The notes under the pieces are model-generated. The model saw only the letters and a list, made by a program, of their open reading frames with translations, was not told the origin of the DNA and made no database searches. Below, piece after piece: positions 1 through 39,808 of a stretch of 39,808 nt of DNA. The DNA comes from Clostridiales bacterium (lineage in GTDB: Bacteria > Bacillota > Limnochordia > Darwinibacteriales > B1SED10-159): assembly GCA_003551965.1 (NCBI GenBank), contig PUOC01000166.1, forward strand, positions 1-39,808. Reading direction: 5' to 3'. The translations under genes were made by a program, and so were the position numbers. Numbering within the stretch: position 1 is the first letter of the stretch; every line of letters starts with the position of its first letter.

Positions 1-417
1 AAAAAGACGCTTCATGATCGTCTTATCCATGGACACCGCCGAACCAGCCACACCAGCGCCGACGTAGGGAAGGCCCGCCAACTCTAGAAACCCCTGCACA
101 GTACCGTCTTCCCCATAGGGACCGTGCAGAACGGGAAACGCCAGATCCAAGCGGCCCACCGAGTCTGGGCCCGGATCCAGCACCAATGCCCGTGTCTCCG
201 AATTCAGCCGTTCCTCCAATTCGGCAAAACGCCCCTGTTCCAAAAGTTCCAAGGCCTGCGGCGGCTTCTTCCAAACCCCTTCCCGGGATATGCCGATGGG
301 TATCACATCATAGCGGGACGGATCCAGCATACGGATGATTGAGCGCGCCGACAACAGCGATACGTCATGCTCCCCTGAACGCCCGCCGAAAATAATGCCT
401 ATACGCAGTCGTTCCAT
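1..417 (-). CDS. ddl: D-alanine--D-alanine ligase, N-terminal part (cut by window edge)
   Basis: Makes the D-Ala-D-Ala dipeptide for peptidoglycan precursors in the cytoplasm, using ATP. Only the first 139 codons lie in the window; the ATP-grasp catalytic part is beyond base 1. Translation from the ATG at 417 shows the family N-terminal motif SGEHDVS near residues 14-20 and, around residues 98-133, HGPYGEDGTVQG, then YVGAG and the SAVSMDK segment that begins the central domain. The start is four bases after the ridA stop, so the two genes are probably co-transcribed. Family identification is firm; whether it prefers D-Ala or D-lactate as second substrate cannot be judged from this part. Confidence 0.93.
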   Translation of the reverse strand, partial: MERLRIGIIFGGRSGEHDVSLLSARSIIRMLDPSRYDVIPIGISREGVWKKPPQALELLEQGRFAELEERLNSETRALVLDPGPDSVGRLDLAFPVLHGPYGEDGTVQGFLELAGLPYVGAGVAGSAVSMDKTIMKRLF

Positions 418-421
418 ATCG

Positions 422-829
422 CTACCGCTTACCCGTTGACAATGGACAGTGAACCACCGCTTCCATTTCCACACCGGCACCCTTAGGCAGTGCAGAAACC
501 TCAACACAGGCCCGGGCCGGAGGATCCTCAGCGAAGTACTCACCATAGACAGCGTTCACAGCCGAGAAGTTATCCATGTCTGTAATGTAAATGCTTACCT
601 TCAGCACATGGTGCATACTGCTGCCGCATGCTTCAGCCACCGCTTGTAAATTGTCGAGTACCCGGCGAGTCTGCGCTTCAATGCCGCCTTCCACTAAGGA
701 ACCCGACTGCGGATCCAAGGGGATCTGTCCCGAAATGTAGGCTGTAGAGCCTGCATCGGTGATCTTCACTGCTTGGCTGTAGGCTCCTACCGCTGCGGGA
801 GCTTGTCTGGTTTCAATACATTCTTTCAT
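422..829 (-). CDS. ridA: RidA family reactive imine/enamine deaminase
   Basis: RidA hydrolyses reactive 2-aminoacrylate and related enamines released by PLP enzymes, protecting other PLP enzymes in the cytosol. The 135-residue length is typical of this trimeric family. The substrate-binding arginine (R106, in the PARACVEV segment) and the glutamate near residue 121 are both present, as are the early Y17 and the SGQIPLDP strand. It lies just upstream of ddl on the same strand and is divergent from galE. The link to a PLP-rich glycine cleavage block elsewhere in the window is suggestive only. Confidence 0.93.
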   Translation of the reverse strand: MKECIETRQAPAAVGAYSQAVKITDAGSTAYISGQIPLDPQSGSLVEGGIEAQTRRVLDNLQAVAEACGSSMHHVLKVSIYITDMDNFSAVNAVYGEYFAEDPPARACVEVSALPKGAGVEMEAVVHCPLSTGKR

Positions 830-896
830 GGGAAGTCCTCACTTTCTCGTTCATTTTTCGGGCGGGCCAGAACAAAACAAACTTTTCTCAAAGGAA

Positions 897-910
897 GTAA
901 AACGTTTACC
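897..910. promoter_or_regulatory. Candidate LacI-family operator before galE
   Basis: A dyad with the perfect 8-bp core AAACGTTT (centre CG at 903-904), in GTAAAACGTTTACC, lies 44 bases before the galE start in the ridA-galE divergent interval. A central CG with A/T-rich arms is typical of LacI/GalR-type regulators, which often control galactose operons. No such regulator gene is in the window, so this is inference from sequence shape. Confidence 0.4.
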
Positions 911-953
911 TCGAATCCTTCTAAACAGCGAACACCACAAAGGAGGTCTGGCC

Positions 954-1949
954 ATGGCCATTCTTGTCACCGGCGGAGCCGGATACATTGGCAGCCATAC
1001 AGTACGAGCCCTGCAAAAGCAGGGGCAGGACGTGGTTGTCCTTGACAATCTGCATAAAGGGCACAGAGCATCGGTCCGGGATATACCCCTGCATGTGGGG
1101 GATCTTGCCGATCCGTCTTTCTTAGATATGGTTTTCGGCCAGCATGCCGTCGAAGCAGTCGTCCATTTTGCGGCGCTGAGTCTCGTGGGCGAATCGGTGG
1201 AATATCCCAACCGCTATTTCCGCAACAACGCCGCCTATGCGCTGAACCTGTTGGACGCCATGGTAGAGCACCAGGTGGACAAGCTTGTGTTCTCCTCAAC
1301 CGCGGCCGTCTACGGCGAACCGGTAAAGGTACCCATTGATGAAGGGCATCCAAAGAGCCCAACCAATCCCTATGGCGAATCGAAATCGATGGTGGAGACC
1401 ATGCTGCGTCGCTACGAAGAAGCCTTCGGCCTCCGCTCCATATCACTGCGTTACTTCAACGCCGCCGGCGCTGACCCCTCCGGGGATATCGGAGAAGATC
1501 ACCAACCGGAGACGCACCTCATACCCATTATACTGCAAACTCTGCTGGGAAAAAGAAGCCACGTTAAAATTTTCGGCACCGATTACCCCACAGATGATGG
1601 TACCTGCGTACGCGATTACATCCATGTAAACGACCTCAGCGACGCCCACCTTCTTGCCTTGGATGCCCTCAGCCAGGGCTGCGGGACCAGTGCTTACAAT
1701 CTCGGGTCCGGGTGCGGCTACTCCGTTCGCCAGGTTATAGATGCCGTGGAAGCGGTCACCGGTGAGCAGGTGCCTGTTGCGGAGAGCCCCCGCCGGCCGG
1801 GGGACCCTGCCGTATTAGTGGCATCCAGCAGCCGGGCCCGCAGTGAATTGGGCTGGGAACCCCAGTATGAGAGTCTGCAGGCCATTGTCGAAACCGCCTG
1901 GCATTGGCACAAAAACCATCCCAACGGATACGAGGAGGAAACCCCATGA
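954..1949 (+). CDS. galE: UDP-glucose 4-epimerase
   Basis: Interconverts UDP-galactose and UDP-glucose with bound NAD, the last step of the Leloir pathway. The 331-residue protein has the Rossmann motif GGAGYIG at residues 7-13, the catalytic serine near 115-116 and the YxxxK pair Y140/K144 of short-chain dehydrogenases, and an NAAGADPSG segment typical of GalE. The ATG at 954 is chosen because it follows a strong AGGAGG ribosome site and starts directly with the Rossmann strand; the reading frame stays open upstream but without family homology. First gene of a galE-small ORF-galT-galK operon with overlapping or closely spaced genes. Confidence 0.97.
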   Translation: MAILVTGGAGYIGSHTVRALQKQGQDVVVLDNLHKGHRASVRDIPLHVGDLADPSFLDMVFGQHAVEAVVHFAALSLVGESVEYPNRYFRNNAAYALNLLDAMVEHQVDKLVFSSTAAVYGEPVKVPIDEGHPKSPTNPYGESKSMVETMLRRYEEAFGLRSISLRYFNAAGADPSGDIGEDHQPETHLIPIILQTLLGKRSHVKIFGTDYPTDDGTCVRDYIHVNDLSDAHLLALDALSQGCGTSAYNLGSGCGYSVRQVIDAVEAVTGEQVPVAESPRRPGDPAVLVASSSRARSELGWEPQYESLQAIVETAWHWHKNHPNGYEEETP

Positions 1950-2032
1950 AGAAGACCATTGTAACACGGGATGATGGCCGCAAAGTAATCTTTTATGTCT
2001 TTGACAAAAATAAAAACACGAAAGGGGAATAG
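1946..2032 (+). CDS. 28-residue small ORF coupled between galE and galT
   Basis: ATG overlaps the galE stop in an ATGA junction, is preceded by GAGGAGG, and the frame closes two bases before the galT start region. The product is a basic 28-residue peptide beginning MKKTIVTRDDGRKVIFYVFD and ending KNKNTKGE. No family is recognised and no membrane segment is visible. The good ribosome site and exact fit between two genes suggest it is translated, either as a true small protein or as a coupling peptide that carries ribosomes into galT. Confidence 0.5.
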   Translation: MKKTIVTRDDGRKVIFYVFDKNKNTKGE

Positions 2033-2034
2033 CC

Positions 2035-3003
2035 ATGTCTGAACTCCGCTGGAATCCGCAATTGAAGCAGTGGGTGGTCGTGGCCGGACACCGTCAAGAC
2101 CGCACTTACAAGCCGCCGGCAGAGTTCTGCCCCTTGTGTCCGACCAAGCCCGGCGAGTTCCCCACAGAAGTACCGGCTGAGGAGTACGAAATTGTGGTCT
2201 TCGAAAACCGTTTCCCATCACTGCATTTTCCGGCACCGGCGCCGGATGTAGAGGCGACGGACCTCTACCCGGTGGCACAATCCACGGGATTCTGCGAAGT
2301 TGTGCTGTACTCATCGCAGCACAACAGCACGTTGGCCGATGCCAGTGAAGAGCATATCCATCACCTGATTCAGGTCTGGACAGATCGCTATCAGGAACTA
2401 GGCGATCGGGATGGGATCGAGTATGTGCTGATCTTCGAAAACAAGGGCGAGGCAGTCGGCGTCACCCTGCACCACCCCCACGGCCAGATCTACGCCTTCC
2501 CCTTCATTCCACCGGTAGTGGAAAAGGAACTAGAAGCAGCCCAGGAACATGTCAACACACACGGCAGCTGCCTCTACTGCCGCATTCTTGACGAAGAAAC
2601 TAAAGACGGACAGCGCATCGTTGTGGACGGAGAACACTTCACTGCCTTTGTTCCCTTCTTTGCCCGCTATCCCTTTGAAACCCACCTCTATGCAAAACGT
2701 CACCTTGGGAGCTTGCCCCAAATGACCGACGACGAACAGCGGGACCTAGCGTCGGTCTTAAAGCGGCTCATTATCCGGTTTGACCAACTGTTTCAGATGT
2801 CTCTGCCTTACATTATGGTGCTGCACCAGTCACCAACAAAGGGAGAACACAATGCCTATCACTTCCACTTTGAATTTTATCCCCTCAACCGCTCCGAGAC
2901 AAAGCTGAAATATCTAGCGGGAGTGGAAGCCGGGGCGGGGACTTTTATTACGGACATGTCTCCGGAATACCAAGCACAGCGCCTGAAGGGGGAGATCGAC
3001 TAA
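2035..3003 (+). CDS. galT: Galactose-1-phosphate uridylyltransferase, class I
   Basis: Transfers UMP from UDP-glucose to galactose-1-phosphate through a uridylyl-histidine intermediate. The 322-residue protein shows the HIT-like active site HPHGQ at residues 147-151, with H149 as expected nucleophile, and the metal-binding pair C32/C35 in FCPLCP. A second CxxC lies near 180 in CLYCRI. This is the class I (GalT family 1) type rather than the unrelated Bacillus-type class II enzyme. The stop overlaps the galK start by one base (TAATG), so translation is coupled. Confidence 0.96.
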
Positions 3004-4166
3004 TGGATGCAGCATCACTGCAAAAGGTCTTTGGCGAAACCTTCCCGGAACAAGACCAGTGCATAACCGTTTCTGCACCGGGACGGGTCAACTTAATCGG
3101 TGAACACACCGACTACAATGACGGGTTTGTTCTGCCCATGGCAATAGATGCAAAGATTCTGCTGGTGGGAGCCCTGCGCAGGGATACGCAAGTCAGAGTC
3201 TATTCGGTGGATTTCGATGAAAGCGACTCCTTCGACCTCCAGTGTATTGCGTCTAGTGCTGATCGTCCGTGGAGCAATTACATCCGCGGGGTATGCAAGC
3301 TATACCCCACAGAAACCCAGTCAATTCCGGGGGGAATGGATCTGGTTATGCAGGGTAATGTCCCCCAGGGCGCTGGCCTATCTTCTTCGGCAGCGCTGGA
3401 AATCGGAACCGCCGTTCTGATCCGGGAATTGAACGGTTTCTCCGCGGACGGTGTAACCTTGGCCAAACTGGCCCAGCGGGCAGAGAACGAGTTCGTTGGA
3501 GTACAGTGCGGCATCATGGACCAGTTTATTTCGATCCTCGGCGAAAAGGACCATGCTCTGTTTGTGGACTGCCGGTCACTGGACTATGAGCGAGTGCCGG
3601 CACCGTTTAAGGCAGCCGATGCCAGCATTGTCGTCATTGACACGGGAGTCAAGCGCGGACTGGTGGACTCCAAATACAACGAACGCAGGCAGCAGTGCCA
3701 GGAAGCGGTCGAAGCTCTGCGCACATGGCAGCCGGAATTGACCTCTTTGAGAGACGTAACGCCCGATTTAAAGGCAAGAATAGAACAGCTGCCCGCAGTG
3801 TCAGCCAAGCGCGCCCGCCATGTGGTATCCGAGAACGAACGAGTTCTTAAGAGCGTCAGGGCCCTGAAACAGGGTGAGCTGCAGCGTTTTGGCCAGTACA
3901 TGAATGCTTCCCACGACAGCCTTCGGGATGACTATGAAGTGAGCTGCCGTGAACTGGATCTCCTAGTGGACTTGGTGCGGGATAATCCCGAGACCTATGG
4001 TTCACGCATGACCGGAGCAGGATTTGGAGGCTGCACTGTATCCTTGGTTCCCACGAAGGAAATACCCGATATCCGTTCGCGGGTGCTGTCACAGTACGAA
4101 AAGGAAACCGGACTAGCCCCGCGCATGTTCGTTTTCCAGGCGGCCGCCGGGGCCCGTCGCGTATAG
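3003..4166 (+). CDS. galK: Galactokinase
   Basis: Phosphorylates galactose at C1 with ATP, the entry step of the Leloir pathway. The 387-residue GHMP kinase carries the galactokinase signature GRVNLIGEHTDYNDG at residues 27-41, the phosphate-binding loop QGAGLSSSAALE near 122-133, and the C-terminal GHMP motif GSRMTGAGFGGC. Last gene of the gal operon; a strong intrinsic terminator follows 17 bases after the stop. No transporter, mutarotase or regulator gene accompanies the operon here. Confidence 0.97.
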   Translation: MDAASLQKVFGETFPEQDQCITVSAPGRVNLIGEHTDYNDGFVLPMAIDAKILLVGALRRDTQVRVYSVDFDESDSFDLQCIASSADRPWSNYIRGVCKLYPTETQSIPGGMDLVMQGNVPQGAGLSSSAALEIGTAVLIRELNGFSADGVTLAKLAQRAENEFVGVQCGIMDQFISILGEKDHALFVDCRSLDYERVPAPFKAADASIVVIDTGVKRGLVDSKYNERRQQCQEAVEALRTWQPELTSLRDVTPDLKARIEQLPAVSAKRARHVVSENERVLKSVRALKQGELQRFGQYMNASHDSLRDDYEVSCRELDLLVDLVRDNPETYGSRMTGAGFGGCTVSLVPTKEIPDIRSRVLSQYEKETGLAPRMFVFQAAAGARRV

Positions 4167-4183
4167 CCCCAACGGGAACGAGA

Positions 4184-4220
4184 GCCTCCCCTTGTCAGTA
4201 ATTCCGTGGGGAGGCTTTTT
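4184..4220 (+). terminator. Intrinsic terminator of the gal operon
   Basis: Perfect 8-bp stem GCCTCCCC (4184-4191) with GGGGAGGC (4208-4215), followed by five T. Ends the gal operon facing the convergent protease gene. The other strand lacks a T run, so it acts in the plus direction. Confidence 0.9.
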
Positions 4221-4229
4221 GTTCTTCAG

Positions 4230-6179
4230 TCATGGATGGCCCAGTTCGAAAACCGGCTTATGCAGTCCATCGGGGAATACGTGGTTCATAATGTCGTCTA
4301 CCGTATCCACTCCAATGATGTCCAGGCCTGCCGGTGCCTGCGAAAGGCTCCTTTTGTTCTCCTGAGGAATCAGCATTGTTTTCATGCCTGCCTGTCTGGC
4401 GCCGTAAAGTTTGCCGTGGATACCTCCGACGGGCTTGACCTTGCCTTGCAGGGATATTTCGCCGGTCAAGGCCAATGTCTGGGGCAGAGGCCAGTGATAT
4501 ACGGAACTCACGATGGCCAGAAAGATCGCGGCTCCCGCCGACGGACCATCAATGTTTCCGCCGCCCACTATATTGATGTGCACATCATAGGCCGACAGTT
4601 CTTTGCCCGTTACGCGCCGGAACAGGGAGGCTGCATTGAACACGCTGTCTTTGGTCATGGAGCCGGCCGTATCATTGAAGCGGACCTGGCCCTTGCCCGC
4701 TTCGCTGGCGGGAAATGCAGCCGCCTCAATTTCTAGAACCGAACCCCAATAGCCACTGACCCCTAAGCCAAACACCTTGCCCACTTCACTCTGTTCTGAC
4801 GCTTTCTCCAAGACATAGGGGGCTAGACGTCCAGCTTCGATCACTTCACGGATATCTTGGATCGTAATTTCGGTGTCCGGTACAGAAGCTTCGCCGCTGC
4901 GGTATAGAGCCGTGCTGTAGGCATCGGCCAATAGGCGAACGGCCTGGCGGCCATCAATGGTGTACTCGGCAACATACGCGGCCGCCCCGTTCTCAAGAGT
5001 GACTTCGAGCCGCTGCGCCCCTTGGTTTACGATGCCCACCACATCCTCCGGCGTAAGGGGGTCGAAATACACCTCTGCGCAGCGGGAGCGAAAGGCCGGA
5101 TTAATATCACTGGGATCCCGTGTTGTAGCACCAATCAAGACAAAATCGGCCGGAGCACCATCTTGAAAAAGCTTACGAATATATTGCGGCACCTGCGGGT
5201 CGTCCGGATCATAATAGGACGACTCAAAAAACACCCGTTTGTCCTCGAGGACCTTTAGTAATTTGTTCTGCAGAACGTATTCCAGTTCACCGATTTCATC
5301 GATGAATAGCACGCCGCCGTGGGCTTCTGTAACCAGTCCCGGCTTTGGCTCCGGCACCGAACCATCAGCCAAGTCCCGTCTGGCACCCTGGTAAATGGGG
5401 TCGTGCACCGAACCCAACAGCGGATTCGTTACTTCTCTTGGATCCCAGCGCACGGTCGAGCCATCCACTTCGACAAAAGGCGCTTCGTCTGCAAAGGAAG
5501 CGTGCCGGCTCCGTCTCGCCTCTTCCAGGGCCAAGCGGGCCACTGTTGTCTTGCCCACACCCGGAGGTCCGTAAAGGAGTATATGCTGGGGAAACGGTGA
5601 ACCCAGCTTCGTCATCAGTGAGCGCACGGCCGAGGCTTGTCCCACCACCTCGCTAAGGTTCTGCGGCCTCATAACCTCCAGAGCTGAACTGGCCAAACCG
5701 CGCGTTTCCAATGACTCTAGTTCTTCGAACTTTTTCCTCGTATGCGCATTATCCGGCCCCGAATCCTCTTTCAGCAGTTGCAGACGGATGTCTTTGACAT
5801 ATTCTTCGTGACGTTCCTGCATCTTGGCGGCAATTTTGTTCTCCAAATCCTCCTCGACACTTCGTCGAGCAAGCACATCGGCCAAATGATCTTCCAAATA
5901 TTCCAGCTCTTTTTCCGGTGCCTTGCTCGATTTCCACTGGATTGTCGGATCCTCAAACACCAGTCGAGACAACGCGGTAATCTGATCGCAGACATCGTCT
6001 GATTCCATGAAGGCCAGGGCGTCAAGTTTCCCGGCTTTTAAAACCAACTGTTCGGGACCGTAGAGGTCCTTCAGCAGTCCATACAAAGCGTGGATACGCC
6101 GCCGCAGAGCTTCGCTGCCATGACCCGGCCGCCTATCCTCTTTTCCTTCAGAGAGCCATTTTTCCAACAAAGCTGTCAC
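4230..6179 (-). CDS. Lon-family ATP-dependent serine protease (LonB/LonC-like)
   Basis: An AAA+ protease with a fused S16 peptidase domain. In the 649-residue protein, residues 1-165 are a charged, partly coiled-coil N-terminal region without the LAN domain of LonA. The AAA+ module follows: Walker A GPPGVGKT at 204-211 and Walker B VLFIDEIG near 290-297. The C-terminal protease has the catalytic serine S548 in DGPSAGA and lysine K590 in GGIHGK, 42 residues apart as expected. No transmembrane segment is seen, unlike archaeal LonB. Start is GTG at 6179, 13 bases after rplI, so it is likely the last gene of the yybS-rplI unit. In Bacillus subtilis this position after rplI is held by dnaC. Confidence 0.9.
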   Translation of the reverse strand: MTALLEKWLSEGKEDRRPGHGSEALRRRIHALYGLLKDLYGPEQLVLKAGKLDALAFMESDDVCDQITALSRLVFEDPTIQWKSSKAPEKELEYLEDHLADVLARRSVEEDLENKIAAKMQERHEEYVKDIRLQLLKEDSGPDNAHTRKKFEELESLETRGLASSALEVMRPQNLSEVVGQASAVRSLMTKLGSPFPQHILLYGPPGVGKTTVARLALEEARRSRHASFADEAPFVEVDGSTVRWDPREVTNPLLGSVHDPIYQGARRDLADGSVPEPKPGLVTEAHGGVLFIDEIGELEYVLQNKLLKVLEDKRVFFESSYYDPDDPQVPQYIRKLFQDGAPADFVLIGATTRDPSDINPAFRSRCAEVYFDPLTPEDVVGIVNQGAQRLEVTLENGAAAYVAEYTIDGRQAVRLLADAYSTALYRSGEASVPDTEITIQDIREVIEAGRLAPYVLEKASEQSEVGKVFGLGVSGYWGSVLEIEAAAFPASEAGKGQVRFNDTAGSMTKDSVFNAASLFRRVTGKELSAYDVHINIVGGGNIDGPSAGAAIFLAIVSSVYHWPLPQTLALTGEISLQGKVKPVGGIHGKLYGARQAGMKTMLIPQENKRSLSQAPAGLDIIGVDTVDDIMNHVFPDGLHKPVFELGHP

Positions 6180-6192
6180 AAGCCTTTCTACG

Positions 6193-6639
6193 TTAGCTTT
6201 CAGTTACCTGGACACGGATCGTCACGTGCACTTTGGGGTGCAATTTTACCGTCACATCGGTGGTTCCCAAGCTTTTGATCGGATCTTTTAAGACTATTTT
6301 CCGCTTGTCCACATCCACTTTATATTGTTTCTTCAGTCGATCAGCGATCTCCGCCGCCGTAATAGAGCCAAACAGCTTGCCGGCATCTCCGACCTTGGCG
6401 GTAATCTGCAACTTCTGGCCGTCTAGGCGTTTGGCGGTTTCTTGGGCCGCCTCTAACTCTCGCCGGCGTTTGTCCTTTTCCACTTTCTTCTCTGCTTCTA
6501 CGCGGCGGACATTACCCGATGTGGCTTCTTCGGCTAGACCCTTGGGAATTAGGTAATTGCGCCCGTACCCCTCGGCTACTTCTACCAATTCGCCAGTCTT
6601 GCCCAGCTTTTTGACGTCCTGTGTCAAAATGACCTTCAT
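6193..6639 (-). CDS. rplI: 50S ribosomal protein L9
   Basis: Binds 23S rRNA at the base of the L1 stalk and helps maintain reading frame. The 148-residue length is standard. The N-terminal domain carries the L9 signature around residues 13-40 (GKTGELVEVAEGYGRNYLIP), followed by the long charged connecting helix and the C-terminal domain. It starts three bases after the yybS stop, so the two are co-translated. Confidence 0.98.
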   Translation of the reverse strand: MKVILTQDVKKLGKTGELVEVAEGYGRNYLIPKGLAEEATSGNVRRVEAEKKVEKDKRRRELEAAQETAKRLDGQKLQITAKVGDAGKLFGSITAAEIADRLKKQYKVDVDKRKIVLKDPIKSLGTTDVTVKLHPKVHVTIRVQVTES

Positions 6640-6642
6640 CGT

Positions 6643-7608
6643 TTATCCCTCCGTCACTTCGTATTTTCCATGCAGTTTTCGGAAATCAAACCATGTGTCT
6701 AGCATTCCTGCCAAAGCCACAACGAGCGTGAACGGACCGCCGCCCGTGAGCAAAAGCACTACCATTACCCCGCGCAGGATCTTGGCCACATTGTACTTGT
6801 CAAAAAAGAACCAGCCAATGGCTATGCCCTGCAGGAGGAATAGATAGATGAAGAACAAGTCGAGGTTCATCATGACCGTGTACCAGACCTCCTCGACCGA
6901 CGGGAAGAAGACAGGGACCAACGAAAGGACCCGCACCACGATAAACCCCCAGGCGGCATACCAAGGCCATCTCCACCGGGCAAAGGGCGGAACCCAGGGA
7001 ACATCGATATGAATGTCGCGGATTCGCTTGGCCAGAAGGCGCACGAAGAACAAATTGGCATAGGTCTGCAGCAGTGCAGACAGCAGAATTCCAAGGGGGA
7101 TCAGCATGCGCACAGATTCCGTCAACACTGCTGTCATACTTTCCAGTTCTACCAGCATGTCATCGGGGACGCCAAAGGTTTCGTAAATCGACGACCATTG
7201 TCCGACGCTGGCCTCCATGGCCTCAAGACCCATAGAAACAAGATTGGTCCCAAAGAGAATGGAGTACACGCCAATGCGAAGCCCGAAGGTAACCAGTGAG
7301 GCAATCACACCCGCAGCCAGGAGCTGCGCGAAATTGAATTTCTCTCGAAGGCCCATGCCCAGCGAGACACCTAGAATGCCGGTGATGAGAAGATTGACGG
7401 CCATGAGGGGTGAACTAAAAACCAGTGACGAGACAAAAGCTGCCACCACTGCCACAAGAACCCCCGTTCGTAAGCCATGGCGGACTACTAGAAGGATCAG
7501 GGGGACAGGAATAAGCATACTAACAAAGACCGAATACATGCTAAGATAGGTCAGTCCGACCATCAGAGTAGTGAGCATGGCCCCTTCCGTTAAGGAACGG
7601 GTTTTCAC
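6643..7608 (-). CDS. yybS: YybS family (DUF2232) polytopic membrane protein
   Basis: A 321-residue integral membrane protein with about eight hydrophobic segments, matching the YybS/DUF2232 family in length, helix pattern and position upstream of rplI. Function is unknown; the fold class resembles small-molecule or ECF-type membrane proteins. The start is GTG at 7608 with a GGAGGT ribosome site. In Bacillus subtilis the c-di-AMP phosphodiesterase gene gdpP lies between yybS and rplI; here the two genes are only three bases apart and gdpP is absent from this spot. A terminator separates it from rpsR, so it needs readthrough or its own promoter. Confidence 0.85.
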   Translation of the reverse strand: MKTRSLTEGAMLTTLMVGLTYLSMYSVFVSMLIPVPLILLVVRHGLRTGVLVAVVAAFVSSLVFSSPLMAVNLLITGILGVSLGMGLREKFNFAQLLAAGVIASLVTFGLRIGVYSILFGTNLVSMGLEAMEASVGQWSSIYETFGVPDDMLVELESMTAVLTESVRMLIPLGILLSALLQTYANLFFVRLLAKRIRDIHIDVPWVPPFARWRWPWYAAWGFIVVRVLSLVPVFFPSVEEVWYTVMMNLDLFFIYLFLLQGIAIGWFFFDKYNVAKILRGVMVVLLLTGGGPFTLVVALAGMLDTWFDFRKLHGKYEVTEG

Positions 7609-7685
7609 GGTTTTACACCTCCAATCTCCGTTCAGACGGAAGTCTTCTGCAAATCCAAGGGGCTCTCCTTCTTCCCCTTGGCTTG

Positions 7686-7711
7686 AAAAAAAGGAGCAGC
7701 TCCGCTGCTCC
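7686..7711 (-). terminator. Intrinsic terminator after rpsR
   Basis: Perfect 8-bp stem GGAGCAGC/GCTGCTCC with a 3-base loop (7693-7711), followed on the minus strand by seven T (7692-7686). It closes the rpsF-ssb-rpsR operon six bases after the rpsR stop. Confidence 0.93.
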
Positions 7712-7716
7712 CTTTG

Positions 7717-7947
7717 TCAGTCGATGGTATAGGGCATCAATGCCATCTGCCGTGAACGCTTGATTGCCGAAGTCATCTGCCTTTGGTGCCTAGCACAGTT
7801 TCCGCTGATTCGGCGGGGCAGAATCTTACCGCGTTCGGTGATATAGCGGCGCAGGCGGCCTACTTCTTTATAGTCCACTTGGTCAATCTTATCTACGCAG
7901 AAAGAACAAACTTTCCTTCTTCCGCGGCGACGATTGTCTCTAGCCAT
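7717..7947 (-). CDS. rpsR: 30S ribosomal protein S18
   Basis: Small-subunit protein that binds 16S rRNA as a heterodimer with S6 on the platform. The 76-residue basic protein contains the S18 core with KVCSFC, the [20 protein letters not shown] segment and [10 protein letters not shown]. Two cysteines in CSFC suggest the zinc-using (C+) form. Third gene of rpsF-ssb-rpsR, the conserved bacterial order. Confidence 0.98.
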
Positions 7948-7971
7948 TTGCTCGCCTCCAAACCTAAGAAT

Positions 7972-8376
7972 TTAAAATGGGACATCATCAAATCCCGGTT
8001 CGGGCGATTCGTGTTGATCCTGCGTACTGCTGTCTCCGGACGAACTGCGGCTGCTGTCGGCCCGATCCAAGAAACGAACCGCGTCGGCCACGATTTCTGA
8101 CGCCTTGCGGCGAATACCGTTGGAATCATCATAGGAGCGGATCTGCAGACGACCATCTACAGCCACTAAACGCCCCTTATTCAGATGGTTGGCACAGGTC
8201 TCAGCCAACTTTCGCCAGGTCACGATGTCAATGAAATCTGCTTCCCGTTCACCACTTTGGTTTGTAAAGGGACGATCCACAGCCAAGGTGAAGCTGGTGA
8301 CTGCAATACCGCTTTGTGTATAGCGCAGTTGAGGATCAGCTACTAAACGCCCAATGAGAACACATCTGTTCAACAC
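7972..8376 (-). CDS. ssb: Single-stranded DNA-binding protein
   Basis: Coats single-stranded DNA during replication and repair and recruits partner proteins. The OB fold spans about residues 1-105 and begins with the hallmark MLNRCVLIGRLVADP. A short Ser/Asp-rich linker follows, and the protein ends in the acidic tip DDVPF that contacts RecO, PriA and other partners. At 134 residues it has a short linker compared with Bacillus SsbA (172). Its place between rpsF and rpsR marks it as the essential housekeeping copy. Confidence 0.97.
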   Translation of the reverse strand: MLNRCVLIGRLVADPQLRYTQSGIAVTSFTLAVDRPFTNQSGEREADFIDIVTWRKLAETCANHLNKGRLVAVDGRLQIRSYDDSNGIRRKASEIVADAVRFLDRADSSRSSSGDSSTQDQHESPEPGFDDVPF

Positions 8377-8394
8377 GGCCTGTCACTCCTTTGC

Positions 8395-8688
8395 TCATTC
8401 TTCATCGTTTTTTCGAACGAGCAGAAAACGAACGACTTCTTCGGTGATCTTCAGCACACGTTCGACTTCAGTAGTCGTCTCGTCATCTGCATTGAAATCG
8501 ATCACCACATAGAAGCCTTCGGTGTTGCCGCGGATCTCATAGGCCAGTCGACGCTTACCCCACTTGTTGATATTGGTCACTTCGCCGCCGCCTCGCTGGA
8601 TCAAATTGCTGGTCCGCTCGATGACGGCGTCGGTCGCTTCCTCTTCTAAGTCGGGATTGACAATCAGCATTAATTCGTAAGCGCGCAC
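8395..8688 (-). CDS. rpsF: 30S ribosomal protein S6
   Basis: Partner of S18 on the 30S platform. The 97-residue protein starts GTG at 8688 behind a strong GGGAGGAGGTGA ribosome site and shows the S6 core: RAYELMLIVNPDLEEE, then GKRRLAYEIRGNTEGFYVVIDF. First gene of the operon; its leader may hold an S6-S18 feedback element. Confidence 0.98.
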   Translation of the reverse strand: MRAYELMLIVNPDLEEEATDAVIERTSNLIQRGGGEVTNINKWGKRRLAYEIRGNTEGFYVVIDFNADDETTTEVERVLKITEEVVRFLLVRKNDEE

Positions 8689-8702
8689 CTAAGCTTCACC
8701 TC

Positions 8703-8750
8703 CTCCCTTTGGACTAAACGGCCCCAGAGATGTCTCTGGAGCAGGGTCAA
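8703..8750 (-). promoter_or_regulatory. Candidate S6-S18 autoregulatory leader hairpin
   Basis: In the rpsF 5' leader, a 7-bp stem CCAGAGA/TCTCTGG with a 2-base loop is followed by GGCCG. Many bacterial rpsF leaders carry a hairpin with a conserved CCG that mimics the 16S rRNA site for S6-S18. The CCG and its place fit; a weak outer pairing TTGAC/GTCCAA can be drawn. No T run follows, so it is not a terminator. Confidence 0.4.
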
Positions 8751-8753
8751 TTC

Positions 8754-8783
8754 ATTATAGCACTGCCCCTGTGGCGGTGTCAA
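8754..8783 (-). promoter_or_regulatory. Consensus sigma-A promoter of the rpsF-ssb-rpsR operon
   Basis: On the minus strand, TTGACA (8783-8778) and TATAAT (8759-8754) are both perfect, 18 bases apart, with an extended -10 (TGC before TATAAT). The -35 box contains the TGA stop codon of ychF. It drives the ribosomal protein operon about 65 bases downstream. Confidence 0.92.
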
Positions 8784-9871
8784 ACATTGAAGCGGAACAA
8801 GACGACATCGCCGTCCTGCATGACATAGTCGCGCCCTTCCGAACGCAGCAGTCCTTCTTCCTTGGCCTTGACAAACGAACCTTTCTCCAGAAGTGTCTGC
8901 CATGGAATAACCTCGGCCCGGATAAAGCCGCGCTCCATATCACTGTGGATCACTCCCGCCGCCTGCTGGGCCTTGGTGCCGGCAGGTATGTTCCACGCCC
9001 TGGTCTCGGGACCCTTAACCGTATAGAAGGTGATAAGATTCAACAACTCCTTGCCGGCACGGATGACCTTGTGCAGCCCTGGTTCATCAAGCCCCAAATC
9101 GGTTTGGATCTCCAGGGCATCTTCACCCTCTAGCTCTGCGATCTCGGCTTCAATCTCCGCGCACAGAGTGATAAATCCGGCATCCCGCTGTGATGACCAT
9201 TCTCTAAGCGGTTCCAGAAGCGTTTCCGTCGCGGCAGATGGGTCCGGGATATCTTCATCTCCAACATTGGCAAGGTACAAGATCGGTTTGGACGTCAAAA
9301 GCGGCAGATCCTGCGGCACTGCTGCATCCGATTGCCGGATGGGTCTGCCCTCATTCAGAACAGCCTCTACTTTCTCCAGCCGCACCAATTCTTCTCTATA
9401 TCTCCTCTCGCCGGTCTTCAACATCTTTTCGGTCCGTTGATACCGGTTTGCCAACGTCTGCAGATCGGACAGGATCAGTTCTGTCTCGACGATTTCCGCT
9501 TCTTGCATCGGATCAGGATCACCCAGGCTGTGGGCCACATTGCTGTCTTCGAAGACCCGCACAACCTGGATTACTGCATCAACATTGCGAATATGTGCTA
9601 GAAACTGATTACCCAGACCTTCCCCTTTGCTTGCCCCCTTCACCAAACCGGCAATATCGACGAACTCTATGACGGCTGGGGTACACGTCTGGGGCTGGGT
9701 CACTGCAGCGATCTTCTCTAGCCGGCCGTCGGGCACTGGCACCGTTCCCACGTTAGGATCGATAGTGCAGAAAGGATAATTGGCTGCAGGTACACCGGCC
9801 TGGGTCAGTGCGTTGAACAGGGTGGACTTCCCGACGTTGGGCAGACCAATGATTCCGAGTTGGAGGGCCAT
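8780..9871 (-). CDS. ychF: Redox-regulated ATPase/GTPase YchF (OLA1 family)
   Basis: A universally conserved Obg-related NTPase that prefers ATP, associates with ribosomes and modulates stress responses. The 363-residue length is exact for the family. The P loop GLPNVGKST lies near residues 9-17, the G3 motif DIAGLVKGAS near 68-77, and the C-terminal TGS domain holds TFYTVKGPETRAW and ends in the family-typical VMQDGDVVLFRFNV. It stands alone, divergent from the queT-like gene, and its stop overlaps the promoter of the rpsF operon. Confidence 0.97.
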   Translation of the reverse strand: MALQLGIIGLPNVGKSTLFNALTQAGVPAANYPFCTIDPNVGTVPVPDGRLEKIAAVTQPQTCTPAVIEFVDIAGLVKGASKGEGLGNQFLAHIRNVDAVIQVVRVFEDSNVAHSLGDPDPMQEAEIVETELILSDLQTLANRYQRTEKMLKTGERRYREELVRLEKVEAVLNEGRPIRQSDAAVPQDLPLLTSKPILYLANVGDEDIPDPSAATETLLEPLREWSSQRDAGFITLCAEIEAEIAELEGEDALEIQTDLGLDEPGLHKVIRAGKELLNLITFYTVKGPETRAWNIPAGTKAQQAAGVIHSDMERGFIRAEVIPWQTLLEKGSFVKAKEEGLLRSEGRDYVMQDGDVVLFRFNV

Positions 9872-9976
9872 AGAAATTCACATCCCTTTTTCGAAGTGAA
9901 GAGGTAATTACATCTTTCCATCGAATACTGTTACCGCTGCCCCACCCATCCACATTGTGTTATAGGAGGTTTTCCC

Positions 9977-10438
9977 GTGTCTCAAAAGCTTGCCCGGGCG
10001 GGCTTGATAGCCGCCATCTATGTGGCACTGGTATTTGTTCTGCGGCCAATCAGTTTCGGTCCCATCCAGCTGCGCGTGGCCGAGGCCTTAACCCTGCTTC
10101 CGATTCTGTTTCCGGAAGCCATTGGCGGACTCTATGTCGGCGTTCTTCTGGCGAACATCCTGGGTGGTCTGGGTCCATGGGACATTTTTGGAGGAAGTGC
10201 TGTCACGCTCTTAGCCGCCTATGTCACATACCGTTACCGCAGGAGCTGGATTGCCTATGCTTCGCCTATCGTTTTCAACGCCTTTCTGATCAGCCTCTAT
10301 CTGCACTACATCTTTGAACTTCCCTATTGGCCAATGGTAGGGAGTATCGGCATCAGCCAAACCATTGTAGTGCTGGGATTGGGTCTTCCTCTTCTCCGTC
10401 TTCTGAAGAAGCGCTATGTGCCGCAATCTGGGCATTGA
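9977..10438 (+). CDS. QueT-family membrane protein, probable queuosine-precursor transporter S component
   Basis: The 153-residue protein has about five hydrophobic helices and opens with RAGLIAAIYVALVF, then PIQLRVAEALTLLPILFPEAIGG, which is characteristic of QueT/DUF988 proteins. These are substrate-binding (S) components of ECF transporters, thought to import queuosine precursors. The start is GTG with an excellent AGGAGGT site. I looked for a preQ1 riboswitch in the 105-base leader and did not find a convincing one. No ECF ATPase or T component is nearby; group II S components share an energising module encoded elsewhere. Confidence 0.8.
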   Translation: MSQKLARAGLIAAIYVALVFVLRPISFGPIQLRVAEALTLLPILFPEAIGGLYVGVLLANILGGLGPWDIFGGSAVTLLAAYVTYRYRRSWIAYASPIVFNAFLISLYLHYIFELPYWPMVGSIGISQTIVVLGLGLPLLRLLKKRYVPQSGH

Positions 10439-10454
10439 CTTGAAACTACGCTCT

Positions 10455-10643
10455 CTAGGAGGGGCTTTCATCTGAGAGCCTCTTTTTGATCTGCCGCAGC
10501 AGTTTTTCCCTTGGAACTAATACAATCCGCTGGCACCCCGTACAGCGTATACGGACATCGACCCCGGTTTTCCTGACTTCCCACACACTGCTCCCACACG
10601 GGTGCGCTTTGCGCAGCTGGATTTTCTCCCCAACGGTAAGCAT
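10455..10643 (-). CDS. DUF951 small zinc-ribbon-like protein
   Basis: A 62-residue protein of the DUF951 family, common in Bacillota next to ychF, mscS, parB or rpsF. Typical residues are seen: an N-terminal VGEKIQLRKAHPCGSSVWEV, then RIRCTGCQRIVLVPR with a CxxC pair that with the earlier cysteine may bind metal. Function is unknown. The ATG at 10643 is chosen because it has an AAAGGGGAG site and gives the family length; longer in-frame extensions lack homology. Its last codons overlap the convergent terminator of the queT-like gene. Confidence 0.85.
   Translation of the reverse strand: MLTVGEKIQLRKAHPCGSSVWEVRKTGVDVRIRCTGCQRIVLVPREKLLRQIKKRLSDESPS
10457..10487 (+). terminator. Intrinsic terminator of the queT-like gene
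   Basis: GGCTTTC/GAGAGCC stem with ATCT loop, extended outward by A/G-rich to T-rich pairing, and five T at 10483-10487. It lies inside the 3' coding end of the convergent DUF951 gene. Confidence 0.8.
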
Positions 10644-11051
10644 GGCTGCTCCCCTTTCCCATGGTTTGCCGGATATGCACTGGTGTTCGCGGTAGCTCAT
10701 GGCAATGCTCCCCAATGCGCACCTGGCCTATCGGCACTGCCAGAGCGGCCGATCCAGAAGCCGGTTTTAGGACCGCACTGCAAACCGGACGGCAGGTCAA
10801 CTTAAGTGTATCTTATCATATGTGTGGCCTTGGGTGTTCACTGGAATGGAATTTTGACAGCCTGTGCCCCATGCTTTTCTCAGCGCCATGCTGAAAAAAG
10901 GTTGCCCAATGTTTGAGCATTCATAGGACCACAGCCCTCGCCGTTTCGTCAATCCAGGGACATGAAAACTCGCAGCGAAAAAGAAAAGGGGTTTCCCTAA
11001 GAGCAGCGAACAGTCTAGAGGAGACTTTAATAAAGAAAGGAAGATGCGTTC
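10644..11051. other. Intergenic region between DUF951 and the parvulin gene
   Basis: No convincing gene in 408 bases. A TTGACA lies at 10854-10859 on the plus strand, but no good -10 box follows. Two direct copies of GCAGCGAA (10972-10979 and 11003-11010) are 31 bases apart, close to three helical turns. An AAAGGAAG ribosome site at 11036-11043 serves the downstream gene. Confidence 0.5.
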
Positions 11052-11939
11052 TTGAGATTACCTCGTTTTCTAGTCCATTGTGCAGTTATTGGTCTGACTG
11101 CCGTATTGGCCCTTAGCGGTGCGGCTTTGGCCGATGATGATGTTGTGGCGACGGTTGCCGGAGAGGACATTACACGGGCTGAGTTTATCGATGCCTTAGA
11201 GGAGCAGGCCGGAGGCATGATTCTTCAGCAGATGATCATGGAACGGCTGCTTGAGCAGCGGAAGCAGGAGTTGGGTGTGGAGCTCACCGACGAAGATTTT
11301 GAGGAGTTCATGGGCCGAATTGTACAGCAGCTCGGCGGTCCGCAAGGCCTGCAGCAGTTCCTTATGGAAAATCAGATGACCATGGAGCAGCTGGAGGAAC
11401 AGATATACTTCAACATGCTCTTGACCGAATTGGCCGAAGCAGAGGTCGACGTGACCGATGAAGAAATTGAAGAATACTTCGAGGAGAACAAAGAACAGTT
11501 CGATGTACCGGAGCAGATTAAGGCCAGCCATATCTTAGTGGATACAAGGGAAGAGGCTGAAGAGCTGAAGCTGCGGGTCGAGGCGGGTGAAGACTTCGCC
11601 GAATTGGCTGCAGAGCATTCCCTGGATCCTGGCTCCGGCCCACAGGGCGGTGATCTTGGATTCTTTGGACGCGGTATGATGGTGCCGGAGTTTGAGGACA
11701 CAGCCTTTGTCATGGATATCAGCGAGATGGATATTACTGAAAGCGACTTTGGCTGGCACCTGATCAAGGTGACCGACAAAACCGAGGCCAAAGAAGCCGA
11801 TCTAGAAGACAGCTATGATCATGTCCGCCGTCAGCTCGTGCAAGAAAGGGCCATGGACCCCAACAGCTATATGCAGCTGCTGCAGCAGGAAGCAGAATTG
11901 GAAATTCACGACGATCGCTATGATTTCTTGGGCTTCTAG
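11052..11939 (+). CDS. Secreted parvulin-type peptidyl-prolyl isomerase (PrsA/SurA-like)
   Basis: Extracytoplasmic foldase that isomerises X-Pro bonds in exported proteins. The 295-residue protein starts with a signal peptide (residues 1-27) ending ALSGAALA before DDD, a signal peptidase I type site with no lipobox cysteine, so unlike Bacillus PrsA it is not a lipoprotein. Residues 30-145 form an acidic SurA/PrsA-type N-terminal helical domain. The parvulin domain at about 150-250 has KASHILV, DFAELAAEHSLDPGS, GGDLGFFGRG and GWHLIKV. The start is TTG at 11052 after an AAAGGAAG site. It stands alone with its own terminator. The protein is very acidic, rich in Glu and Asp. Confidence 0.9.
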   Translation: MRLPRFLVHCAVIGLTAVLALSGAALADDDVVATVAGEDITRAEFIDALEEQAGGMILQQMIMERLLEQRKQELGVELTDEDFEEFMGRIVQQLGGPQGLQQFLMENQMTMEQLEEQIYFNMLLTELAEAEVDVTDEEIEEYFEENKEQFDVPEQIKASHILVDTREEAEELKLRVEAGEDFAELAAEHSLDPGSGPQGGDLGFFGRGMMVPEFEDTAFVMDISEMDITESDFGWHLIKVTDKTEAKEADLEDSYDHVRRQLVQERAMDPNSYMQLLQQEAELEIHDDRYDFLGF

Positions 11940-11957
11940 TCAAATCAGGGGTAAGGC

Positions 11958-11987
11958 AAGCGCTCTGCCAATAGGCAGAGCGCTTTT
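11958..11987 (+). terminator. Intrinsic terminator of the parvulin gene
   Basis: Perfect 12-bp stem AAGCGCTCTGCC (11958-11969) with GGCAGAGCGCTT (11974-11985), loop AATA, then TTTT. It touches the stop of the convergent lipM and its reverse strand also has T residues, so it may serve both directions. Confidence 0.92.
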
Positions 11988-12795
11988 AAGATCTTCGGTT
12001 CCACTGCTCTGTTTGATACTTCTCCCGCCGAAGGCATTCAATGCGTCCCTTTTCATGATGGGAGAGAGGAATTTCGGTCAATGTCATCTGATAGGAATCC
12101 TCAAAACCTGCAGCCAAACTGCTCGCCAGAGTATCAAAACCAGGCATCGGATCTAGAAACGGCTTCAAGCTTCCGGCTTTGCCAGCCAAGAGGCGCCGGG
12201 TTACATCCCGCCGCCGTTCATTGGAGAAACGCATCACCTGCAGCAGACGCTCCAGATCAAAGTCCAGCAGGACAGACCCGTGCTGAAGCAGTACGCCGTC
12301 TCGACGCACTTGGGCACTGCCTACGACTTTGCGTCCACCCACCAGTAGCTCATAGCGGGATGGGCTGTCAAAACAGGCGGCTGTTTTCCCACGGCCGGCT
12401 TGATGGGACACGGGAGCAAACTCAGCCTCCACGCCCAGCTCTTTAAGACCTTGCAGCAGGCCCGCGCTCAGCCAGCGGTAGGAATTGGTCACCCCCTGCG
12501 GCAGCTGAGGATAGTCCAGTGGCAAAGCAAGGCAGTACGTTATTTCGTGTTCGTGCAATACCGCCCTTCCGCCGGTGGGGCGGCGGATCCACTGGATCCC
12601 CAGTTCTCGGCAGCCTTCTTCATTCACTTCACGGCTGAATTTTTGGAAATAGCCAATGGAGAGTGCCGGGGGATCCCAACGGTAAAAACGCAGCACCGGC
12701 CTGCTCTCTTGTTTTGCCTCCTCGGCCATGTATTCGTCTGCCGCCATGTTCCAGGCGGCGTCACCGGTTGCTCTAGGAATCAGACGCCAATTCAT
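11986..12795 (-). CDS. lipM: Octanoyl-[carrier protein]:protein octanoyltransferase LipM
   Basis: Transfers octanoate from acyl carrier protein to the lipoyl lysine of GcvH, the first step of de novo lipoylation. The 269-residue protein follows Bacillus subtilis LipM along its length: RFYRWDPPALSIGYFQ, RRPTGGRAVLHEHEITY, then the catalytic cysteine in CFDSPSRYEL and GGRKVVGSAQVRRDGVLLQHGS. Its cofactor-attaching target GcvH is encoded 5 kb upstream in the same block. The ATG overlaps the TGA of the preceding radical SAM gene (ATGA), giving translational coupling. Lipoate ligase LplA is a relative, but the C-F-D-x-P-S active site favours LipM. Confidence 0.93.
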   Translation of the reverse strand: MNWRLIPRATGDAAWNMAADEYMAEEAKQESRPVLRFYRWDPPALSIGYFQKFSREVNEEGCRELGIQWIRRPTGGRAVLHEHEITYCLALPLDYPQLPQGVTNSYRWLSAGLLQGLKELGVEAEFAPVSHQAGRGKTAACFDSPSRYELLVGGRKVVGSAQVRRDGVLLQHGSVLLDFDLERLLQVMRFSNERRRDVTRRLLAGKAGSLKPFLDPMPGFDTLASSLAAGFEDSYQMTLTEIPLSHHEKGRIECLRREKYQTEQWNRRS

Positions 12796-13709
12796 GGGCT
12801 GTTCTCCAATTCGCCCATGCAGCTATGGAACTCCTGGCCGCTGAGACGCCGCGGGAAGTTGTAAAGCACGCCCCCCGGCCTTTCATTATAATAGGGCCGA
12901 TTGCAGTCAGGGCAGCCCGGTGTTTCAAACGCTTCCGGCGATAGAGTGTCCTTCTCGGATTCGGAAAGCACCAGCCGGTCTTGGGTGTCAAACACAAGCC
13001 GACGATGGGGATCCTGTTTCAGTAAATAGAGCGCGGCTTGGACTCTGCGATACAAGCCCACCGGCGGTGGATTTTTCTCAGCCATCACCGTCCCGCGAAT
13101 GGGCGTAAAGGCAAACAGGGCCGTGTGAATGCCGTGACGCAGGGTCTGCTGCACACACTCCACCGCTTCTCGCTCTGTCTCGCCCATTCCGATGATCAGA
13201 TGGGTGCCGATCCTTCCTGGAAAGGCACGGGCCGCTTGGCAGAGCAAGGACCAAGTATCGTCCCACGAGCGGCCAACGGCGGCAGCCACTTCTCTTGTAC
13301 ACGCGTCCAGCGCGATGCTGACTCGGTCTGCACCGGCGTCGAGAACTCCCTTCACTTCGCCCAGCGACCCAGGCCGGCAAGATACACATACGGGGACCGT
13401 TATTTTGTGTTCTTGCAAGGCCGATAGCAGAAGGAGTATCGATGGGTACCATCCACTGCTATAGGATGCTTGGAAGCAAAGGCGTTTCAGCGGCGACGGA
13501 TTCGTCAGAGCCTGCAGCACCTCGGGCAGCGAATACTGCGGCCAGGTAATGCGCGACAGTCGAGCGCCTGTCCCGCTGCTCTGGGGGCAGAACGCGCATG
13601 CAGCTTCGCAGCGGCCTCCCGTCAAGAAATACCCCGTGGTTGGACGCACATCGCTTTGCAGGGGTTTAAGGCCGAGTACGTTGGCCGTTCCTGCGGAGAC
13701 TCGAATCAT
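12792..13709 (-). CDS. Radical SAM protein, probable subunit of two-component lipoyl synthase (LipS1/LipS2-like)
   Basis: A 305-residue radical SAM protein with the cluster motif CEAACAFC (CxxxCxxC) near residues 34-41 and a C-terminal GCPDCNRPYYNERPGG segment whose CxxC could bind an auxiliary Fe-S cluster. ATG at 13709 is chosen because it follows AAGGAG and overlaps the upstream TGA; the open frame before it lies inside the neighbouring gene. It is coupled by 4-base overlaps to both the other radical SAM gene and lipM. Paired radical SAM proteins LipS1 and LipS2 were shown in Thermococcus kodakarensis to replace LipA; the pairing with lipM and GcvH suggests the same here. Which of the two is S1 or S2 is not decided. 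Alternative: another biotin-synthase-like enzyme. Confidence 0.78.
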   Translation of the reverse strand: MIRVSAGTANVLGLKPLQSDVRPTTGYFLTGGRCEAACAFCPQSSGTGARLSRITWPQYSLPEVLQALTNPSPLKRLCFQASYSSGWYPSILLLLSALQEHKITVPVCVSCRPGSLGEVKGVLDAGADRVSIALDACTREVAAAVGRSWDDTWSLLCQAARAFPGRIGTHLIIGMGETEREAVECVQQTLRHGIHTALFAFTPIRGTVMAEKNPPPVGLYRRVQAALYLLKQDPHRRLVFDTQDRLVLSESEKDTLSPEAFETPGCPDCNRPYYNERPGGVLYNFPRRLSGQEFHSCMGELENSP

Positions 13710-14602
13710 AGGCTGCAGCACTCCTTTTCTTCCTGGACATGGGAATAGATTTTGGCAGCCCATTGGCGCGCCAGCGGCGTCGGATGCACAATTCGGTCGA
13801 CCCCAGCGGCGACGGCCAGCGCGTCGAGCCAATAACGGTACCGGCCGGCAGGACGCATGCACCCGAGGCTGATGGTCGTCTTCGGGAACATTCGCCTCGC
13901 TGCCGCCAGCAGTTCCGCAGTTTGTCCCAGGTTAGGGGGCTTGCGCTGGGCAAACCGTGTGCCTGGTGTCGGCACAAAAACGATGAACGCCAGAGCCTCT
14001 GCCCCTTCCCGCTGCAGGCATTCCAAAGCCTTGTATTCACCGCCTAATTTCCCTCCATGTAAGCCGATGCAGATGTGGGGAATGACGGCCGTTGCCTTCT
14101 TCAGACTGCGGTAGGTGCGCAGGTAATCGTCGGGACTCGCCGGCAGGCCGTAGACGTTGTCAATGGTTTCCTGATCCCAGACGAAATCAAAACTGACCAC
14201 GTCGGCGAGATCGGCCAGTGCCGGAAGGTCTTCGTCCCGCACCAAACCCACATGAAAGTTTAGGCGGCGACTTCTATCTTGCTGCTTCCAGGCGGTCAAT
14301 TCGTCTTTATAGCGATGAAACGGCACCCGGCCAAAGGAGTCGCATCCACCGCTCACCAGCAGACTGCTGCTGTTGATGCCGCTATAGAAAGGCAGCATCC
14401 CTTCCAGATAGTGACCGTTGCAGTGTCCGCACTGCAGCGAACAGGTAGCGGTGCAGCGGACGGCGGTGGTATTCTCAGGATAGACAAATGCAATTCGATC
14501 GCAACAGCTTCTGCTATCGAGGGGCCTTCGCCATAGTTCGGGACGATAGGGCCACTGCCATTGTGGGGGCAGCTGCTGGTAGATGGTGGTGAAGACGTCC
14601 AT
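13706..14602 (-). CDS. Radical SAM protein, partner subunit of LipS1/LipS2-like lipoyl synthase
   Basis: A 298-residue radical SAM protein with CSLQCGHC near residues 54-61, preceded four residues earlier by another cysteine. The rest resembles biotin synthase-like enzymes: SGGCDSFGRVPF, VVSFDFVWDQETI, IGLHGGKLGGE, FVPTPGTRF and LGCMRPAGRYR. It ends in ECCSL, two more cysteines. ATG at 14602 is chosen over the in-frame GTG at 14611 because GGAG lies eight bases before the ATG and would touch the GTG. First gene of the two-radical-SAM-lipM cluster, directly after the glycine cleavage operon. The proposed job is sulfur insertion into octanoyl-GcvH with its neighbour; this is context inference. 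Confidence 0.78.
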   Translation of the reverse strand: MDVFTTIYQQLPPQWQWPYRPELWRRPLDSRSCCDRIAFVYPENTTAVRCTATCSLQCGHCNGHYLEGMLPFYSGINSSSLLVSGGCDSFGRVPFHRYKDELTAWKQQDRSRRLNFHVGLVRDEDLPALADLADVVSFDFVWDQETIDNVYGLPASPDDYLRTYRSLKKATAVIPHICIGLHGGKLGGEYKALECLQREGAEALAFIVFVPTPGTRFAQRKPPNLGQTAELLAAARRMFPKTTISLGCMRPAGRYRYWLDALAVAAGVDRIVHPTPLARQWAAKIYSHVQEEKECCSL

Positions 14603-14614
14603 GGCATTCACTCC

Positions 14615-14640
14615 AAAAGAGCTGGGCGCCTGCCCAGCTC
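14615..14640 (-). terminator. Hairpin with short T run between gcvPB and the radical SAM genes
   Basis: Perfect 9-bp stem GAGCTGGGC/GCCCAGCTC with 4-base loop (14619-14640), followed on the minus strand by TTTT and at once by GGAG, the ribosome site of the next gene. It could be a partial terminator, an attenuator or an mRNA-stabilising hairpin that sets lower expression of the lipoylation genes than of gcv. Confidence 0.65.
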
Positions 14641-14644
14641 AAGT

Positions 14645-16111
14645 CTAATGCTCCGGTGTCCAGCGCAGTATGGGCTTCCTGGCCGCCTGCGCCTCGTCCA
14701 GCCTCCGAACGGGCGTTTCATAGGGCGCATTGCAGACCACGTCCGGAGATTCCTCAGCCTCCCGTGCAATCTCCTTCATGGCCCCAATGAATGTATCGAG
14801 GGTTGTCAAGGTTTCCGTTTCGGTCGGCTCCACCATGATGGACTCCTCTACGTTTAAAGGAAAGTATACCGTTGGTGCATGGACACCATAGTCGAGAAGG
14901 CGCTTGGCCACATCCATGGTGCGAACTCCGTGCGCTTTCTGCCGACTGCCCGATAGCACAAATTCGTGCATGCAGTGCCGGTCGTAAGGCAGTTCGTAGT
15001 ACGGCTGCAGGTTTCGCATCAGATAGTTCGCATGCAGGACCGCCGTTTCACTGACGTCTTTTAGGCCCTGCTCGCCGAGGGAACGGATGTAGGCATAAGC
15101 CCTGACCAAAACACCGAAATTCCCATAGAACGATTTCACTCGGCCAATGCTTTGACTGGGCCGTTTAAAGAAGAACTCGCCATGTTGCTCCGCCACAATG
15201 GGTTCCGGGAGGAAGGGGGCTAGCCGCTGGGAGACAGCAATAGGACCCGATCCGGGACCTCCTCCTCCATGGGGGGTGGAAAATGTCTTGTGGAGATTGA
15301 AGTGAACGATGTCAAAGCCCATATCGCCAGCGCGGACGTATCCCATAATGGCATTGGCGTTGGCTCCATCATAATATAGCAAACCTCCGGCTTCATGGAT
15401 GATTTTCTGGATTTCGCAGATATTTTCATCAAACAGGCCCAACGTGTTGGGATTCGTCAGCATAAGCCCCGCTGTCTGGGGTCCAACCATGGCTCGAAGG
15501 GCATCCACATCCACGCCGCCCCTGTCATCGGACGGGACCTCCCGCACTTGATAGTTAACCATCTTGGCGCTGGCCGGATTGGTGCCATGGGCAGAATCCG
15601 GAATGATCATCTCCTTGCGCATCCCGTCTTCGCCATTGGCCTTGTGAAACGCCCGCATAATCATAAGTCCAGTCAACTCACCATGGGCACCTGCCGCTGG
15701 CTGAAGTGTTGTCTCATGCAGGCCGGCGAGATCGGAAAGATAGCTCTGCAGGCGGTGCATCAAAGCCAAAGCACCTTGAACCGTTTCCGCGGGCTGGTAG
15801 GGGTGGAGGTGCATATAGCCCGACATGCGGGCACAGTCTTCGTTGACCTTGGGGTTGTACTTCATGGTACAGGAACCCAAAGGATAAAACCCGACGTCAA
15901 CACCGTGGTTTAACCGCGACAAGCCGGTGAAGTGACGCACCACTTCCACCTCGCTGACTTCAGGCAGCTGGGGGGGCTGTTGGCGCTGGTGCTCAGCGGG
16001 GATGAGTTCGTCCAATGCTGTCTCCGGAACATCCAATGCCGGATATCGATAGCCTCGCCGGCCCCGGGAAGAATGTTCGAAAATCAACGGTATCTGTGAT
16101 CGTGTGGCCAT
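14645..16111 (-). CDS. gcvPB: Glycine dehydrogenase (decarboxylating) subunit 2
   Basis: PLP-binding subunit of the two-part P protein, which decarboxylates glycine and passes aminomethyl to lipoyl-GcvH. The 488-residue protein has the PLP lysine in [19 protein letters not shown], the [11 protein letters not shown] motif near residue 80 and [11 protein letters not shown]. The start is ATG at 16111, overlapping the gcvPA stop as TGATG with AGGAGGG eight bases before; the GTG six bases earlier is too close to that site. Last of gcvT-gcvH-gcvPA-gcvPB. Confidence 0.97.
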
Positions 16112-17457
16112 CAGCACAGCCCTCCTAGAACATGCACAAATCGATCAATCTCTTCCTTTGTGCGCGCTTCGGTCACCGACAACAGCACACAGGAATCCAA
16201 GTCCTCATGGTATTGGCCCAGCGGCAGGCCGCCCAAGAATCCGTACTCCAACAAACGTTTGTTCACCTCGGCCCAGTTGACATCGGCGGCTGCCACAAAC
16301 TCTCGGAACGACGGAGCCGAAAATGCCGTTTTGATGCCTATGTCCTTCAGGCACTGTTTGAGATAAGTCGCTTTCTGCAGGCATTGGTAAGCAGCTTCCC
16401 TAAGACCTTCTGGCCCTAACACACATAGATGAACCGCCCCGGCCAGGGCATTAAGTGCCTGGTTAGAACATATATTCGAAGTTGCCTTTTCTCGGCGAAT
16501 GTGCTGCTCCCGAGTCTGCATGGTTAGCACAAAACCGCGCTTTCCGTCTAGGTCCTGGGTCTGGCCGACAATGCGTCCGGGCATACGCCGCACCAATTTG
16601 GTTCCCCGGCAGGCGAAGAAACCAAAGGATGGGCCTCCGTATGCCATAGCATTTCCTAAGGGCTGGCCGTCGCCAACCACGATATCTGCTCCCACCGCGC
16701 CGGGCGACTGCAGCAAGCCCATGGCCACAGGATCCACCGCCATGACAAAGAGCCCTTTCCGGTCATGGATCCATTGGGACAGTTCTTCGACGGGCTCGAG
16801 CAGCCCAAAGAAGTTTGGGTAAGGTGCAACCACACACGCAGCGTCGCTGCCCAAGTCGTCTGTCAGCGCTGTCAGATCCACAGTCCCGGCCTCGCCGTCG
16901 AACGGCAGGATCTCCACATGGATATCTTGGCTTTCTAGGTAGAGCTTCACCACATCGATCCACTCGGGATGCAGTGTGGCCGGAAGGACTACCTTCTGCC
17001 TGCGGGCGGCATTGCATGCCATGAGGCATGCTTCGGCCAATGCCGTTGCTCCGTCGTACATGGAAGCATTGGCTGCATCCATGCCGGTAAGTTCCGCAAT
17101 GAGAGTCTGGAACTCAAAGATGGCCTGAAGAACCCCTTGACTGATCTCCGCTTGGTACGGCGTATAAGCCGTGAGAAACTCTCCGCGCTGGGTGACATGG
17201 TTGACAACCGCGGGGATGAGATGATCGTAGGCGCCGGCTCCCATGAAAGACACTAAAGCCTGTGTGTCTTGGTTTTGGCTTGCCAGTTCCTGCATGTGCC
17301 GCAGAAGCTGACTCTCGGCCAACGGTTCCGGGAGAACGCGAGAAGGATCCGAACGAATATGGGAAGGTATGGCTTGGAATAGTTCTTCCAGCGATTGAAT
17401 CCCGAGCGCAGCCAGCATCCTTTCCCGTTCTTCCTGCGTGGTGGGGATATATCGCAA
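16111..17457 (-). CDS. gcvPA: Glycine dehydrogenase (decarboxylating) subunit 1
   Basis: N-terminal-half subunit of the split P protein, forming an alpha2beta2 enzyme with GcvPB. The 448-residue protein shows [42 protein letters not shown] and [23 protein letters not shown], split here by standard GcvPA features. The start is TTG at 17457, seven bases after GGAGG; no ATG nearby gives the conserved N terminus. The split form is usual in Bacillota, archaea and Thermotogae. Confidence 0.97.
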
Positions 17458-17459
17458 TC

Positions 17460-17843
17460 CTACACCTCCTCCAACAGTGCATCATATTCGTCCGCGGTCA
17501 TGAGGTCCTTCAACTGCGACTCATCATTGATCTCCAGTTCGGCAATCCAGCCTTCGTCGAAGGGAGACTCGTTGACCAGTTCAGGGCTGTCCTCCAGCGC
17601 TTCATTGACAGCCTTCACTGTGCCGCTGACCGGAGCGTAGATGTCAGACACCGCCTTGACAGACTCCACAACCGCAAACCCTTCGCCCTCTTCCACAATC
17701 AGCTCTGGTGCCGGAAGCTCTACAAATACCACATCGCCAAGTTCATTCTGGGCGTACTCAGTGATCCCTATGCGGGCCGTTCCATCAATTACGCGTACCC
17801 ATTCATGGTCCTTCGTGTACAAATAGTCTCTTGGATTTGCCAT
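17460..17843 (-). CDS. gcvH: Glycine cleavage system H protein
   Basis: Lipoylated carrier that shuttles the aminomethyl arm between P, T and L proteins. The 127-residue protein has the lipoyl lysine in VESVKAVSDIYAPVSG near residue 63 and the standard HEWV and IGITEYAQNELGDVVFVELP segments. It is the likely substrate of LipM and the radical SAM pair encoded downstream. Two bases separate its stop from the gcvPA start. The L protein (dihydrolipoamide dehydrogenase) is not in this window. Confidence 0.98.
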   Translation of the reverse strand: MANPRDYLYTKDHEWVRVIDGTARIGITEYAQNELGDVVFVELPAPELIVEEGEGFAVVESVKAVSDIYAPVSGTVKAVNEALEDSPELVNESPFDEGWIAELEINDESQLKDLMTADEYDALLEEV

Positions 17844-17859
17844 CCTGTGCTACCTCCCG

Positions 17860-18942
17860 TTATTTTTTTCCTTGGACGAAACGTCCTTTGTGCGTTAGTG
17901 CCTTGAGCTGCCGGTTGCGCACTTGTACATACACTTCCGTACCGGCCTTGTTCCAGGGCCGTTGGATGTATCCCAAACCAATTCCTTTTTGAAGACTAGG
18001 CGACATGGATCCGCTGGTCACTGTGCCTATGGGAGAACCCTGCCCATCCAAGATGGTACATCCGGACCGTGCAATCCCCCGTTCTTGAAGAATAAACCCT
18101 GCCAAGCGTCGACCAAGGCCCTCCTCTCTCTGCTTTGTCAAGACCGCCTTTCCTAGGAATTCTGTATCCCACGCCACAGCGAAGGACAATCCGGCCTCCA
18201 GCGGCGTGGTTGACTCGTCAATGTCCTGTCCGTACAGCGGCAGACGAGCTTCAAGACGCAGCGTGTCCCGGGCACCTAGTCCGATCGGCTGCATGCCATG
18301 GGGCTGGCCTTCTTTCAATAACATGTTCCACACGGTCTGAACGGCACCGGCAGAAACGTAGATCTCGAAGCCGTCTTCTCCTGTGTAACCGGTACGCGAG
18401 ATGCGAACACGGATACCATTCCACACATAGTCCCAGTACCGAAAATTCCCCAGTGACCCGTGATCACAAGCGAAGGCTGTGTTCACAATGGTCTCCGCTT
18501 CCGGCCCTTGGATTGCTAAGAGGGCGGTGTCGGCCGAAATGTTCTCCAAGGTTGTACCCGGCAGCAGATGATCTCTTATCCACCGTTCGTCCTTCTCCAC
18601 GTTTGCAGCGTTTACAACAGCAAAGAAACCATCGCCTTCCCGGTAAATCACCAGGTCGTCAACGATACCTCCCCGCTCATTCATCAGGGGGCTGTAAAGC
18701 ACTTGGCCCGGTTCTAGCTTTGACGGGTCATTGGATATGAGACGGTCCAGGGTTGCAAGCGCGGTGTCGCCCGAAAGCCTCAGCTCACCCATGTGACTGA
18801 GATCGAAAAGCCCGGCCTTTTCGCGAACGCACAGGTGTTCCTCGACCAAGCTCGTATAGTGTACGGGCATCTCCCAGCCGTGGAAGTTCATCATTCGAGC
18901 GCCTTGTTGGCGGTGCTGTTCTGTTAGTGGTGTGTTCTTCAC
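17860..18942 (-). CDS. gcvT: Aminomethyltransferase (glycine cleavage T protein)
   Basis: Uses tetrahydrofolate to release ammonia from aminomethyl-GcvH and form methylene-THF. From the GTG at 18942 the protein has 360 residues and begins KNTPLTEQHRQQGARMMNFHGWEMP, cut here to its hallmark parts; LSHMGEL near 50 and the folate-site aspartate region ISNDPSKLEPGQVLYSPL follow, and the C terminus has GTVTSGSMSPSLQKGIGLGYI. GTG at 18942 is preferred because AAAGGTGGG lies in front of it and it matches the family N terminus; a GTG at 18957 overlaps that site. First gene of the gcv operon. Confidence 0.96.
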   Translation of the reverse strand: MKNTPLTEQHRQQGARMMNFHGWEMPVHYTSLVEEHLCVREKAGLFDLSHMGELRLSGDTALATLDRLISNDPSKLEPGQVLYSPLMNERGGIVDDLVIYREGDGFFAVVNAANVEKDERWIRDHLLPGTTLENISADTALLAIQGPEAETIVNTAFACDHGSLGNFRYWDYVWNGIRVRISRTGYTGEDGFEIYVSAGAVQTVWNMLLKEGQPHGMQPIGLGARDTLRLEARLPLYGQDIDESTTPLEAGLSFAVAWDTEFLGKAVLTKQREEGLGRRLAGFILQERGIARSGCTILDGQGSPIGTVTSGSMSPSLQKGIGLGYIQRPWNKAGTEVYVQVRNRQLKALTHKGRFVQGKK

Positions 18943-19256
18943 GATATGAGGCCCCACCTTTCTGCCACTACCATCAAACGCATAGTCACAAAATTTACTT
19001 CGTTCTTGGACCCGATATTCCTTCTATGTGTCTTCCCATTCTAATTCGCGGCCAGCCCGCAGTCTCGGGCCCACTTCACTCGTTCGTCCAGCATAGCGCG
19101 GGTGGTGCTGCCATGGAACGCTGGCCAGGGCCTAGACTCTTGTCTACTTATCCCCGCTATCCACAGCCCATGTGGATAATTTGTGAGTAACCTCGAACCG
19201 TGCCCTAGACAGCATGGTGTATAATGTACATAGTGTAAAGAAAGTGAGGGTGCAAC
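18943..19256. other. Divergent intergenic region gcvT / CDF exporter
   Basis: 314 bases without a gene. It holds the DnaA-box cluster, and on the plus strand a TATAAT at 19220-19225 that is a likely -10 box of the CDF gene, with only a poor -35. The gcvT side shows no glycine riboswitch: neither of the tandem-aptamer core motifs is visible. Confidence 0.6.
19148..19179. promoter_or_regulatory. DnaA-box cluster between gcvT and the CDF gene
   Basis: A perfect DnaA box TTATCCACA is on the minus strand at 19179-19171. A one-mismatch box CTATCCACA is at 19157-19165 on the plus strand, making an inverted pair with a 5-base spacer, and TTATCCCCG at 19148-19156 is a weaker third. The site lies in the upstream region of both divergent genes, about 15 kb from dnaA. 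Confidence 0.65.
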
Positions 19257-20150
19257 GTGGTCGAAGATCGAGTTCGGACAGGCAATCGAGTGTCCGCCAT
19301 CAGCATTGCCGCAAACATATTGCTAGCCGCTGTGAAGCTGTCCGCAGGCTTGTTGGCCAACAGCAGTGCTATGATAAGTGACAGCGTCCATTCTTTGTCG
19401 GATAGTGTCTCCACTGTCATTGTCTTGATCGGCCTCCGCATCGCAGACGTTCCCGCGGATCCCGAACACCCCTACGGCCACGGCCGTGCAGAGACCGTAG
19501 CGGCCAAACTGGTGGCGCTGCTGTTGGTTTTTACGGCCCTTGGACTGGGCTACTCCTCTTTGAGTATTCTGTTGAGGGGCACAGCGGTCTCGCCTGGATC
19601 GCTGGCGCTGGTAGCGGCTGTCTTTTCCATTGCTGTTAAAGAAAGTATGTATCGCTACGTAATGGCCCAAGGCCTCCGTATCGAAAGCAATGCCATGCAG
19701 GCCGACGCCTGGCATCACCGGACGGACGCCCTGTCATCGGTCACGGCGCTGTTGGGAGTTTTGGGGGCGATGGTGGGCTTTCCATTTCTAGACCCAGCGG
19801 CAGCGCTGGTGGTTGCAGCCATGATTCTGAAGACTGGCGTTGCCATCTACTGGCGGTCTGTCGACGAGTTAGTGGATCGCTCCCCAAGCGATGATATTCT
19901 CCGTGGTATCCGTTGGGAAGCGGAGCAAACGCCCGGAGTTGTTCACGTCAATGAGGTCAAGGCACGCAGCCATGGACCCTACGTCTATGTTGATCTCAAG
20001 ATCTGTGTGGATCCTTTCATCACTGTGCAGGCGGGGCACGATATAGCGCATGAAACGGCCGAAAGCCTGCGTGCACTGCCTAGGGTAAAGGACGTTCTCG
20101 TCCATGTAAATCCGTGTTCTCACCAGGATCATCAGCAGGACGACGCGTGA
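19257..20150 (+). CDS. Cation diffusion facilitator family metal exporter
   Basis: Proton-driven efflux of a divalent metal (Zn, Fe or Mn) across the membrane. The 297-residue protein has six predicted helices; the metal site is visible as HSLSD in helix 2 (DSVHSLSD) and HHRTD in helix 5, both HxxxD. The second helix pair is followed by a C-terminal cytoplasmic domain (about 210-290) with the ferredoxin-like fold of the family, GVVHVNEVKARSHGPYVYVD. The start is GTG at 19257 after GTGAGGG. It is a monocistronic gene, with DnaA boxes upstream and a strong hairpin after it. Metal choice cannot be stated. Confidence 0.92.
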   Translation: MVEDRVRTGNRVSAISIAANILLAAVKLSAGLLANSSAMISDSVHSLSDSVSTVIVLIGLRIADVPADPEHPYGHGRAETVAAKLVALLLVFTALGLGYSSLSILLRGTAVSPGSLALVAAVFSIAVKESMYRYVMAQGLRIESNAMQADAWHHRTDALSSVTALLGVLGAMVGFPFLDPAAALVVAAMILKTGVAIYWRSVDELVDRSPSDDILRGIRWEAEQTPGVVHVNEVKARSHGPYVYVDLKICVDPFITVQAGHDIAHETAESLRALPRVKDVLVHVNPCSHQDHQQDDA

Positions 20151-20191
20151 CGACCAGCCGACGGAAATCCATGGCTGGTCGTCACCTTTAT
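20147..20191 (+). terminator. Hairpin terminator of the CDF gene
   Basis: Perfect 13-bp stem GTGACGACCAGCC (20147-20159) with GGCTGGTCGTCAC (20173-20185), starting at the stop codon and followed by CTTTATT. The T run is imperfect but the stem is very stable. Confidence 0.75.
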
Positions 20192-20198
20192 TCCCTGA

Positions 20199-20750
20199 CT
20201 ATCGAACAAAGAGGAAATACGCAAGAACCGCAATCAGCACGGTCCAGATCAACCGCATCATGCGCCGCTGCTTAGGAGAATTGCGAATAGAACGTTTCAT
20301 CTGGTCCTTATCCAGATGCTGTGCCTTCTTCAGCATATCTACACTCTCCGATACACGGCCTGTCCGCTTGTAAAGGACACCAAGGTTATGGTGGGCCACA
20401 GGATACTCAGGGTCTAAGCGGATGGCCGTCTCGTACTCTCGAATGGCCCGCTCAGTCATTCCCCGCTCTTGGTAGATGTTTCCCAGATTACTGTGGGCCA
20501 TGGCGATATTTGGATCGATGCGCAGTGCCCGGTTGAAACAGTTCTCCGCCGCGGAGTAGTTTTGACGGCGCGCATGAATGACCCCCATTTTATTGATGGC
20601 TTCGGCATCGTCAGGATCTATCTCCAACAAGTCCTGCAGTGTTTCCTCTGCGTTATCCAGATCCCACTTCTCCAGCTGCATGATAGCTTGATCCCAGAGC
20701 TGTTCCTGTCTTTCTTCGGTGGTCTGTACCTGTTCTAGGCTTTCGCTCAC
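20199..20750 (-). CDS. TPR-repeat protein with C-terminal membrane anchor
   Basis: From the GTG at 20750 the protein has 183 residues. Four TPR units cover about residues 20-155, with consensus patches such as AINKMGVIHARRQNYSAAE, AHSNLGNIYQERGMTERAI and AHHNLGVLYKRTGRVSES. A basic stretch (KRSIRNSPKQRRMMR) leads into a single hydrophobic helix ending FLFVR, so it is a tail-anchored protein with the TPR domain probably in the cytoplasm. GTG at 20750 is chosen since AAGGAAGGG lies 11 bases before it; the open frame continues upstream without TPR homology. Function unknown; it follows the parB region on the same strand but a 364-base gap with parS separates them. Confidence 0.8.
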   Translation of the reverse strand: MSESLEQVQTTEERQEQLWDQAIMQLEKWDLDNAEETLQDLLEIDPDDAEAINKMGVIHARRQNYSAAENCFNRALRIDPNIAMAHSNLGNIYQERGMTERAIREYETAIRLDPEYPVAHHNLGVLYKRTGRVSESVDMLKKAQHLDKDQMKRSIRNSPKQRRMMRLIWTVLIAVLAYFLFVR

Positions 20751-21114
20751 CTTGTTCACCACCCTTCCTTCGGGACTCGTTCCTAGTATCCAAGGCAGCG
20801 CCGTTGGAGCCGTGGCAGGCCGGCGCAAAAGCCGGCACCCAAGTTCTGGTCTTTCCGAGGGAACCATTGCGGTTTTTGGGGTATTCCCTCAGATTGTCTG
20901 CGGCAATAGGCCTGCCGAGAGCGGCGGTTGAAACGGGGGTTCGCAAACGAGCTTTCCATTGGGTTGCGATCAATCGGGAACGTTTTCGGCTCATGGCGAT
21001 TTTTATGGATGTTTGCCAGGAATGAGCTGCACCCATGTTCCACGTGGAACATTGTCTTTCTGGCCGCCGTGGAACTCTTACGTCTGAGATCCGCAGGCCC
21101 GTGCATTCAGTTTC
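20751..21114. other. Intergenic region between the TPR gene and parB, with parS
   Basis: 364 bases without a gene. It carries one perfect parS (21036-21051), a GCCGGC hairpin at 20819-20836 and a GAGGGAA/TTCCCTC inverted repeat at 20857-20890. No clear terminator follows parB. Confidence 0.7.
21036..21051. promoter_or_regulatory. parS centromere site
   Basis: TGTTCCACGTGGAACA, a perfect 16-bp palindrome matching the bacterial parS consensus with one base of difference from the Bacillus subtilis form. It lies 64 bases beyond the parB stop and nucleates ParB sliding clamps. Confidence 0.95.
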
Positions 21115-21939
21115 TCACGGTGCCTTCACCATTTCAAGAATTCTCTCCAACTCTTCATCGGAGTAATATTGTATTTCAATGCGCCCGCGGCCCTTTTTGT
21201 AATGCAGCCGTACCTTAGTGCCAAAGACTTCTTCCAACTTCTCTTCAATGGACACCACCTCGGGGTCCGGTTCCGATGTTCCACGTGGAACACTGTTCCT
21301 CTCAGCCGCCGCCAATTTCTCCAAGGCCCTAACCGACAGCTGATCCTCCACGGCCCGCTGCGCCAACCGCCGACGCCACGCCCCCTCGTCAACACCCAAC
21401 AACACTTTGGCGTGCCCGCGAGTCAGAGACCCTGCCGCCAGATGCTCCAGAATCGAATCATCTAGTGACAGCAGCCGTACAGTATTCGCTATACTGGAGC
21501 GTCGCTTCCCGACAACCTCAGCCACTTCTTCTTGCGTGAGCGAAAACTCGTCCATCAGCTTCTTATAACCTGTAGCTTCTTCCACTACGTTTAGATCTTC
21601 TCGCTGCAGATTCTCGATCAACGAGATCTGCATCATCTTCTCGTCACTGAGCTCCTGCACCATGGCGGGGATATCTTCTAGCCCCGCCAATTCACTGGCA
21701 CGGCACCGTCGCTCACCCATGACGATCTCATAGTTCTCCCCATCGGGGCGCACCAAGATAGGTTCAATGACACCGTGGGCCCGAATGGAATCCGCCAACT
21801 CCTGCAGTCGATCCTGGTCAAAATGTTTGCGCGGCTGATAAGGATTAGGCCTAATTTGGCTCAAAGGAATCCGGTCGTGCGCCTCGGCCTTTGCGGGAAT
21901 AAGCGCTTTCAACCCTTTGCCTAACGCCTTTCTAGTCAT
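21115..21939 (-). CDS. parB: Chromosome partitioning protein ParB (Spo0J)
   Basis: CTP-dependent DNA clamp that loads at parS, spreads and organises the origin with ParA and SMC. The 274-residue protein has the ParA-stimulating basic N terminus (RKALGKGLKALIP), the CTP-binding GERRCRASELAG, the helix-turn-helix region and a C-terminal dimer domain. Its specificity positions (Caulobacter numbering 173/179/184/201) read R, T, S, G, the ParB type that selects parS. ATG at 21939 is chosen for the AGGAGGT site eight bases before it; it overlaps the parA stop by 8 bases. Its own coding sequence holds a second parS. Confidence 0.97.
   Translation of the reverse strand: MTRKALGKGLKALIPAKAEAHDRIPLSQIRPNPYQPRKHFDQDRLQELADSIRAHGVIEPILVRPDGENYEIVMGERRCRASELAGLEDIPAMVQELSDEKMMQISLIENLQREDLNVVEEATGYKKLMDEFSLTQEEVAEVVGKRRSSIANTVRLLSLDDSILEHLAAGSLTRGHAKVLLGVDEGAWRRRLAQRAVEDQLSVRALEKLAAAERNSVPRGTSEPDPEVVSIEEKLEEVFGTKVRLHYKKGRGRIEIQYYSDEELERILEMVKAP
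21277..21292. promoter_or_regulatory. Second parS site, inside parB
   Basis: TGTTCCACGTGGAACA, identical to the intergenic copy and 241 bases from it. It falls in the parB reading frame over Val-Pro-Arg-Gly-Thr. A parS within the parB gene is also found in Bacillus subtilis. Confidence 0.95.
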
Positions 21940-22699
21940 CACCCATGACCTCCTGTGCTAACTGCCGGTACGCCGCCGCCCCCTTGGATCTGTCATCATA
22001 TAACGGGATGGGCTCCCCAAAACTAGGTGCTTCACTGAGGCGGACATTGCGGGGAATCAGTGCATCATATACTTTGATCTGATTCTGAAAGTAGTTCTGC
22101 ACATCTTCCATGACCTGCTGGGACAGATTTGTACGGGAATCATACATGGTCAACACAACGCCTTCCCACTCCAAGCCTGGATTTAAATGTTCCTGCACCA
22201 TGGCAATGGTGCTGACCAATTGACTCAAGCCTTCCAGAGCATAATACTCACACTGGATAGGCACAATGACAGTATTCGAAGCACTGAGTCCGTTAATTGT
22301 CAGCAGCCCCAACGAAGGCGGAGAGTCAATCAGTATGTAATCATACGCGTCGGCAACACCCTCTAGCGCACGTTTTAGTTTGAACTCTCTGGACATGGTG
22401 CTGACCAGCTCGATTTCGGCTCCCGCCAATTCAATGGTCGCCGGCGCAACCCACAGGCCATCAACTCTCGTTTTGGCAACGATTCTATCAATTCGCTCGC
22501 CTTCGATCAGTACGGCGTACATGCACCGCTCGACGCTGCCTTTATCCACACCGACACCGCTGGTGGCATTGCCCTGCGGATCGATGTCCACAAGCAGGAC
22601 ACGCTTCCCCGCCATGGCCATATAGGCACCAAGGTTCACCGCTGTCGTGCTCTTTCCTACGCCGCCTTTTTGGTTAACGATGCTGATGATTTTCCCCAT
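21932..22699 (-). CDS. parA: Chromosome partitioning ATPase ParA (Soj)
   Basis: Deviant Walker ATPase that binds DNA and DnaA and drives origin segregation with ParB. The 255-residue protein has the deviant Walker A KGGVGKSTT at residues 10-18, the Walker A-prime DIDPQGNAT near 40 and DYILIDSPPSLG near 118. Its ribosome site lies inside the 3' end of noc, whose stop is 26 bases within parA. The order noc-parA-parB is that of Bacillus noc-soj-spo0J. Confidence 0.98.
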   Translation of the reverse strand: MGKIISIVNQKGGVGKSTTAVNLGAYMAMAGKRVLLVDIDPQGNATSGVGVDKGSVERCMYAVLIEGERIDRIVAKTRVDGLWVAPATIELAGAEIELVSTMSREFKLKRALEGVADAYDYILIDSPPSLGLLTINGLSASNTVIVPIQCEYYALEGLSQLVSTIAMVQEHLNPGLEWEGVVLTMYDSRTNLSQQVMEDVQNYFQNQIKVYDALIPRNVRLSEAPSFGEPIPLYDDRSKGAAAYRQLAQEVMGDD

Positions 22700-23609
22700 T
22701 TTCCTTCTCCCCCCTTCCCGGTTTGCGAATTTGCACCACGACCGTATACCGGTCGTCCTTATCGTCTTCGCTCATCTCCACTTCTACACCTGTTTCCTCC
22801 AAACGCTTTGTCATTTTTTTCATGTTAGTTGTAAACCATTGGAATTGCTTGCTTTTTGATTGTTTTCGCCTTCCTTTATTTTGTTGTGTATTCTTGCTTT
22901 TGCTACGTGTTTTGGCTAAATTCTCGCTTTGCTGAACATTTAACTTTTTGCTTGCAATCTCTTTAACTAACTCTAGTTGCTCTTCCTCGCTATCCAATTG
23001 TAGAAGCGCCCTCGCATGTCTTTCGCTCAACATTTCCCGGGAAATAACGGTCCGAACTTCATCCGGAAGCTTCAACAGACGCAGTTTATTGGCGATCGAT
23101 GACTGGCTTCTCCCGAGGCGCTCTGCTAGTTGCTCTTGCGTCAGGCCGAACTCCTCCAAAAGATTGCTGTATCCCTCGGCCTCCTCGAAAAAGCCCAAGT
23201 CCCTCCTTTGGAGGTTTTCGATCAGAGCCATCTCTGCTGCCGCCTTGTCCGTCAGATCCCGAACGACAGCCGGAATCGTTTGCCAGCCCAACATACGGCA
23301 AGCCCGCAACCGCCGCTCGCCGATAATCAAATCGTACCCGTCTTTGCCCTGGCGCACAACCACAGGATGAAGGACGCCGTGTTCTTGGATGGACTGCGCC
23401 AGCTCGCCCAATCCCGATTCCTCAAACTCCGTCCTTGGTTGGTAAGGATTGGCCTTGATTTCTCCAGTGGGTACTTCCTTGATGCTTTCCATCCACTGGC
23501 CCTTGGGCGCGTCCTCTTCTTGTTCCTCCACAGCCACTTCGTTAGGCCTTTCTGGTTCTTGATCCCGCTGCCGACCGCGCAACATTTCGGTCAATTTCAA
23601 CCACGCCAC
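22674..23609 (-). CDS. noc: Nucleoid occlusion protein Noc
   Basis: ParB paralogue that binds Noc-binding sites, spreads as a CTP clamp and, through an N-terminal amphipathic helix, contacts the membrane to block FtsZ over the nucleoid. The 311-residue protein begins AWLKLTEMLRGRQ, an amphipathic helix, and has the CTP motif GERRLRACRMLG. At the four specificity positions (Caulobacter ParB numbering 173, 179, 184, 201) it reads Q, K, K, R, the exact set known to switch ParB to Noc specificity. The gene contains a perfect Noc-binding site. The start is uncertain: GTG at 23609 is very near GGAGG, and TTG at 23600 has better spacing. A long basic Lys/Ser/Gln stretch near 240 is unusual. Confidence 0.93.
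   Translation of the reverse strand: MAWLKLTEMLRGRQRDQEPERPNEVAVEEQEEDAPKGQWMESIKEVPTGEIKANPYQPRTEFEESGLGELAQSIQEHGVLHPVVVRQGKDGYDLIIGERRLRACRMLGWQTIPAVVRDLTDKAAAEMALIENLQRRDLGFFEEAEGYSNLLEEFGLTQEQLAERLGRSQSSIANKLRLLKLPDEVRTVISREMLSERHARALLQLDSEEEQLELVKEIASKKLNVQQSENLAKTRSKSKNTQQNKGRRKQSKSKQFQWFTTNMKKMTKRLEETGVEVEMSEDDKDDRYTVVVQIRKPGRGEKENGENHQHR
23032..23045. promoter_or_regulatory. Perfect Noc-binding site inside noc
   Basis: ATTTCCCGGGAAAT, the 14-bp Noc-binding consensus defined in Bacillus subtilis, without mismatch. It falls in the noc coding sequence over Ile-Ser-Arg-Glu-Met. Confidence 0.88.
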
Positions 23610-23639
23610 CTCCCTCCATATCTAGTAGTGTATTCGTGA

Positions 23640-23669
23640 AACCATACATGGTTCCTGCCATATAACCAA
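23640..23669 (-). promoter_or_regulatory. Candidate noc-parA-parB promoter with dyad
   Basis: On the minus strand TTGGTT (23669-23664) and TATGGT (23646-23641) are 17 bases apart. The -10 overlaps the inverted repeat AACCAT-AC-ATGGTT (23640-23653), which could be an operator. Match to consensus is only fair. Confidence 0.35.
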
Positions 23670-23699
23670 GTTACGGTAAAAACACCAGGATCGCGTTAT

Positions 23700-24431
23700 T
23701 CAAAGCGGTCGTCGTGTTGGCACTCCGGCCTTGCGGGGATAACGATTCTTCACCCCAGCCACTTTCTCATACTTCATGAGATACCGTTCGCCCATGCAGC
23801 GGGGCAAGCGAACATATATTCTCTTTGCTTCCGCTAGGCCCAACTCGTGCCGCATAGTTCTTCTATCTATCCGTTCGTCAGCCGCGCCCGGGCCTTTCAT
23901 GCACAGAACCAACCCGCCAACGGCCACTAACGGGCTCATATATTCCAACAGGACAGGAAGCGGGCCCACAGCCCTGGCCACGGCCCATCGATGCGCTTCC
24001 CGGAACGCGTCATGCCTACCCACATCTTCTGCCCGTCCGTGTACGGCTTGCACACCCTCCAATTCCATCCGTTCAATCACATCTTGTAAAAAACGGACTT
24101 TCTTCGCCAACGAGTCCACCAGGGTAACCGAAAAGCCGCCCGCCACAGCTAGGGGGATCCCTGGGTAGCCGGCACCCGTTCCGACGTCAATACCAGGACC
24201 GGCAGGGATCTGCGCCTGCAGACAGCAAAGAGAATCAATAATATGCTTGACAGCGAACTCTTCCGGATGTTCGATGCGGGTTAAATTTACGTGCCGATTG
24301 GCCTCCAATACCAACCCAGCGTGACGCAGCAGAAGCTGGAGTTGTTCACCGGATAGATGTACACCGATGGCCGGAAGTTCCACGCGCAGAATTTCGCCCA
24401 TGGACTGCAGAGGCTCCTTATTACTGTTCAC
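23700..24431 (-). CDS. rsmG: 16S rRNA (guanine(527)-N7)-methyltransferase RsmG
   Basis: Methylates G527 of 16S rRNA using S-adenosylmethionine; loss gives low-level streptomycin resistance. The 243-residue protein has NLTRIEHPEEFAVKHIIDSL near 60, the SAM-binding DVGTGAGYPGIPLA near 90 and VHGRAEDVGR with ARAVGPL. The GTG at 24431 is chosen because AAGGAG lies eight bases before it; it overlaps the upstream mnmG stop by 11 bases, so the genes are coupled. The frame extends further upstream without homology. Confidence 0.96.
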   Translation of the reverse strand: MNSNKEPLQSMGEILRVELPAIGVHLSGEQLQLLLRHAGLVLEANRHVNLTRIEHPEEFAVKHIIDSLCCLQAQIPAGPGIDVGTGAGYPGIPLAVAGGFSVTLVDSLAKKVRFLQDVIERMELEGVQAVHGRAEDVGRHDAFREAHRWAVARAVGPLPVLLEYMSPLVAVGGLVLCMKGPGAADERIDRRTMRHELGLAEAKRIYVRLPRCMGERYLMKYEKVAGVKNRYPRKAGVPTRRPL

Positions 24432-26304
24432 TGTAACTTCTCCTTTTTGAACGTTGTGCAAGATACACCAACAGGACGTTAACGTCGGCCGGTGAAACCC
24501 CCGCAATTCGAGATGCCTGGCCCACGCTCCTGGGCCTCACTTGCTGCAATTTTTCCTGTGCTTCCCGGGACAAGCCGCGCACGTCCGCGAAGTCCACGTC
24601 TTCCAGGCTGCGGTTTTCCATCCTCTCCATTCTGTCAATGGCCCGCTGCTGCTTCTCTATATACCCGCTGTACTTGATTTCCACTTCCACCTGTTCCGCT
24701 GTTTGCTGCTCCACTTCGTATTGGCCGTGAAGAGGGGCCAACGACCAGAAGTCCAGTTCCGGACGCCGAAGCAGATCAGCCACGGAAGCAGGCCTTTGCA
24801 GGGGCGCAGAGCCACTGCGCTGCAGCAGTTCGTTGGTCTCTCTGCCCGGTCGCACCTGTTGTGATTCCAGTGATGAACAAAGCCGTTCTATGGCACTCCA
24901 CTTCTTTGCACATCGGTCATAGCGCTGCTCGGAAACCAATCCCAGTTCCCGCCCAATGTGCGCCAGCCGTCTGTCAGCATTGTCTAGGCGCAGCACCAAA
25001 CGATGCTCGGCACGACTGGTCATCATTCGGTATGGTTCATTTGTTCCTTTTGTCACTAGATCATCAATCAATACCCCGAGATATGCCTGGGATCGCCTGA
25101 GGACGACAGGCTCTTGACCCCGCAGCTCCCGAATGGCATTGGCTCCGGCCAGCAGACCTTGGCCTGCAGCCTCTTCATAGCCAGATGTTCCATTAACTTG
25201 GCCAGCACAATACAGACCCTGAAATCCCTTGACCTGCAGGGTGGGATGGAGAGCTAAGGGGTCGATGCAGTCATATTCGATGGCATAGCCAGGCCGCAGC
25301 ATTTCACAATCCTCGAAACCTTTCATTGATTGCAGAATGCGCAGTTGGACTGGAGCAGGCAGGGAGCTGGACAACCCGCTTAAATAGCCTTCGTACGTGT
25401 TCCAACCCTCAGGCTCCAGGAACACTTGATGTCCCCTGCGGTCGGGAAACTGCGCTACTTTGCTTTCAATGGAGGGGCAGTAGCGAGGGCCTGTGCCTGA
25501 AATGGCCCCTGTAAAGATCGCGGCCTTGTCCAGGTTTTCTGCAACAATCCGATGGGTTTCCTCATTGGTATACGCCAGCCAACAGGGCAGTTGCCGTGAC
25601 TCCACAGATGCCGTCTCAAAACTGAATCCACCCTTAAAAAAGTTACCGGGTTGGATGTCCAATTGCGATACGTCCACTGAACGCAAATGCACGCGGGGAG
25701 GAGTGCCCGTTTTAAACCGCGCTGTTGCCACATATTTGCCGAGATTTTCACCTAGAGCATTGGCCGGTTTCAGCCCCTGCGGTCCCGAAGAATCCCGATA
25801 ATCCCCGATATAGATAACGGCGCGGAGATAGGTCCCGGTGGCCAAAACCACCGTGTCACCAAAAATTTCTGACCCGTCGGCCACCTTGACTCCTCGCACC
25901 GAGGAGCCTTGAACAAGGAGGTCTGTGACCAGGGCTTCTTTCACATATAGGTTGTCCGTGGACTCAAGAGTCAGTTTCATCCGCTGCTGGTACAGCTTTC
26001 TGTCCGACTGCGCCCGTAAAGCTCGCACAGCCGGCCCCTTACGGGTATTGAGCATTCGAAGCTGCATCAAAGTAGCGTCGACGTTCTTCGCCATTTCGCC
26101 GCCAAGGGCATCGATTTCCCGAACCAAATTAGCTTTGGCAGGACCTCCTACCGAAGGGTTGCACGGCATGAGGGCCACGGCATCCAGTGTTGTGGTCAGG
26201 AGCAGAACCCTTGCTCCCATGCGGGCACCCGCCAGAGCCGCTTCACTACCCGCATGGCCAGCCCCGACGACGATCATGTTATAGTGTTCGTTCTTCGGAA
26301 ACAC
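24421..26304 (-). CDS. mnmG: tRNA uridine-5-carboxymethylaminomethyl modification enzyme MnmG, canonical copy
   Basis: FAD enzyme that with MnmE adds the cmnm group to U34 of tRNAs. The 627-residue protein has the dinucleotide fold GAGHAGSEAA near residue 14, the catalytic cysteine of MPCNPSVGG (C48) and the second conserved cysteine in GPRYCPSIE. RFKTGTPPRV, NGTSGYEEAAGQG and the C-terminal MnmE-binding domain ending RPRSVGQASRIAGVSPADVN are also canonical, close to Bacillus MnmG. The start is GTG at 26304, six bases after GGAG; it overlaps the other mnmG by 26 bases. This is the second of two tandem copies. Confidence 0.95.
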   Translation of the reverse strand: MFPKNEHYNMIVVGAGHAGSEAALAGARMGARVLLLTTTLDAVALMPCNPSVGGPAKANLVREIDALGGEMAKNVDATLMQLRMLNTRKGPAVRALRAQSDRKLYQQRMKLTLESTDNLYVKEALVTDLLVQGSSVRGVKVADGSEIFGDTVVLATGTYLRAVIYIGDYRDSSGPQGLKPANALGENLGKYVATARFKTGTPPRVHLRSVDVSQLDIQPGNFFKGGFSFETASVESRQLPCWLAYTNEETHRIVAENLDKAAIFTGAISGTGPRYCPSIESKVAQFPDRRGHQVFLEPEGWNTYEGYLSGLSSSLPAPVQLRILQSMKGFEDCEMLRPGYAIEYDCIDPLALHPTLQVKGFQGLYCAGQVNGTSGYEEAAGQGLLAGANAIRELRGQEPVVLRRSQAYLGVLIDDLVTKGTNEPYRMMTSRAEHRLVLRLDNADRRLAHIGRELGLVSEQRYDRCAKKWSAIERLCSSLESQQVRPGRETNELLQRSGSAPLQRPASVADLLRRPELDFWSLAPLHGQYEVEQQTAEQVEVEIKYSGYIEKQQRAIDRMERMENRSLEDVDFADVRGLSREAQEKLQQVRPRSVGQASRIAGVSPADVNVLLVYLAQRSKRRSYSEQ

Positions 26305-28165
26305 GGCCGGCTCCAACTCCTTTCAATACAATACTTAGTACGTTTATATCTGCCGGAGATACTCCGGCAATGCGGGATGCCTGACCTAAGGAACGGGGCC
26401 GTATTTCAGCAAGCCGTTCCTTCGCTTCGCTCCGCAGACCCTTGATACTGTGAAAGTCCATGTCTCGGGGAATCGCCACGGCCTCGAGTTCTTTGAATGC
26501 CTCAATCTGCCGCTGCTGCCGTTCAACATATCCTTTGAATTTCACTTCGATCTCCACCTGTTCCGCCGTTTCCCCGTCAAGATCAGGCAGTTCTGCAAAG
26601 TGGTGCAGATCACTATAGCGCACCTCTGGTCGTCGCAGAATATCTCCCAATGATACCGCCTTTTTCAAGTCTCCCGAGCCTAGGTTCGCCAATTGGCGGC
26701 GCACCTCCTCGGTAGGGGAAACCTGTATGGAGTCCATCCATTCCAGAACTTCGTTCAACTGGTCGCGTTTTTTCGCAAAGGCCTCGTAGCGCACAGAATC
26801 TATGAGTCCTATTTCATATCCTAAGGGGCGCAGCCGCATATCTGCATTGTCCTGACGAAGCATGAGCCGATATTCCGCTTTCGACGTCATCATGCGATAG
26901 GGCTCCTCGGTGCCCTTGGTTACCAAATCATCGATAAGAACGCCGACGTATCCCTGGGCCCGGCTGACATACACGTCTTTTAGGCCCTGGGACTTCCGAG
27001 CAGCATTGATGCCGGCAACGATCCCTTGGGCAGCCGCCTCTTCGTAACCCGACGTGCCGTTAATCTGTCCCGCTGTAAACAGGCCGTCTAGAACTTTTGA
27101 CTCCAACGAAGGGTCCAGCTGGGAAGGTATGATGTAGTCATATTCCACGGCATAGCCCATACGCATAATTTTGGCCTGCTCGAGGCCGGGAATGGAATGC
27201 AGAATTTCTTCCTGGGCCGCCTCGGGCATGGCGGTGGTCAGACCCAGACAATAAAGCTCTTTAGTATAGGTTCCTTCCGGCTCTAGAAAAATCTGATGAT
27301 CATGCTTGTCCGGAAACCGTACCACCTTGCGATCAATGGAAGGGCAGAAGCGGGGACCTTTACCCGACACGCTGCCCGTCTCAATAGGCGAATCGCTGAG
27401 ATGACGTGCAATGGCTGCAATCGTGTTCTCAGTGGTTCGGGTATACCAACACGGCCACTGCTTCCGCAGGAGAGGGGGGGAGTCAAAGGAAAACCGCAGT
27501 GGCTTGTCGGTCCCAGGTTGCTCCACGAGCTTCGAGTAGTCTACACTGTCGGCGTGTATGCGCGGAGGTGTAGCTGTCTGAAATCGGGCCAACGACAGTC
27601 CGTGTGCCTTGAGATCATCGGAGAGCGCATCGGCTGCCGGTTCTCCGTGCCGGCCACCTGGAAAGCGGACGTCTCCGATGACGACGACACCACGCAGAAA
27701 CGTTCCTGTGGCAAGGACGACGGTGTCCGCTCCAATCTCAAGGCCCGACTTCGTGCGCACACCGCGCACCTTGCCTTCGCTCACAAGGAGCTGGGTTACT
27801 AACGCCTGGCGTACATCTAGGCGGCTTTGTGTCTGAAGAGACCATGTCATTTCCGAACGATACAGGGTTTTGTCGGCTTGGGCCCGCAGAGCCCATACAG
27901 CCGGTCCTCGGCTGGTGTTGAGCAGTCGGATGTTGAGATAGGACCGATCAATGATCCGTCCCATTTCGCCGCCTAAGGCATCCACTTCGCGAACTAAGTG
28001 GCTTTTGGCGGCAGGACCGCCGATGGCAGGATTACAGGACATCTGCGCAATGGTGTCCATGTTCATGGTCAAGAGACAGGCCGAACTGCCGAGGCGGGCA
28101 GCCGCTAAGGCTGCCTCACAGCCAGCGTGACCCCCTCCGACCACAATAACGTCATAGTGCTTCAT
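26279..28165 (-). CDS. mnmG: Second, divergent MnmG paralogue
   Basis: The 628-residue protein is full length and clearly MnmG, and holds the usual mnmG place right after mnmE. FAD motif GGGHAGCEAA and both cysteines, C44 in MSCNPAIGG and C274 in GPRFCPSID, are kept, so catalysis is possible. It differs from its neighbour in marked ways: one extra residue after the CNPAIGG loop (PAAKSHLVRE against PAKANLVRE), FQTATPPR in place of FKTGTPPR, and GPAVWALRAQ in place of GPAVRALRAQ. Similarity runs to the last helix (RPRSLGQASRIAGVSPADIN). The ATG at 28165 is chosen for family length and spacing from mnmE. It is too long to be the 440-residue TrmFO. Specialised tRNA set or backup are both possible. 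Confidence 0.93.
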   Translation of the reverse strand: MKHYDVIVVGGGHAGCEAALAAARLGSSACLLTMNMDTIAQMSCNPAIGGPAAKSHLVREVDALGGEMGRIIDRSYLNIRLLNTSRGPAVWALRAQADKTLYRSEMTWSLQTQSRLDVRQALVTQLLVSEGKVRGVRTKSGLEIGADTVVLATGTFLRGVVVIGDVRFPGGRHGEPAADALSDDLKAHGLSLARFQTATPPRIHADSVDYSKLVEQPGTDKPLRFSFDSPPLLRKQWPCWYTRTTENTIAAIARHLSDSPIETGSVSGKGPRFCPSIDRKVVRFPDKHDHQIFLEPEGTYTKELYCLGLTTAMPEAAQEEILHSIPGLEQAKIMRMGYAVEYDYIIPSQLDPSLESKVLDGLFTAGQINGTSGYEEAAAQGIVAGINAARKSQGLKDVYVSRAQGYVGVLIDDLVTKGTEEPYRMMTSKAEYRLMLRQDNADMRLRPLGYEIGLIDSVRYEAFAKKRDQLNEVLEWMDSIQVSPTEEVRRQLANLGSGDLKKAVSLGDILRRPEVRYSDLHHFAELPDLDGETAEQVEIEVKFKGYVERQQRQIEAFKELEAVAIPRDMDFHSIKGLRSEAKERLAEIRPRSLGQASRIAGVSPADINVLSIVLKGVGAGRVSEERTL

Positions 28166-28175
28166 AAGACTAAGC

Positions 28176-29552
28176 CTACTTTCCAATGCAGAATTGGGCA
28201 AAGATACGTTCTAGAACAGTATCTCGAACTGTCTCTCCGGTTATTTCCCCAAGATGCTCCAAAGCGCCCTGCAGACCAACCGCGATTAAATCCACCGGCA
28301 GACCGTCGTCCAATGTCTGCTGCGCCTGCCGCAGATCGTCTTCAGCTTCAGCCAGGGCCTGTTTGTGCCTGGTTCTGGTAACTAGGGCTTCTTCTGTGCG
28401 CAGACGCATACCTCCGTGAACCAACTGCACAATGGTATCTAACAAGGGCTCAAGATTCCCTTCCAGCAGAGACATTTCAACCAACTTGGTGCTCGAATCC
28501 AGGGGTAGGTCTTCCAAGGGCCAGGACCGGGGCAGATCGATCTTATTGACAACAATTACGCGTTTATGATTCTCTGTGGCATCAAGAATATCCCAGTCCT
28601 CCTCGGTGAGGGGAATGCTGGCATCAAGCACGTGTATTATGATGTCCGCTTCCCGCCAAAGGTCTCGCGCCCGCTCAACGCCAAGCCTTTCCACCACATC
28701 CGTCGTACTGCGGATACCAGCAGTATCCAGTACCCGCATGGGTATGCCCCGGACATTCACCACTTCTTCGATCACGTCTCTCGTAGTCCCCGGAACTTCT
28801 GTCACTAAAGCTCTTTTTTCGTCCAGCAATCGATTGAGGAGGCTTGACTTACCGACGTTGGGCTTGCCCGTGATCACAGTCTTAAATCCCTCACGCAAGA
28901 TTTTTCCATCGTCCGCTGTGTCGATCAGCTGCTGTATTTCGGATCGGACCGACGAAATGATGGTTTGCATTTCTCCTAACTCGACATCGGGGATGTCCTC
29001 CTCCGGAAAGTCGATGGATGCTTCGACTCTCACCACCAAATCCAGCAGCCGTTCGCGAAAACTGTCAATGCGCCGCCGCAAACTTCCTTCCAACTGCTGC
29101 ACGGCGACATCTAGACTGCTGTCTGTCCGCGAACGTACCACATCAATCACGGCTTCTGCCTGACTGAGATCGAGTCGCCCGTTTATGAAGGCACGCTTGG
29201 TGAATTCGCCGGCTTCGGCCATTCTGGCACCTGATTGCAGGAACAACTCCAGTATTCTCTGGGTTACCTTAGGGCCCCCATGGCAGTGAATTTCCAGCAC
29301 ATTCTCACCGGTAAAGGAGCGAGGAGCGCGCATCACTGCGGCCAGCACCTCATCAACGGCCTTTCCCGATTCCGGATCCCGTATATGGCCATACCGAATC
29401 CGATAGCCCGGCGTGTCTTGGAGTGTACCGCCTTTCACTGGACTGAAAAGCCGATCTCCTATCTGGTACGCGTCACCACCGCTTACCCTGACAATGGCTA
29501 TACCCGCCTCGCCAACGGCTGTAGCTACAGCCGCAATGGTATCCTGATGCAT
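28176..29552 (-). CDS. mnmE: tRNA modification GTPase MnmE
   Basis: Forms the alpha2beta2 complex with MnmG that modifies U34. The 458-residue protein has the formyl-THF-binding N-terminal domain (DTIAAVATAVGEAGIAIVRVSG at the start, cut here at its core), helical domain, and inserted G domain with GKPNVGKSSLLN near 230, PGTTRDVIEE and NKID. It ends in the conserved C-terminal cysteine motif FCIGK. ATG at 29552 has a GGAGG site nine bases before it; longer forms read into the terminator. First gene of mnmE-mnmG-mnmG-rsmG. With two MnmG genes but one MnmE, the partners probably compete. Confidence 0.97.
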   Translation of the reverse strand: MHQDTIAAVATAVGEAGIAIVRVSGGDAYQIGDRLFSPVKGGTLQDTPGYRIRYGHIRDPESGKAVDEVLAAVMRAPRSFTGENVLEIHCHGGPKVTQRILELFLQSGARMAEAGEFTKRAFINGRLDLSQAEAVIDVVRSRTDSSLDVAVQQLEGSLRRRIDSFRERLLDLVVRVEASIDFPEEDIPDVELGEMQTIISSVRSEIQQLIDTADDGKILREGFKTVITGKPNVGKSSLLNRLLDEKRALVTEVPGTTRDVIEEVVNVRGIPMRVLDTAGIRSTTDVVERLGVERARDLWREADIIIHVLDASIPLTEEDWDILDATENHKRVIVVNKIDLPRSWPLEDLPLDSSTKLVEMSLLEGNLEPLLDTIVQLVHGGMRLRTEEALVTRTRHKQALAEAEDDLRQAQQTLDDGLPVDLIAVGLQGALEHLGEITGETVRDTVLERIFAQFCIGK

Positions 29553-29600
29553 AAAACCTGGCCTCCGTTCCAATGCACGCCACGCAGCCTTGGTGTGCAC

Positions 29601-29628
29601 AAAAAAGGCGCACCCGTGGAGGTACGCC
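29601..29628 (-). terminator. Intrinsic terminator after jag
   Basis: On the minus strand GGCGTACC (29628-29621) pairs with GGTGCGCC (29614-29607), one G-T pair, followed by six T (29606-29601). It ends the rpmH-rnpA-yidD-yidC-jag unit and separates it from mnmE. Confidence 0.88.
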
Positions 29629-29635
29629 CGTGTTC

Positions 29636-30265
29636 TCACTTTTCCGGTAAGATGATAACCCGACGGTACGGGTCTTTACCCTCACTGTGGGTCTCGACTC
29701 CTGCAAAACCCTGCAGTTCATTGTGGATAATCCTTCGCTCTAGTGCATTCATGGGATCGAGGACAACTCGACGAGAACCTGCGGAAGCTTTCTCTGCCAG
29801 CCGCCGGGCTAACCCGCGCAGCGTCTCCTCTCGGCGTCCCCGATATCCTTCCACATCAAGGACAATGCGAGTCCACTCGCCTTCACCTCGATTCGAAGCC
29901 AAAGCAGTCAGGTATTGAAGAGCATCAAGGGTTTGGCCTCGCCGTCCGATCAGAAGGCCAAGATTGTCTCCTTCGATATCCACAAAGATCATATCATCTT
30001 TTACCGAAGCCGTCACCTCGGCGCCAATGTCCATGGTCTTGAGAAGGTCCCGCACAAACTCACCAGTGCGTTGCGCTTTCCATTCCAGTGTGGGGCGCTG
30101 GGTCACGATGACTCGAGCCGGTTTGGAACCCAGCAAACCCAACAGACCCTTGGAACCCTCTTCCATCACTTCGATATCCACTTGGTCTTTGGTGACGCCT
30201 AATTGCTCAAGGGCCTCTGATACCGCCTCGTCTACAGTTCGTGCGGATACCTCCACAGATTTCAT
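29636..30265 (-). CDS. jag: Jag/KhpB RNA-binding protein
   Basis: RNA-binding protein that with KhpA influences cell elongation and small-RNA biology in Bacillota. The 209-residue protein has the Jag N-terminal domain (about 1-50, KSVEVSARTVDEAVSEAL), a KH domain near 80-145 with the GRRGQTLDALQ loop, and a C-terminal R3H domain (LERRIIHNELQ, THSEGKDPYRRVII). The linker is short. ATG overlaps the yidC stop by four bases, so the pair is coupled. Confidence 0.96.
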   Translation of the reverse strand: MKSVEVSARTVDEAVSEALEQLGVTKDQVDIEVMEEGSKGLLGLLGSKPARVIVTQRPTLEWKAQRTGEFVRDLLKTMDIGAEVTASVKDDMIFVDIEGDNLGLLIGRRGQTLDALQYLTALASNRGEGEWTRIVLDVEGYRGRREETLRGLARRLAEKASAGSRRVVLDPMNALERRIIHNELQGFAGVETHSEGKDPYRRVIILPEK

Positions 30266-30930
30266 GAACTTTTCCCTCCTTCAGCGGTTTCAGCCGTGTC
30301 GGCAGTCACTGTCGTGTTCATGGGATAACGTTTGGTGATGAACTCGTGTTGTGCGATGGAGAAAATGTTACTGATAATCCAGTAGAGAACAAGGCCTGCA
30401 GGAAAATTGATACTGAAAATCCCGATCATAACCGGCATGGCTATCATCATGCCCTTCGCAGAAGGATCCGACGCGGTCTGCTTAATCTGCAGAAATGTCG
30501 TCCCTGCGGCAACCAGTGGGAAGATATAAAAGGGATCCGGTGCGCTCAGATCCCAAAAACGCAAGAAGACCGTGGCTTCACCGGCACTGATATCCCTGAG
30601 TACATGGAAAAACGCAATCAAAAACGGAAGCTGTATCAACATCGGCAAGCATCCGCCGAGAGGATTGACCTTGTGTTCCTTGTACAGCTCCATTGTCCGC
30701 TTTTGATACTCCTGCGGATTATCCTTATACTTCGCTTGCAGTTCCTTCATTTTCGGCTGCAGCACTTTCATGGCTGCCATGCTTTTCGTCTGACTCACCG
30801 TCAACGGGAACAGGATCACTCGGATGACAATTGTGACTAATATGATCGCAATTCCATAGCTTCCCGTTAGGTCAACCATACCATCTAATACCCAGCGCAA
30901 ACCGTCAACAATCGCATTAAAAATACCCAA
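30262..30930 (-). CDS. yidC: Membrane protein insertase YidC/Oxa1
   Basis: Inserts membrane proteins with or without SecYEG. The 222-residue protein has five membrane helices; the first holds the groove arginine in IVIRVILFPL near residue 37, followed by the coiled cytoplasmic loop with LQPKMKELQAKYKDNPQEY and then PLGGCLPMLIQLPFLIAFF. It has no signal peptide and no lipobox, unlike the SpoIIIJ form of Bacillus. The start is TTG at 30930, seven bases after GGAGG. Downstream gene jag overlaps. Confidence 0.97.
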   Translation of the reverse strand: MGIFNAIVDGLRWVLDGMVDLTGSYGIAIILVTIVIRVILFPLTVSQTKSMAAMKVLQPKMKELQAKYKDNPQEYQKRTMELYKEHKVNPLGGCLPMLIQLPFLIAFFHVLRDISAGEATVFLRFWDLSAPDPFYIFPLVAAGTTFLQIKQTASDPSAKGMMIAMPVMIGIFSINFPAGLVLYWIISNIFSIAQHEFITKRYPMNTTVTADTAETAEGGKSS

Positions 30931-30965
30931 ATCAAGTCCTCCATTCGAATCTATCCATCCGTTAA

Positions 30966-31172
30966 CTATGGAACCGGATCATGCCCACCGGGGTGCCATG
31001 GGTGGCACCGGAGAATTCTGCCCAAGGCCAGCCACATTCCGCGCCAGCCATAGCGCTGCAGGGCTTCCTTACCGTACGCGGAACAAGTGGGGTAGTAGCG
31101 GCAGCGGGCCGGAAGAATGGGTGAAATCCACTTTTGATAAACATCAATCATGAATAGTCCAATTTTTGTCAC
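30966..31172 (-). CDS. yidD: Membrane protein insertion efficiency factor YidD
   Basis: Small peripheral membrane protein that assists YidC. The 68-residue protein has the family core [22 protein letters not shown] and [18 protein letters not shown], each a hallmark, with three conserved cysteines. The start is GTG at 31172, six bases beyond the rnpA stop. Located between rnpA and yidC as usual. Confidence 0.97.
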
Positions 31173-31178
31173 GGATTC

Positions 31179-31523
31179 TCACCGCCCTTTATTCTTTCCG
31201 AAAAAGCCCAATCCCTTCATGGTTCGGCAAATATCTTCATGAAGGGCCCAATAATCTGCGTCACTGGCAGTAGCCTTCGTTCCAACGACAATGTGGTAAC
31301 CAGGAGGAATGTCGCAGTAAACAGACCGCATCACTTCCCGAAGCCTTCTCTTTACACGGTTACGCTGCACAGCTTTTCCCACTTTGCGGCTCACGGAAAA
31401 CCCAATTTTTGTCTCTTGCGTTGGGACTTTGAGTGCATGGACGGCCACATACCGTCCAAATCGTAAGCGCCCTTTCCGATACACATTCCGGAAGTCCTCG
31501 GGACGGGTCAGACGCCAGTGCAT
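31179..31523 (-). CDS. rnpA: Ribonuclease P protein component
   Basis: Protein cofactor of RNase P, which matures the 5' ends of tRNAs. The 114-residue basic protein has the signature RNRVKRRLREVMR near residue 58 with the preceding GFSVSRKVGKAVQ, and HWRLTRPEDFRNVYRKG at its start. ATG at 31523 is chosen because GGGAGG lies seven bases before it. In the usual rpmH-rnpA operon. Confidence 0.97.
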   Translation of the reverse strand: MHWRLTRPEDFRNVYRKGRLRFGRYVAVHALKVPTQETKIGFSVSRKVGKAVQRNRVKRRLREVMRSVYCDIPPGYHIVVGTKATASDADYWALHEDICRTMKGLGFFGKNKGR

Positions 31524-31577
31524 TGACATTCCTCCCAAAAACCTGCCCTATGAGAGAAAGACCCGTAACCGGGTCCC

Positions 31578-31712
31578 TTAGGCAGAAAGACGCTTCCTTC
31601 CTTTGCTCCGGCGGCGGGACACGACCCGACGGCCACCCGAAGTCCGCATTCGGACAAGAAAGCCGTGATTCTTCTTGCGCTTACGACGATTCGGTTGATA
31701 GGTTCTTTTCAT
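31578..31712 (-). CDS. rpmH: 50S ribosomal protein L34
   Basis: A 44-residue, very basic protein: it begins [19 protein letters not shown] and has the core [24 protein letters not shown] split here only for length. This is exactly the L34 length and sequence pattern. The ribosome site GGAGGGAGGT is strong. First gene of the rpmH-rnpA-yidD-yidC-jag unit. Confidence 0.98.
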
Positions 31713-31765
31713 GTTGGTGACCTCCCTCCATCACTTGCTCGCTGGTTCCATAGACATACGTTACG

Positions 31766-31794
31766 ATTATATCCGATCATGGGCTCAATTGCAA
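31766..31794 (-). promoter_or_regulatory. rpmH promoter
   Basis: On the minus strand TTGCAA (31794-31789) and a perfect TATAAT (31771-31766) are 17 bases apart, about 54 bases before the rpmH start. Confidence 0.75.
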
Positions 31795-32296
31795 CAGCCA
31801 GTTTCAGCCACTAGAACCGGGATCCAGCGCGCACAAAAGTACCCGGACCTCTGGCGTTCCGGCTGGATACACCGCTCCACACTGCATCGGGACAGCGGGA
31901 TCTGGCGGCTGCAGACTGCTCTGGTGGGGAAAATTAAGGAAAATGTGTCTAGAGACGGGAAGGATGGCCAAAAAGCGCCCTGTAAGCATGGGCATATTTT
32001 GCGTAAAACAGGAATCGGGATATCCGCGCAATCCAAAACGGTATAATACAGGTGTATTACAGAACAGAATATCCTATGCGGATCGACATGTGACCGTCGC
32101 GTCTAGTATACCACGGTTCAAGCCCATTTGCCAAGGAAAGGTCGGGTTCATTTAGGTCAGAAATGAGGGCGCCATCTCTGGCCTAAATCAATTCGCTGGA
32201 GACGACGAGAATGACGGTCTGCCGAACCAATCAACACAGAGGCCTGCCAAGAGCAGGCCTCTGCAGTTATTTCCCCTATTGATTGGTAACAATCAC
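31795..32296. other. Intergenic region between the rpmH promoter and the solute-binding protein gene
   Basis: About 500 bases without a convincing gene. A perfect 11-bp hairpin CAGAGGCCTGC (32237-32247) / GCAGGCCTCTG (32253-32263) lies 34 bases after the solute-binding protein stop and is its likely terminator, though followed only by TGTTGATT. An isolated TATAAT at 32042-32047 (plus) has no good -35 and no gene behind it. No DnaA boxes were seen here. Confidence 0.6.
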
Positions 32297-34207
32297 TTAC
32301 CGATCCAGCCAATAGGTTGAAGGGTAGTGTGAGCCAGTGAAAATCGTGTCCCATACCCAAAAGCCTTCTTCAGGGAAGTTTCGCAGGTCCTCATTGACAA
32401 TCAAAGGCTTAGGTGCTTCACCCACCGTACCAATTGCCCAGAGATTCTCTGCCTGCGCTTGCACGATCTTTTTGCCCAATTCTATGCGACGCTCCTCATC
32501 CGGTGCGCCCAGCATATCGTCCCACCAACCATACAGCTCTTTGATGTGTTCCGGGGGTTCCTCGCCTTCGGCACCGTCCGTTTGGAACCAAGTACCCCAC
32601 AGCGGCCAAATCGTCCTTTCCCATCCAGGAGGCATAGGAATAAAGAACTGTGCATTGGTGGGGAACAAGATATCCGTTGCCTTATCACCATGCCAGACAT
32701 TGGCGTCTAGCATGTTCGCTGGTGCACGCTCACCCATCAATTCGCCAGAAATGGAACGGCTGCGGGCGTCGATGCCCACTTCTTGCAGATGCTGGATGAT
32801 CAGCTCGACAACAGGTGCCTTTGGGGTTTCATAGTCATAGTATTCTACGGTGAACATGAAGCGTTCGCCGTCGGGGCGAAGACGAAAACCTTCGCTATCG
32901 TATTCGTCTAAACCGGCTTCATCCAGTAATTCATTGGCCCGCTCGGGGTCGTACTCAATGAATGCTGTCTCAAATTCTGGTTCATAGTATTGGCTGGTAT
33001 CCAATACGGTGTACTGCCGGGGTACTCCCTGCCCGAAATAGACCACTTCATTGATCTCATCTCTGTCAATGGCCTGGGAAATGGCCTGGCGAACCCGTTT
33101 ATCTTGAAAAAGCTCACGCAGGGCCAAGTCTTCATGGGTCTGGTTAACCATCAGGATCACTTCCGAACCCATGCCACTTTCCCACAGCAGTGTCCTGTAT
33201 CCGCCTTCATCCTCATAGCTCCGATACATCGGATAATTCCGCAGGTCGGTGCCGTAGCCGACAAAATCCACCGCCCCACTCATGATCATGCCCTGGATAA
33301 CCTCCAGGTCAGATACGATCTGCGTGTCGATGCGATCGATGTAGGGCAGCTGGTTTCCTTCAGTATCGACTTTCCAGAAATATGGATTGCGTTCAAATTG
33401 ACGTCTCTCTGCGGTCTTTCCAACGATCATGTAAGGTCCGACGGTCGGCAGGTCCAACGCAACGGGCATACCGAAGACAACATCCGCCTTAGCCCAGAAG
33501 TAGTCATACCATAGCTCGTAGCCTTCCTCCCGGGCAGCTTCCAATAGCTCTTCCTCCGACACATAATCAATGTGAAACTGTGTCAGATAGTGCTTCGGAC
33601 GTACATGGAAGTTGCCATGCACGAGATAGTTCAAAAAGAAAGGATGCGGTGCAGCAAATTTGAACTCCACTGTATAATCATCTACTTTGGTCACTTCAAC
33701 GGTTTCTCCGTCTCTTCGGAATTGATGGCCCACAACCGGTGTCAAATCTTCGTTGAGAAGCATGTCCTCGTACCAGAACATGATGTCATCCGCTGTATAG
33801 GGCTCTCCGTCGGACCATCTCAGGCCCTCGCGGAGATGGAAGGTAAAGGTGGTTGCATCTTCGGAAACTTCTATATCCCGAGCCAGGTGGGGGTACAGCT
33901 CATGGGTTTCCGGATGCGGCTGCACCAGCCCGGCATAGAACGGCATCAGCAGATAGTCGTCGCCGATGCCCTCCGGCGCTGTTGTTGTAGTGCGAATCGT
34001 ACCCCCGTATTCGCCGATACCGTCATACCCTTCTACAACCAATGGTTCCACAGGAAGGCGCTCGTCGACCTGCGGAAGCTCCCCAGCTTCAACCATTTCT
34101 GTCAGCATAGGAGCTTCGCCATAGTCCTGGGCTGCAGTCATACCACTGAATAATACCAAGGCCAACACCACAAAAAGCATGAAATACCTGTTCTCCAAAA
34201 GCTGCAT
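32297..34207 (-). CDS. ABC transporter family 5 extracellular solute-binding protein
   Basis: Substrate-binding protein of the oligopeptide/dipeptide class (SBP_bac_5), which in related families also binds oligosaccharides. The 636-residue protein starts with a hydrophobic signal peptide (FMLFVVLALVLFSGMTAAQ) with a type I cleavage site and no lipobox cysteine. The family body is clear: PHLARDIEVSEDATTFTFHLREGLRWSDGEPYTADD is its classic strand-helix region, quoted only in parts, then VGPYMIVG, RNPYFWKVD, and DKRVRQAISQAIDRDEI. ATG at 34207 has AAGGAGG before it. No permease or ATPase gene is adjacent, so it is an orphan, placed unusually between rpmH and the origin. Confidence 0.9.
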   Translation of the reverse strand: MQLLENRYFMLFVVLALVLFSGMTAAQDYGEAPMLTEMVEAGELPQVDERLPVEPLVVEGYDGIGEYGGTIRTTTTAPEGIGDDYLLMPFYAGLVQPHPETHELYPHLARDIEVSEDATTFTFHLREGLRWSDGEPYTADDIMFWYEDMLLNEDLTPVVGHQFRRDGETVEVTKVDDYTVEFKFAAPHPFFLNYLVHGNFHVRPKHYLTQFHIDYVSEEELLEAAREEGYELWYDYFWAKADVVFGMPVALDLPTVGPYMIVGKTAERRQFERNPYFWKVDTEGNQLPYIDRIDTQIVSDLEVIQGMIMSGAVDFVGYGTDLRNYPMYRSYEDEGGYRTLLWESGMGSEVILMVNQTHEDLALRELFQDKRVRQAISQAIDRDEINEVVYFGQGVPRQYTVLDTSQYYEPEFETAFIEYDPERANELLDEAGLDEYDSEGFRLRPDGERFMFTVEYYDYETPKAPVVELIIQHLQEVGIDARSRSISGELMGERAPANMLDANVWHGDKATDILFPTNAQFFIPMPPGWERTIWPLWGTWFQTDGAEGEEPPEHIKELYGWWDDMLGAPDEERRIELGKKIVQAQAENLWAIGTVGEAPKPLIVNEDLRNFPEEGFWVWDTIFTGSHYPSTYWLDR

Positions 34208-34365
34208 GGAAAAGGACCCTCCTTGAGATATTGTATGTCTGTGTGCACGGCCCAACGAGTCAGCATTTGGATCTTCTATCCGCCGAATCACCCCCAAAAA
34301 GGCTGCTTCATTTGCAGATTACACCAAACTCCTTTGTGTCCGTTCCATAACAGGAACTTAATACC

Positions 34366-34394
34366 ATTTTACCTTTTTCTATCGCTCTGCGCAA
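34366..34394 (-). promoter_or_regulatory. Possible promoter of the solute-binding protein gene
   Basis: TTGCGC (34394-34389) and TAAAAT (34371-34366) on the minus strand, spaced 17. The -35 is weak. It implies a leader of about 150 bases. Confidence 0.3.
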
Positions 34395-34949
34395 CCCGTT
34401 TTCTGATTCATAACGCATCCGTACCATACACAAACACCGCAGTCCCCCATGCTTGCTGCTTGACTTCCCGCCTGTCCGAAACCTGTTTGAAACCGGATAG
34501 CTGACCGAGCGACATCCAGATGCCGCCGTTTCAGGCAACCTTGTCAAGCAAAAAGTTATCCACAAACCCCACAGTATTTGCTCCACAGTTCTGTTGATAA
34601 ACCAGAACCCGTCTGCTACAATGACAAGAGTCCCCTATTTGCGGCGCTTTTTTGTCCACAAAGCCGGGGATGGACTGTGGATAAGATCGTTTGTTCGCAT
34701 TGTGTGGATAGTGAACCGTAGACCATTTTCCCTTTTGCCAGTCGCACCGCTTTGAACAGGGGTTTTCTTCTCCAACCTTTCTGCCCGCTTCTTGTGGATA
34801 ACTTTGTGGATGGATTAAATTTTTCTCTGGATAATCTGTTTTTCCACCGCACTCCACCAAATTGTGGATAACCTGTTTGTTTTGTGGATAAGTCCTCCCT
34901 TGACCCCGTATCACAGGATCGTCCAAAACTCAATTCTGTGAACAAACCG

Positions 34950-34978
34950 TGGACAACCATTCACATCGACACTATGTT
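34950..34978 (+). promoter_or_regulatory. Probable dnaA promoter
   Basis: TGGACA (34950-34955) and TATGTT (34973-34978), spaced 17 bases, about 100 bases before the dnaA start. A perfect DnaA box lies in the leader at 35022-35030. Confidence 0.5.
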
Positions 34979-35078
34979 CTGTGGAGGGTCAGTGCATGGC
35001 GCCATCAGAGTAGAAGGATCCTGTGGATAAGTACAGAATGAAACTATATTGGATTTGGACCGTTTTAGGAGGATATGT

Positions 35079-36437
35079 ATGACAGATCTAGACTTAACTT
35101 GGAAGCAAGTGCTAGACATGATGGCTTCGGAGATGGCTAAGTCGTCTTTCGACAGCTGGTTGAGCCAGACAAAAGCCAGCTACCACGAGGGAAATACCAT
35201 ATACATTGAAGTTCCCAATGAGTTCACCCGCGACTGGGTAGAGGCCCGCTATGCCGTCGCCCTGCGTAAGACACTGCGTCACATCACCGATCAAGACTGG
35301 GAACTCCGCTTTATTCTGCCTGGCGGCCGCAGCGGAGAATCTCTGGCCAAGAGAACCCGTAAATCAAGTCCTTCTGCACCAGAAAAAGAGGCTGCCGGCC
35401 AAGGTTTTTCATCCAGTCAGCTCAATCCCAAATATACATTTGATACCTTTGTGGTGGGGTCGAGTAATCGATTTGCCCATGCGGCCTCGCGCGCTGTTGC
35501 CGATTCACCGGCCAACTCATACAATCCGCTCTTTCTGTATGGCGGTGTTGGACTGGGAAAGACCCATCTTATGCATGCCATTGGCCATCGGGCACTGGAT
35601 AACGAACCAGACACCAATGTCATGTACGTGACAAGCGAAACGTTCACCAACGACCTTATTCACGCCATTGGGAAAAAGTCCATGGTAGACTTTCGGAATA
35701 AATACCGCAGTGTCGATATTCTGCTGATCGACGATATTCAATTCGTGGCCGGCAAAGAATCCACCCAAGAAGAATTCTTTCATACCTTCAATGCCTTGTA
35801 CGAAGCGAACAAACAGCTGATTATTTCTTCCGATCGTCCTCCAAAGGAAATTCCCACACTTGAAGAACGACTTCGGAGCCGCTTTGAATGGGGTTTGACC
35901 ACCGATATACAGGCACCGGACTTGGAAACCCGCATCGCGATATTGCAGAGGAAGGCGTACTCAGAAGGTGTTACCATAGACGACGAGGTCCTTACCTATA
36001 TTGCACGACACATTCAAAGCAATATCCGCGAGCTAGAAGGCGCTTTCATACGAGTGATTGCCTACGCCAATTTAAACGACGCACCACTGCACATGGAAAC
36101 CACAGCCAGCGCTCTCAAGGACATGCTGCCTTCCCAAAGCCAGAAGCCCGTGACCATTGAACGTATTCAAAAAGCTGTGGCAGACCATTTTGGGATCCGA
36201 GTCACCGACATGAAATCGAAAAAAAGGACCCGCAGCATTGCTTTCCCTCGACAGGTGGCCATGTACTTAAGTCGCGACTTGACCGAATCATCCCTTCCGG
36301 GGATTGGCGAAGAATTTGGCGGCCGCGACCACACCACTGTAATTCACGCCTGTGATAAGGTTCAAAAAGACATGACAAAGGATCCCAGTCTGCAATCGAC
36401 AATTAAGGACATCGTAGAAGTTATACAAAGGGGATAG
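35079..36437 (+). CDS. dnaA: Chromosomal replication initiator protein DnaA
   Basis: Binds DnaA boxes, forms an ATP-dependent filament and opens the origin. The 452-residue protein has domain I (1-80), a short linker, AAA+ domain with Walker A GGVGLGKT at 155-162 and Walker B LLIDDIQF, and domain IV ending with the DNA-binding signature GGRDHTTVIHACDKV. The ATG at 35079 follows AGGAGG by six bases; an in-frame upstream extension to 35049 lacks a ribosome site. Flanked by box clusters on both sides. Confidence 0.99.
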   Translation: MTDLDLTWKQVLDMMASEMAKSSFDSWLSQTKASYHEGNTIYIEVPNEFTRDWVEARYAVALRKTLRHITDQDWELRFILPGGRSGESLAKRTRKSSPSAPEKEAAGQGFSSSQLNPKYTFDTFVVGSSNRFAHAASRAVADSPANSYNPLFLYGGVGLGKTHLMHAIGHRALDNEPDTNVMYVTSETFTNDLIHAIGKKSMVDFRNKYRSVDILLIDDIQFVAGKESTQEEFFHTFNALYEANKQLIISSDRPPKEIPTLEERLRSRFEWGLTTDIQAPDLETRIAILQRKAYSEGVTIDDEVLTYIARHIQSNIRELEGAFIRVIAYANLNDAPLHMETTASALKDMLPSQSQKPVTIERIQKAVADHFGIRVTDMKSKKRTRSIAFPRQVAMYLSRDLTESSLPGIGEEFGGRDHTTVIHACDKVQKDMTKDPSLQSTIKDIVEVIQRG

Positions 36438-36501
36438 CCTGTTCCTTTCCTGTTGATTGGCTGTGAATGCAAATGATTCCCGAGCTTTTCATTGTGAATA
36501 C

Positions 36502-36640
36502 TGTGGATAACCTAGGACAACTATCAACACCTTGTCCCTTGTGGATAACTGTTGACCATCCTGCGTCAGACCGGTTATCCACAAATCCACAGGCACTACT
36601 AATACGACTACTATATTATACTCATATTAACACTACCAAC
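36502..36640. other. oriC: oriC, right part: DnaA boxes and unwinding element
   Basis: Perfect DnaA boxes at 36502-36510 and 36540-36548 (minus) and 36575-36583 (plus). A degenerate box AAATCCACA at 36583-36591 follows in tandem. Next comes a run of DnaA-trios and then an AT-rich stretch (36614-36638), the likely first-melted site, all in the dnaA-dnaN gap as in Bacillus subtilis incC. Confidence 0.93.
36596..36613. promoter_or_regulatory. DnaA-trio array of the origin unwinding element
   Basis: Plus strand CTACTAATACGACTACTA reads on the complement, 3' to 5', as GAT GAT TAT GCT GAT GAT: four exact DnaA-trios and two variants, beginning a few bases after a GC-containing spacer beside the last DnaA boxes. 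This resembles the Bacillus subtilis basal unwinding system. Confidence 0.8.
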
Positions 36641-36677
36641 CCCGTACTTCGCATATTCTTCCACAGGAGGTATTTTT

Positions 36678-37778
36678 ATGCATTTTTCGTGTAGTAAGGA
36701 CCAATTGCTTCATGGAATAGCCCTAGTAGAAAAGGCAGTGGCGTCTACGGATACCATCACTGTTATCAAGGGCATTCACATCGAAACAGAAGAAAACAGC
36801 ATTGTCCTTACCAGCACCAATCTTGAACTGGGTATTCAGACCCATGTGGCGTGTCAGGTTTTCAAGGCAGGTTCTCTGGTGCTAAACGGCAAATTACTGG
36901 CATCTATTGTGCGCAAGCTTCCCGATGACACTGTCATCTTTCAACTGAAGGAAAACAGTGATCAGATGGATATTACAGCTGGGAGCGTAGAATTTTCCAT
37001 CCACTCGCTGACAGATGATGAGTTTCCCAGTATTCCAACATATGACAGGCACTTGTTTTCTCTGCCTGCACTAACCCTGCAGACGATGATACGCAACACG
37101 GTTTTTGCCACTGCTCAGGACGAAACGCGTCCTTATTTGGGAGGTGTTTACATGGAGCTGGAGCATTCGTCGCTTATTTTCGCCGCTACAGACTCTAATC
37201 GCTTGGCCCGTTATGAGACAGTCTTGGATAGTGGGCCGGAGGAAGAAAAAGCCATTATCCCGGCGAAAACGATGACAGAGCTAAACCGCAGCCTTCCGGC
37301 GGAAAAGGACAAAGACGTTGCCTGTTATAAAGCCAAGAATCAGCTTGTCTTCTCCTTCAACAACACTCTGTTCGTGACAAGATTGATTGAAGGACAGTTT
37401 CCCAATTACCGATCGGTGATTCCGGGACAGCAGCCCATCAGCATCACCGTAAAAAAACAGCTTCTGCTAGCAGCCGTCGACAGAGCTTCGTTAATTGACA
37501 CCAGAGGATCGCAGCCGATTGTGTTGGAAGTGTCCGACGGTGTGCTAGAGGTAAAGACTCCCTCTTCTGAGATGGGTTATGCGTATGAACAGCTCAATGT
37601 AGAGCACTCCGGTGAAAACGGACAGGCTGCTTTCTCGCCTAGATTTATCATGGATATGCTGCGAGCTTCCGATGCAGAAGACGTGACCTTAGAGTTCAAT
37701 GCAGAATTAAGACCCGCTGCACTACGGCCGGCCAACAGCAGCGAACACCTGTATGTGTTAATGCCCGTACGAATCTGA
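36678..37778 (+). CDS. dnaN: DNA polymerase III beta sliding clamp
   Basis: Ring-shaped processivity clamp for DNA polymerase. The 366-residue length and three-fold repeated fold are standard. Family marks include VEKAVASTDTITVIKGIHIE near residue 17 (in parts), GVYMELEHSSLIFAATDSNRLA near 158 and the C-terminal YVLMPVRI. The AGGAGG site is 8 bases before the ATG. Directly after oriC. Confidence 0.98.
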   Translation: MHFSCSKDQLLHGIALVEKAVASTDTITVIKGIHIETEENSIVLTSTNLELGIQTHVACQVFKAGSLVLNGKLLASIVRKLPDDTVIFQLKENSDQMDITAGSVEFSIHSLTDDEFPSIPTYDRHLFSLPALTLQTMIRNTVFATAQDETRPYLGGVYMELEHSSLIFAATDSNRLARYETVLDSGPEEEKAIIPAKTMTELNRSLPAEKDKDVACYKAKNQLVFSFNNTLFVTRLIEGQFPNYRSVIPGQQPISITVKKQLLLAAVDRASLIDTRGSQPIVLEVSDGVLEVKTPSSEMGYAYEQLNVEHSGENGQAAFSPRFIMDMLRASDAEDVTLEFNAELRPAALRPANSSEHLYVLMPVRI

Positions 37779-37799
37779 GTTTCTGTCAGGAGGTTGCCT

Positions 37800-38015
37800 A
37801 TGCAAGAAGTAGTTATTTACAGCGAAGGGATATTACTGGCGCAGTTCTTGAAATGGGCAAACATCACTGCTTCCGGAGGCGAAAGCAAAGAACGGATTCT
37901 CAATGGTGACGTGTCGGTAAACAATGAACGCGAAAGAAGACGGGGACGCCAACTAGTCCCCGGTGACATTGTGACTATTGATGGGTGTTCCTATAAAATC
38001 GTGAAGGGATCTTGA
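37800..38015 (+). CDS. yaaA: S4-domain RNA-binding protein YaaA (RlbA)
   Basis: A 71-residue protein with a single S4 RNA-binding domain (LAQFLKWANITASGGESK, then VNNERERRRGRQLVPGD). In Bacillus it binds 23S rRNA during 50S assembly. The ATG at 37800 is chosen for AGGAGG six bases before it. It lies between dnaN and recF, its conserved place. Confidence 0.95.
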   Translation: MQEVVIYSEGILLAQFLKWANITASGGESKERILNGDVSVNNERERRRGRQLVPGDIVTIDGCSYKIVKGS

Positions 38016-38021
38016 CCGCGA

Positions 38022-39146
38022 ATGTGGATTAAACGGCTGTTTCTGCGGGGGTTTCGCAATTACGAACAGCTTTCGCTGGACCTAAAATCCGGATTTAACA
38101 TCTTCGTAGGCGATAATGCCCAGGGAAAGACAAACCTGTTGGAAGCAATGTACGTTTTGTCTGTGGGCCGTTCCTTTCGTGCCCAAAGGGATCAGGAGTT
38201 GATCATGGCAGGGAAAGGCGCAGCCCAACTGGCTGCCATTGTCCACCGGGACGCCGACATTCGGCTTGATGTCAGAATTGCGGAGGATTCCCCAAAGAAA
38301 CTGCTGCTGAATAGCAAAAATACCACTTCAAGATACTTTTCCGGCAAACTGAATGTAGTTTTATTTACTCCCGACGATCTTCAGCTGGTTAAGGGTTCGC
38401 CAGCAGGAAGAAGGCGCTTCCTTGACGAAGAAATAAGTCAGGTGAGTGCGGTCTATTCCGGACTGGTAAGCCAATACCAGACGATTCTCCACCAGCGCAA
38501 TCGCATCCTAAAGGATGCCGCTGCCGGCAAGCGGGATAGAAGCCTGTTGGAAGTATTTGATCAACAGTTAGTGAGCGTTGGCAGTCGCATTATGGCCAAA
38601 CGATCCGATGCCGTTCACAAGCTCAGTCTTCTCAGCCGGCTTATGCACAGGAAGATAACCGATGGTGAAGAGGAGTTTATTCTCGAATATGTGCCGTTTT
38701 TTTCGAAACAGTGTTCAACAAAACCAACAGTGCTATCTCTAGAATCCCTGCAGGAAAGCTTTTCGCATGCACTAGAAGACAATCGGGAACTTGAGTTGAA
38801 ACGAGGTTATTCCTTAGTAGGACCGCAGAGAGATGACTTGATCTTTTTCATAGACGGCCTTGACGCGCGTACATACGGTAGTCAGGGGCAGCAGCGCACA
38901 GCTGTGCTGTCGTGCCGTATGGCTGAAATGCAGTTCATGCGCTCAGAAACTGGCAGTTATCCTGTGGTGCTTCTCGACGATGTCATGTCCGAGTTGGACT
39001 ACAAAAGACGCCAATTTTTGATGAATATATTGAGTGACAACGTCCAAACAGTTATAACAACCACAAACTTAAGAAGTTTTGACGCAAGTATGCGCAGCAG
39101 TTCGCAGGTCCTAAGAATATACCGTGGAACTGTCCAGGCTGAATAG
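38022..39146 (+). CDS. recF: DNA replication and repair protein RecF
   Basis: SMC-like ATPase that helps load RecA at gaps with RecOR. The 374-residue protein has Walker A GDNAQGKT at 30-37, the ABC signature segment SQGQQRTAVLS near 287 and Walker B VVLLDDVMSELD. The start is six bases after the yaaA stop. Confidence 0.98.
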   Translation: MWIKRLFLRGFRNYEQLSLDLKSGFNIFVGDNAQGKTNLLEAMYVLSVGRSFRAQRDQELIMAGKGAAQLAAIVHRDADIRLDVRIAEDSPKKLLLNSKNTTSRYFSGKLNVVLFTPDDLQLVKGSPAGRRRFLDEEISQVSAVYSGLVSQYQTILHQRNRILKDAAAGKRDRSLLEVFDQQLVSVGSRIMAKRSDAVHKLSLLSRLMHRKITDGEEEFILEYVPFFSKQCSTKPTVLSLESLQESFSHALEDNRELELKRGYSLVGPQRDDLIFFIDGLDARTYGSQGQQRTAVLSCRMAEMQFMRSETGSYPVVLLDDVMSELDYKRRQFLMNILSDNVQTVITTTNLRSFDASMRSSSQVLRIYRGTVQAE

Positions 39147-39160
39147 GAAGAAGGTGGGCC

Positions 39161-39430
39161 ATGTTTCTGCATCTAGGAGGAGAAGTGGTAATTCCTGTTA
39201 GAAACATCGTAGCAATCATTGATCTGGAAGCAAAAAGCAACTCGGAAAGCACGCAAGAATTTTTGTCGGTGGCGGATGACGAGGGATTTGTGGTACACTT
39301 AGGGGAGAGCCCGAACTCCTTTGTGGTTACGTCAGAGAAGGTATATCTGTCACCGATTTCGGCTTTGACGCTTCGGAAGAGGGCAATGGAGTATTCCATG
39401 GATAAAAATCTTGTCAAGGCCTATGGTTGA
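39161..39430 (+). CDS. remB: RemB/YaaB family extracellular matrix regulator (DUF370)
   Basis: Small DUF370 protein; in Bacillus subtilis RemB (YaaB) is encoded at this position between recF and gyrB, and it relates to the DNA-binding matrix regulator RemA. The 89-residue protein begins MFLHLGGEVVIPVRNIVAIID and has SFVVTSEKVYLSPISALTLRKR. The function in this organism is not known. Confidence 0.9.
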   Translation: MFLHLGGEVVIPVRNIVAIIDLEAKSNSESTQEFLSVADDEGFVVHLGESPNSFVVTSEKVYLSPISALTLRKRAMEYSMDKNLVKAYG

Positions 39431-39461
39431 TGTCGCAATACATCGGTAGAAGAAATCGGGA

Positions 39462-39486
39462 AAACCGTGATCCTGTATCACGGTTT
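39462..39486 (+). terminator. Hairpin between remB and gyrB
   Basis: Perfect 10-bp stem AAACCGTGAT/ATCACGGTTT with loop CCTGT. The T residues belong to the stem and no further T run follows, so it may be a weak terminator or a processing/stability hairpin. Confidence 0.45.
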
Positions 39487-39511
39487 CCATGTGTGTAAGG
39501 AGTAGAGCGCG

Positions 39512-39808
39512 GTGGATCAAATTAGAGACAATGCAGCCTATACGGCGGATCAAATTCAAGTGTTGGAAGGATTGGAGGCCGTGCGCCGCCGTCCTGGCAT
39601 GTATATCGGCAGTACTGACAGCCGAGGACTTCATCATCTCTTTGTTGAAGTAGTGGACAACAGCATTGATGAAGCCATGAATGGAGTTTGTGATACCATA
39701 AAGGTGCAGGCCTTTGCGGATGGTTCCCTATCCGTTGAGGACAACGGCCGCGGCATACCAGTCGGGGTTCATGCAAAGACTGGGAAGTCAGCGTTGGAAA
39801 CGGTGCTG
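39512..39808 (+). CDS. gyrB: DNA gyrase subunit B, N-terminal part (cut by window edge)
   Basis: ATPase subunit of gyrase. The 99 codons present show [20 protein letters not shown] and MYIGST, the GHKL ATP-site asparagine and acidic residues in [13 protein letters not shown], and [13 protein letters not shown]. The start is GTG at 39512 with AAGGAG before it. The rest of the ATPase and TOPRIM domains are beyond the window. Confidence 0.97.

Follow-up and report, generated by a model that had tools for sequence, protein, structure and literature searches.

A gene for a predicted exported solute-binding protein (SBP) of the SBP_bac_5 family lies between rpmH and the DnaA boxes of a Clostridiales bacterium (genome G000), where comparison with related genomes identifies it as a lineage-specific insertion. 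The gene is of an ordinary kind; what is unusual is where it sits. Judged from sequence and gene context, the same genome holds about two dozen diverged, mostly stand-alone predicted receptors of its clade, and a conserved transporter core of the Opp/Dpp type, encoded elsewhere, is the most likely recipient of the ligand that the oriC-side SBP binds, an operon on contig C85 being the best candidate for this core. The window referred to below is the whole stretch of DNA that was analysed, a contig of 39,808 nucleotides.

The Gene and Its Surroundings

The reading frame runs on the minus strand from an ATG at 34207 to 32297, stop codon included, and encodes 636 amino acids with no internal stop (Table 1). 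The product matches the SBP_bac_5 profile (PF00496) with 235.5 bits against a curated cut-off of 32.4 (E = 1.3e-69); proteins of this family are cluster C solute-binding proteins. Its putative signal peptide, MQLLENRYFMLFVVLALVLFSGMTAA, is of the classical type as assessed by eye and contains no cysteine. Three of 93 relatives show a lipobox-like pattern within their first 75 residues, and the oriC-side SBP does not. Omp85 matches were found in 39 of 40 genomes, including two partial matches in the genome studied here, and indicate an outer membrane, which would fit a binding protein that carries no lipid anchor. The hairpin 3' of the stop codon is strong and terminator-like, with no clear T run.

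Table 1. Features of the rpmH-dnaA interval and its borders, in window coordinates.
Feature	Position	Strand	Basis
rpmH (44 aa), bordering the interval on the left	31578..31712	-	Read directly
Perfect hairpin 3' of the SBP stop codon	32237..32263	.	11-bp arms and 5-nt loop, by eye
Orphan SBP_bac_5 gene, product predicted to be exported, without lipobox	32297..34207	-	Intact frame, Pfam, nearest solved chains 5ipw, 7ver and 6epy
Shine-Dalgarno-like AAGGAGGG	34217..34224	-	9 nt ahead of the SBP ATG, read from the sequence
DnaA-box cluster, six exact boxes	34556..35030	.	Between the SBP gene and dnaA
dnaA, bordering the interval on the right	35079..36437	+	HMM

In the surroundings, HMM searches identified rnpA, yidC, jag and mnmE beyond the rpmH end and dnaA, dnaN, recF and remB at the opposite end. 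All of the exact DnaA boxes in the interval (TTATCCACA or its complement) lie between the SBP gene and dnaA, and the rpmH side of the SBP gene has no exact match to the same motif. The SBP gene is transcribed away from the origin, as is rpmH, a direction that the sequence-only reading of this DNA had left out. That reading described an exported binding protein of 636 residues between rpmH and oriC, with a signal peptide and a hairpin of its own and no permease or ATPase genes beside it; the frame, the Pfam match and the HMM-checked neighbours agree with this description, and a profile search found no BPD_transp_1 or oligo_HPY domain on the 39.8 kb contig.

The GC content of the gene is 52.0% and its GC3 58.0%, as against 47.8-54.2% and 51.6-57.7% in five neighbouring genes, among which its GC3 is marginally the highest. 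A foreign origin of the gene was considered and finds no support, as GC and GC3 are near those of the neighbours and the best matches lie in the same genome and family. Among the papers listed by literature searches, none deals with this oriC-side SBP gene, and none is relevant to SBP expansion in Limnochordia.

The rpmH-dnaA Interval in Related Genomes

A search for dnaA covered the genome itself and 39 relatives, 38 of which gave a match. In 33 of the 39 relatives rpmH and dnaA lie on one piece and the interval could be measured, the remaining six being interrupted by contig ends (G001, G008, G013, G024, G032) or without a dnaA match (G014). The interval measures 3366 bp in the genome studied here and 575-962 bp in 30 of the 33 measurable relatives, G020, G023, G029, G030, G035, G037 and G038 among them. 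In tblastn searches, the oriC-side SBP found no match at the rpmH-dnaA loci of any of the 33 (E limits of 1e-3 for a set of 23 short intervals and 1e-4 for the rows of the remainder). The empty site of G002, a member of the same family, is 962 bp long and aligns at both ends to both ends of the interval described here, over the first 75 bp past rpmH and several stretches of the last 530 bp before dnaA. It is from the absence of the SBP in all 33 relatives, the 30 short gaps and the alignment of this empty site that the insertion is recognised as lineage-specific, which the sequence-only reading had put forward as one option.

The accompanying claim that this interval normally holds only origin DNA stands for the 30 short intervals but fails for the three longer ones (G025, 2.7 kb; G036 and G039, 1.6 kb each), which carry other genes or frames and rule out any reading in which the interval is always empty. 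In G025, a gene at L208:4037-5989 encodes a lipoprotein of 650 amino acids with a lipobox (by eye), an N-terminal Flg_new_2 repeat and a partial SBP_bac_5 domain; its position, and its orientation with respect to dnaA, are those of the oriC-side SBP gene, and BLASTP found no similarity between the two proteins. G036 and G039, which represent two other lineages of the class, have frames of 296 and 299 amino acids in the interval (L215:5247-6137 and L218:5798-6697), with weak matches to histidine-kinase ATPase and HTH domains, read in the direction of dnaA. The usual order in Firmicutes is rnpA-rpmH-dnaA-dnaN, and Clostridium tetani has a different gene upstream of dnaA, as stated in the accessible part of the source (PMC7561715). 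The rpmH-oriC interval, a conserved landmark in use, tolerates cargo genes.

Expansion of the Receptor Family

Searches for the SBP family gave 80 matches in the genome at E <= 0.001, with 51 above 100 bits and 42 aligned over more than 500 residues. Among the relatives, G001, G002 and G003 have 53, 47 and 74 matches, and the other 36 have between 1 and 21. To call the gene an orphan, as had been done from the sequence alone, is correct in that no transporter lies nearby, but with 51 family matches above 100 bits it is not a one-off.

A quick tree with SH-aLRT support only was built from 93 rows, 14 of 107 frames being left out as shorter than 500 amino acids, and its rows from genomes other than G000 are loci picked among the best hits rather than full sets. 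The oriC-side SBP falls inside a group of 47 rows from G000-G003 (SH-aLRT 81), the sister of which is an operon-linked sequence from G016 (SH-aLRT 96). A set of ten rows starred on the tree holds both the oriC-side SBP and the SBP of the C85 operon, and several orphan SBPs are closely related to the latter when the tree is read with its gene-context labels. Within the group of 47, seven rows are labelled as linked, 25 as orphan and 15 as contig-end, the linked label being given wherever a transporter gene lies up to three genes away, whatever its strand, and including two rows, C85_11489 and G002_C125, that are not in an operon. Outside the group, 35 of the 46 rows are transporter-linked, four are orphan and seven are contig-end. 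Linked and orphan labels cluster on the tree: they require 10 changes, whereas each of 2000 shuffles, which ignore kinship, required at least 15, contig-end rows being left out of the test.

Twenty-four copies of the clade in G000 reach at least 500 amino acids. Of these, 21 are orphans, meaning that the contig extends for at least 1 kb in both directions and that no permease or ATPase gene was detected up to 2.5 kb away, two are contig-end (C59 and C10_6902), and one, C85_20834, is the first gene of an operon of the order SBP-permease-permease-ATPase-ATPase. No clear ortholog of the oriC-side SBP was found in G001-G003, for which completeness is given as 95, 79 and 86%; among the contig-end fragments examined, only one on G001 C231 has the oriC-side SBP as its best match (458 vs 451 bits, 56% identity), and the tree pairs that were taken as orthologs and measured are 70-92% identical. 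A receptor family of this kind appears able to expand without its pump, and some two dozen diverged receptors with one candidate core form a natural set for testing how SBPs dock to a transporter.

A Candidate Shared Transporter Core

The core encoded on C85 is conserved in sequence, its genes being 92, 83, 85 and 82% identical to those of the core on C280 of G001. In G003, which belongs to another family of the order, the C85 genes have counterparts in a permease of 87% identity and a pair of ATPases of 80 and 81%, these pieces lying on two contigs, C298 and C395, that are assumed to represent one operon. The SBPs beside the G003 pieces are only 57 and 46% identical to the C85 SBP, and are instead orthologs of two G000 orphans, C47_6342 (76%) and C111_1646 (70%), with SH-aLRT of 100 for both groupings. 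What is nearly the same core thus stands next to one SBP of the family in one lineage and next to another in a second. This is what a shared core would predict and supports it; the pattern could also come about if operons exchanged their SBPs and no core were shared. The suggestion made from the sequence alone, that the receptor makes use of a transporter whose genes lie elsewhere, thus gains indirect support from a C85-like core beside orphan orthologs in G003.

The Predicted Ligand

The nearest solved chain is 5ipw (E = 1e-111, residues 27-622 of the oriC-side SBP), which is presumably from Thermotoga and is labelled by its depositors as a putative oligopeptide binder. Together with SPH1118 (PDB 7ver), an oligogalacturonate-binding protein homologous over residues 31-620 (E = 3e-85), and an alpha-galactoside binder, it makes up the three nearest solved chains, two of which bind sugars. 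The binding pocket was scored over 24 rows using the contact tables of SPH1118 (PMC9314435), to which the alignment is distant; 13 of the 14 contacts could be scored, because every one of the 24 rows is gapped at the position of S298. Three aromatic positions hardly vary: W505 is a tryptophan in 24 rows, and W617 and W619 in 22 each. On the basis of the sugar-binding homologs and these tryptophan positions, the ligand is most likely an oligosaccharide or a similar glycan-derived solute, as against which stand the oligopeptide label of 5ipw and the M24 and M14 peptidase genes near some orphans. The four ligand arginines of SPH1118 (57, 438, 466 and 496) correspond to L86, E460, G488 and Q520, and since none of the four is kept, a pectin-specific pocket is ruled out and polygalacturonate is an unlikely ligand. 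Contact positions 319, 346 and 520 rank in the top 5% of variability among the 24 rows, and the mean variability over the 13 contacts is marginally raised (permutation fraction 0.078 with 633 columns and 0.050 with 581 columns); different copies perhaps bind different ligands.

Pfam matches of the genes near orphans (40 of 41 listed neighbours examined) include glycoside hydrolases, sulfatases, Gfo/Idh oxidoreductases, regulators, URO-D proteins and the peptidases named above, and some of these genes have no Pfam match at all. URO-D genes (PF01208) are themselves expanded, with 25 matches in G000 (for example C47:8466-9497, C59:1972-3096, C243:11919-13097, C111:560-1618 and C149:42618-43760) and 45 in G003, and they cluster with these SBPs. 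In G000, 9 of 25 lie within 2 kb of these SBPs against 2.0 expected, and in G003, where 43 of the 45 matches were used, 9 of 43 against 4.8 expected; the corresponding counts in G001 (1 of 17) and G002 (3 of 19) are not significant.

Proposed Explanation and Alternatives

The product of the gene would be a solute receptor of the periplasm, exported by a classical signal and not as a lipoprotein, from the long (~630 amino acids) branch of SBP_bac_5. With no pump of its own, it would hand its ligand to an Opp/Dpp-type core of two permeases and two ATPases, the candidate operon being that on C85. The two dozen or so receptors would have arisen by old duplication and scattering, one copy settling between rpmH and the DnaA boxes. 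The gene, its family, the empty site in relatives, the expansion, the orphan state and the closely similar core beside different receptors are observed, and we infer the ligand class, the use of the C85 core and insertion by duplication. As a whole, this account of a non-lipoprotein, oligosaccharide-type receptor served by a C85-type core, derived by old duplication and scattering with one copy beside oriC, is in our judgement reasonably probable. A more general version is offered tentatively, at somewhat less than even chances: one strongly conserved ABC importer of the Opp/Dpp type in a diderm lineage of the Bacillota may serve more than 20 scattered periplasmic receptors, which enter and leave its operon from one family to another and differ at their ligand contacts; one of them would have moved beside oriC, and its level could there be set by replication-linked dosage.

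The transporter assignment has one competitor that is unlikely but deserves weight, namely that the orphan uses another Opp-type core of the genome, or that different orphans use different cores. The genome has 33 oligo_HPY matches, 32 of them over the cut-off, and therefore roughly 16 ATPase pairs; related cores on C95, C175, C196 and C232, with first permeases 51-69% identical to that of C85, have no SBP on the available DNA, the contigs of C95, C196 and C232 ending less than 1 kb upstream of the permease; and in G002 a clade SBP on C276 adjoins two other permease-like genes. Nevertheless, no complete core operon other than the C85 type was seen next to a clade SBP of G000 or G001, and the G003 pieces have 80-87% identity to it, whereas the next best matches reach at most 64% in one comparison and 69% in another. 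Less probable still is a role in signalling alone, with the protein acting as a sensor or as a binding protein of the chemoreceptor type and taking no part in transport. SPH1118 serves both chemotaxis and assimilation, according to the portion of its description available (PMC9314435), and AraC, IclR and LacI regulators occur near some orphans, but the oriC-side gene adjoins rpmH and dnaA rather than regulators, and transporter linkage prevails among the rows outside its clade (35 of 46).

Two further alternatives concern the gene itself. An assembly artefact, in which the gene was wrongly joined into the rpmH-oriC interval, might be suspected in a single metagenome-assembled genome of 329 contigs with many paralogs, the only assembly of its genus among the genomes compared. 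Both intergenic flanks, however, have no other match in the genome and align to the empty site of G002, the GC content of the gene resembles that of its neighbours, and its longest DNA match elsewhere in the genome is only 66% identical, the most alike short stretch being 89% over 57 bases. As the flanks are unique and the longest match is so diverged, no repeat prone to misjoining is seen; misassembly is not indicated and is very improbable. The same 66% identity and unique flanks rule out a recent duplication, and while an identical gene partnered with a transporter elsewhere would have refuted the sequence-only reading, the closest copies that the genome contains share 59-60% of their protein sequence with it. 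Broken remnants of the family at C149:46434-46940 and C66:12805-12942, both interrupted by an in-frame stop, suggest gene birth and death in the family and might lead one to see the oriC-side gene as a decaying, non-functional copy, but its intact frame of 636 amino acids, ribosome-binding site, signal and conserved tryptophan positions make decay the least credible of these readings.

Comparison with Known Systems

Several known systems resemble this one in part. SPH1118 of Sphingomonas sp. A1 (PDB 7ver), described in the accessible part of its report (PMC9314435) as a pectin-binding SBP, is of the same length class, and its ligand-stacking W594 corresponds to W619 of the oriC-side SBP, although the ligand arginines of the former are all replaced in the latter. 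In Pseudomonas aeruginosa, five receptors for di- and tripeptides, DppA1-A5, work with one Dpp core, DppBCDF, as set out in the available text of PMC4206461. The likeness lies in several binding proteins for one core, which for the present genome we infer; the number of candidates here is about two dozen, and their ligands are probably sugars. Lineage-specific SBP expansions are likewise on record for the TTT SBPs of Rhodoplanes, with 434 genes, far above the usual size of a gene family (PMC5994714), and for the Bugs of Bordetella (PMC11452294), as far as the consulted sections of these papers go. These belong to another SBP family, to tripartite rather than ABC transporters and to proteobacteria, and the numbers in Rhodoplanes are much larger. 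Orphan SBPs that share one core and large SBP expansions are thus both already known, and the case described here is ordinary in kind and notable in scale.
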